Part shown: piece by piece, positions 1 to 64,000 of the stretch
Layout: the number at the start of each line of letters is the position of its first letter
Numbering within the stretch: position 1 is the first letter of the stretch
DNA from: Linderina pennispora
Taxonomy: Eukaryota; Kickxellomycota; Kickxellomycetes; Kickxellales; Kickxellaceae
Assembly (NCBI RefSeq): GCF_002104995.1
Contig: NW_024468262.1
Location: forward strand, 1 to 64,000
Direction of reading: 5' to 3'
Length of the DNA stretch: 64,000 nucleotides
Made by a program: the position numbers and the translations under genes
Notes under the pieces: generated by a model
Databases searched by the model: none
What the model saw: the letters and a program-made list of their open reading frames with translations, nothing else
What the model was told of the DNA's origin: nothing

Positions 1-582
1 GAGTACGCAGATGCGCCAGTTTATAAAGATCCCAATAGTCCCGACACAGGGCGACTCGCTGCTCCCTGTATGGGCACCAATGCTACGGTTGTGCCATTTT
101 TGCAGTCATTGGGTGTTCCCCAAGACATTGTGGCACCGGCAAACTCGTCGACTCCGTATGCGGCAATTGGATACTCTGGAATACTAGGTCTGTCAAAAGA
201 CGACCTCAACGACCTCGCAGACAAGCTGAATGCCCATCGCAACAGCTCTGGATTACACCCGCTTGCTCTTCATCCTGCGCTGGTTGCTACATCTCAGGCG
301 CACAGCTATTCGATGAACCGGGCCGGAAACATGACCAGCTACGATCCCAGTGGGTCGCTTGCGCAGCGCGTGGACCGACACGGGTTTGACTATGGCGCAC
401 TCGGCGAAATGGTGCTCGCTGGCACCCATGGTGTGACTGAGGCCATCTCGCAGCTGTGCGCACCAGGCAGCAGCACCCTCAGTGGGATTTTAAGCCCGGA
501 GTACGCCTACATGGGGGCCGGGCGATCCGGGCAGTTTTGGACTGTGCAGCTTGCACGCGGCCGTGATGGTGGTCCACTGTGA
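1..582 (+). CDS. CAP/SCP-domain protein, 5' partial
   Basis: The frame is open from the first base, so the start lies outside the window; the stop is at 580-582. The last ~135 residues form a CAP (SCP/PR-1/antigen 5) domain: an LNAHRN helix, a central SQAHSYSMNRAGNM segment where the family has the cap-tetrad His and its partner, and a near-terminal YMGAGRSGQFWTVQLA strand. CAP proteins are usually secreted and in fungi bind sterols or act at the cell surface. The N-terminal part visible here (about 58 residues, Asn/Ser/Thr-rich) is not CAP. A signal peptide cannot be judged because the start is missing. A second CAP gene follows 1.4 kb downstream on the same strand. Confidence 0.75.
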   Translation, partial: EYADAPVYKDPNSPDTGRLAAPCMGTNATVVPFLQSLGVPQDIVAPANSSTPYAAIGYSGILGLSKDDLNDLADKLNAHRNSSGLHPLALHPALVATSQAHSYSMNRAGNMTSYDPSGSLAQRVDRHGFDYGALGEMVLAGTHGVTEAISQLCAPGSSTLSGILSPEYAYMGAGRSGQFWTVQLARGRDGGPL

Positions 583-1946
583 GATAATACAGCTCTGCTG
601 CAGGCACAGCAAAGGACATGCGTCTCGATTCTCACAGTGCAACTGCAGCGTATGTACGGGAATGAGATGTGTCAAGTTGTCCTGCTCCACAATTAAAAAA
701 AAAAAAAAAAAAACTACAGCTCACAGCAGGCATATTTTGGGGGAGGTGTGGGATGGACGGTTGCAGGCTTATTGGTGCCAAAACGGCTGAGGCATCCCGC
801 AGTGATGTAATAGAGCCCCGACTAGGACGCGGATCCTGGCTCTGCAACGCTTTGGCGATAATGCGATCGGCAACTCTTATTCCAAGAACGGCGAGTCGCA
901 CATGGCGGCTCGGCTCTATATTGCGCCTTTTCTCTGCAACCGCCATCTTCACGATATCCGTCCCCTCCAGCGCTCGGTGTGAGCCTTGCTTAAATAGCAT
1001 AGTGCCCTAGTCGTACCCAGAAATAGCTCCATGCAGAATATTCAGCCTGCTATTTCTCTTTCCAATAATAGATACCAATAGAAAGAGCCTCGCCCAGACA
1101 ATAAACCGGTATTGGTGCATCGCGATGCATGGTCCCGGTACGCGACAGTCACTTTGGCTCAAGTCCGAGAGGGGTTTGTGCGATGCCACACCGCAAAATG
1201 GCTCAATGATGTATTTATCAATGCGAACCTGGAGGCACAAGCTCCGGACCGCCAGACCGTTTAATATTCTGTCAGCCCGCTGTCAACAAACACGAGCATC
1301 GCTGCTTCTGTAGAATCGGACGAATGGCAGAACCACGGGCTGCTCCGGTCAGCCGCGGGGATCAGCCCTCTACCTAAGAAATTCCAGCTCTTACACCCAC
1401 TTGTTTTCTATTCTGTGATGTAGATCCTTCAGCATCTTGCACATCCCTCGTTTTGCGCCCACTCGCGTTCACCCCCACCTTTTTTGCCCACATCCAGTCA
1501 GCGCCATATAGCGTTCCAGCTGCAACGCGGGCTGGTAGCAGCGCGCTCTTTGCCTGGCCACAGGCTCCCCCTTTTCAAAAAGGGAATCCAAAACGATTCC
1601 CAATCGCCAGAGCAACAGCATGGATGTCAAGCTATGAAAAACAACAACAAACGCTTTGCATCGGCCCAGCCCGCATCACCATGGGCATATATGTCCGCCC
1701 GTGGTCTCAGGCATCATGCAATGCCGGTTTGCTCTTTTAAACCCCCCCCTCCTGCTCCGTCTAATCCCCTTGACATCTCCTTTCCTCCCCTCACGTTCTT
1801 TCGCGTTTCATTTTTCATCCTTCCCCTTAACTATTTGCTGGTGCCAGGGCTGAGCCTTCACCGAATTTCTTTGCTATCCACACCCCTTCCCCACCTCTAA
1901 CCTTTTTATAACCTCCCCCGCCTCCCCCGCTATCCAAATTCGAACA
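583..1946. other. Intergenic region, no gene seen
   Basis: About 1.36 kb between the two CAP genes. It holds an uninterrupted A-run at 695-713 and a pyrimidine-rich stretch from about 1741 to the next start, with a TATA-like element (TTTTTATAACC) about 35 bases upstream of that start. Open frames here have no recognisable protein character. Confidence 0.6.
695..713 (+). repeat. 19-base A homopolymer
   Basis: Nineteen consecutive A, 113 bases past the stop of the upstream CAP gene. No flanking target duplication is evident, so a retroposed tail is not supported; it may only be a length-variable homopolymer. Confidence 0.7.
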
Positions 1947-2748
1947 ATGAAGCTTGCCACTGCTGTTGTCGCTGTTTCTGCTTTCGCTGCCCAGGTGTTG
2001 ACCGCCTCCGTTGGTGAGGAGCTCTGCTGCGCTACCAACAGGGAGCGTGCCATTAAGAAGCTCCCGGCGCTCCTGTGGGTTCCTGACATGGACCGGATGG
2101 CTGCGGGCCAGTGCAAAGACATGGCTGCCAAGGGCGCCATTTCGCACAACGGTAACACGCCAGCGACCTACCAGCTGACCAGCCGTCTGGATCTTTTCGT
2201 GAAGGCATTCACGTACAAGGTCGCCGCGGAGAACGTCGCCAGCGGCTACGACAACGTCCAGGATGTGACCGATGCCTGGATGAAGTCGCCCGGACACCGC
2301 GCCAACATTCTCAACGAGGCCGTGACTCTGTGCGGCGGTGGTGTGCAAAACCCTGGAGGTTACTACACCGTCGACTACGCTGCCCCGATGGACCCTGCTG
2401 ATGCCAAGCAGTTCAAGCTGCCGGCGTGTGATAACGGTGTTGCCACTCCTGTTACCCCCCCGGTTGCCCACAAGGCTAACCCGCCCGCTCAGCCGGCTCA
2501 GCCGGCTCAGCCTGCTCAGCCGTCGCCTGTTGCTACTAAGCCGTCGCCTGGTTGCCCACAAGGCTAGCCCCCCTGCTCAGCCTGCCCAGCCCGCCCGCCA
2601 GCCTGCCCAGCCTGCTCCTAAGCCGGTTGCCCCCTCGACCAAGGGTAACGGCAAGTGCAAGCGTGTTCCTAAGGGCTCGATTGCCGCTGGCAAGTGCAAG
2701 CCCTGCAAGAAGTGCACTGGTGCTGCTCCCTTTGCCCGCCGCCGCTAA
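1947..2748 (+). CDS. Secreted CAP-domain protein with Pro/Gln repeat and basic Cys tail
   Basis: Starts with a typical signal peptide (MKLATAVVAVSAFAAQ, then LTA). A CAP domain covers residues ~25-155: CCATNRERAIKK, then the ISHNGNTP segment, the AAENVASGY motif and WMKSPGHRANILN, all family hallmarks (two His and the Glu of the cap tetrad). A low-complexity linker of PAQ tripeptides follows, then a basic Cys-rich tail (KGNGKCKRVPKG, CKPCKKC) ending at 2746-2748. The first frame would stop at 2567, but the tail lies in the next frame. Comparing the repeated CCGTCGCCTGTTGC with the same words plus one extra G near 2551 shows a one-base insertion joins them. It is probably an extracellular sterol- or wall-associated protein. 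Confidence 0.8.
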
Positions 2749-3234
2749 GTGACAACCCCCTTCCTCGTCCCCGTCACGTCCAAATCGGGTGTTTCCTTGT
2801 GAGTTGTAAAAGGTGTCAGTCGGTTTTGCTGTTGGCTGGTGTCCTGAGGTAGCCAACTGGGAATATTTTGACGTTCAGCTGTAACATCCCTGGTTCTGTG
2901 TGTTTGTTCACCATATCTTGTATGTTTCCTAATATTAACTGTTTGCTGCCTCTGCTCGCCGCCTGCATTCCTACGACACTCCAGCAGCGCCACACGGCCC
3001 CGAACGAAACATTTTCTTCTTTTTCTACCTTCTCTTATGTTTTTTTTACTTTTTGGGCTATATCATCGTAATCATTAACGACTTCTGTTTGACCATCAAT
3101 CCAACTTCAGCGAACAACTCTGGCGAGCCCATATCTGCGCGTCACGCGCAAACAGCCACGGGACCTATGACTTCGTACTGTCCCCTCCGTAGTGTCTGGG
3201 AAACCAGTTTCTCTTTCTCTTCCATCCACTTGTC
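2749..3234. other. Intergenic spacer
   Basis: A 3' flank of the CAP gene and a T/C-rich 5' flank of the pyridoxal kinase gene. No further gene, RNA or clear TATA box is seen. Confidence 0.5.
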
Positions 3235-4195
3235 ATGTCAAGCAAGGTTCTATCGATCCAATCCCACGTCGTTGCTGGCTACGTAGGCAACCGTGCGGCC
3301 ACTTTCCCGCTGCAGCTCCTGGGCCTCGAAGTCGACGTTATCAACACTGTGCAGTTCAGCAACCACACGGGCTACAACACGTTCCACGGCGACCGCTTCC
3401 CGGCCTCGCACATCCTTGACCTGTTTGCGGGCATCAAGGAGAACGGGCTCGACACGTACACGCACCTGCTGACTGGCTACATGGGCAACAGCGAGAACAT
3501 CCGTGCGGTCGAGTCCATTGCAAACGAGCTGCTGGCAAAGAACCCCGACCTGTTCTTTGTGCTTGACCCAGTCATGGGCGACGAGGGCGCCCTGTATGTG
3601 CCCAAGGAGCTCATTGCGCTGTACCGCGACGTGCTGTGCCCAATGGCTAAGCTGGTGACGCCGAACCAGTTTGAAGCAGAGCTCTTGACGGGCGTCACGA
3701 TTAGCACGCTGGAAGACGCCAAGAAGGCCTGTGACGTGCTGCACTCGTACGGAATCCCCAACGTCGTTATCACGTCGTCGGTGCTCGAGGACGCGGAGAA
3801 GCCGGTCGGCAAGCGGCTGCACCTGGTAGGGTCGGAGATTGACGAAAAGACAGGTGCTAAAAATACATTCCGCATCTCGTTCCCGCGCCTTGACGGGTAT
3901 TTCACAGGCTCTGGCGATTTCTTCGCCGCACTGACCACGGCCCGTCTAGCCAAGCTGCGCAGCGACGGCGCCGAGACACCGCTGGAGCATGCCTGCGAGC
4001 TGGCTACGTCGACACAGGTCGGCATCATGGCCGCAACCAGGGATTTCCAAGGAATCGACGGGCGTACCAGTGGGCGAGAACCTGGCGCGTGGCACGCGTC
4101 CGTCGGACATGGTGCGTGGATTCGAGATGCGCATCATCCCATCGCAGCACCTGATTCTGAACCCGACCCTGCAATTCAAGGCCGACAAGATCTGA
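3235..4195 (+). CDS. Pyridoxal kinase (BUD16/PDXK-like)
   Basis: Phosphorylates pyridoxal, pyridoxine and pyridoxamine in the cytosol for pyridoxal phosphate salvage. Ribokinase-fold features run in order: SHVVAGYVGN near residue 10, NTVQFSNHTGY, LLTGYMGN, the core VLDPVMGDEGALYVP, TPNQFEAELLTG, and the catalytic loop FTGSGDFFAAL (family usually GTGD; the catalytic Asp is present). Length of ~320 residues fits the family. The frame runs to 4215, but the family C-terminus (RGFEMRIIPSQ, LILNPTLQFKADKI) is in the next frame and stops at 4193-4195. One extra C or A near 4047-4051 (TTTCCAAGG) explains the switch without residue loss. The first ATG of the frame abuts the conserved N-terminus and was chosen as start. 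Confidence 0.9.
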
Positions 4196-5049
4196 GAAGC
4201 TGGTTTATTACATAAAGCTATACATTTAAAGACATCTAGTCAGCCTGATACATACCTACAAAACAAGGTTTGGCGTTAGGAACAGTGCATCCGGGCGTCA
4301 TAGAGTAGATGATGAATGTTTGACATATCATAGATCTTGGTAGTTTTACAGTCCACATGTAATTCAGGTAGAAAGTGCAGAAAACGTTTGTAATCATCTA
4401 GGCAAAAGTAATCGATTTTTGCCAGAAGGAAACGTACCATTTCAATTCGCCATTTCGCTAATTGGCCTCGCGACACATCGCCTGGATCGGAGAACTAAAA
4501 AGAAACTAGCTCGGTTAATAAAACAGTACCAATTTGTTTCCGGAATTCAGCGGTTGAATGGAGTGTGGATCAGCAAGAAAAGTGGCCTCATATGTTCGAA
4601 TGGCCGTCACGGACCCCGGCGAGGGTCCAGCACAATCGCATGTCAGACGCAAATTACATAGTACCATCACGTACACCACCACAGGACAAATCGAGCAGCG
4701 GAAATATGCAAAAACGTACCTTTGGCAACAGAGAAAATTTTTCAGAATGGAAGCAGAGAAGAGCTAGAACCGATCCACAGTTTGAGCAGCGGAAGCTAAT
4801 AACCAAAGGCGCCCACCCTTGTGATTACATTTTCTGATATGGTAATAAATCAAGCCACTGATTAAGAGCTCAGTGCGCTTCTGACTTGCAGCTACAAATG
4901 CTGTTTGCCACCTTGAAAGTGCGCAGCAGCTGGAGCCCCTCTGCTCTGTTGTCTGCATTTCCCATTGCACATATTTCCTGCATTGCACCCAAACTCTTCA
5001 ATGACTAAACGTGTAGTGAAGTGCAAAACCGACGGCGCTAGCCAGCAGG
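4196..5049. other. Gene-poor, lower-GC region
   Basis: Sequence is clearly more AT-rich than the flanking genes. No conserved protein motif, RNA gene or repeat was recognised. Confidence 0.5.
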
Positions 5050-7010
5050 ATATTTCATGGATATTCCCAGCAAAAGGATGGCCAGATCAATCAAGGACCC
5101 ACACAGCCAGTATGCACTGATATCTCTGAGCCTAGACCCAAACAAGGGAAATGCCCATCCCAGTTCTGGGACAGTGTCTAAATCTATGAATTTCACCTTG
5201 ATATTCCGGACTTGGTTAATATCGCGAAACTGTGCAATGGGAAGACACTGGATATTGCCGCAGCAAGTAGTGATGATGCTACCGATGCGATCGAGGCTGC
5301 TATCACTGACAGCAATTCTAGAGGCAAAAATGCTCACGAGTAAGCCACGTAGAATCTTGATGACAAATGGCCAGAGCATAACATGGAGCCAATGTTTGGT
5401 GAGTATACTAAAATTGCTGCCAAGTCCAGAAACAACTAGCCTATTTCACTGATGATCAATGCGACTCTGCTGGCTTGAGGGCACACCTGGTAGTCACGAG
5501 CGACAGCCATGAATTTTCGCCAGATGAGGCGGATACAGGACTACACATTGATGGCGCATTAGGAATCGTTGACACCGACAGTGATATAGGCAGCCTCGGC
5601 ATCCAGAACTTCGCTGAGATAGTCGCCGCCAGAGAATCCAAAGCCCACTCTTCACTAGCCTGGGATGCGCTGGTGCGTGATATCGACTACACCTGGGACA
5701 TATTTGCATACCAGGAAGGCTGCTTGTTTGCATAGGGCTGGCTAGGTGTGGCAGCAGGGTCTGGGGTATTCACTTCTTACCTGACTTCGTTCTGGTGTCA
5801 CCTGTGATTCACCTATCAATGTCAAATGGCCGGGCGTTCGTTTCTCGAACTGCTAGTATACTGGTTGCTATGGAAAAGAGACCAGGCAGGCTACGACACA
5901 CCCATGCGCTGCATTGCCGAGTCAGGCTACTGAGAATTTGATTGCTACGATCGTACGAGCCAGGAAACCATGCGCCTATATTCGAATGCAGTTATTGTGA
6001 GTACTAGCAGCGTCCTTGGCAGACATATGCGCTGCTTCGTTGCATTCCCAACTATCGAGATGGCGACCACAGTACCAACTGATATTCATTACACCTGATG
6101 CACCTGTTATTAAGGACGTGTAGGAGCTATCAGCTACTGGCGACTGCAAGTCCAATGATCGAAATGAGGCGAAGCATCTGGAGCATACTCGCGACACATT
6201 CGGTGGCAAGAGCTTGGAATTCTCCTATGTATATTCTGCTGTGTGTGGTGATGGCATGATCCATATTGGCGAGAGGTCTACAATCGACAGCAGAGACAAG
6301 ATCTTGAGCGCACCCACGGACGAATTGCGATCAGATGTATATTGATAAGAATGAGTCGATGCTTCCCTTGTTGTCTACACCGCTGATTGTGCCAGAAGCC
6401 TGTCGGTAAACTCCTGTGGAGTCCAAAAAGCGAAGTCAAGTTGATCTGCGTGCTATACGACGCAATAAAATGCCATACGGCGCTGGTAAATGGCTGCAAG
6501 CTGCTGCACCAGGATATCTCAACCAACAGCACACTTGCTGTCCGTCAGAATGGCAAGGTGTGCGGTCTTCTCCTTGACTTTGACAATGTGGTGAACCCCG
6601 AATATACAAATCGGTGATAGTTGCAGGGTACGTACTGGCAGGCTTCCCTTCATGAGCCTCAACAATCTCAGGGGTGTCAGCAACCGAATGCATGGGCTCT
6701 GGACAACTAGGAATCACTTTGTTATCTTGTCTGCTGGCTAGGGACCTTTGGTAGTCAATAGCGATGGCTGGATGTCTGAGGATGAGTTTCGGGACTTCCC
6801 TATCAATAGCTTGGCGCTATGGCAAAAGCATGGATGAAATTGGGACACGTCAAAAGTAGGCATATGGATACCTCAAAACGCTTTGCGGCTGGAAATACTT
6901 GTTAACTTCCCGTCCGGGTACAAATTCATAAATTGTCTTGCCGATGAGCTCCAGCATATTATTTTCTTCATGAAGGCTGTGGTGTTGTGTCAATAAATAT
7001 GGCGTGCAGG
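5050..7010 (+). pseudogene. Decayed FunK1-type fungal protein kinase
   Basis: Pieces of a fungal-specific FunK1 kinase lie in order on the plus strand, separated by stops and frame changes. The best segment (6387-6617) has an LLHQDIST catalytic loop where FunK1 has HRDIS, followed by GLLLDFDN matching the LIDFD metal-binding motif. Downstream, in changing frames, are the C-lobe pieces LPFMSLNNLRG (~6635), LGTFG (~6740), LPINSLALWQKHG (~6800) and SRHMDTSKRF (~6855), the order expected of the family. The catalytic Arg of the HRD triad is replaced by Gln. Stops are dense and the base composition is AT-richer than neighbouring genes, so this is decay rather than the single-base errors seen elsewhere. 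The 5' limit is uncertain. Assignment rests on motif memory only. Confidence 0.5.
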
Positions 7011-7211
7011 GCCGTTGGTATTTTGTTATGTATAGTTTTAAATATGTAAATATAAAACAAAAAGGGGGAAAGAAAAAAGAGAGAGGAAACTACGAGCGCT
7101 GCGAACTATCCTTTATGAAAATTTCATTACTGTACAGTATCTGAGCATAGCAACGAAAAAGGGCAACAACCTGTGATCTTTATGATCACAGGCACCTTCA
7201 TTTGTTGTATC

Positions 7212-7320
7212 TGTCGACATTCGGGTCCGGAGTCCCCTGCGCCACCATAGACAAAGCCGAAACGCATACGTACAAAGCCAGACAGACGATCAGCCTTCCT
7301 TCTTCCCTCAGTCATTTGAG
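7212..7320 (-). repeat. Dispersed repeat copy A (inverse of 45094-45207)
   Basis: About 105 bases that reappear in reverse complement near 45.1 kb with a few substitutions and small indels, including the shared core GGCGCAGGGGACTCCGGACC when read on the minus strand. Probably the remnant of a mobile or otherwise dispersed element; ends are not defined by terminal repeats. Confidence 0.7.
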
Positions 7321-8345
7321 AAGTTATTTTCCATATATTCTATAACCACTCATTAAGTTAACAGTATCCATTGGCTCAGCGTGAGAGTCGTTCTTGTTGT
7401 TAGCCGTTGTGACAATTGCATAGCGATGTCATGCTTGTCATCACCAGCCGTGCAACAGCAGATGCTATAGTAACAGGCAGTTGCTTCAATCTGTTTACTG
7501 ACAAAAGTCTTTCGAAGGATATGGATCATTTGGCAGAGCGGGTGAAGTACGAGACGGGCATTTTAAAGAACCTGCAAGATTTTGATGATAATAAGTGACT
7601 GAAGGTATCTTTACAAACGAGCGTTGAATATATGCTACTCCGTAGCATGTGAAGCTATCATCAGCCAAGGATACGTGTTGTCATAAGTGGAATCAGTAAG
7701 CAAGTGTGCGGGCTGCTGCTTGGCAGCAAAAAAAGTTGGATTGTACATGTAAAAACGGCATACTGATATGAACACACGTCCAAAATAGATAATTCCTCTC
7801 AGGCCTGGTATTGGAAGCTCATTCCTGCTTTGCTTGGGCCAGCGTTACTGGCATAGGGTTTACTAACGATTCCTGACTGCCAGCATATATATGACCAGCA
7901 AATCAAATCAACAGATTCCGCACATGCCTGATCAGACCCGTTTCTTGAAGTTCCTGGATTTGTCGGGCACTTATATACATGCCGATCGGCAGGTCCGCGA
8001 GTATAGTGCTTAGGTGAGCGCGTCTTGCTAGTTTGGGTGTCTTTGACGCCCGCGTCTGACGCTTTCCAGTATTCGCGACAGCCAAACGTCGCTCTTCATC
8101 CACTTCTTTTTTTTTCTTCCGTCTTGTTGCTATACATTCTTTTCTTATTTAGGAGCATTGTTTTACGCCCTCTAATACGCATACCACCTATTCCAAAACA
8201 GGGAAGCGGTAAGGGTCATTGTTCTCAGTTCCGCGTATTTCGACCAGCTTCATAGCGTCAAAGTCCTACTACAAACATACCCTCTTTTTTCTCACTCACA
8301 CGTCCTTTTTTTACTTTTCACAATATTATATACTACTAGATAATA
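7321..8345. other. Gene-poor 5' flank of the giant gene
   Basis: No conserved coding signal. The last ~250 bases are pyrimidine-rich (runs of T and TTTTTTTTTCTTCC near 8106) as expected of a fungal promoter. Confidence 0.45.
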
Positions 8346-11300
8346 ATGTCGCCACCACACACAGCAGAGGAGGGGTCCAGAACCGAGTACGCGCATACGC
8401 ACAGGACGGCAGAGCGACATTGGGCCGCAGCGGCCGGCCTCGGCAGAGCAGCACAGACGGCGGCGGCGGCAGAAGAGCGATGCGGGGCCGCGCAGTAGCA
8501 AGCCATTGCCGACACCAGGTGCCCCGGCCCGGACAGCCGTCAGCAGGTGCGGAGCAGCAGCGGGCGCAAATAATGGCAATGTTTGGACAATACACGGAAT
8601 CCACCAGAGTCGCCGATGGACGGTGGGCAGACTGTCAGAAAGCACGGGGTCGTCGCAGCACCTGGAGTTCCCGTCGCCGACGCCGCCGACCTCGGATGGA
8701 CTGCCGTCGAGTGGTGAGTCCTTGCCAAAGCTCGTTTATATGTCGCAGCCGAGCCTGCAGCGGGCGAGAGAAGAAATCGAGTCGCCAGGCAGGCGGCGAG
8801 AGAGTGTTAGTGCGGGCGGGTCAAGTAGAGCGGACTTGGCCAAGTGGCAGTGAGGTGCGCAGTATTCCGCGGGAGTCGTCGAAGCAGCAAGGTAAACCAA
8901 CGGGCAAGGAGCTGTCGGAGCGCAAAAAGAAGAAGATCCTGAATGCGTACCACAACCAGTTCGCACAGCTGCTTGGCTACACACCGCGTACCGACATTGT
9001 AGGCGAGTCGCCAGCCATCAGCCTGATTTCGGGCGAGTCCGGTACATCGCCACGCACAATAACGCTCGAGGACATGCAGCTGGCGTCGCGGCTGGTTCCG
9101 CGTAACCCAGGTTCCGGCACAGGGCGAGCCAGTGGAGGACTCGCTGGTAGCGCAGCTCAGAGTCACGCGCTCTGAGGGGTCTGGGGCAAAAGGGTGGTCG
9201 CAGCCGTCGACGCCATCGCCGGGAAAGGACCGGGACTCGGGGCTATTTGGGCGGCCATTTAGTCTTACCAGCCCGCCAATGAACAGCACCGCGGGGACGC
9301 CGCAGCGGTTCGAGCCGATCCAGGAACTGGACGAAGAGGGCAGTTGGTCGCAGGCTGTAGCACGTCGCAGCGGTGTCACAAACCTGGCAATCAAGCCGGC
9401 CATACCGTTTGTGAACGACGAGTCCGATAGTGATACGCCAGACGAGACATTGCAGCCGGGCAATGCGAATGAGGAGGAGGAGCAGGGGCTGATCAGCGGC
9501 CGGCGCTCGCGGTCTGGCCGACCCAGCTATGACGTGCAGGTACCGCCGCCCGAGCGGATGGTGCGGACGCCGACACTGCTGGCGCGGTCGCCAACGCCAA
9601 CACGGATGACGGAGGGCTCGCCGGTGTCCCCCACGCGGCGGCGCCGGGCAACAACCATGGCGTCGGATGCATCCCGGGCTGAGCGTGCAGGGGGCAGGGA
9701 CCATACCCGGTCGCGGTCCTTCGGTGAGAGCCAGGGTGCGGCCGGGCACACCGTTTCCAGAGACGGTCATCCGGCGGCGCTCGCGCACCCAGTCCGCAAG
9801 CGAGGACAGACAGCCGCTGCTGGCCGGCAATGCGTCAGACGAGCTCGACGTACCGCTGATTCCACCACCACCGCCCTCCAGCAACATGCAGTTCACGGAT
9901 CCGTTTATGGGCCGTGACGACGACACGCAGTACTTCTACGAGCCGCCACGGCCGGGCGACTCAGAAAGCGTGACCAGGACACGCATTCGGCGGCGGCGCG
10001 ACCAGACAGCTGCAGGGTCGCCGTACAGCCCGCAATATACACTGGACATCTGGCTACTCACCATCGTATGCTGAGTCAAACGCCACGCACGAGCTGGCGT
10101 TCTTGGGCATCCACAAGCTGCAGAGCTCCATGTCCGATACGCGCACGGGCTCGCCGTACCAGCCTAGCATCCGGTCGCACATCAGCCACCAGAGCCGCCA
10201 GCGCGCGTCATCTGTGGCCAACGACTCGGCTGGCCAGGTGAATATCGCAGGTGATCACCGAGTCGTCGTCGTCGTCGTCGTCGTCGGATGGGAACTCGAA
10301 ATGGCCGCAGAGGGCATCACCGGCGAAGTGACAGCACCGGGTCGCGTGTCAGTAGCATGCGCGATGAGATCGAGCAGCGCCAGCGGCCAAAGCCCGGTGA
10401 CGATTTGCCAGCGCGCTCCGGCTCATCGCAGTCGGGACGGGTGCCGAAGACACCAGTTCTAGAGCGCTGGGAGTCGATATTGCGCGAGACCACCAGGTCG
10501 CCAGATAAACCGGTAGTGGCACCTGGGTCAGCCAAGGTATCGGAGATCCGTGAGATCATCGAGGAATGGCAGCGCTCCGAGTCGCCCAACCCCAAGGCGC
10601 GCCGGCAGACAGACGATCAGCAATCACCGGTACGACTGCATTGCCGCCCATGGCTGCGGGCAGCCAGGGCTCGCCGCAGCATTTCGTGGGCGAAATTGAA
10701 TCGGTCGGCAAGGCTGGCAAAACCGCCAACTCGGAGTCCTCGTCGGATGGTGGGCGGCGGAAGCGGGAGACGGGCATTTTCGGCGATTACGCCGGGCTGT
10801 CGGCCGGCTCCACAGACAATAGCTCGCCATTGTCAGCCGCAGACTCACCACCACGTCTAGTGCCGTTGACGCCGGTGCCGCGACGTGTTGGTGCATCGTC
10901 CGATAGGCAGAAGCAACCGGCAGCCGCTCGATCGAATACGACGACATCGCGCGAGTCGCGGCAGTCGGTAGGCACTGCACTGTCAAGCAACGTTCCGCCA
11001 TCGCTCTTTGGCAGCGACAAGAGCACTTTCGACACGCCACTGCTGTCGAGGCTCCCGGCAATCACTGTGCCTAGCGGCGTGCCAAGCCTGTATACGATTA
11101 ATTCCACCGTCAGCGGTCCAGAAAAGCACGAGCGCGGAAAGTCTGTGGATATCCAGCAACATATTCTTGAGAGCGTACGCAGCGCCGTCGCATCACCGGT
11201 CAGCATTGGTGGCCACAAGAAACAGTCACTGGTGACAGATCCGCGTACCGCCAGCAATGAGCTGCTGGCAGGGCTGCAGCAGGTCAAGGTGGCATCGCCG

Positions 11301-14300
11301 GAGATCCGCAGCACACCTGGATCTAGGGCATCCAGCGACAAGTCTTCCTCACCCATCCCTGCCCACGTATCGACTGCCAAGGTGCTGGAGAGCCCTGCCG
11401 CCAACCTGCCAGCAGCAACGACTGCCGCAGACCGCCGCGATTGGGCGCGGCAGCGGCCAAACAGCCGCCCCCCACTCGCCACAGCATCGGATTCATCCAG
11501 CAGCCGGCCCTCAGCCGCTGCATGGGAGAAGAAGCTGAGGGAGCGTGCCGAGCTGGCAGCCAGCACAGTTCAATTAAGCAATCTGGAAGTCAGGCCAGTT
11601 GTTGTTGCGAGCCCTGCGGAATGCCATGCAGCCAAAGACCTCGGGCGGCTTGCCGTCAGAGACACCTGTGAAGCGCTACGACAAGGGGCGACGCGATTCG
11701 GCAATGTCGATGGGGACGCCACCGGTTGACCCGCAGGTACGCGAGGAGATGGTATCGCAGGCTCTGGCGTTCCTGGAGGGCGCACAGACCCCCTAGTGGA
11801 ACTACTCAGGTGGCAAAGAAGCCTGGGCGCACGCCCAAGGTGCGGAGAAACCGTGATCCGCTGCAATCTGCCCGGCCAGTCGCCCAGTCAGTCTACCAGC
11901 AGCCAGGGCTCGCCTGCTCTCAGTAGTTCCCGAAGAACCCAGCGGCTCATTGAGCAGCAGGCGGCGGACCGAGCCGGTCCAGGCGTCGCCGATGCAAACG
12001 TCGATCCGGCCACGCCCTGCGTCGCAGAAAATGGGCCGGCATGGCTCGAGCCCGCTGAACCCCTATGCCGGCGACGAGGCACCTCCACTGCCTGACTACT
12101 ACCAGCAGAGCCACCCGGGTCTGCTGCAGCGGATCGCCGGCTCCCTTCGCCGCAAGCGCAGCCAAAAGCAGCCCACTGCTGAGGCTGCAGTGCAGCCACC
12201 AAGAGCAGGTGGCTGGTGGCGCAACCTGCGCGAGTCGATCCTGGCGCCAGTCCCGCCACTGCACAACCAGCGGCCGGACTTGGTTGGCCTGCACTGGCCG
12301 AACCGGCTTGATGCCAAACATCCACTGACGGCCGAGCAGCAGCAGGAGCTGGCCGAGGCCGAGGCAGTAGTCCTGGCGCAGGTTGACCCGACCGTGGCCG
12401 ACCAGCTGCCAGCCAAGCCCAGCCGCCGCCATTCGTTCAGCGCATCAACCAAACATGGAGGATGCCAAGATCACTGCAACCATGTCGCCGCGCGAGAATT
12501 TCCGTCGCAAGCTCACCATGGCCGACCGGTTTCGCAATGCATTTCGCGGCGCCCGTCGGCGCCCAGGAATAGCCGAGCCAGTGTCAGCTGCCTGTTGTGG
12601 CTGCGGCTGCAATTGATAGTGCAATGCCAGCATCACCGTCGGTACGTATCGGCAGTCCGATCGGTGATGTTTCAGTCAGCCTGTCGCCAGTGGTAGGGCT
12701 TCACCCGAGCAATCCGTTTGTGGGCCCACGGCGGCGCGCCTCAATCGGCGTTATGAGCATGCATGAGATGGAAGGGGTGGAGCAGAGCGGCCTGCTGAAC
12801 CGCCTGGACGATATTGTCGGCAACGACAGCAACCACATGCACTCACCGGCTGCACAAAGCGCAAGTATTGACGATGTCAGCTTCGACGAGATCGACGCGC
12901 CGACCGAAACTGGCAGGCCCAGAATTCTGCGCAGTCGCCTGCCTACTAGCTTCTTCTTTGATCCGACAGAAGGCAAGCAGGACCAGACGCCGCCCAGTAA
13001 GTCTCTGCCTGGAAAGCCTCTGCCGACGCCGCCGCCGCCAAAGAAATCCCCACCGTCAAAGAAGACTCAGTCATTGGACCAGCATTCTGTGCCAAAGGTG
13101 TTCAAGTCGCCTGTTGTTGTCCAGCCAACCGGCAACCCATCGCCGGTGTTTACCAGTAGCAGCGGCAGCGGTGGTGGCGAGGTGCAGCAGCCAAATGTGA
13201 CGGCGCCGCCTGTGCCGCCTATGCGGCAGGCCCAGCAGTCGAAGCCTGAGATGCAGCAGGTCTCACGACCTGAAATGCAGCAGGTCTCACGACCTGAAAT
13301 GCAGCAGAGGCCGCAGGAGCCGGCGAGACAGCCTCTGGTGGGGCATTCCCCTGTGGTGCAGGAGCCAGTATCCAGAGAAACAGCCGATGCAGATTCCTAT
13401 GGTGCCGTCGATCCAAGTCAACCCGGTGCAGATTGAGCCATCTCCGCAGTTCCTGGCTCAGCAGCCACTCCAGCAACCAATCCCGTCCCTAGCCCAGCAG
13501 CCAGTGCAGTCCTGAGATTCTGGATAGGGCCAAGCGCCCGTCATTCTTCAAGCGGCTGACTGCTGGCTGGCGCAAACCACCGCTTCCGGCGAACCCGTAC
13601 GATCCCATCTATCCCAGTGCCCCCGGGCACACAGCGTCACACATCCCTTCTCAGGAACAGTACGAAATTGAGCTGCAGCAGTTCCAGCAAGGCCAGTACG
13701 GCCAACAAGGGCAGCAGCATCAGCAGCAACACGGTCGCCCCCAGCGACCCACGTCTATGAACCCAGTTTCTTCTGCTGCAGTCCAGGGCGTGGCAGCAGC
13801 AGCAGCAGGCGGGCTTGCAACCAAGCTGGCGCAGTCTGTGGCTGGATCCAAGGGCGACGGAAACGTGCCACCGGTCAACGTCGATGTAGTCCACGAGCAG
13901 CCGTCTGTTGCATTTGCTGCGGCTCAGAATGGCCATGGAAGCATCACCGAATCGAGCCAACTGATCGACACATTTGCGCCGGAGAGCGGCTTGCCGACCT
14001 CGCAGCAGCACTCGTGCAGCAACTGCCGCAGCAGCAGCAGCAGCAATCCATGGCACAGACGGTTGGCTACGGCTCGTATGACCCGTCGTTCGGCCAGCTG
14101 CCGCCCGAAGCGCAGTTTCCGCAAAACATGAACGAGCAGATGCCAAACGCCATGCCTTCTTTTCAGCAAGGCTCGCAGTACAGCGCCAGTCCATCCCATC
14201 CCTGTGCCGACTAGCACAATAGCACCCGGTGGTGAGGCTGGCGAGAACCCATCCAAATTCATGTCAGTGGTGAGCGCAATTCCGGGCGTCGGCAAGCTGT

Positions 14301-17300
14301 TTGGCGAGCAAAAAGAACAAGGACGAAGCAGGAGGAAACCCAGCAGCAGCCGCCCCCACGGCCCTGACCCGAGCACCAACTCGTACATGTCAGGCTCCGG
14401 ATCATACATGTCTGGTGGTCCTGGCTCCCCGGTGGCCGACGTAAGCCCGCCGGGAGACACAGGGATCATGGAGAAAATAGTGGATATTATGGACAGCTTT
14501 GCGCTGCCTGCGCTTATCTTTGGCGCAAGGTCGCTGGTAAAGCGGGAAATCGCGCCGCTGGTGGGCCGGTATGCAGCCGATTATCCGCTGGTGGAAGCCG
14601 AGGAAGAGGCCGGCAGTGCACCCCGACCCATACGCCGCGGGGACCCAGAGGAGTTCAAGTTCGCGGCGCCAGGGCTGCGGTACAAGGATATTGACCAGCG
14701 GCTGGAGAACGTTGTGCTGCGGCCGTTCTCGAAGGTACGCAAGTTCCGCCGCGCGCCCGAGGTCTGGGACGACACTGAGGCATTGGCAATTGCCGATAAG
14801 GTCAAAGCTCACAATAATGCAGCCAGACATGCCGTCAATGTGGAGAGGACGCGGCGGACACGCAGCCTGGGCACTGCCCAGAATGCCAATAATGAGTCGC
14901 TGCCGAATCCTAGGCGATCTAGGAGGCAGCACGCAGTATTGACGGGCATGAGGGCAGCGGTATCCGTGCAATTGGCAGCAATGCACGCGGCCTCAGTGGG
15001 TTCTTGGGCCGGTTTGGGCGTGGCGGCCAGGCCGACGATGGCACGCCGCGCGGGCGGTCGCGGAATAACAGCCTGGTGTATGACGGCAGCAAGAGTCCGA
15101 CTGCGCAGGGATTCACTCGCAGCGGCGATGGCGATGATGAGGAAGAGGAGGATCGGTCAACATCCCAGCCTGGCCGTGCCCCCAGTGACGCTGCTGTCCA
15201 CCACGAGGGTCCGCCGGTAGATAAGCAGCAGGCGCCGGGTCTGTTTAAGCGTATGTTGGGTGGCATCGGGCAGTCTAGCAAGCAGACTACTGGCGACCCG
15301 AATGCTGGCAAGCTGCCGCCTATGTTCCCGCCATTCAGCCATTTGCCAGCGCGCATGGCGGACCAAATCATGCACCGGATCGGCGAGCCACGGGTGTTTA
15401 TCGGCTCGCTGGCGTCGCAGCTGGTGCCGCCGGGCAAGTCCTCAGTGTTCGGGGACACTTCGCCGTTCAAATCTGGCTCAGAATGGACGTTTACGGAGTC
15501 GCTGAAATTCAGCTCGCCGTACCCATTGCGGGCATCGCAGGTAGTCAAGCACAAGAGAAAGTGGGAGGAGCACGGGAAGCGGCTCGGGGCGCCACCAACA
15601 CGCAGCACGATTGCGCGGTGGCCGGACGCATTTCGAGATTATCCGAGATTTCCTGCAGCTGATCGGGCTGATAGTTGGCGCGGCGGGGTACACCAAGGCG
15701 CCGGTAGAGTCGAGTATCGGTGCGCGGTGGCCGTGGATGATCGTATCGGGGATCCCGAAGGCGCTGGGTCTGGAAGTGGGCAGACTTGAGCACAACCACA
15801 GGCACGAGCATTGGGTTTTTTGTGGTCTTCTGCGCGATCGGACTGATGTGCCTGGGCATGTGGGTGTTTGGATCGGTCGTGGAGCGCACGGCTGCGGGCA
15901 AGGGGGAGAAGGAGGATGGCGAGGATATCGGCTTTGAAAATGAGACAACGACCGGCGCCAGCATTTTGAATCCGTTTGGCAGTATGCCCAAGTGGAAGCG
16001 CATGCACATCCTGTATCTGGTACTGTCGACGCTCTATATTCCGGTGCTGAAGCTGAGCCTGGAGGCGATTGTGTGGGACCAGGGCTTCTGGGCGGTCGCC
16101 AATCCGTTCCGGACCACCGACAAGCCGTCGTTCCCGGCGCCTACGGCCGGGCACCGCGACCCGTCAAAGTTTTGCTACACAACTACCATGCGCAATGGGG
16201 CGTTCAGCGCAGCATACATTTTGCTGCCCGTAGGCATTGTGGTGTTTATCGGCTACGGACTGTACTTGCCGTGGCAGATCAAGAAGCTGGCGCATAAGCA
16301 CATGCCAAACGTCATTGGCTGGGATAACGGCAAATCCAATGTTGCGTTCGAGGACGTCGCCGGTCCGCAGCCGGCAGGAAGTCCAGATGGTGGGGCGACT
16401 GCGCGTCGCGTGCATTGGGACACTGAGGATATGTCGCGCTCAGTCGCCAGCGACGTGCAGGCGCGCGATAACACCAACCCATTGATGCAGCATGTGGGCG
16501 ATATGTTCGACATCGACCCGATGCAGATCCAGCAGCTGGGCGCAGGCATACCAGATGTTCAACGGGCAAATGTTTGAAGGCAGTGAGGGAGAAAACTTTT
16601 TGCCGGCAGTGCTTCAACTGGGTGCAGAACCAGTGGAATGGCCATGGCCAGGAGGAGGACTACTCGGGCATGTCGCAGGACGAAGCGTATAAGGCGCGGC
16701 TAGGGAAGCTCAGCAGCAAAAACCGCAAGCGGCACCTGGCGACAGTGCAGTACCGGCGGCGGCTGGATACGGATACGTCGGATTACCGGTTTATCTACGA
16801 AGCGCACTATCCGTACCACGCGCACCAGCATGCGCGCGAAATGCACTGGAAGCTGACGGCGGTGCTGGTTGCGGTTATCCTGAGCAAGGATAACTGCTGG
16901 TTCCGCGGGCACTCGCGCCATTCTTTGGATGCTGGGCGGTCGGCGATGCTGCTGTTGGTCGCACTGATGATGCTGCGGTCGCACCACTCGCACAGGCCAT
17001 TCTTTGATCCGACGGCGAATCTGTCGGCGCTGTTCATGCGCATAGGCATTGTGGTTGTGGCGATCTTTGGGTTCCCGCTGTTCCTGATGCGCGATCCACT
17101 GTCGACCAGCCACATGGGCGTGGCGGTGACGCTGTCGCTGATCAAACCTGTGTGTGCTGGCGCTGCTGCTGTGGCTGGGATCAAGCTCCCTGCCAAAGGT
17201 CAAGGCGACGATCCGTGGCCCCTCGGCGCCGCTGACCTTGTCGCCGGGCATTCTGACAGCGACGACAGCATATGACCCGCGGCTGCGCAAGCTGCTGATT

Positions 17301-19086
17301 GAGCGGGTGTGGCAGGACACGTGGTCGGCGATACTGCTGGCATCGCGCGACTTCCGGCTCTTGCCTTACCACCGCGTGGCATTCACGACGGCCAGCGCGC
17401 ATCCGCCATATATGGTCAATTACATGGGGTTTGCGGCCGAGCGACACCTGGAGAATCTGCGCATGTACGAGTATATTGGGCGGACAGCGTACTGCAAGGC
17501 GGTGGCGGCCGAGCGGCATAACAGCGAGCGGTTCAAGAAGACATTGCAGATTCTGGCGCATTTCATCGGCGATGACATGTACTTTAATCCGTTTGAGGCG
17601 AACGAGAACCAGGCGTCGGTGGCGCTAAAGTTTGGCATCGACCAGGGGGACGTCAAGTCGTGGTTTGGGCGGGTGTTTGTTGTGCATTTCCCGTTCATGG
17701 TCTGCATGCTGTACGATGACCTGCCGGGCCGTATTGTGCCGATAGCCGACGAGCGCGATCTGGATCTGTATATCACCCAGAACTACAACGAGGAGATCAA
17801 CCGGCGGCGGCTGGCGCGGCAGCAGCTGCGGTCGCTGTCGGGCCACTACGTCACGTTGACGTTTATTGAGCATGGCGGCGAGCACGGTGGGCATTCGCGC
17901 TACTACCTGCAGGGTACCGAAGAGGAGCACCAGCAGTACCTGCAAAAGTACCGCGGCAAGCGGCGGATCCTGTACCGCGGCATGCTCGAGATCCAGCAGG
18001 AGCGCGAGTGGAGCAACGTGGTGAACGTCAACACGGGCTTCATTTGCACATTGAAGCTGACCGACCAGATCACCGTCGACGACGAGAACCTGGTCAATGA
18101 CTTTTCCATCCATAACAGCCCATTCCGCATGTCGTTCTGGAAGACTGGCCGCGCAGGCACCATGCATCGGTCGAGTCCGTCGATGAGCAGCTCCGACGCA
18201 GCCAGCCTTTTGGGCATCGACCCGTGGTACAGCTCGCCACAGCTTCAGGCACTGATTGCCGAGAACCGGCATGTCATCAATGACCATATCGACAGAGTGA
18301 TGGGGCGCGCACACATGCTGCAGTCGCGGCACCGCGCCGAGATCAAGCGCAAGCGCACGGGCATGACGCCGTCGTTTTTGATTGACGTGTTTTCGCCTGG
18401 CCCCGAGTCCCTGCACGTGGTGCATCCGTCGCCCGACGAGACGCCGGTCAATCCAGCCACGCCGCAAATGGCCGCGTCTGACGATTGGGGCAAGAGCTCG
18501 CACGGCCGGCTGTCGTATATCCCGACGCTAGCGCAGCTGCAGCGCAAGCTCTCGGCTGACGAGGAGAACAAGTACGTCAGGGACATTATGGATGAGCACC
18601 GCAATGACATCCAGCTTTTGTATGAGCGGCTGCGCAATCTGGTGCCGTCCGAAGTCCAACGACCCGCTAAAGTCGGCGTGGTACTTGTTCTGGGACGACA
18701 TCTACCGCAGATATGCACTAGAGGTTGCGCAGTTCAAGGAGTTTGAGCAGGACTTTAACCCGCTGTACCCGCACGCGCTGCCGTATAACCCGCTGCCCAG
18801 ACACAAGCTCGAGGTGTTCTTGTATGAGCGCGGGCTGTGGAAGCCGGTAAGGTCCGTCAAGGGTCTGTTTGCAGGCAGGAAGGCCACAGTGTTCCCTGCG
18901 GATCCGATGCCGGTCGAGGGCTATGGCCATGAAGGAGCGCATATCTGGCGGGCTGGCGATGACGAGGTTGTGGCGATGCCGTTTGAGACAGGCACGGCCG
19001 CGACCGGGTTCATGCACTCGGGCCTGCTGAACCGGCTGTACAACTGGCTTGACCAGCTGGCATATGGCCAGGGCATGCACTTTTGA
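8346..19086 (+). CDS. Giant protein: disordered N-terminus, multi-span membrane C-terminus
   Basis: Not recognised. I read one gene of ~3,500 residues because coding-like sequence passes from frame to frame roughly every 150-900 bases with no intergenic gap, in steps explained by single extra G/C bases (worked out near 8836, 9112, 9735, 10245, 10300). The N-terminal two thirds (8.35-15.6 kb) is Ser/Pro/Arg/Gln-rich and low complexity, with polyserine at ~10262, a PEMQQVSR repeat, polyglutamine at ~14030 and an ALPALIFGARSLVKREIAPLVG helix region (~14500). The C-terminal third has hydrophobic spans at about 15640, 15805, 16015, 16210, 16850, 16940, 17040 and 17140, then a ~600-residue soluble region ending GMHF-stop at 19084-19086. 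The start at 8346 is the first ATG before this coding run. Two or more genes cannot be excluded. Confidence 0.55.
13245..13307 (+). repeat. 24-bp tandem repeat coding PEMQQVSR
   Basis: Two and a half copies of a 24-base unit inside the disordered part of the giant gene. It keeps the reading frame and encodes PEMQQVSR. Confidence 0.85.
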
Positions 19087-19121
19087 GAATGACACTTCAG
19101 CTTCATAATAAAAACTAGGCT

Positions 19122-21252
19122 TTAATTAGTTACTCCTCCTTGGACATGCTCCGCGTTCTCGCACTTTTCAACAACCTGGTCGATGCAGCGGAACTGCCAG
19201 TCCCACCGGGCATTGTACAGGAACTGGCGCATGTCAAAGCGGTTGTCGTCGGGCGAGTAGGTCTCGGCATGGTAGGCTGGCGTGATGGTCGTCATCTTGT
19301 GGCGGTTGATCGAGTAGTAGAAGAAGAAGCGCTTGACCTTGTCGGCCACCTGGCGGGGCGTCAGGCCATCCCAGATATGCAGAAGCTGCGTGAACATCGA
19401 GTACGGCCCACACTTGGCGATTTTGCGCAGCCGGCCGTACACGCTGAGGTCGTCGTAGCTCATGCCCATCTCGACCTCGTCGCTCTGCACGTACGACTCG
19501 GAGAACGGCACCAGCTCGGCAGGTCGGCGTGGCCTCCAGGAACTCGTCAAGCACAGGCAGCTGCAAGTGTTCGCGTGCATAGGCAATGTACTTTCGCAGA
19601 TCGCGCTTGCTAATCGACCCGATCGGGTTCAGGTCGGCCGACGAGCAGTCGTATTTGGTAAAGTATCCGCGCAGAGGACTCGTCGACATTGGCTGAGCCC
19701 AGAACCAGCAGGGACTTCTGGCGGCCGCGCGCCCATGGCAACAGCGCGGCGAACAGGTACGCCAAGAGCATGCGCAGGCGCGCCTGGATATTCTGCAAAG
19801 CCAGGTTCTCAGCATTGGAGCCGCCGTGGACCGCGTACTTGGGCGTCAGACCGGTCACCAGGGTGAACAGCATCACGATGGCCGAGACCACAGGAGTCCA
19901 TGTTCAGGTCCACGTGGTAGCTGCCTACGGCTGATGCCAGCTGTTTGGCGCGTGTGCGGGTCTCGCTGGATGAGTTGCCTGTGCCCATGTAGCACGTGTA
20001 GAAGAGATGGCTGGCCAGCTCCTGCGCGTCCTTGGGCAGGTACTCTGGGCCCATACCCACGCATTTGCGCACATCCTCGATTACCTGCTGGTCGCCGGCC
20101 TGGCACGCGTCAACCACCTGGCGGCACATCGAATGCACAATGACCGCAGGTCGAGCAGCTATCGATGCCGCCGCTCAGGGGCAAAAAGAACCCGCCCTGG
20201 CTGGACCGCCTTAGATAGTCCCACAGCCAGCACGCCGGGCCCAGGTTGATCTCCTCCTCAGGCAAATGGTACCTGACTGAAATCGGTTTTGTGGGCTTGA
20301 CGCGGCCATCGAACATGTCCTTTTCTGGCGACAGCGCGATGTCGGCATGGACGCGTGGGTACACAATGGACCGGGCGGCCTGCAATGAGCGGCTCGAAAT
20401 GGCGCCGCGGAAGGACCGCACGGCGCCCAGATCCGCCGTGGCCACCGTGACCTCGACGTCGGAGATGGCGAACTGGCGGCCCATGGCCAGGACCTCGCCA
20501 TTGGCAAGCACCATAGCCGAGCCGTCGTAATACAGCCGGTCGCCATCGCACCCCTTCTGGTTCGCATACAGGTATATCCCGCCGCACTTCATCGTCGCCT
20601 CCCGGATCAGCTCGACACGCCGATGCAGCTTGCGCAGCTCGTGGTGGCTGCCCGAGCTATTGATGATGATCTCAGCGCCATCCAAGCTCATCGCAATATG
20701 CGGGCTCTCCGGCGTAAACAGCTCCTCACACAGCTCAATGCCAATGCACGAATCATCCGTGCTCACTAGGGCATCGCCTATAGGCACCGTCTTCTGCCCC
20801 GTAATCGACGAGATGAACCGCGGCAGCACATAGTCTTCAATTGATGCCCGACCAGCCCACGCTGTGAACCACCGCAGTTCGCGGTAGTTGCCGTCGTTGG
20901 CCAGGTAGAGCTTGGGCCGGATCAAAACAATCTTGCCGTTCAGGATCACCACCCGGCAGTTGTATCGCTGGTTGCGGTGCATTACCGGCATGCCCGTGTC
21001 GATTAGAATGTCGTCGAGGGTGCGGTCCGAGAGGAGCTTCCCCAGCACCTCCCATGAGTGCAGGATCGTGTCGCCTTCCAGGAAGTGGTCGTAGCAGCCG
21101 TACCCAGGGATTTCGAGCTCCGGCCCGATCCGCAGCTTGGCGTCCGACCCTTTCGCTTGCAGAATGCTCTGGCGGATGCGCTCGTAGTTGCCCTGGAAGT
21201 CTAGCGCCCACTGGTTCAGCGCGCAGGTGGCGATTGTAACGTAATGCACCAT
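19122..21252 (-). CDS. Glutamine-dependent NAD+ synthetase
   Basis: Converts nicotinic acid adenine dinucleotide to NAD+ with ATP and glutamine-derived ammonia. From the ATG (complement of 21250-21252) comes a carbon-nitrogen hydrolase (glutaminase) domain: [12 protein letters not shown] with its Glu, [19 protein letters not shown] with the catalytic Lys region, and [15 protein letters not shown] with the nucleophile Cys. The C-terminal synthetase domain has the PP-loop [11 protein letters not shown] (~20170), [52 protein letters not shown] and [15 protein letters not shown]. Length of ~705 residues matches eukaryotic enzymes. Four single-base insertions (near 20148, 19893, 19672 and 19530) break the 3' half; the first three follow TC/AC and look like one extra C in the gene sense. 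It ends 35 bases from the giant gene's stop (convergent) and shares a promoter region with the gene at 21488. Confidence 0.92.
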
Positions 21253-21487
21253 TGCTAGTTGGAAGAAAAAGACAATAAATGTGTAGGAGCTCTAGGGACA
21301 ACAGGTGACAAGCTCAGTGATCGGGCAAGGGACTTGTTGGGATGTGTGGACCGATAGTGAAAGTCGGATAAGGCGTGGGGTTTTTTTTCTATCAGCCCGA
21401 ACTGCCACTTGCCGACGACCCCGTTTTGTGTCCCTTTGCTCGCTCCACTCGCTATTTTATCCAAATTCAATCCTTCGCCTGGCGCAA
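21253..21487. promoter_or_regulatory. Shared divergent promoter region
   Basis: 235 bases between the starts of NAD synthetase (-) and the unrecognised gene at 21488 (+). It is T-rich toward the plus-strand gene; no individual element could be identified. Confidence 0.5.
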
Positions 21488-23692
21488 ATGAACTCGAAGA
21501 AGAATGGCGGGCGTGTTCGCCCTGCCCCGCTGGTCCTCATGTATGCACCTGCCGACCCCAGCGATAGCCCGGCGGCCGAGAACCGATCGCTCAGTCTGCT
21601 TACGGTGGACACGCATAACGAGTACCTCGACCCGGACCTGCACCGGCAGCGCGTGCGATGCGTTTTGGACGGGATCGAATCCCGCGGCCTCATCTACCGC
21701 GCCCGCCGCATGCAGGCCCGTCTGGACCACCACCTGGCGACCAGCCGCGAGCGCTACATCCGCGTGTACCGGGCGCGCATGAACCGTCTTCTGGAGACGG
21801 GGCTGTTCCACCCAAGCGACATGCAGTCGATCCGCGCTTACCTCTATACATTGGAGACCGGCGAAGACGACACGCCGATATCGCATGCGCCCGTGGCCAT
21901 GCGCCGGTCGGTGTTCGAAAACGGACAGCTAAGGCAAAAGGTATCTTTGAAGCGATGTGGAGGATGCGCTGATTCATTTCAAGACCAAGTTTGCCATGCC
22001 TACGGAGATGGTCGAGAGCAGCGAGTTCCGGGCATTCTGCCGGGCCATGTTCCAGGCGCAGCGCGATGGCAGCCTGACCACGCCATTCTACACTACCCCC
22101 GATGCATACATGAGTAGGGTTGGTTTGGTGGCGGACAAAGGGCCGGAAGACGCTCTACCAGAGGCTGGCGAACGCTGAGCGCTACTCCGTATTGCTGGGC
22201 GCGAGCTCCTCGGGCCGGTATATTGGCATATCTGTGTCGGTCCAGCAGCAAAGGCATTTTCTAGGCTGGGCTGAGAACAGCGACATCACCAGTGTTGCTG
22301 CGCAGCGAGTTCATTGCCATGCTGGCTGAGCTCGAGCACGGCATCCATGGAGTTGGTGCGGAGACCAAGCCGGTTTTATTCTCAATCATCAGCGCTGGCC
22401 CGCCGTGGCTGTCGGAGATCAGACAGGCGGCAGCCCGTGCATTCCTGTGTGCATGCCATATCCCCAGCGCCTCGCATTTCATCGACTCCCTGGCATCAAT
22501 GCTTTTGGATCCCGCCGGGCAGTTCGCCATGCACGTCACGTCGCTGATTGAGGTGGCAAAGGCGGTGATCCACAGCCATGACGCGCACAAGCGCTGGATC
22601 TCCCGCAAGCACCAGCCGATCACCCTGCCCGACCCGTCCATCGCCACGTCGCACCTGCATATGTTCCAGCAGATGGTGTCTGTGGACTACGAGTTCCTGT
22701 TGCAGCTAAAGACCATTGTCAGTCCCGAGTCCGCTGCGTACTTTGACAACCTTTTGGACCGCAATATGGCGCCGATGTTTTTGGCACTGGTACAGATTTT
22801 CGCCGTATTGGATCGTGCAGGCTCCATTGCCAGTGAACGGAACCTGTCCATGTCGGATCTGGCAGTGCTGTTTGCGAGAATGGAAAAGTCCTTGGAGGTC
22901 TTGGCGAAGGGCACGCACCCGAGCAGCACCGATGACATGCAGATGCTGGCCAAACATGTCCTGGCAGAGTTCCGGACCCAGCTCGAGTCCGAGTACTCGG
23001 ATGTCATGCTTTCCATGGTCCTGGCGCACTCGTTGTCGTTTTACCCTTCGGATTTCGTACGCTCGCCCTTTGAGCCACCGCTGACTCTGCAGAGCATCCT
23101 GGAGCACAGGCCGAACGCTCTGGCCAAAGGCGACTCGGTCGGAGCACGAATTCAGCATGCCCGAGCTGTATGTCCGGCATGCAGGCATTCTGCAACAGCC
23201 TGGGATGTTGCCCGCACAAGGCATGCGGACGACCTGCCGTCCTACTTTGCCATGTCGAAAATGTTGTCGCTGGCTGGCATGGCGCCCAACCGGGACATGG
23301 AGCCGTTTGCCACTCTGTCGGCTGCACTGTGCGAATGCCCCGTTTCGGCCACCACCATTGATGTTGTCAACGAGGATGCGGTGCTGGTTCGACCAATGCT
23401 CCAAGGCCTGAGATGGAGATTGCGGTTGCTGGGGATATGGATTCCCAGAACGAACTGAATGCCTCAGGCCCGATCTCCATTCGCCCAGCATTGCCACTCG
23501 ATGCTGGTGTCTGCCATTGACTACAATGATGCAGCGGCTCCTGTCGACCAGGCTGAACCCGCGGTCAGCTTTGGCAGCTCAGCCGACGTCATTGCGACAT
23601 GGCAGGAGCCTGCTGACACTACGGTGTCTGCGCACTCGGTTCTGCTGTGCTATTTCGATGCTGCCCAGCTCGCCCCACTGGTCCAATTCTGA
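21488..23692 (+). CDS. Unrecognised protein, mostly helical
   Basis: I do not recognise this ~730-residue protein. The start MNSKKNGGRVRPAPLVLMYAP (21488) leads into an Arg-rich helical region (YRARRMQARLDHHL) and an acidic segment. The longest clean stretch (22292-23458) begins FIAMLAELEHGIHG and continues as amphipathic helices (FIDSLASMLLDP, MFLALVQIFAVLDRAGS, SDLAVLFARMEKSLEVLAKG). The frame changes near 21950, 22120, 22290 and 23430; the last piece ends APLVQF-stop at 23690-23692. No signal peptide, transmembrane span or catalytic motif is evident. It is transcribed away from NAD synthetase and toward CBF5. It could be a helical-repeat scaffold, but that is only a guess from composition. 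Confidence 0.55.
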
Positions 23693-23894
23693 GATCCGCG
23701 TTGATCGATCAGCTGCTCAGCAAATCAGCAGCCCTCGCTCAGCCCAGCCTGTAATTTTTTCACAAAAACTTTTTTCGCTCGCTTCAGTACTCGCCCACTT
23801 GTCCGCTTGCACTTGCCTTCTCGTTTTCACGCCTCCTCATTACGCAATTTTTCGTTACTTGTTCTGAATTTATATTTACAAAATAGCTTAAAGA

Positions 23895-25344
23895 ATGGCT
23901 GACTACTCGATCAAACCCGAGCCCAAGGCGGCGCCCATCGACACGTCCGAGTGGCCGTACCTGCTGAAGAACTACGAGAAGCTGCACGTGCGCACCGGCC
24001 ACTACACACCGATCCCGGTCAGCACCTCGCCGCTGAAGCGCGATCTCGAGACCTACATCAAGTACGGTGTGATCAACCTGGACAAGCCGTCGAACCCGTC
24101 GTCGCACGAGGTGGTGGCGTGGATCCGCCGGATCCTGCGCGTGGAGAAGACCGGTCACTCGGGCACGCTGGACCCGAAGGTCACTGGCTGCCTGATTGTG
24201 TGCATTGACCGCGCGACCCGTCTGGTGAAGAGCCAGCAGGGAGCCGGAAAAGGAGTACGTGTGCGTGGTGCGTCTTCACGATGCCCTGGAGAACGAGTCG
24301 GCAATGGCGCGGTCGGTCGAGACACTGACCGGTCGCGCTGTTCCAGCGCCCGCCTCTGATCTCTGCGGTCAAGCGGCAGCTGCGCGTGCGCACCATCTAT
24401 GACTCGAAGCTGCTCGAGTTCGACAACGACCGCCACCTGGCGGTAGTGTGGGCGAGCTGCGAGGCCGGTACGTACATGCGTACCTTGTGTGTGCACCTGG
24501 GACTTTTGCTGGGCGTGGGCGGGCACATGCAGGAGCTGCGTCCGTGTGCGCTCGGGCGCGCTGACGGAGAACGACAACATGGTGACCATGCACGATGTGA
24601 TGGACGCGCAGTGGGTGTACGATAACACCAAGGACGAGAGCTACCTGCGCCGCGTGGTGCGTCCGCTCGAGTGGCTTCTGACCGGCTACAAGCGCATTGT
24701 GGTCAAGGACTCGGCAGTCAACGCGATCTGCTACGGCGCCAAGATGATGATCCCCGGACTGCTGCGTTTCGAGGACGGTATCGAGGTCAACGACGAGGTC
24801 GTTCTGATGACCACCAAGGGCGAGGCCATCGCCATTGGCATTGCCCAGATGACCACTGCAGGTCCTGGCTACCTGCGACCACGGCGTTGTGGCCAAGATC
24901 AAGCGCGTTATTATGGAGCGCGACACGTACCCGCGCAAGTGGGGATTGGGACCCGTTGCCCAGAAGAAGAAGCAGCTGATTAAGGACGGCAAGCTCGATA
25001 AGCACGGCAACCGCAACGAGAACACCCCGGCGTCGTGGACCAAGAGCTACACGGACTACAATGCCCCTGCCGACGAGGCCGCTGAGTCCAAGCCCGATGC
25101 CAAGCCTGTGGTGGCCGAGGCCCCTGCTCACAAGCGCAAGGCTGAGGAGTCGGAGGACGAGGTGTCGGACAACGAGGACGTGTCGGCCGACGAGAAGGCC
25201 AAGAAGAAGGCCGAGAAGGAGGCCAAGAAGGCCGAGAAGAAGGCTAAGAAGGAGGCCAAGAAGGAGAAGAAGGAGAAGAAGGAGAAGAAGAACAAAGGAT
25301 TAAGCTTATCTCGCTCAAAAAATTTCATATTTTCTCTTTCCTAA
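23895..25344 (+). CDS. CBF5: H/ACA snoRNP pseudouridine synthase Cbf5/dyskerin
   Basis: Catalytic subunit of H/ACA snoRNPs, isomerising uridines in rRNA and snRNA in the nucleolus. The DKCLD-type N-terminus ([20 protein letters not shown]-like) precedes TruB motifs [20 protein letters not shown] and [13 protein letters not shown], which holds the catalytic Asp. Then come [48 protein letters not shown] and the PUA domain ([42 protein letters not shown]). The tail is the usual Lys/Glu-rich KKE array. Length (~480) equals yeast Cbf5. Extra bases near 24255, 24335, 24550 and 24863 shift the frame; each repair restores conserved sequence. A further extra G near 25299 would explain why the printed frame runs past an expected stop into a non-conserved end, so the true stop may be near 25302. 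Confidence 0.95.
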
Positions 25345-26039
25345 AACTAAAAAACATTGGAGTCATTTTCCACATGTCTTGCAATCGATGTTATTGAGGA
25401 TTTGGTCACTTTCTGGTTGGCGCCACTGTCTAAAAGCCAAGGTATGGATATACTAGAATTACTCTGCTCGCGATGTGAGCTCAGCTTCTAGCTAGCACGG
25501 TTTGACACATGGGATAAAGGAAGGCCATTCACCGGGCCTGACGAGCCCGATCCAGTTTTGGAACGTGTTGTTGGTCAACATTGTTATAGTGCAATTGGCA
25601 TTTATTATAAATATGCGCATTGCTACCACCAGCACCACTATAATGGCTTACCCAGCCCCTGCCTGTCTAGTATATATCCCGCTTCCACTAAATGTAGGCT
25701 AATGCTGGGTATAAAATCGATAAGCCAACGGTGTGTGGTGCTAGGTATGTTATGATAGCGGGCTCTTTTTAAATACAGGATAGCCCAGGCAATACGATGG
25801 GCTCTTATCTGTAACCATGTGTTTATAGTATGTCCAAAAGTAGGCATGTTGGATACTAGAATCTAGAGCCGGCATGAGGTCATTCCCATGCCGTATAAAA
25901 ATCATCTACTGCTCTTGAATACATTGCCGACGAAAATATCACAATCGGATTCCCACAGGCAGGTCAATCAAACATGAAAGTGTGCCGCTGCGGTCCTGGA
26001 ATCAATCTTGCCTCTGCTTTCTACTTTTTGTTTAGCATC
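25345..26039. other. Intergenic region, no gene seen
   Basis: About 0.7 kb, AT-richer than the flanking genes. No protein, RNA or repeat signal was found. An in-frame ATG at 25973 would extend the GrpB-like protein by 22 residues, but the extra residues do not resemble the family. Confidence 0.5.
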
Positions 26040-26593
26040 ATGACAAAAGACTACGAGGGCGACCCATTGGTGGTTGTTGAATACGACCCAAAGTGGGCAG
26101 GAGCAGTTTGCTGACGAAGCCCACCGCATTCGCGATGCAATCGGCCCCTACATCCTCGACGTCGAACACGTTGGCTCCACCAGCATCCCGGGCCTTGCTG
26201 CCAAACCCATCATTGATATCCAAGTTGTCGTCGCTGACTTCTCCCAGCTCGCCCAGTGCATTCCAGCTATGCAGCAGCTTGGGTATAGATACAAAGGTCT
26301 GTACGGTATCGTGGGCCGCGAGTACTTTAAACGTCCTCTGTACCACGTGCACATGGTGCAGAAGGGCAATGGTGAATATACGAGAAAGAAGCTGTTCCTC
26401 CAGTATCTGAGGGACCATCCGGATGTGCTGGACGAATACGCCAAGCTCAAGAAGCAGGTCGCAGCCAAGTACGGCGATAACAGAGAATTCCATCCTGGCA
26501 TACAATGCCGACAAGACAGACTTTATCATGGGCGTGCTGAGGAAGGCTGGATGGGATGTCGACGGCAGAAAATCCGACTATCTCGAGCATTGA
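26040..26593 (+). CDS. GrpB/UPF0157 family protein
   Basis: A ~183-residue protein of the GrpB (UPF0157) family, which belongs to the nucleotidyltransferase fold; its biochemical role is not established. Motifs in order: VVVEYDPKWA, EEFADEAHRI-like helix (QEQFADEAHRIRDAIGPYI), VEHVGSTSIPGLAAKPIIDI (the family signature), YHVHMVQKG, LFLQYLRDHPDVLDEYAKLK, and NADKTDFIMGVL near the end. The first 19 codons are in a different frame from the rest; one extra base near 26095 (AAGTGGGCAGGAGC) joins them. A second break lies near 26495. Stop at 26591-26593. The family is common in bacteria and scattered in fungi, so old transfer is possible but composition gives no hint of recency. Confidence 0.85.
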
Positions 26594-26891
26594 CAGAACG
26601 TAGCGCTTTTCTCTTTCTCAAGCCGTGGCGAGCTGGCCGTGACTCGAGTCACGACTCGGGGACAATGCCAGTGTCGTCATTTTTAAACTTTGACCTGCGG
26701 CATCCCGCGGTTGTACTCGGTGAAATATGCAAAGCTCTCCACTCTCACCCCCTCAGGGCAGTTTTTCCAGCATTCCAAATTTGAACCACCATATCCTTAT
26801 TATATTGTACAGCCCGTTGGCAGTCTACTTACTGAAGCAACAGCAGCAGAAGCAACAGAAACCCGGTCAGAGAAGAAGAAAAAGAGGAACA

Positions 26892-29800
26892 ATGAGCGCT
26901 GCAATTCAGGCTATTGGTGAGTATTCCTGGTCTCTGGGGAGTTCGGGTCCTGGCACGGTAGAGAAGAGCCTTTGGGGTCGTTGTATGCTAATCATGTCTA
27001 TGAAAAACGATATAGGCGAGACTCTCGCTAGGCTTGATGACGGCGACTTTGCCGCGTCTCTCGAGGTGGTCGACAGCTATCTGACCACCTCGAACGATGA
27101 GGATATTGCCGTGAGCCATAGCCGGGGTGTGGCCATCGAGCAGGCTGCCCGCCAGCAGTCTGGATACGACACCGGCGATATCAGCAGCTCGGGCGAATTT
27201 GCCAGCTTCCGGGACGCTAGCAGCTCCCCGGCATGGTTCAGCATCCGTCTGCCCAAGACATCCCCGAGCCGCCATAGTGTGAGTTCAGCAACCGAGGCAT
27301 TTTCCGATACCAGTGTGATGCAGAGCCTGCGCCGAATGGTGCAGCGCGAGGAGGCGTGGCAGCAAACCAAGGCCACGTACGAAAATCACTTGTCGCAGAT
27401 GGCACTGCACCTTCAACAGCAGTCGCTAGCGTTCAAGTCAGCTCAGGCCAAACTCAAATCGCTGGGGGCTGCACCTGACCCCGTTATCGATCAGTATGCA
27501 TCAAACGGGACGTTCCCCGTGTCCACTGGCGCCGAGCTGCAGCCAGACGAGTCCATTGGCGGGTCGACCACCGAGAGCAACTACAACAGCTGGTGGGCAA
27601 CGTTCCTGCCGGCTGCCACCGGCATGCCAGCACGTACCTCTGGTAGTCTGCCCAACAGCCCGATGGTCAGCGCCTCGCTGAATGGGTATGCGACGGTGGC
27701 AGGCACCGGCGAGCTTGTGTGTCTCGAGTGCATCCAGGCGTGCGAGCGCGTTGCCGATGCTGTGCTGCACGGCGACTTCAATGCCCGGGTCAGGTGCACG
27801 CGCTGCCACAACATTGACGGTGCTGGCGAGAAGGAGTGGCCACTGACCAAGCCCACAGGCGCTGCTGGTCACGTATCGGCATCCTCCAGCCAGCTGACAG
27901 GAACTCCGATGATTAGCCACCCAGTTACGCATACCCAGAAGCTGGCGAACCGTGTCAACCGCATGGCTTCGCTGCTGTCCTTTGTCACCCATGAAATCGT
28001 CGGCGTGGCACGCAACGACGGCATTCGTGGCATTCTCGGCACCCAGGGCAGCATTGATGGACTGAACGGGACTTGGCTTGAGCTTATGAACGAGGTCAAC
28101 ACGATGACACGGATCCACACGGAGCAGGTGCGCAACATTGCGCACGTCTGCAACTCTGTGGCCAACGGCGACTTGTCCGAGAAGGTCTCGATTGACGTCA
28201 ACGGTGAAATGGCTGAGCTCAAGGACACGATCAACAGCATGGTGGACCAGCTCAGTGCCTTCTCGTTTGAGGTCACCCGCGTCTCGCATGCCGTCGGCAC
28301 CGAAGGCACGCTGGGCGTCACTGCCGAGGTCCCCGACGTCAACGGTGTCTGGAAGCTGCTTACGGATAATGTCAACAGCATGGCCAGCAATCTGACCAAC
28401 CAGGTGCGCGATATCTCGAATGTCTGCAAGGCCGTGGCAGCCGGTGACCTGACGCGCACGGTGCAGGTCGAGGCACGCGGCGAAATGCTTGAGCTCAAGG
28501 ATACAATCAACACGATGGTTACCAGACTTGACCATATGGCGGTGGAGCTGACCCGCGTGGCTGTCCAGGTTGGCATTGACGGCATGCTGGGGGGACAGGC
28601 AAACTGGTTTGAACTCGACGGCACCTGGAAGGATCTAACGGACAACGTTAACCGTATGGCGGATAACCTGACACAGCAGGTACGCGATATTACGAGAGTC
28701 ACCCAGGCCGTGGCCCGCGGTGACCTGACACGCAAGGTCGAGGTGCCGCTTAACGGTGAAATGGCAGAGCTGAAGACGACTATTAACGAAATGGTGGACA
28801 GGCTCAACACTTTTGCATTTGAGGTCTCGCGTGTGGCCAAGGAGGTCGGTACTGATGGGCAGCTCGGTGGCCAGGCAAATGTCCCCGATGTCGATGGTAC
28901 CTGGAAGGTTCTGACTGACAACGTGAACACAATGGCGGACAACCTGACCAACCAAGTTCGTGACATTGCGAATGTGACCAAGGCCATTTCAGCTGGCGAT
29001 CTGACGCGCAAGGTGCAGGTGCCGCTGAACGGCGAGATGGATGAGCTCAAGATCACTATCAACACCATGGTGGACCAGCTCAACACTTTTGCGTTTGAGG
29101 TCTCGCGCGTGGCCAAGGAGGTCGGTACCGACGGTAAGCTTGGCGGGCAGGCCAATGTTGAGGGTGTTGGCGGCACTTGGAAGGACCTGACTGACAATGT
29201 CAACAAGATGGCGGACAATCTGACCAACCAGGTCCGAGACATTGCTGACGTTACCAAGGCTGTTGCCGCCGGCGAGCTATCGCGCAAGGTCATGGTTCCA
29301 CTGAATGGCGAGATGGGCGAGCTCAAGGACACAATCAACCAGATGGTGGACCAGCTCAGCCACTTTGCCGACGAGGTCACCACGGTCGCCATCGAGGTTG
29401 GTCTGGAGGGCCGTTTGGGTGCACAGGCGCGTGTCGTCGGCGTGCAAGGCGTGTGGATGGACCTGACGCACAACGTCAACAAGATGGCGTATAATATCAC
29501 AAGACAAGTGCGTAACATTGCTGAGGTCACCCGGGCCGTTGCCAAGGGCGATCTGGGCAAGCAGGTCGACATCCCGTGCAAGGGTGAGATGGAGTTTTTG
29601 AAAACTACTATCAACGACATGGTTGCCCGACTAAAGACGTTCTCCAGCGAGGTGTCGCGTGTCGCCAAGGAGGTTGGAACTGACGGCAAGCTGGGCGCCC
29701 AGGCATCAGTGCCTGATGTGGAGGGCACGTGGAAGTACTTGACAGAAAACGTCAACAAGATGGCCGACAACTTGACTAACCAGGTTCGGGACATTGCGAC

Positions 29801-32800
29801 GGTGACCAAGGCTATTTCAGCTGGCGATCTGACGCGCAAGGTGCAGGTGCCGCTGAACGGCGAGATGGATGAGCTCAAGATCACTATCAACACCATGGTG
29901 GATCAGCTCAATACCTTTGCCAAGGAGGTCTCGCGTGTCGCCAAGGAGGTCGGCACTGATGGACAGCTCGGCGGCCAAGCAAACGTCGAGGGTGTTGACG
30001 GCACCTGGAAGGTTTTGACGGACAACGTCAACAACATGGCCACCAACTTGACCAACCAGGTTCGAGACATTGCCACAGTTACGAAGGCGATCTCAGCCGG
30101 AGATTTGACGCGCAAGGTTGAAATTCCGCTGAACGGCGAGATGGGCGAATTGAAGGACACCATCAACACTATGGTTGGGCAGCTGAAGACGTTCGCGTCA
30201 GAGGTATCTCGTGTTGCCAAGGAGGTCGGCACGGATGGCAAACTCGGCGGCCAGGCATATGTGCCCAATGTCGACGGCACTTGGAAGGACCTGACCGACA
30301 ATGTGAACAAGATGGCTGACAACCTGACGATTCAGGTGCGCAACATCGCTGAGGTCACCAAGGCAGTTGCAGCAGGCGAAATGTCCAAGCGCATCACAGT
30401 GACTTTGAATGGTGAGATGGGCGAGCTCAAGACCACTATCAACGCCATGGTCAACCAGGTCAGCCAGTTTGCCGCGGAGCTTGCCAAGGTCGCGCACGAG
30501 GTCGGTACCGAGGGCCAATTGGGAGCACACGCCGACATGAGCGGGGTTGATGGTGTCTGGAAAACGCTCACAGACAATGTCAACAACATGGCCGACAATA
30601 TTACCAATCAGGTGCGCAACATCGCCGAGGTCACCAAGGCCGTCGCTGAGGGCGATCTGTCCAAGGAGGTCACTGTCCCGCTAAAGGGTGAGATGGGCGA
30701 CCTGAAGACCACTATCAACGACATGGTTGCTCGGCTGAAAACGTTCTCCAGCGAGGTGTCGCGTGTCGCCAAAGAGGTCGGGACTGACGGCAAGCTGGGC
30801 GCACAGGCGACAGTGCCTGATGTCGAGGGTACATGGAAGGACTTGACCGACAATGTCAACAACATGGCGACTAATCTGACGAACCAGGTACGCGACATTG
30901 CGACGGTGACAAAAGCGATCTCGGCCGGCGATTTGACGCGCAAGGTTGAGGTGCCGCTGAACGGTGAGATGGGTGAGCTCAAGATCACTATCAACACCAT
31001 GGTTGATCAGCTCAACACGTTCGCGGACGAAGTATCGCGTGTCGCCAAGGAGGTCGGAACCGATGGCAAGCTTGGCGGGCAGGCCAATGTCGAAGGTGTT
31101 GATGGTACGTGGAAGGTTTTGACTGACAACGTCAACAACATGGCCACCAACCTGACCAACCAAGTCCGTGATATCGCCAATGTCACCAAGGCAATCTCAG
31201 CTGGTAACCTCAATCTCAAGGTCGAGGTGCCGCTGAACGGCGAGATGGGTGACTTGAAGGGCACCATCAACACGATGGTGGACCAGCTCAACACGTTCGC
31301 CGCCGAAGTGTCGCGTGTGGCCAAAGAGGTCGGAACTGATGGTCAGCTGGGCGGACAAGCCAATGTCCCAAATGTCGACGGTACCTGGAAGGACCTTACT
31401 GACAACGTGAATACCATGGCTGACAACCTGACCAACCAGGTGCGGACAATCAGCAACGTCACTAAGGCTGTTGCGCTTGGCGATCTGACACAGAAGATCA
31501 AGGTCGATGCGCTCGGAGAGATGGGCGACCTGAAGACCACAATCAACGACATGGTGGACCGGTTGAACACGTTTGCTGATGAGGTGTCGCGTGTGGCCAA
31601 GGAGGTCGGCACAGACGGCAAGCTTGGCGGTCAAGCCAATGTTGAGGGTGTTGATGGAACTTGGAAGTCGCTGACTAACAACGTCAACCGGATGGGTGAC
31701 AACTTGACGAACCAGGTCCGAGACATCGCCAATGTCACCAAAGCTATCTCTGCTGGTGACCTGACGCGCAAGGTCCAGGTGCCGCTAAATGGCGAGATGG
31801 GTGAGCTCAAGTCGACCATCAACACCATGGTTGACCAGCTGAGCACTTTCGCGGCTGAGGTGTCGCGTGTCGCCAAGGAGGTTGGAACTGATGGGCAGCT
31901 CGGCGGACAGGCCAACGTTGAGGGCGTTGATGGGACCTGGAAGTCGCTCACAGACAACGTCAACAAGATGGCAGACAACCTGACCAACCAAGTCCGTGAT
32001 ATCGCCAATGTCACCAAGGCTATTTCAGCAGGCGACCTGACGCGCAAGGTCGAGGTGCCGCTGAATGGTGAGATGGGTGAGCTCAAGCAGACCATCAACA
32101 CGATGGTGGACCAGCTCAACACATTCGCCTTCGAGGTATCCCGAGTTGCTAAGGAGGTCGGTACCGATGGTCAGCTAGGCGGACAAGCCAATGTCCCAAA
32201 TGTCGACGGTACCTGGAAGGACCTTACTGACAACGTGAATACCATGGCCGACAACCTGACCAACCAAGTCCGTGACATTGCAATGGTCACTACAGCCATT
32301 TCAGCAGGCAACTTGAATCTCAAGGTCGAGGTGCCGCTAAATGGCGAGATGGGTGAGCTCAAGTCGACCATCAACACCATGGTGGACCAGCTGAGCACGT
32401 TCGCGGCTGAGGTGTCGCGTGTGGCCAAGGAGGTTGGTACCGATGGGCAGCTCGGCGGACAGGCCAACGTTGAGGGCGTTGATGGGACCTGGAAGTCGCT
32501 CACTGACAACGTCAACAAGATGGCAGACAACCTGACCAACCAAGTCCGTGATATCGCCAATGTCACCAAGGCTATTTCAGCAGGCGACCTGACGCGTAAG
32601 GTCGAGGTGCCGCTCAATGGCGAGATGGGTGAGCTCAAGCAGACCATCAACACCATGGTGGACCAGCTCAACACATTCGCCTTCGAGGTATCCCGAGTTG
32701 CCAAGGAGGTCGGTACCGATGGTCAGCTAGGCGGACAAGCCAACGTCCCAAGTGTCGACGGTACCTGGAAGGACCTTACTGACAACGTGAATACCATGGC

Positions 32801-35800
32801 TGACAACCTGACCAACCAAGTACGCTCGATTAGCAAGGTTACCACCGCGATTGCTGAAGGTGACTTGAGCAAAAAGATCGACATTGTTGTCAACGGCGAA
32901 ATGGGCGAGCTCACAAATACTATCAACGAGATGGTCGACAAGCTCCGCGGGATTGTATCAGAGCTGTCGAGTGTTGCACTCCAGGTCGGCACCGACGGCC
33001 AACTTGGTGGTCAGGCTCACTTGAAGAACATTAGCGGCAACTGGAAGGACTTGACCGATAACGTCAACAAGATGGCATACAACCTGACCAACCAAGTCCG
33101 TGACATCGCAACGGTCACTAAGGCTATCTCTGCTGGTGACCTGACGCGCAAGGTCCAGGTGCCGCTGAACGGCGAGATGGGTGAGCTCAAGTTGACCATC
33201 AACACGATGGTGGACCAGCTGAGCACTTTCGCGGCTGAGGTGTCGCGTGTCGCCAAGGAGGTTGGAACTGATGGGCAGCTCGGCGGACAGGCCAACGTTG
33301 AGGGCGTTGATGGGACCTGGAAGTCGCTCACTGACAACGTCAACAAGATGGCAGACAACCTGACCAACCAGGTGCGCGACATTGCCAACGTCACCAAGGC
33401 GATTTCAGCGGGTAACCTGAACATGAAGGTCGAGGTGCCACTCAATGGCGAGATGGGCGAGCTCAAGGATACCATCAACACGATGGTGGACCAGCTCAAC
33501 ACGTTTGCGGATGAGGTTACACGAGTTGCTAAGGAAGTGGGTACTGAAGGCAAGCTTGGCGGCCAGGCCAATGTTGATGGTGTTGATGGCACATGGAAGG
33601 ATCTGACCAACAACGTGAACACCATGGCCAGCAACCTGACGACCCAGGTCCGATCCATCAGCGAAGTCACCAAGGCTGTCGCACACGGCGATTTGACGCA
33701 GAAAATTGAAGTTGACGTCGAGGGTGAAATGCTGGACCTTAAGACCACTATAAACGAAATGGTTGACCAGCTCAATATCTTTGCCGATGAGGTCTCACGA
33801 GTCGCACTAGAGGTCGGCATCAATGGCAAGCTTGGTGGCCAGGCATTTGTTCCTAACGTCGACGGCGTGTGGAAGAAGGTCACGGACAACGTCAATACCA
33901 TGGCCAATAACCTCACGTTCCAGGTTCGGTCTATCGGAAATGTGACCACCGCTGTTGCGCGCGGCGATCTAACCAAGGTCATTGCTGTGGATGCGCGTGG
34001 CGAGATGGGCACATTGAAGACGACAATGAACGGGATGGTGTCCCAGCTGCGTATCTTTGCTGGGGAGGTGTCGCGTGTGGCCAAGGAAGTCGGTACCGAC
34101 GGTCAGCTGGGCGGCCAAGCCAACGTCCCGAATGTCGACGGTACCTGGAAGGAGCTCACCGATAATGTCAACACCATGGCCGACAACCTGACCAGCCAGG
34201 TGCGGACAATCAGCAACGTCACTAAGGCTGTTGCGCTTGGCGATCTGACACAGAAGATCAAGGTCGATGCGCTCGGAGAGATGGGCGACCTGAAGACCAC
34301 AATCAACGACATGGTGGACCGGTTGAACACGTTTGCTGATGAGGTGTCGCGTGTGGCCAAGGAGGTCGGCACAGACGGCAAGCTTGGCGGTCAAGCCAAC
34401 GTACCAAACGTGGGTGGCACATGGAAGGGACTGACAGACAATGTCAACACCATGGCTAACAATTTGACAAACCAGGTGCGCGACATCGCCAATGTCACCA
34501 AAGCTATCTCTGCTGGTGATCTGACGCGCAAGGTTGAGATTCCGCTGAACGGCGAGATGGCAGAGCTGAAAGACACGATCAATACCATGGTGGACCAGCT
34601 CAGTACGTTTGCTGACGAGGTATCGCGTGTCGCCAAGGAGGTCGGTACCGATGGCAAGCTCGGCGGGCAGGCCAATGTCCCGAACGTCGACGGCACCTGG
34701 AAGGGACTGACAGATAATGTCAATAAGATGGCGGACAACTTGACGAACCAGGTCCGTGACATTGCCAATGTCACCAAGGCAATCTCAGCCGGCAACCTCA
34801 ATCTCAAGGTCGAGGTGCCGCTGAACGGCGAGATGGGTGACTTGAAGGGCACCATCAACACGATGGTGGACCAGCTCAACACGTTTGCCGCCGAAGTGTC
34901 GCGTGTGGCCAAGGAGGTTGGAACTGACGGCAAACTCGGCGGACAGGCCAACGTCGAGGGTGTTGATGGCACCTGGAAGTCGCTTACTGACAACGTCAAC
35001 AAGATGGCAGACAACCTGACCAACCAGGTGCGCTCTATCAGCGAGGTCACAAAGGCTGTTGCGCTCGGCGATTTGACGCAGAAGATCAATGTCGATGCGC
35101 TCGGAGAGATGGGCGATCTGAAGACAACTATCAACGAGATGGTGGACCAGCTGAATGTATTTGCTGATGAGGTGTCGCGTGTCGCTAAGGAGGTCGGAAC
35201 TGATGGGCAGCTTGGTGGCCAGGCGATCGTTCCCAATGTTGATGGTACCTGGAAGGATCTGACATTTAATGTCAACAAGATGGCAGACAAATTGACCAAC
35301 CAAGTCCGAGACATCGCCAATGTCACCAAGGCTATTTCAGCAGGCGACCTGACGCGTAAGGTCGAGGTGCCGCTCAATGGCGAGATGGGCGAACTCAAAA
35401 ACACGATCAACACCATGGTGGACCAACTCAACACATTTGCAGCCGAAGTATCCCGAGTTGCCAAGGAGGTCGGAACCGATGGTCAACTTGGCGGACAGGC
35501 CAACGTCCCGAATGTCGATGGCACTTGGAAGGACCTGACTGACAACGTCAACAACATGGCCACCAATCTGACCAACCAAGTCCGTGATATCGCCAATGTC
35601 ACCAAGGCAATCTCAGCTGGTAACCTCAATCTCAAGGTCGAGGTGCCGCTGAACGGCGAGATGGGTGACTTGAAGGGCACCATCAACACGATGGTGGACC
35701 AGCTCAACACGTTTGCCGCCGAAGTGTCGCGTGTGGCCAAGGAGGTCGGAACTGATGGTCAGCTGGGCGGACAAGCCAACGTCCCAAATGTCGACGGTAC

Positions 35801-38800
35801 CTGGAAGGATCTGACAGACAATGTCAACAAGATGGCCACCAATCTGACCAACCAGGTGCGCGACATTGCAGATGTCACCAAGGCGATTTCTGCGGGTGAC
35901 TTGACACGCAAGGTTCAGGTTCCGCTGAATGGTGAGATGGGCGAGCTCAAGCAGACCATCAACACCATGGTGGACCAGCTCAGTACGTTTGCTGATGAGG
36001 TGTCGCGTGTGGCCAAGGAGGTTGGTACTGATGGCAAGCTTGGCGGGCAGGCCAATGTCCCGAATGTCGATGGCACCTGGAAGGGACTGACAGATAATGT
36101 CAACAAGATGGCGGACAATCTGACGAACCAGGTGCGTGACATTGCCAATGTCACCAAGGCCATTTCAGCAGGCGATCTGCGCCAGAAGGTGTCGTCGGAT
36201 CTTAACGGTGAGATGGCAGAGTTGAAGACAACCATCAATACCATGGTGGACCAGCTCAGTACGTTTGCTGATGAGGTGTCGCGTGTGGCCAAGGAGGTCG
36301 GTACCGATGGCAAGCTCGGCGGACAGGCCAACGTCCCGAATGTTGATGGCACTTGGAAGGACTTGACGGACAACGTCAACAAGATGGCGGACAACTTGAC
36401 GAATCAGGTCCGAGACATCGCCAATGTCACCAAGGCAATTTCAGCTGGCAACCTTAATCTCAAGGTCGAGATGCCGCTGAACGGCGAGATGGGTGACTTG
36501 AAGGGCACCATCAACACGATGGTGGACCAGCTCAACACGTTCGCCGCCGAAGTGTCGCGTGTGGCCAAGGAGGTCGGAACTGATGGGCAGCTAGGCGGAC
36601 AAGCCAATGTCCCAAATGTCGACGGTACCTGGAAGGATCTGACAGACAATGTCAACAAGATGGCCACCAATCTGACCAACCAGGTGCGGGACATCGCCAA
36701 TGTCACCAAGGCAATCTCAGCCGGCAACCTTAATCTCAAGGTCGAGGTGCCGCTGAACGGCGAGATGGCAGAGTTGAAAGACACTATCAACACCATGGTT
36801 GACCAGCTGAGCACGTTCGCGGCTGAGGTGTCGCGTGTCGCCAAGGAGGTCGGTACTGATGGACAGCTGGGCGGACAAGCCAACGTCGAGGGTGTTGATG
36901 GCACCTGGAAGTCGCTCACTGACAACGTCAACAAGATGGCAGACAACCTGACCAACCAGGTTCGCTCTATTAGCGAGGTCACAAAGGCTGTTGCGCTCGG
37001 CGATTTGACGCAGAAGATCAATGTCGATGCTTTGGGTGAGATGGCAGAGCTGAAGACGACCATCAACACGATGGTGGACCAGCTGAGCACGTTCGCTGCT
37101 GAGGTGTCGCGTGTCGCTAAGGAGGTTGGTACTGATGGGCAGCTTGGTGGCCAGGCAAATGTTCCCAACGTCGATGGTACCTGGAAGTCGCTCACTGACA
37201 ATGTCAACAAGATGGCAGACAACTTGACCAACCAGGTGCGCGATATTGCCAATGTCACCAAGGCTATTTCAGCAGGCGACCTGACGCGCAAGGTCGAGGT
37301 ACCGCTGAACGGCGAGATGGGTGAGCTCAAGCAGACCATTAATACCATGGTGGACCAGCTCAGTACGTTTGCTGATGAGGTGTCGCGTGTGGCCAAGGAG
37401 GTTGGTACCGATGGCAAGCTCGGCGGGCAAGCCAATGTCCCGAATGTCGATGGCACTTGGAAGGGGCTAACCGACAACGTGAACACCATGGCTGACAACC
37501 TGACCAACCAAGTCCGTGATATCGCCAATGTCACCAAGGCCATTTCAGCAGGCGATCTGACACGTAAGGTCGAAATTCCGTTGAATGGAGAAATGGCCGA
37601 GCTCAAGCAGACCATCAACACCATGGTGGACCAGCTGAGCACTTTCGCTGCTGAGGTGTCGCGTGTGGCCAAGGAGGTTGGCACCGATGGTCAGCTGGGC
37701 GGACAGGCCAATGTCGACGGCGTCGATGGCACTTGGAAGGATCTGACTGACAATGTCAACAAGATGGCCACCAATCTGACCAACCAGGTGCGTGATATCG
37801 CCACAGTAACCAAGGCCATTTCAGCAGGCAACTTGAACCTTAAAGTCGAGGTGCCACTCAATGGCGAGATGGGCGAGCTCAAGTCGACCATCAACACCAT
37901 GGTGGACCAGCTGAGCACGTTCGCCGCCGAAGTGTCGCGTGTGGCCAAGGAGGTCGGAACTGATGGGCAGCTCGGTGGACAGGCCAATGTCCCGAATGTC
38001 GACGGTACCTGGAAGGATCTGACAGATAATGTCAACAAGATGGCGGACAATCTGACGAACCAGGTGCGTGACATCGCCAATGTCACCAAGGCGGTTGCTG
38101 CTGGTGATTTGCGCCAGAAGGTGTCGTCGGATCTTAACGGTGAGATGGCAGAGCTGAAGACGACCATCAACACGATGGTGGACCAGCTGAGCACGTTCGC
38201 TGCTGAGGTGTCGCGTGTAGCCAAGGAGGTAGGAACTGATGGCCAGCTGGGCGGTCAGGCCAACGTTGAAGGCGTTGACGGCACCTGGAAGTCGCTCACT
38301 GACAATGTCAACAAGATGGCAGACAACTTGACCAACCAGGTGCGCGATATTGCCAATGTCACCAAGGCGATTTCGGCAGGTGATCTGACGCGCAAAGTTG
38401 AGATTCCACTGAACGGCGAGATGGCAGAGCTGAAGACGACCATCAACACCATGGTAGACCAGCTCAGCATCTTCGCCAAGGAAGTGTCCCGTGTCGCCAA
38501 GGAGGTCGGCACCGATGGTCAGCTCGGTGGCCAGGCAAATGTTCCCAACGTCGATGGTACCTGGAAGGATCTGACCGAAAACGTCAACAAGATGGCAGAC
38601 AACCTGACAAACCAGGTGCGCTCTATTAGCGAGGTCACAAAGGCCGTTGCGCTCGGCGATTTGACGCAGAAGATCAATGTCGATGCTTTGGGTGAGATGG
38701 CAGAGCTGAAGACGACCATCAACACCATGGTAGACCAGCTCAGCATCTTCGCCAAGGAAGTGTCCCGTGTCGCAAAGGAGGTCGGCACCGATGGTCAGCT

Positions 38801-41800
38801 CGGTGGCCAGGCAAATGTTCCCAACGTCGATGGGACCTGGAAGTCGCTCACCAACAACGTTAACCGGATGGCTGATAACCTGACAAACCAGGTGCGCGAC
38901 ATTGCAATGGTGACCAAGGCGATTTCGGCCGGTGATCTGACCAAGTTTGTCACTGTTCCTCTTAGCGGCGAAATGGGCGAGCTGAAAGACACAATTAACA
39001 GCATGGTCAAGCGCCTGGCTGTCTTCGCCGCTGAGGTCAATAAGGTCGCCCGCGAGGTCGGCACTGAGGGCAAGCTCGGCGTGCAGGCCCTTGTCCACGA
39101 CGTCGAGGGTGCATGGCTGGAGGTCACATCCAAGGTCAACACCATGGCTCTCAACCTCACCAACCAGGTACGTGCGTTTGCGCAGATCACAGCGGCCGCC
39201 ACTGGCGGTGACTTTAACTCGATGATCACCGTTGACGCATCTGGCGAGATGGACGCGCTCAAGTCACAGATCAACCGCATGGTGACATCGCTGCGTGTGA
39301 GTATCGTGCGTAACATGCAGGCCCGCCAGGCAGCCGAGGTAGCCAACCGTGCCAAGAGCGAGTTCCTGGCTAACATGTCGCATGAGGTGCGCACGCCTAT
39401 GAACGGTATCATTGGAATGACTTCGATGACCTTGGAGACCAACCTGACGCACACACAGCGTGATTCGCTGATGATTGTGTCGAGTCTGTCGAACTCGCTG
39501 CTGTCAATCCTCAATGACCTGCTTGACTTGTCCAAGATTGAGGCTGGTCGCATGAGCATGGAGCAGATTCCATTTGCGCTGCGCAACGCCATGCTGAGTG
39601 TGCTGAAGACTCTGTCGATCAAGTCGGTGCAGAAGGGCCTCAACGTCTTCTTTATGTGCGATCCTGATATCCCCGACAACGTTGTCGGCGACCCGCATCG
39701 ACTGCGCCAGGTGCTGACTAATCTGGTTGGCAACGCGGTCAAATTTACCAATGAGGGCGAAATCTCGATTAATTGCCGTTGCCTGCAGCGCCAGGGCAAC
39801 GAGCTCACGCTCGAGATCTCAGTCAAGGACACGGGCATTGGCATCCCCAAGGACAAGATTGATGTCGTGTTTGAGACATTCACGCAGGCTGACGGTTCAA
39901 CCACTCGTAGATACGGCGGAACGGGTCTGGGTCTCAGCATCTCGCGTAGCCTCTGCCGTCTCCTTGGAGGTGACATCCGCGTCGAGAGCGAATATGGGCT
40001 CGGATCCAACTTTATCTTCACCTGCAAGCTTGAGGCACCTGTGCCTAACTTTGAGTTCTTCGAGCGTCGCATTCTGCCCTACCGTAACCGCCATGTGCTG
40101 GTTATCTACGACTGCCGCAACAACCCGGAGGCCAAGGAAATGGTGGTTAAGCTGCGTGAGATGCTCCACTCGTTCCATCTGAGCACAGCGACTGTCGACA
40201 CAGCAGAGCAGGCCGAGCGCCTGATTTGGCGCGGAGCACAGCACCGTCCCATGTTTGACACATTCATTGTCGATACAATGCAGACCGCCGATGAGTTGCG
40301 GTCCACTGGGCTGACCAACCTGAACTTCATGCCCATTGTCTACTTTGCCGACCCGCGCAACAGCTGCATCAACGTCAACCGCATCATTGAGCTCGGCATC
40401 AACTCGTACATTGACATTCCGTTTGACTACAGCAAGCTTGCCAGCGCGATGCTGCCAGCCCTCGAGACACACTCGCTTATTCCTGATCTGTCCAAGTACC
40501 GCAAGCGCCCCCTGCGCATTCTTCTGGCTGAGGACAATGTGGTCAACCAGAAGCTTGCGCTACGCATCCTGCAAAAGTGCAACCACAAAGTCGAGGTCGT
40601 GTCCAATGGGCAATTGGCAGTAGAGGCTGTCATGGATACGTGGAAGCGCAATATGGACATATACGGCAAGAATATCAGGAAGGACGCATCCAACCCTGGG
40701 TCGGAGAACGACAGGAGCGGGCCATCGCATAGTCGTGCCAAGTCCAAGTCGCCGTTTGCCATGGATCCTGACGAGCCGACGCCAACGGATGAGCGCATCG
40801 ATTTCATCGGCGATGCCGAGCCAGGGCTCAGTCGCATCACTGAAGTTGACGAGTCCGGAGATGGCGGTGACGCCAACGAGGGTGCCTCTGTCCAGTCCCA
40901 GAGCGCTGAAGCAGGTGGGCAGCCGCAGGAAGGCAGCGAGTCCGACAAGCCCAAGGCCGTTGAAGGCACGGTATTTGCTGACAGCATGTACCCGCCAGCT
41001 GTCAAGGCTCCTGATGACCTGCCACTCGTGCTCGACTCTATCGATATTCCGAACGCGGAGGACAAGGAGGCCGACGAGGACAATCCGTACAACAACACGA
41101 CCGAGGAAAGCCCCGAGGAGACCAAGCCAGCCGGTGTGCGCGATCCCAAGTCCAAGTTTGCCTGTGTGCCGATGCCGTTCGACATCATCCTGATGGACAT
41201 CCAGATGCCAGTAGTCCACGGATTTGAGGCCACCAAGCGGATCCGCAAGTGGGAGGAGAGTGAGGGCGTTGATTTCCGCACGCCGATTATTGCGCTGACA
41301 GCACATGCTATGCTGGGAGATCGCGACCGCTGCCTGTCGTCTGGGATGGACGAGTACATCACCAAGCCCCTGCGGTTTGAGACGCTGCTGACGACTATCA
41401 CACGCTTCCAACCGCGGATGTATGACGAGTACGGCGATATTGTGCCCATCGTTGACACGATAAACGACTCGACTGATTCCCAGTCCAACTCTGATGACGA
41501 TGACAGCGACAGCGACGATGAGATGGAGCCGATGCATCCCCGCGACTACTTTGGTCGGGACGATGTGCCATATGGTATCTACGACGATGATGGGTACAAT
41601 GACGACGACGACGACGATGACGACGACGGCGATGACTGTGACGATGATACGGAGAGGTACCGGCGATCGTTCCTGGGCACTGCCTTTGGAAAGCGTGCCA
41701 AGAAGAGCCCAGGGGCAAGTAGTCGGCTACCGCGATGCACCGCCTACCATGATTTCGCAAGGGCGATCGTGAGCAAAAGACGTCGCAGCAGCGCAAGGCA

Positions 41801-42059
41801 GGCCCGTGCTCTGCGCAAGCAAGTCATGAAGTACAAGCGCGAGTATGGCGAGCACATTACGCGCAAGGGTGATGCGATGTCTGGGGTGGAGCAGCAGTTG
41901 TCCGACGGCAAACGCTCAGGCGATATCACTGACTCTGCAGAGAACAGCGACAACGAGGGGGATGGCAGCAATGACGACGGCGGCTCTGAAACAGCCTTGG
42001 CATCGCTGAGGCAGCCGAAGAAGTCTGCTTTCAAGCCTTCCGAGATGGTGCTGACCTGA
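26892..42059 (+). CDS. Giant group III hybrid histidine kinase (Nik1/Os-1 type), 41 HAMP units
   Basis: Cytosolic osmo/fungicide-sensing phosphorelay kinase that in other fungi feeds the HOG pathway. From MSAAIQAIG (26892; frame also open upstream) and after splicing a 99-nt in-frame intron, ~5,022 residues. Order: N-terminal region with a HAMP-like entry module (27.7-28.0 kb); 41 HAMP units (28020-39335); HisKA with [10 protein letters not shown] (phospho-His codon 39381); HATPase with [29 protein letters not shown] and GGTGLGLSI; a pseudo-receiver (40.1-40.48 kb) lacking the phospho-Asp; a true receiver, [13 protein letters not shown] and LMDIQMPV (Asp codon 41196), ITKPL. The receiver is split by a ~180-residue acidic insert. 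No transmembrane span. Known Nik1 proteins are ~1,100-1,400 residues. The last unit, [15 protein letters not shown], matches the family's kinase-proximal HAMP closely. C-terminus is probably longer (see 42062-43232). Confidence 0.93.
26917..27015 (+). other. Intron, 99 nt, frame-neutral
   Basis: Donor GTGAGT directly after ATTG, branch-like TGCTAAT at 26984-26990, acceptor ATATAG. Its length is 33 codons without stops, so retention does not break the frame. Removing it joins SAAIQAIG to [11 protein letters not shown]. Confidence 0.75.
28020..39335 (+). repeat. 41 x 276-bp tandem array encoding 92-residue HAMP units
   Basis: Every unit is exactly 276 bp; unit n starts at 28020+276(n-1). The consensus begins [20 protein letters not shown] and continues through [58 protein letters not shown] and [13 protein letters not shown]. 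Edge units (1-3, 5, 6, 9, 10, 40, 41) and a few internal ones (18, 19, 21, 22) are diverged; most others differ at a handful of positions. Confidence 0.97.
40635..41178 (+). other. Acidic low-complexity insert inside the receiver domain
   Basis: About 180 residues rich in D, E, S and P, between the AVEAV helix and the [11 protein letters not shown] strand that normally lie within ~10 residues of each other. No stop codons and no convincing splice sites, so it is read as coding disorder. Confidence 0.75.
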
Positions 42060-42061
42060 TC

Positions 42062-43232
42062 GTGACTTTGAAAAGCACAACACTAGCAACTTTCTCGATG
42101 AAGCAGCTGAACAACCGGTCGATCTACAACTCGTACTCGATCATGTCGCAGTCAGCCAAGAGCCGCCGCGACCGCAAGCTGGCGCAGTCTGGCAAACAAA
42201 AGCAGACCCGCAGCTCGAGCTCACCACAAGCCCGTGTGGTCGCTGCCTACGAGAAATCGCACCGTGAGTCGCAAAAGAACAAGATGGGCGGCAGCGGTGG
42301 TTTGCGTGCCGGGATGCTCCCGATGGACTTTATGGATGGTCAGTCGACATACCGTGATGGCATCTACTCGATGGACTACAACATGGGCGGCCAAGGTTTT
42401 GAAGCTCAGGCCACGTACCTTGATCTGCCCCGGCACAGTATCATTGACCCGACGATGCTCAGCTTCGATCCGCCGGGCGCGCCAGCGCACAGCAGCTTCA
42501 GCTACGGTACTACCCAAGGAGGAACTCCCACCATCGACAACTCCAAGTCGCGGTCCGATGGCGGCTGGTCGGTAGCAACACCTGTGCGGCCAAGCATCCT
42601 GACGGCTCAGACAGCTACTGGCTCATTCAGCAGCGGCTCAGCACCGCCAGCATCGGTCAACCGTGCCCGTTCGCCGTTCAGTCCCGCGAACACCAGCACA
42701 AAGCGCGTCGGGCGAGGCAGTGTCGGCTGCTGCTGCTACCAATTACTCACAGCTTAAGACGACTGCCGATATCGCGGCTGCCATGGCGGCCGCTGCAGCA
42801 GGCGATGCCAATGCACTGCGTGCGATCCAGTCCACTACCATGTTCAACGACACAGGCGAGGTGTCAACGGAGCCAGCAGACCCTAATGTGGAGTTTTATA
42901 GCCACCGCCTCGCTAGCCAGAGAGCTGAGACGATGCCTGTCAGTAGCTCGGCTACAGCAGCATCCTCATCTGACCCGATGCTGATGGTAAAGGCATCGCC
43001 TGTCTCCTCACCGTCACTGGCCAAGGCGCAGCAGGTTGGAGGCGGTGCTTCCATGCCAGCAAAGAGCTCCTCTGGTGGTGGAGACAGCGCCACTGCACAC
43101 GGACACCAATCGTCATCATCAAAGGCGTCATTGAAGCTCTCTCGCAATGTGCGTGAGCGCCTGATGCGAGCTCGTCAGAAGCAGATCAACAAGCACAAGG
43201 ATGACGACGAGGTCAAAGGTGCGACTGAGTGA
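42062..43232 (+). CDS. Ser/Gln-rich segment, probably the C-terminal tail of the histidine kinase
   Basis: Coding-like sequence continues without an intergenic gap past the stop at 42057-42059, in the +2 frame and then (from ~42715) the +0 frame. It includes MKQLNNRSIYNSYSIMSQ, a basic stretch (SAKSRRDRKLAQ), Met/Gly-rich MLPMDFMDGQ, Ser/Ala-rich runs and a basic end (RNVRERLMRARQKQINKHK) before the stop at 43230-43232. I recognise no domain. Between the two frames the middle frame offers [13 protein letters not shown] at ~42060, so two one-base insertions would fuse this tail to the kinase. A similar hidden frame excursion ([15 protein letters not shown]) occurs near 41730. Alternatively it is a separate gene, but no promoter-like gap or convincing start supports that. 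Confidence 0.55.
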
Positions 43233-43612
43233 TTTTTCAATCCTTTTATTTTTTTACCTAAATTTCAGTTTCTATTCCATTTCACCACTTGAGGTAGTGG
43301 ATGCTGTGGTACCAACCACATGAATTTCCACCAGCAGGCACACATTCCCTCTTTGGCAAGTTTGCTCCAGTCCTCTGCTGACTGCTATGCCATGTGCATC
43401 GACTGCCCCATGTCCTGTATGAACAACACATCTCCCGCCCACAGCACTTTGCTTTCCAGCAGCCCACAGATATTCCGTTTCCTCCTCCCAATTTCCTTGA
43501 CAGTCCCTTCATTCCACATTCCTCAGCTATCACTATATATTGTTTGCTCCCCACACATAGCGTACGTCACCAAAGTGCAGTCAATATTCAATAGTCTACA
43601 TTTTCACTGCCA

Positions 43613-44039
43613 TGTCTGAGCACAAGATCCTCAACAAATATATTCCTGCCAGACTTTGATCCGTCGAAGATCCCGCGGCAGCAGCAGGACAAAAAGAAGC
43701 AGATGAAGAATATAGTGAAGCGCGGTATAATACAAGACAGAGCCACAATGACCAGGTCGCTGACTGGTCTGGACGTCACATGTGTCAAGCCAAAGGCAGA
43801 TACTAAAGAGGCCACCATTAGTGTTTTCGGATATGCTAAGGACATATGGCAGCGATTCGGACGATGCGGATGAGGATAAGGATCATATAGCAAAGATGTT
43901 TAATGCGAATAAAAATATAAAAATGGCAGTCTTAAAAGCGTTACCTTTTGGAGACCGGTCGTACTTTGTCCGAGCAGCCAGGTCCATATACACCCGTGAC
44001 TCTTGGTCAGGTGCAAACGGCGGGGCTTCCTTGAATTAG
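43613..44039 (+). pseudogene. Possible Yju2/CWC16-like N-terminal fragment
   Basis: The opening MSEHKILNKYIP, continued after one extra base as PDFDPSKIPR, matches the start of the spliceosomal Yju2/CCDC94 family. What follows (basic KKKQMKNIVKRG, then acidic SDSDDADEDKDH) does not resemble the family's zinc-binding core, which is absent. The frame changes again near 43845 and stops at 44037-44039. Either a truncated relic that kept only the N-terminus, or an unrelated small protein with a chance match. No flanking gene helps. Confidence 0.3.
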
Positions 44040-46238
44040 GACAAATGTGTGATTTCCAAGCACACTCTTGCCAATAGCGATTAGATTTCTGTTCACACTC
44101 CTTAACCTTAAGACGATATTTATCCAGCACATCCTTGGGCAGCACTGCATGCACATAGTCTGGGTGCAGAACAAGCAGCTCTGCACCAACCTGGCCTAAA
44201 CACAAACGATGTCACAAGCGCAGCATCGATTCCTCCTGGTTTTCCAATATAGTTTTGTGAACGCTTACATTCGGTTTTATCAGAACCTTTATAGTTTATC
44301 ACTAGGAGAACATGCTACCTAGTACCTTCCTCCCAGACAGCTTGACCAAGATCTTTTTAGGCACGCACAGCTTCCTTTTGCTTGTTTTTTTTGTGGGCTA
44401 CGATGAGCGCTGATAGAAGAAAGGCATCTGGCATCATAAAATAATGAATGAAGAAGGCTGGTAAGCTCTACTTTGCTGGTAATGGCAAATGGCTCATCAG
44501 TGAAGGTGAGAATCCAGCCTGGTTGCGCTTGGACAAAAGCTCAGTACCAATAGGTACCTCGACAGAAAAGTTGGAGTGCTTGAGTAGCACAGGCTGTAGA
44601 TAATTAGATTCCTCAGAAGTCAAAGAGATGCTATTTGAAATTGTTGCAAACTGTTATGGAGATATGACTTGTGCTGAAAGGAAGAGAAGCATCTCCAACC
44701 TAAATGCAGATTATATACAAGTCCTTTGGGAAATGCCATCGCTTGGCTGCTTTTTGACTAGGGTGTTTTGACCAAGCTCAGCTGCGACCTGTGTGCCTCA
44801 GATGTACTGTGTATTTTCTGCTAGATTGTGTTGAAGTAGTGGCATATATTGGGCAAGCTGTTTTGTACCAAGTGTCTGCGGCAAGCCAAACAGCGTTTCT
44901 ATGCTACAAACTCTTGTCAGTAGACTAACCATCAGGTAGAATTAGGCGCCATGGTCCCCAACACTGAGGACTTTTCGCATATACACACGCCTCCTAGATA
45001 GCTTGTAACTTTCAAATGACTATTGTTGGTTGAAGGTTATATGGATACATTTATGCTACCACTAGATTGGATAACACCTTTCAGCCATGAAGCGACACGT
45101 ATGTCAGGCAGAAGGAAGGCTGGTCGTCTGTCTGGGCCTTTGTACGTATGCGTTTCGGTCTTGTCTATGGTGGCGCAGGGGACTCCGGACCCGAATGTCA
45201 ACAGTATTAAACTCAAGCCCTTCCTCCATAAAGCCACCCACTCCACTAGTTTCAGCATCAAGTATTCAAGTGACAATCCACTCACAGCCACTGCCAGCCC
45301 AGTATTGTATACCTTGGGAACCAGCCATTCCCAACCCGCAAGCACTGCTACTACAATGATAGTTTTTGGTATGATAGGTATAGTGGATATATTGGGCAGA
45401 TAAACCGACCCTCGCTTACTGTTGTGTCTAATCTTGTGCGCTGACAAGCTTTTCGATACCTGGGGGTTTCATAGTCTACATCTATCACTGTATTATCGCG
45501 AATAGCTAGAATGGTGGCATCCCAAAGAAAAAACAGGGGAAAAGTGCGCAAGTAGTCCACTCCAACTCTGTTCAAAGTTACCATGGAGAGCTCTCGAAAG
45601 GTCCATTCAATTGCCCTCGCACTTATTGCAGGGGCATTGGCAAGACAATAACCGCTGTTGGTATCAGTCAGCCGTGTAGTGGTAGGAGGCCAAGGGATAA
45701 TGCTCAAGAACAATAGGACAATATATCCATCACAATAAGCGCAAAAAACCTTCACAAGCCATAGCAATTCGGCAAGATGCAGTCTTGCTTGACAGAGCTT
45801 CCAGGAAGTGGAGTGTTGTAACACCAGGTGGTGTGGCCATTTCTGTATCATGTCTACGTCGTGCCTGTGAGCCAAGTAGAGTAGATGACTGCGTCAGCAA
45901 GGGGTTGGTAGAAGATATGGCGAAAAATAATAACCAACGACGGCGAATGAGCTTGTGGTTGCCTGATATCTGCGCTGTATTGTGCTTGCGGATAGCAAAC
46001 CAGGGGAAATCGGATAAGAAACTGGACTGGCTGGAGTCGGCATGTGGTAATATAGGTACATATGTCTTCGCTATTTAATCTAGCGCTCCTGTGTCGATGC
46101 TTTGTAGAAAATACACTAGCACCACTTGGCAATATCTACATGAGCCACCATTTTATATGCATGACTGCTCTATTATGTTTCTGCATTCAAGATGGATACT
46201 GTCATATACACGGTTCCCAAAAGCACAGTATGATTTAT
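44040..46238. other. Gene-poor, AT-richer region
   Basis: About 2.2 kb with no recognisable gene apart from the dispersed repeat at 45094-45207. Minus-strand open frames at 45.4-45.9 kb lack family signatures. Composition resembles the 4.2-8.3 kb region. Confidence 0.5.
45094..45207 (+). repeat. Dispersed repeat copy B (inverse of 7212-7320)
   Basis: Matches the reverse complement of 7212-7320 across about 110 bases, including ACGTATGCGTTTCGG and GGCGCAGGGGACTCCGGACC, with scattered substitutions and 1-2 base indels. Confidence 0.7.
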
Positions 46239-49200
46239 TTACGTGAGCTTAGCATACGATGGTGGAGCATATATGCGACTGATGAGCTTAATGATATACA
46301 ATGGTACTGACGACACAGCAGTAATCACCAGCGTCTTCCAGATAAATGCACCAGACAAAATGAATGAAGCGTCAAAATATGCAGGCAGCACCCAGATTGA
46401 CGCAATGTAGATGACAAGCGAGCCTAGAATAGACCAGATCATCAGCCGGTGCCATGTGCGAATCTCAAGGGCGACCATGAGCAGCTCGTTCAGGATCCAG
46501 TCCGGTGAAGGCAATTGACACGACATGCACAAATTCTGTGTCAAACAAGCCACACGGCTATCATCATAAGCGCGCCGCCCTGGTAGATGCTGATCAGCAG
46601 CCATGTAAAGAAAGTCTTGTACGACAGCGAGCGCCCTTTAGGTCAGGTCGGCGTAGAGCTCTGGGTATAGCATGGCAATGTCCTCGCTCACATCGCGATC
46701 GAGCACCAGCGAAAACACGGGTCGCCATCGTATACACCGTGGTGTACCCTACAAGCAGCATTCCCTGGAACAAGCGCGATCGGCGCAAAGTAGAACAGCG
46801 CAGAAAATACAGCCTGCATGATGGAGATGATCAGGCCGCGATGGATAACGAACTGGGCCAGTTTGGCTGATCGCTTGTAGCTGTTGCGGCCATGCCACAG
46901 CAGCAGCCGACCTAGGTAATAGAATTGCATAACCTGAAAAGTCAGCAGCCAGCGATGCCTGCTTGCCCTCCTTGCCAACCAGGCCCACGCCGACATCTGC
47001 GGCCTGGATCATGCTGACATCATTGCCTCCGTCACCGACGGCCAGTACCCGCTTCTTTGTGAAGCGACGGATAAGCCGGACGATGTCGGCCTTTTGTGTG
47101 GGCGAGCAGCGACAGCAGACGACAGCGGACAGCTTGACAGCAATCTCGATGAACTCATCACGGAAGAAATCCAGCGCCACATGCAGCGAGTCTCCGTCAA
47201 TAATCAGGCAGCAGTCGCCTACTGTGCGCAACGGTCTCGAGCGCGTCGTTTACCTGGTGCGCCGATTTTAGCCCAGAGATAACGTGGATGAGCTGGTCGC
47301 GCTTAACTAGCTTGGCTGAAATTGCAACGCAGGTGGCCGTTTCGACCTTGTCGCCTGTCAGCATCCACACCTTGATGCCTGCATTACCCAGCAGCTCCAG
47401 AGTGGTTGGCACATTGTCCTGCAGCCGATCCTCAACGCCAGTGAGACCCAGGAGCTCCAGGTCGCTCTCGAGATAGTCAGCAACAACCTGCTGCATGGCC
47501 TCAGCACGGCCCAGAACAGTCACCTTTGCCTGCTGGTATGCGCGCTCAAACCGGTTGTACGCCTCCTTTGACAGGCGCTTACGGCCAACAACCAGCGTGC
47601 GCAGGCCATCGCGGGCCATGTTTCCACACTCCTCATCGAGCCAGTCATTATACTGCACGATCCGGGACATTGACAGTGTCGGCGCCTTTCTGGATGAAGT
47701 AGATTTCGCCAGAGTGCTGGCTCTGGACAACAATCCCCATGCGCTTCGATTCGCTGGTGAACGGGAACACTTGCAGGATATCGTATGCCAGCGTAGGCGC
47801 TATGCCGTAGCCGCTCTGTGAGGCTGGAATCAGGGCGTCCTAGCCGCAATGTGATGCTGGTCAATGTGCGCTCGGCCAGAACCACGCCCACGTGCTCGGT
47901 CCACTTGACAATGGCCACTTCGTCTGGAGACAGACGCCTGGTACGACATGGGCTTACTGACAGCAACCGATGCATCGTCATGGGCATAGTCGGCGGTCGG
48001 CGTGACGTTGTGGCAGAGCGCTAGACTCTCAACCATGTCAAAAACGCGCTGTGGCATATCTCGGCGTGCCTTTCCGTGGCCGACTGCCAATGCCGCGGGC
48101 TTGGTTTCTGCCACATCCGCTGCTTGGCCTGCCGAGTCCCGACTCCAAGACTTTGTCCTTCAGGTTGTTGCGAACATGGCGGGTCACCTCATCAGATGTC
48201 TCGAGTGTGTATGCCATGATACCCATGTGGATCCGCTTCAGCTCCATCTCGTTGCGAGTCAAGGTACCGGTCTTGTCGGTCAGACAGTACTCAATCCGCC
48301 CAAGCTCCTCGGGGATCATACTGTTACGGACAACAGTGTCGGGGATCTCCTTGTCGCGCTCAATGCCCATCGAGTAGAATGTCTTGCCCATGTCGAGGTT
48401 GACACGCAAGCTGATCGGGATGATGGACGAGAACAGAATCAGGAATCGGAACAGTGTCACGTACCAAACCGCTTTGAATCCGTCCAGGGCGACCATAGCC
48501 AGAGACAGGATTAGCGTGACTAAGAACAGGATCTTTCGACAGCCGGTTGACCTCTGTATCAAGAATTCCAACCTTGGTCTTGGCCTGGCCCGTGTTCATC
48601 GCTGCGCGCGTGTCCTTGCCCGTATAGATTACGTAGCCGATCGCAGTGCCCGAGGCCAGAGTAGTGTTGGCCCATAGCGTAGTTTTCAGCGCCCAGCGGC
48701 GTTGTGACCGGTCCGGACGAGCCTGGAAGACCGCGCTCGATAGTCAGGTTCCCCACGAAATCGTAAATGTCCTTGTGCGGTGCACCCGCATACACAGCTC
48801 CGTGCAGGCTAAAAATGTCCATGTCGTCGGCTAGCTTCTGCGTCGGAGCAGCGGCAATCCTTAGCTTCCAGTCGGTCTCACCGTCCAGTTGATCGGTTCT
48901 AATAAAGCAAGCACCGGACGCCTCGGTGGTCCGCAGCAGCACCATGTCTGCAGGCACGCGCTGGTCCTTTGTCAATGATGATCAGGTCGCCGACCCGGAT
49001 CTTCGCACTGGGAATCACCTCGCGGCCGTCGGAAGACAGGCGCGCATACTTTTGTGAATTGGCCTCCTTGTCGCGCTTCTTGCGCGCATGGTCGTCGTGC
49101 CACTCCTTGGCCATAGTAACCGCCAAGACAAACACCAGCGGGCCTACGTACGTGACAAGGTAGCCGATCCGCAGCTGCGGCACAAACTGCGACAGGGCGA

Positions 49201-49589
49201 CCAGCAGAAAGTACAGGTTGAAAAAGAATTTGAACTGCTCGAACAACACCAGCGGCAGGAACGTCACAAAGTTGTACTTGTTGTTGCTGACGACATTGGC
49301 GGCGAATTTTGTCTTGTACGAGTTGTCGAGCGGGTTCAGGGGCTCTGTTCGCGACATTGTCCTTTGTGTTTCGGTTGCTCGATACTGGCGGTTGCCCAAG
49401 GTTAAGTGCTACCATGTCATTGTGCATATCGTCCTGCGTCGCCATGAGCGGCGTGCCGATTGAGTCTGACAGCGAGTCGCGTCCAGACGCCGAGCTTAGT
49501 CGCCGCAGCGGGATTTCGTCTGGCTCCTCTGCATGTCTCCCGGATGCCGGCTGTGCATATCCTCCAAAACGACCAGACCGCATGTTCAT
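46239..49589 (-). CDS. NEO1: P4-type ATPase, Neo1/ATP9 class phospholipid flippase
   Basis: Flips aminophospholipids toward the cytosolic leaflet of Golgi/endosomal membranes; the Neo1 class works without a Cdc50 subunit. After a Ser/Arg-rich N-terminus come [20 protein letters not shown], the first membrane pair ([20 protein letters not shown]), [22 protein letters not shown], the phosphorylation motif [13 protein letters not shown] (~48276), [22 protein letters not shown], the hinge [17 protein letters not shown] and [16 protein letters not shown]. The C-terminus [12 protein letters not shown] resembles Neo1. About 1,115 residues, as expected. Roughly ten single-base insertions scatter the frames; those near 46937 (TCAGGTTATG) and 47222 each resolve to one extra G. 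Start is placed at the [10 protein letters not shown] Met; upstream in-frame residues look untranslated. It lies 162 bases downstream of the CSC1 gene, same strand. Confidence 0.9.
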
Positions 49590-49750
49590 TTTCCAGGTGG
49601 CAGAGCAGAAGGTGCTGGAATTAAATAACGAATTGAATGCGGAAATGAAGTAGGTCCGCAAGCGCTCTTGGCACCATGCTCATCACTCCTAGCAACATTC
49701 AGTCACGTGCAAGTCTATTGCAATGTCAGTCTACAAAAGTGGTATTTTTT

Positions 49751-52700
49751 CTAGTCCCACCGAGGAACGTTGCGGTTCTGCGACGGCGGGGGAGGGCCTG
49801 GCTGTGGCTGCTGTGTGTGCTGGAACTGCTGCTGTGTATGCTGGAACTGCTGCTGAGGCGGGGGCCGCATCATTGGCCCAGGCCGGACTTGCGGGCGAGG
49901 CGGGCGCTGGTTGAAGCTGTTGGGCGGCGGGCTGTGGTTGTTTTGGGGCGGGCCGTAGTTGGGACGGATCTGTGGTCTTGGGCGCATCCATGGGCCGTGC
50001 ACCAGGAGGGCCGTGAGGCCCAGGCTGCATCATGTTTGGTCTCGGACCAGGCGGGCCTGGGCGCGTGTTGGGACCGCCAGGAGGACCAGGCCACATCATG
50101 TTCGGTCTTGGGCCAGGCTGGCCGTAGCGAGGAGGAGCCATGTTGGCGTAAGGCATAGGCGGCTGCTGCTGCTGGAGCATACCGATATGACCCTTCTCGT
50201 TGGTGCTGGAATCACCGCCACCGTAGAGATCAATCGGATCGAAGGTGTCGCGATTCATATCGTGCGGCTTATCCAGGTCATCGAGGTTACCGAACGACAG
50301 ACTCGATCCATTGGCCGACGGTGGCGATGGCGACCGGGACAGCGAAATCGGCTGTGCGTTGCCAAGCAGGTTGGCGCGGCTGTCGGACGGGCTCAAGGCA
50401 GCATTGTGCCCTTGGTTGCCCATGCTCAGCAGCTCCACCATCTCGCCTATTCGTCGTATTGCTGTCCATCGAATACCGACGGGATCCCGGTCCACTCGAA
50501 TACATTCCCATCGCCGTCGACGCGCCGTCAAAGTCGCGGCGGTCGCGCGCGTCCATCATGCTCTGTGCCTCGAGTGTATTGCCGCCCGAGATGAACGACG
50601 GGTTGCTGGTGAGCGTGCCGCCGCTGAACTTGGTCTCGATGCTGTCCTGCGTGGGTGGAGGGCCGTTGGGGTCGACAAAGAGCGATGTGCGGCCGCGGTA
50701 TACCTTGGACAGCAGATGGCGCACGCGGCGGTCGACAACGGGTGTGGTCAGCTGCTGCGAGAACATCGGGTGGAGGAAGCGGTCTCCCTAGCGACTCCTT
50801 GGCATCCTCGGCCATACTCCGCTGCATGTTGAAGCCTCTCGGTCTCGGGGGTGTGCTGCATGTACTGGACCTGCGGGTTGGTTTTCTTCATCATCATGTA
50901 GCCAGTGATGCATGTCAGCACGGGCAGCGGAATAAGTGCATATACGATGTACTGTGCGCGAGCCATTTCGATAGGACGGTCGGTGAACTCGCTGATGCCG
51001 GACCTTGATACAGCCTATCAGATAGACCTGGAAGATGAACCAGCGACACAACCATGCGGTTGACGACTGACTGCCACATGTCGCCTCCCGTCTCAAACTT
51101 TGTCTGATACACGTACATCACAGCATACTTGTACACCCAATAGGCCAGCACAAAGACCAGGAATGCGAACGGGAACGTGATCGGGGCGTACACCGAGTAG
51201 AACATGCTGATAGGTGTAGATCCACAGATACAGTGAGTAGATAGGCGCGTAGTCGAGATCGGGTGGCTGCGTCAGGTCGCGCAGCTCGCGCGGCGTCAGG
51301 TCACGGGTGTAGCGCTTGATGAAAATCATGATCAGCGAGATGGGCTGCGCAAACTCGATCATTGCGTTCATTCCCCTCTGCGACACGTAGGCAGTCCAGA
51401 ACTGGTTCTTGTTGTTGAGTCGCCGATATAAACTGTGCCGGCAGCGTGGTGATGCTGTCCTTGAAGTTCTGCTTGGCGAACACCACGCGCACCACAAACC
51501 CGACCAGCGTGAGCACGATGAGGTTGGAGAGGATGTAGAACACGTACATCTTTTTGACCACTGCGCGCTCGACCGCGGTCTTGGTTGGGATGCCCTGGTA
51601 GCGGCTGATGGCACGGAACACGTGCGGCACGGCAATATAGTACAGCGTCAGGATGAGCGGCGAGAATGTCGTCTGCCAGATGGTTGAGATGAAATCATTC
51701 CGGCGAAAGAACTCGGCAGTGCTAGGCCACAGCGCCTGGATATTGGTGACATCGCCGATAAACGTCAGTGCTGCTACCGGCCAGAAGGCGACAAAGCAAA
51801 ACAGCACCGAGATGGCACGAGCGCTCCACACACGCGCGATGCGGACAGACTTTGGCATCTGGGCGTTGGTCCAGATGACGTCCTTTGGGTGCGGCGCCAG
51901 ATTTACAACTGCCGGAGACACATTCTTCAGCCCGCGCATTGCATCGTGGGCAGCAAGCGGGCTGACATACGACACAAACCCAACCGTGGTGGGCTTGAAC
52001 GTGTGGTTCTCGCGGCGCACCTGGTTGACTGTGTTTTCAATCTCCTCAATGGCCACCGTGTAGTGCTCGATTCGCATCTACCATTGCGCCATCGACCTTG
52101 ACCTGCGGCCGCTGCGCCTGGCCGATGTTGCCCGTTGCCAGGTATTTGTACAGCACCTTCTCCAGCTTCCGCACCAGCTGCTCGTGCTCATTAATCAGTG
52201 TCGGGAGCTGGCCCAGCTTGCGCGCAATGGATGCCTGGGTGGGCAGCACGGACGTGCAGCGGTTGGCTATGAATGAGTTCAGGGCCTCGTCGCTCTGCTG
52301 GTCGTCGGGAACACGCGTAACCATCAGATGTGCGCGACTGCAGTCAGGCGCTGGTACGTGTCCGACGCAAAGTGCCTCTGGCGCAAAACGATAAAGGCAC
52401 GCAGCTCGCGCCAAATAAAGTAAAGCACAATCACTGGTGAACACGTACGCGGCTGCAAGATGCAGCCAGAATATCTTCAAGTCGGTGATGTGGTAGAACG
52501 TGATCCAGGTAAGCAGGAACTTTCCCAGATCGCCTGTCACAAACTCGTTGTTGCCGTTGACAAAGTTGAGCGGCAGGATGACGCAGGTGCCGATAATCCA
52601 TGAATATGCCCATCAGAATGATCCCGAGCTTGAAGAACCGCAAGAACATCACCGAGTCCAGCCCAATGTTGTCGAAAATATACTGCTCGTCAGCCCGCCA

Positions 52701-53238
52701 CAGCACAGGCGCCCACGCAAAGTACCCCTTTCCGATTTTAGGCGGGCGTCGGCTACTCGGAAAGCGGAAGGGGAAAAAAGCAAGTATTTTTAGTAACCCG
52801 GATGGGTGGACATTTCGGACTTTATTTTCGTTTTCGTTCACAGTAGATGCAGGCTCTTTGCTCGCTCTGTGCTCGCCCTGCTCACACTGTGCTCATCTGT
52901 CCCCACGATCCCCATCCATTCCATATTTTCACAGTTCATCCCGCTGCACCACCCAGGATGCCCCGTGAGCCTGGAAAGAAAAGCACCCAGCCCTCCCCAC
53001 AGGCACTCTCGGCGACTTACCTGCCCTTCATGTGCTTGTAGCGGCGCGCGTATACCCGGGCATTAGTCGGTCGGAGCACCACAAATACTAGAAAGGCGCC
53101 AGCGCCAATAGCAATGTTAATGCCTACCTGGTACAGCAGACCGATAATCGACAGATACTGGTATTTGGCATCTGTGAGGCTGCCCGAGAAAATGCCCTTG
53201 ATGATAGCGTCAACGGTGCTTGATGACCCCGTCGACAT
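49751..53238 (-). CDS. CSC1/RSN1 (TMEM63-like) osmosensitive cation channel
   Basis: Predicted hyperosmolality- or stretch-gated calcium-permeable channel of the OSCA/TMEM63 superfamily. The start MSTGSSSTVDAIIKG leads to an N-terminal span (INIAIGAGAFLVFVVLRPTN) and VYARRYKHMKG, followed by a 268-nt intron. Then PPKIGKGYFAWAPVL, GLDSVMFLRFFKLGI, the cytosolic domain (HLMVTRVPDDQQ, LVRKLEKVLYKYL, GFVSYVSPLAAHDAMRG, PHPKDVIWTNAQMP) and the multi-span core (LPAQFISA, QRGMNAMIEFAQPISLIMIF, YAPITFPFAFLVFVLAY, YIVYALIPLPVLTCITGYMM). The tail is Gly/Pro/Gln-rich with two GPRPNMM motifs; the frame ending QNRNVPRWD at 49751 continues that composition best. About eight one-base insertions break the frame, for instance near 52603, where one G is extra in the gene sense. 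Confidence 0.9.
52753..53020 (-). other. Intron of the CSC1-like gene, 268 nt
   Basis: On the minus strand, GGCAG is followed by the perfect donor GTAAGT; the acceptor is TAG before CCGACGCCC. Splicing in phase 2 joins YKHMKG to SRRPPKIGKGYFAWAP. An acceptor 3 bases earlier (GAG) would add one residue. Confidence 0.8.
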
Positions 53239-53749
53239 TATTATGGCTGTGGATTATGTGTGTATATGCGTCCAGGCGTGTCTGCTGCCAGAGTTGGAAA
53301 ACAAAGAGAACGATAGCGTGAACAAAAAAGATGCGAAAATAAAAAGGTACGGAAGGAAAAGGGAAAATAAAAGCAAGCTCGCCGTGTTTCGTAAACGAAA
53401 GTAAAAAGGACCGTTAAGTAGATGAAAAGAGGGGAGGTTCTGAGCTGCGAATACAATAAGAGGAATAAAAAAGCTAGACAAAGAGAAAGAGAGAAGGGGA
53501 CAAGCCCATTGATTGCTGGTGGCGCTCGCTCCCTCGCAGTCTGGGTGGGCTCAATGGGCCGCCACTGGTGGGCCAATAGGATGGCTCGCGCTAGGCCAAG
53601 AAAAAAGTAAAAATAGGATTTTTGCACACTAATGACGATTGCTACCCGCGGGTTAGCTTGAAGATCCGACCACATGCGACCATGTGAACTCCACGGCAAA
53701 GAGATGGCGGAAAGCCCTGATACAGCATGCCCATCATCGCGTGCGCTTA
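53239..53749. other. Intergenic spacer upstream of the CSC1-like gene
   Basis: 511 bases between the CSC1 start and the ABC transporter stop, both on the minus strand. Long purine-rich runs on the plus strand (pyrimidine-rich in gene sense) suit a promoter. No gene seen. Confidence 0.5.
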
Positions 53750-58007
<4,258 letters not shown>

Positions 58008-58230
58008 CTGGATTCTGCAGCCGCTCAAGGGGCGAGCGACCCAGTGAATGCTGCCATGCAGCGCCCTGGTCATGGGGAGGGGAAAACGGAAACCTCGATT
58101 CTTGACAGCCGGCAGTCGAGTCCCAAAATGGCACGGGTCCACCTTCAAAGTACTTGATTGTATTCCAAAATAAACGCAAGATTAGCTGAGTCTGGTCAAC
58201 TAGTATATCCCCGCTTCCCGCATCACACCC

Positions 58231-59853
58231 ATGAACCAAGTACAGCATTACCAAGAGTTGATCCAGCAGGCTGCGCGCCTGGCTCTGGAACGCAGCGTGG
58301 CTGAGTCAGATGAGCCGAGTGTAGACGCTATTGAGCCTGCAGCCAAGGCTATCCGCGAAGCCCTGAGTCCGAAAGGCGAAACAGTCAAGCGCGATTTCGA
58401 GTACGCATTTCACACTCTGGCATCTGACATCACTGAGCAGCTGGCGAAAACACCCGGAAGCACAGGCGGCTCTGAGTGAAATTAAGGCACTGCTCGACAC
58501 TGCCATCCTTCTCTGCAGCGACAGTACACTCGAGCCAGCATTTGTCTTTTCGCTCACAGATCGAGACCATGGACTCGGTGTCCATCGAAGTTGCCCAGGA
58601 GCTGTTTGGGTTCCTGGAAACGCGGACAGCGCTGGTGCGCAAGGTGATGGCGGAGACCACCGGAAAGGGCGTGGCGATGCTCAAAATCTGCAATAGCTTG
58701 CTGCGACGCATTCCGCACGCAACAATGGGCGAGTTTGCTGGCAGCGTGCAGATTTTCATTGCCAACAGCTTCCCGCTGTCCGAGCGCTCGGGTGTCAATG
58801 TGCGCGGTGATTTCGACACCTCAAATATCCCAGCAATCGACACAGCAGGGCTCGACGAAGGGGGCCGGGAAGAGAAGCTGTATCGGTCGTTCTGGTCATT
58901 GCAAGAGTGCTTTGCGAATCCGCAGTCAGTGTTTAAGAACCGGCCCGAGTCATTTGACAGCTTTGTCAAAGCAGCCAAGTTAGCGCTTGAGGAGTTCCGC
59001 AAGGTCGAGCACAAGAATCAGCCACAGGCGACAGCCACGGCAGCCATGCACGACACGGCTCCGCTAAAGTATCTGACTTCGCCGCGGCTCCTCTGGCTAC
59101 AGTTCAGGTGACCCGCAATTCAAGTGCCAGATTCTGGTGCAGCTGCTAATCTTCACAAAGTACGCGCTATCGAATGGCAGGCGAGAACTTTGAGAGGCTG
59201 AAGGAAGCCGCAGTGAATAAGCTCGTAGTGGTGAATATGGAGATTACCGATGCCGAAGAGCAGACGTTGCGGGATTTGAGCGAGCGCGCCGGAAACCAGC
59301 TATTGACGATGCCCCGCGACCGCGGCACGTTCCGCAGAGCCGCAGTGTTTATGCTGATGCACGAGGCCGACTGGGCCAGGTGGAAGGCCGGGTCGTGTAA
59401 GCCATTCGAGGGGGTGCCGATGCCGGAGCTGGTCGACGAGATGCAGTCGGCAGCGCAGTCGTTCTTTGAGGTGCGTGACGTACAGTATCGGGGCTTCGGG
59501 TGTACCTATGGGCTCGGCCGGGCTGGAGGAGGTGTGGGCAACTGATGTCGAGTCGCTGGAGGGCATCGGTAACGAGGCGCAGAGCGTGACGCTGAAGGAC
59601 ACGCTGGGCAAGCTGACGAGGTTCTGCAGAAGCGACCAAGACTATGAGTTTCCTGACGCTCAAGGAGCGGGGGGTGGTGGATCTGCTGCAGTGGCGAGCA
59701 CTTCGCATGTCGATTCCCTCTGGCGACATCCGCGATGTCGACCCTACGTCAAAGACGCTGGGGCTGAATTGCGAGAATGGGCAAGACCCCAAGGAGGACC
59801 AAGTATCAACCACAGATGTGGATGACGAGCCATTTGTGACAGAGGTCAAGTAA
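58231..59853 (+). CDS. THO complex subunit 1 (Hpr1/THOC1-like)
   Basis: Subunit of the nuclear THO/TREX complex that couples transcription to mRNP assembly and export. From MNQVQHYQELIQQAARLALE the order is VSIEVAQELFGFLETRTALV, KICNSLLRRIPHATMGEFAG with VQIFIANSFPLSERSGVNVRG (the family's LLRRLS...F.GRI..FLA..FPLSEKSGLN block), KLYRSFWSLQECFANP, KYLTSPRLLWLQ, ILVQLLIFTKYAL, FRRAAVFMLMHEADWARWKAGSC near the expected HILNTEENWNSWK-type site, and the C-terminal LTLKERGVVDLLQWRALRM block. About 535 residues, matching the family core. The frame changes near 58460, 59098, 59500 and 59640, each consistent with an extra base. Its start is 223 bases from the divergent ABC transporter's proposed start. 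Confidence 0.82.
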
Positions 59854-59969
59854 GATATGCAATACAGCTAATTTTTTTATACTTTGAAAGCTATTGGGAA
59901 TGTGGTGTATATATATGCTGACTAGCAGCCGAGCTCGCATCGCGAGCAGAGTATTTCTAGTATGCTGGC

Positions 59970-61110
59970 TTAGAGAGACTTTAGGTTTTCCTTGTGCAGG
60001 CGGATGTGCGAGGGCAGACTGACCGACCTTGCCTTTTGCAAGAACTTTGAGCCGTAGAGGATAAAGCCAATACCGACAAAGAAAGCCGAGAAAAAGACCA
60101 GTCCATGCATCCAGCCGTCGAGCTCCTTGAACAGCAGCAGACCTGACAGCGTGGCAACAACGTTGAACGTGGCAAAGAACACAGGCTGGAACTCCATGAC
60201 CGGGATACTTGCCCAGAGCCTGCTGGCGGAACGACTCCTGGCCGATAATCGATGCCACCATGACAATGGCAGCAAGTACCTGGGGCCCAGTCAGGAACAG
60301 CAGCGCCGGGCGCACCTTGGCAGCCTCCACTGCCCCGTAAAACACAATGTCGGCGGGGTTCGGGATCGACGAGTACGATAAGCGCAGGCGCATAAACATG
60401 GTCAGGATCTTGGACACCATGACGTTCATAGAGCCAAACAGCGAGGCCACCAGCACATACAGGAACAGCGACTGCCGGCCCGAGCGAATCAGTGTAATCA
60501 GCGCTGCCTGCACAATGTAGAAGAGACCAAACAGCCCAAGAATCCCCGATGTCGATACCACCTCAATAAACTGCACAGCGTCGTCGGCTGCAGCCTTCCT
60601 TGGCGCAACCAAGCAAAATGCATCCAACTCCGGCCATGATGACCATGAATCCGTACCGCTGGTTAGGCGTGATGCGCTCGCCTAGGAACCGCTCAGCAAG
60701 CACCATATTGACAATAACTGCGATGATTCCCAGTGGCGCAACCACCGACGCCGACAGATACGACAGCGCAACGGAATTGCCAAACAGCTCGCCCGCATAG
60801 TTCATCAGCAGGCCCACTATCCACAGCTTCTCAGTGTAGCGCGGGCGTGGCCCATTTTCGGAAGGGCTGCGCAGCGGTTACAGCACGCTGGCTGAAGGAG
60901 GGGCCGGTTAGCGAGTTACTGCGCGAGCGAATATCGAGGCTGCTCGAATATCCGGCTTCGTAACCAATCCGATGTGCCGACGCTGTGCTCTACACGCCGC
61001 GTCTCCCACTCGCGCTGCAATTTGTTCAAGGCGTATTTCTGCAGGCATTGGCCGGTTCCAATGACGACGTTGCCCAGGAGTGCTGCTGTCAGGCCGACGA
61101 AGAAACTCAT
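59970..61110 (-). CDS. NIPA-like magnesium/DMT-family membrane transporter
   Basis: A ~375-residue multi-span protein of the NIPA family (drug/metabolite transporter superfamily; NIPA proteins carry Mg2+). The start FFVGLTAALLGNVVIGTGQC after Met matches the family's first span. Then come LWIVGLLMNYAGELFGNSVA, LSASVVAPLGIIAVIVNMVL with AERFLGERIT, YGFMVIMAGVGCILLG, the LFYIVQAALITLI and FLYVLVASLFGSMNVMVSKI spans, LFLTGPQVLAAIVMVASI, PVFFATFNVVATLSGLLLFK and GLVFFSAFFVGIGFILYGSK. A hydrophilic, poorly conserved loop (60.83-60.92 kb) follows the first span. Frame breaks lie near 60910, 60590 and 60210. The stop at 59970 follows RLHKENLKSL. It is divergent from NOG1. Confidence 0.85.
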
Positions 61111-61342
61111 CTTTGTGTGGAATTAGTCTAAATGCGAAGGATAGCGAAGCAGCGAGGGGACTCGGTCCGGACAAACAAGGCGCAGAGGTGGTAACGCCGT
61201 GCGAAATCGGCGCAGCGTGACCAGCCCCCGCTCAGCCGAAATGAGGGGCAGCTCTTGATCGCCAACCGTATCAAGCGCTGATTCTGATGCTGATCTATCA
61301 AATCACATCTGCGGATGGACCCAAAAAAAAAAAAGTCGCAAG

Positions 61343-61352
61343 GAAAAATTTT
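61343..61352 (+). promoter_or_regulatory. RRPE-like element upstream of NOG1
   Basis: GAAAAATTTT about 150 bases before the NOG1 start matches the AAAWTTTT core of the ribosomal RNA processing element of fungal ribosome-biogenesis genes. A TATATA lies at ~61476. Motif match only. Confidence 0.4.
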
Positions 61353-61498
61353 AGACAAATAGATGGACTGCCGCATTATTTAGTGCTGGCCAAGCGGCAG
61401 CATCTGCTCTCTTCTTCTCTCTTGCCCCTGCCTTTGCTTCGCTTTATCCCCGGTCGGTTCAACACAAAGCCCCTTATATATTATTTCGATTATTAGCC

Positions 61499-63417
61499 AT
61501 GGCCTCAATCTACAACTTCAAGCGGATAGCGCCGGTGCCTGAGGCCAGCGACTTCCTGGACATTGTGCTGTCAAAGACGCAGCGCAAGACGCCGACGGTG
61601 ATCCACCCGGGCTACAAGATCAGCCGTATCCGTAACTTTTACATGCGCAAGGTCAAGTTCACACAGGAGTCGTTTGACGAGAAGCTGCGGCAGATTCTGG
61701 AGGAGTTCCCGGTCCTCGACAACGTGCACCCGTTCTATGCCGATCTGATGAACGTACTGTACGACAAGGATCACTACAAGCTTGCGCTGGGCCAGATAAA
61801 CACGGCCAAGCATCTCATTGACGCAGTGGGCAAGGACTACGTGCGCCTGCTCAAGTTTGGCGACTCGCTGTACCGCTGCAAGCAGCTGAAGCGCGCCGCC
61901 ATGGGCCGCATGGCGACGATCATGAAGCGCCAGAAGGACTCGCTGAGCTATCTGGAGCAGGTGCGCCAGCATCTGGCCCGTCTGCCGACGATCGACCCGA
62001 ACACGCGCACACTGATCGTGTGCGGCTACCCGAACGTGGGCAAGTCGTCGTTCATGAACAAGGTGACGCGGGCCGACGTGGACGTGCAGCCGTATGCATT
62101 CACCACCAAGTCGCTGTTTGTGGGCCATATGGACTACAAGTACCTGCGCTGGCAGGTCATTGACACGCCGGGAATTCCTCGACCACCCGCTTGAGGAGCG
62201 CAACACGATTGAGATGCAGTCGATTACTGCTTTGGCGCATCTGCGCGCCAGCGTGATGTTCTTCATTGACCTGTCGGAGCAGTGCGGCTACTCGGTCGCC
62301 GAGCAGATGAGCCTGTTCCACTCGATCAAGCCGCTGTTCGCCAACAAACCCACGCTGCTGGTTGTCTCCAAGATCGACACCTGCACGCTTGACGACATCA
62401 AGCCCGAGGAGCGCCAGCTCGTCGAGGCGGTCCGGGAGGAGGGCATCGAGATCACACAGCTCAGCTCGTACCTCGACCAGGGTGTCATCGAGACCCGCGA
62501 CCTGGCGTGCGACAAGCTGCTGCAGCAGCGCGTCGACATGAAGCTCAAGGGCCACAAGGTCTCGAGCGTGCTCAACAAGCTGAATGTCGCCCAGCCTGGC
62601 CGCCGCGACACAGTTGAGCGCCCGGCCTTCATCCCCGATGCCGTGCAGAAGCGCCGCAAGTACAACCCCGAGGACCCCGACCGGCCGCGTCTCGAGCGCG
62701 ACCTGGAGGCCGAGGGTGGAGGTGCTGGCGTCTTCAATGTCGACCTTAAGAAGCACTACAAGCTCAGCAACGACGAGTGGATGTACGACGTCATCCCCGA
62801 GATCATGGACGGCAAGAACGTTGCCGATTTCGTCGACCCCGGATATCGAGGAGAAGCTGGCCGAGCTCGAGCGCGAGGAGGAGAAGCTGGCTGCCGAGGG
62901 CCTGTACGACTCGCTGTCGGAGGAGGAGGACGAGGAGGAGGCCCGCATCAAGGACATTGCCCGCCGCATCCGCGAGCGGAAGAAGGTCATTGCGGTCGAG
63001 AACCGCATGAACAAGGCCAACAAGGCCCAGCTCACCACCAAGCAGAAGGCCACGATTGCCGGCACCGACGACTTTGTCGAGCACCTGCAGGCCCTCGGTC
63101 TTGACCCGAGCGTCGCCGAGGAGCGTGCCCAGGCCGTTGGCCGGAAACGCGGCCGGTCCGAGTCTCGCGACCCGGCCGTCCAGTTGGCTCGCTCGTCGAG
63201 CCTTGCTGCCCGTGCCGTGTCCACCCAGCGCGACCGCTCGACCATGGGTCTCAGGGATGTGCGCCAGAAGGCCGTTGCCGATAAGATGAAGGCCAAGTCT
63301 ACTCGCAAGATGAACGTCATGGCCCGTGCTGGTGAGGCCGACCGCGCGATTGCCTCCAAGATGCCCAAGCATCTGTTCACAGGCAAGCGTGGCGTTGGCT
63401 CCAACGACCGTCGCTAA
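61499..63417 (+). CDS. NOG1: Nucleolar GTPase NOG1 (GTPBP4)
   Basis: Essential GTPase of 60S subunit biogenesis. N-terminal helical domain [20 protein letters not shown] to [15 protein letters not shown]1 [14 protein letters not shown]2-region [17 protein letters not shown]3 DTPGI followed by [21 protein letters not shown]4 VVSKIDTC. The C-terminal part has NVADFVDP and [16 protein letters not shown], an acidic SEEEDEEEA stretch and a basic end [15 protein letters not shown]. About 638 residues, close to yeast Nog1 (647). Two one-base insertions: near 62177 (ATTCCTCGAC, one extra C, restoring GILDHPLEE) and near 62840 (ACCCCGGATATC, one extra C or G, restoring DPDIEEK). The start follows a TATATA by about 20 bases. 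Ends 122 bases before the convergent partial gene. Confidence 0.96.
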
Positions 63418-63539
63418 ACCTCCCAAAGCAGTTTCTTTTCTATAGTCCATATCCGAACTTCACAATATCACTTTACAAATCTCTATTAACATGCTTTTAG
63501 GACACTGTCCAGGATTCTATATCTGCATTTGGGGTCGCG

Positions 63540-64000
63540 CTAGTCGATGTCCATAGCGGCGCCGTCATCCTGTAGCCGAGGTGCAGACGGAGGGGTCCGT
63601 GGTCTGACAGCCGGCGGCTTGTACAGAACCAGTGCTTGCGATTCGCTTCCTTTTGTCCTGTCGGTCTCCGGCTGGTCACTGTCATTACCCAGAAACGCTT
63701 TTGCCCTCACGCTCAGCGGGATCTTGATCACAGTGTACTTTGGCAAACTCGAATCATCCACTTGTTCCGCTTCTCCCCCAGCGTCAATACTCTGGCCCGC
63801 TCTTGGCCGCTTCGCTGGCGCTGCGTCCTCCATCGCGCAGTCATCATCGTCCTCGCTGTCGAGCCGCTTGGTGCCTCCGTGGTAGCGTTCCATGAGATCA
63901 AGTGTCCGCAGCCGATCACTGATCGTGTCCAGCCCAACTGCCTTTGCGTTTGCAGCGCGGCACCCTGCTGTTCGTCTGCATGCATTTTGCGTTTGAAGCT
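63540..64000 (-). CDS. Unrecognised acidic/basic nuclear-type protein, 5' partial
   Basis: C-terminal ~150 residues; the gene continues past the right edge. From the edge: FKRKMHADEQQGAALQTQRQ, then after one extra base (near 63928) LDTISDRLRTLDLMERYHG, an acidic patch DSEDDDDCAMEDAAP followed by KRPRAG (nuclear-signal-like), YTVIKIPLSVRAKAFLG, and DDGAAMDID before the stop at 63540. I do not recognise a family. Charge pattern suggests a nuclear protein; that is inference only. Confidence 0.55.
   Translation of the reverse strand, partial: LQTQNACRRTAGCRAANAKAVGLDTISDRLRTLDLMERYHGGTKRLDSEDDDDCAMEDAAPAKRPRAGQSIDAGGEAEQVDDSSLPKYTVIKIPLSVRAKAFLGNDSDQPETDRTKGSESQALVLYKPPAVRPRTPPSAPRLQDDGAAMDID

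What the first reader, a model, noticed from the sequence alone, without database searches (positions are those of the whole stretch)
28020..39335. Histidine kinase with 41 tandem HAMP units, far beyond the known range
The array is open, in frame and exactly 41 x 276 bp, placed where Nik1/Os-1 kinases have about 5-9 HAMP units. In this family HAMP units are thought to alternate in packing and relay osmotic or fungicide signals to the kinase. An array of ~3,770 residues could act as a very long coiled rod, a multi-site sensor, or a length-tunable timer. The kinase core, catalytic residues and phospho-Asp are all intact, so the protein should be active.
Basis: partly seen in the sequence, partly recalled or inferred. 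Interest (0 to 1): 0.9.

Follow-up and report, generated by a model that had tools for sequence, protein, structure and literature searches.

The report
Giant fungal stress kinase, 41 repeats
A fungus carries a stress-sensing kinase whose relay section is repeated 41 times instead of the usual five or six; the repeats look real and strongly selected, but several relatives have almost as many, so this is the long end of a family trend and not a freak.

Summary
In detail: one frame (26727-42059) has exactly 41 units of 276 bp, then HisKA, HATPase and receiver. A second contig carries the locus with no indel over 12 bases, and the copies differ almost only at silent sites (array dN/dS 0.008), so it is very unlikely to be an assembly accident. 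By the published convention 41 repeats make 81 HAMPs. The organism is very probably Linderina pennispora. 'Far beyond the known range' fits the papers seen (5-6 repeats) but not databases: long-array Coemansia and Martensiomyces have 32-39, Mortierellomycota 24-31. 41 is the most found; four Coemansia entries are short (1-15). New points: the only HisKA kinase found in the draft genome; array cysteines confined to the first six units behind a CxxC cap; old units that seem to exchange sequence without changing number; homology running on past the reported stop, by 390 residues in one record. Best reading: a cytosolic Nik1/Os-1 kinase whose array is a long dimeric rod setting output to Ypd1 and HOG. 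No structure model could be run.

The parts
26727..42059 (+). open frame of the giant hybrid histidine kinase (5110 aa, about 550 kDa)
27720..27806 (+). N-terminal cap with CxxC...CxxC (residues 332-360), a degenerate HAMP-like piece ahead of unit 1
   Evidence: same pattern in the other Kickxellales examined (altered in the Kickxella model), a shorter cysteine set in many Mortierellomycota and Mucorales, Dimargaris, Acaulospora and Basidiobolus
28020..39335 (+). 41 tandem 92-residue units (40 HAMP pairs plus one HAMP = 81 HAMPs by the published convention)
28020..29675 (+). units 1-6, which hold all cysteines of the array (units 1, 2 and 6)
32712..33263 (+). units 18-19: unit 18 has a best match of 72-79% in each of five Kickxellales compared; the best match of unit 19 follows it directly in four of the five
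39351..39548 (+). HisKA, with SHEVRTP
39687..40034 (+). HATPase_c
40500..41408 (+). receiver domain, split by an insert
40638..41174 (+). insert of about 180 residues inside the receiver (limits approximate), in all five Kickxellales and none of five other fungi shown
42050..43229 (+). continuation of the C-terminal tail in shifted frames, matching another L. pennispora record and two other Kickxellales

Best explanation
This is a group III (Nik1/Os-1 type) hybrid histidine kinase of a Kickxellales fungus, very probably Linderina pennispora, whose poly-HAMP input region has been lengthened to 41 repeats. Shown here: the array is present without gain or loss of a unit on two contigs of the genome, is under strong purifying selection in its reading frame, is homologous in sequence to solved poly-HAMP chains, and leads directly into a HisKA-HATPase-receiver core with its motifs present; HPt proteins and further receiver proteins are encoded, and no other HisKA kinase was found. 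Inferred: the array forms a continuous parallel dimer (a rod of very roughly 200 nm if each of 81 HAMPs adds about 2.5 nm) that holds the kinase in its 'on' state. Stress (osmotic, crowding, or attack on the thiols of the cap and first six units) shifts the balance of HAMP conformers along the rod and turns the kinase towards phosphatase activity on Ypd1, which activates the HOG MAPK, as others report for short-array relatives. Length grew by old, lineage-specific duplication, with later exchange between units by conversion.
For: Domains and order. Second contig aligned without any indel over 12 bases. 380 synonymous to 25 non-synonymous differences in the coding frame; array dN/dS 0.008 (10 against 345 changes), and also 0.008 in units 1-11 alone, where silent divergence is ordinary (1 against 38). 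Solved relatives 9trk and 9trj (histidine kinase, Gcn4p) at E 6.7e-72 and 2.2e-34, Aer2 3vol at 1.4e-5. The core groups with fungal poly-HAMP kinases apart from seven bacterial ones. No 19-residue window reaches Kyte-Doolittle 1.6. Single HisKA locus, HPt proteins, receiver proteins. Literature, passages only: deletion of all HAMPs of CaNik1p activates Hog1p in yeast (PMC3848655); a cysteine in a HAMP domain of Drk1 matters for the fludioxonil and aldehyde response, and the kinase is thought to become a phosphatase on Ypd1 (PMC6433957).
Against: No expression, protein or activity data. No structure model could be made. A signal travelling through 81 HAMPs has no precedent known to me, so the far end may serve for anchoring or localisation and not for sensing. 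Homology between the two halves of a unit is only suggestive by profile comparison (HH probability 9%, P 0.0036, 1 of 30 shuffled controls scored higher). One Coemansia entry (RSA 1821) has cap and kinase core but only 15 units, so if its model is right a Kickxellales kinase can do with far fewer. The order Ypd1-Ssk1-HOG comes from homology and papers on other fungi; only parts of it were looked for here.
Confidence: 0.7

Rival explanations
1. Assembly artefact: units multiplied by a repeat-confused assembler, the true gene being of normal length.
For: Tandem repeats are a classic source of error; C116 carries 63 small indels, its gene model counts 39 units and the six-frame search finds only 31 HAMPs on it, probably because its frame is broken; Coemansia entries with 1-15 units exist.
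Against: Units are only 72% identical in DNA on average; the two contigs align across the whole array with no indel over 12 bases and mostly silent differences; 40 of 41 window units are closest to the same-numbered unit of C116; several other species have 32-39.
Confidence: 0.03
2. The array is mainly a spacer or scaffold: a long rod that tethers or spaces the kinase in the cell (or nucleus), with little signal relay through most of its length.
For: Many interior units are near-identical in protein, seem to exchange by conversion, and unit number differs among species; interior order is conserved beyond all shuffles in only 6 of 15 species pairs, with one tie.
Against: dN/dS in the array (0.008) is lower than in the part after it (0.073), stricter than a mere spacer would seem to need, though conversion between like units may depress it in units 12-40; unit length is exactly 92 in all 41 units, which suggests that coiled-coil phase matters.
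Confidence: 0.2
3. Neutral or ratchet-like expansion: duplications accumulate because each HAMP pair is phase-neutral, and length has no function of its own.
For: Array length varies widely on the kinase-core tree, from 7 in ten basidiomycete rows to 41; exchange between units is likely; four of ten other Kickxellales rows have only 1-15 units, if their models are right.
Against: Six of ten other Kickxellales rows have 32-39; both contigs keep the same number; purifying selection runs through the array.
Confidence: 0.3

Closest known systems
Group III hybrid histidine kinases Nik1/Os-1/TcsC/Bos1/DhNik1/CaNik1
   Same: 92-residue HAMP repeats, HisKA, HATPase, receiver, no transmembrane segment expected; CaNik1p is described as five repeats making nine HAMPs (PMC3848655, passages)
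   Different: 41 repeats in place of 5-6; cysteine cap, receiver insert and long C-terminal tail, which were not compared with ascomycete members here
Giant Kickxellales homologues (Coemansia sp. RSA 986, C. reversa, C. spiralis, Martensiomyces)
   Same: 32-39 units of the same length and the same cap; same receiver insert in the four shown
   Different: fewer units; interior order only partly shared; database entries, no paper on them among my ten searches
Bacterial poly-HAMP hybrid kinases (Bryobacteraceae, Streptomyces, Myxococcales and others; AskA, AskB, Amb07)
   Same: same type of unit; 12-20 units in the seven bacterial rows of the tree; AskA, AskB and Amb07 are said to have an extended poly-HAMP region compared with NIK1 (PMC7643160, passages)
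   Different: GAF domains annotated in many of them; separate kinase-core branch
Aer2 poly-HAMP and PDB 9trk/9trj
   Same: sequence homology over about two to three units; Aer2 HAMPs switch between two conformers with opposite output (PMC3570549, passages)
   Different: three N-terminal HAMPs in Aer2, a chemoreceptor and not a kinase; 9trk and 9trj are fusions with Gcn4p whose source I did not identify

Membership tests
Group III (Nik1/Os-1) hybrid histidine kinase | N-terminal tandem repeats of about 90 residues holding HAMP domains | tested here: met
   41 units of 92 residues with 41 Pfam HAMP matches
Group III (Nik1/Os-1) hybrid histidine kinase | usual repeat number, five to six (a common property, not treated here as defining) | tested here: not met
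   41; fungal rows of the tree run from 7 to 41 if the short Coemansia models are set aside
Group III (Nik1/Os-1) hybrid histidine kinase | HisKA, HATPase_c and receiver in this order with catalytic motifs | tested here: met
   receiver carries an insert
Group III (Nik1/Os-1) hybrid histidine kinase | no transmembrane segment | tested here: met
   maximum Kyte-Doolittle 19-residue mean 1.44; hydropathy only
Group III (Nik1/Os-1) hybrid histidine kinase | kinase core groups with Nik1-type cores | tested here: inconclusive
   55 fungal poly-HAMP cores fall on one side of a 100/100 split from 7 bacterial ones, but no other fungal HK group and no ascomycete Nik1 was in the tree, and the program warned of long branches
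Group III (Nik1/Os-1) hybrid histidine kinase | acts through Ypd1 and Ssk1 on Hog1; fludioxonil-responsive | not testable with these tools
   HPt and receiver genes are present; function not tested

The most novel reading that the evidence does not exclude
In Kickxellales the kinase is a division-of-labour machine: a thiol- or metal-sensing head (CxxC...CxxC cap plus cysteines in units 1, 2 and one of units 4-6) at the far tip of an otherwise cysteine-free dimeric HAMP rod some 200 nm long, which integrates tip chemistry and crowding along its length and serves as the organism's only HisKA kinase. Long-range allostery would then run through 81 HAMPs in series.
Probability: 0.12. Interest if true: 0.85.

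Novelty: new variant of a known kind. Interest (0 to 1): 0.6.

Why it matters
How HAMP domains pass a signal is a long-standing question, mostly studied with a few in series. A natural family whose arrays run from 7 to 41 units on related cores lets one ask directly whether signal, threshold or noise scales with length. It also suggests that the kinase through which phenylpyrrole fungicides act can be built very differently in early-diverging fungi, and that one fungus may run its two-component signalling from a single HisKA kinase. The almost purely silent divergence of the array makes it a good test case for selection and conversion in coding tandem repeats.

Tried and rejected
Assembly artefact: rejected on the second contig and the silent-site bias. 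Hypervariable VNTR: rejected, since similarity between units hardly falls with distance along the array. Conservation of unit order throughout Kickxellales: first suggested by the whole-array comparison, but with two end units removed on each side Linderina beat all 200 shuffles against only 1 of 5 species, and 6 of 15 pairs overall did, one more being a tie. Further Pfam matches on the units such as WXG100_2, ApoLp-III, ATG17_like and Prominin are taken as coiled-coil noise; some exceed their cut-offs. Rfam and tRNA scans of the window found nothing. The 25 NCBIfam matches shown for the core, and all three for the N-terminal piece, were below their cut-offs (119 families matched the core in all).

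Not achieved: structure prediction of four units was tried 14 times and answered as busy each time, so no fold search was made. Dunin-Horkawicz and Lupas 2010, Airola 2010 and Kaur 2014 are not held; I recall, without having seen it here, that the first reports arrays of about 31 HAMPs.
Full report
WHAT IS THERE. The window holds one uninterrupted frame of 5110 codons at 26727-42059. Its middle is an array of exactly 41 units of 92 residues, 28020-39335, with no length change in any unit. The six-frame search gives 41 Pfam HAMP matches in this gene, all over the cut-off, and HAMP_2 also matches in each of the three segments scanned. HisKA, HATPase_c and a receiver follow, with the H, N, G1, G2, phospho-Asp, Thr and Lys motifs present. 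PMC3848655 (passages) describes the five repeats of CaNik1p as nine HAMPs, four pairs of 92 residues and a single one, and gives five to six repeats for group III kinases. By the same convention 41 repeats are 81 HAMPs. The profile comparison of the two halves of the unit is only suggestive (HH probability 9%, P 0.0036, register as expected, 1 of 30 column-shuffled controls scored higher).

ORGANISM. The own genome has 26,172,285 bases in 222 contigs. Its contig C116 has 17,099 bases, the same length as the contig behind a database protein named DL89DRAFT_327644, partial, Linderina pennispora, and another L. pennispora entry (P0157) is about 97% identical over the C-terminal part. I take the organism to be L. 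pennispora (Kickxellales, rank recalled). No full-length entry for the window's own copy was among the 50 matches.

IS THE ARRAY REAL. C116 aligns from base 499 to its end with the locus at 96.9%. No indel in that alignment is longer than 12 bases (63 in all), so by DNA it also has 41 units. Its own frame is broken: the six-frame search sees 31 HAMPs on it and the database gene model made from it counts 39 units. Its left end continues into C46 sequence on both sides of an inserted repeat. It is best read as the other haplotype; other small contigs also look like second copies of large ones (for example C205 and C24, C123 and C1). Inside the coding frame 380 differences are synonymous and 25 are not. 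Array dN/dS is 0.008 (10 against 345 changes), against 0.073 in the part after the array and 0.243 in the N-terminal part; in units 1-11 alone it is also 0.008 (1 against 38). So the array is translated and strictly selected. The small indels of C116 probably reflect a poorly polished contig; I cannot exclude that some are real.

HOW THE ARRAY EVOLVES. Units agree at 0.74 of residues, 0.72 of bases, and 0.43 of shared four-fold sites against 0.30 expected at random, with little dependence on distance; a few pairs are closer, such as units 15 and 17 (0.97 of bases). Most duplications are therefore old. Silent divergence between the two contigs is 0.184 in units 12-40 but 0.055 in units 1-11 and 0.043 after the array; stretches of difference match other units of the same contig more than in codon-shuffled controls (290 against a mean of 176.7, standard deviation 4.6, maximum 185 in 60 controls). 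This points to conversion between units without change of number. Conversion between like units would itself lower dN/dS in units 12-40. Mixed polishing of C116 is an alternative that I cannot rule out.

RELATIVES. A search for proteins of about 2810-8942 residues (the tool's length rule) gave 50 matches among 1338 scored candidates. I counted units in all 171 proteins then held; the best 60 were listed, and the window had most, 41. Next came the gene model of its own second contig (39), then Coemansia sp. RSA 986 39, C. spiralis 37, C. reversa 37, Martensiomyces about 33, two further Coemansia 32, Kickxella about 32 (its Pfam list has HATPase_c but no HisKA or receiver), Mortierella alpina 31. 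On a tree of 62 kinase cores that I chose from the 280 proteins held (mostly leaving out partial, unnamed and near-duplicate entries), ten basidiomycete rows (Tremellomycetes, Ustilaginomycotina and Atractiella, names recalled) have 7, Acaulospora 8, Basidiobolus 9-13, Mycena 15-16, Mucorales 10-27, Mortierellomycota 24-31, Dacrymycetes 25-28, Dimargaris 24, and the seven bacteria 12-20. The program warned that some long branches, Dimargaris among them, may be misplaced. Against the trend, four of the ten other Kickxellales rows have only 15, 4, 2 and 1 units. I think they are truncated or collapsed models, since the rows with 15 and 4 have identical cores, but I did not verify this, and the one with 15 (RSA 1821) has both cap and core. 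I saw no entry named as an ascomycete among the listed hits, so ascomycete Nik1 was compared only through papers.

ORDER OF UNITS. Whole arrays of Linderina and six other Kickxellales align better than all of 100 shuffles; M. alpina and Linnemannia zychae also do so narrowly; Helicostylum, Dimargaris and Calocera do not. With two units cut from each end, 6 of 15 Kickxellales pairs beat all 200 shuffles and one ties; for Linderina only 1 of 5, the pair with Martensiomyces, does. The ends and a few landmarks such as units 6 and 18 recur; much of the interior has turned over.

CYSTEINES. Just ahead of unit 1 lies a degenerate HAMP-like cap with CxxC...CxxC. Among the 44 proteins surveyed it is present in the nine Kickxellales (in altered form in the Kickxella model); a shorter version, CxxC with a further C after the GDL-type motif, occurs in many Mortierellomycota and Mucorales and in Dimargaris, and several proteins, such as the two Calocera and two Mycena entries, show no CxxC. 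In 7 of 7 Kickxellales proteins examined (24 fungi in all) every array cysteine falls in the first six units: units 1 and 2 and position 60 of one of units 4-6 always, with an extra one or two in some; the remaining 3220 residues of the Linderina array have none. Other lineages differ: the four Mortierellomycota carry C49 in many units and Dimargaris C44 in nearly all. In Drk1 a cysteine in a HAMP domain influences the response to fludioxonil and aldehydes (PMC6433957, passages). A tip sensor is therefore a fair but untested idea.

SIGNALLING CONTEXT. HisKA was found at one locus only (the window gene and its second copy; 2 matches of 3 candidates). Of 16 HATPase_c matches, two are this gene; of the other 14, ten were scanned: five with the mitochondrial dehydrogenase kinase domain, one topoisomerase II type, one Hsp90 and three with HATPase_c_3. 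Three more look like second copies by score or sequence (C205, C173, C153), and one (C179:222472) was not identified. Two different HPt proteins with HKGSS were seen; a third match, on C11, looks like the second copy of one of them. Receiver domains outside the kinase lie on C1 (with C123) and C179, the latter Ssk1-like by my own reading of its sequence. The search works exon by exon on a draft, so 'only one' means 'only one found'.

C-TERMINUS. The stop at 42059 is not the end of homology. P0157 and two other Kickxellales match on to about 43200 in shifted frames; P0157 runs 390 residues past the point where the window's frame ends, so the natural protein is probably near 5500 residues.

STRUCTURE AND MECHANISM. 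The closest solved chains are 9trk and 9trj, a histidine kinase piece fused to Gcn4p (E 6.7e-72 and 2.2e-34), and Aer2 3vol (1.4e-5). Aer2 HAMPs switch between two conformers with opposite output (PMC3570549, passages). Removal of all HAMPs from CaNik1p activates Hog1p in yeast (PMC3848655, abstract and passages). From these the most likely mechanism is a long parallel dimer that biases the kinase-phosphatase balance. The length of about 200 nm is an estimate from about 2.5 nm per HAMP, not a measurement.

LITERATURE. Ten searches of the open library, of which I saw the listings, and passages of nine papers showed no description of arrays of this length in fungi. A survey of histidine kinases in early-diverging fungi (PMC5285503, abstract, outline and passages) names group III kinases, but its main text as held does not contain the word HAMP. 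No paper held has both 'Linderina pennispora' and 'histidine kinase'. Subscription papers are mostly not covered.

VERDICT. Real, well supported, record length in what I could search, but the tip of a wider trend: a new variant of a known kind.

Noticed in passing
window 42050-43229: The C-terminal tail of the kinase continues past the stop in shifted frames; the reported frame is not the full gene.
   Followed up: partly
window 40638-41174: In-frame low-complexity insert of about 180 residues splits the receiver domain; in all five Kickxellales and none of the five other fungi shown.
   Followed up: partly
window 27720-27806: CxxC...CxxC cap ahead of the array, possibly metal or redox active.
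   Followed up: partly
L009, L010 (contig C116): Second copy of the locus with 63 small indels and an inserted dispersed repeat near its left end.
   Followed up: yes
L023, L024: Two different HPt (Ypd1-like) genes in one genome; fungi usually have one (recalled).
   Followed up: no
window 44220-44436 and 45107-45204: Two dispersed repeats with many copies across the genome, roughly 80% and 95% alike.
   Followed up: no
window 54170-57595 (-): ABC transporter with two ABC_tran stretches.
   Followed up: no
P0009, P0011, P0012, P0013 and P0030: Mortierellomycota carry a cysteine at position 49 of many units and Dimargaris at position 44 of nearly all, a repeated thiol pattern that the Kickxellales examined lack.
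   Followed up: no
P0026 (Coemansia sp. RSA 1821): Entry with cap and kinase core but only 15 units, with a core identical to RSA 990 (4 units): collapsed model or a truly short array.
   Followed up: no
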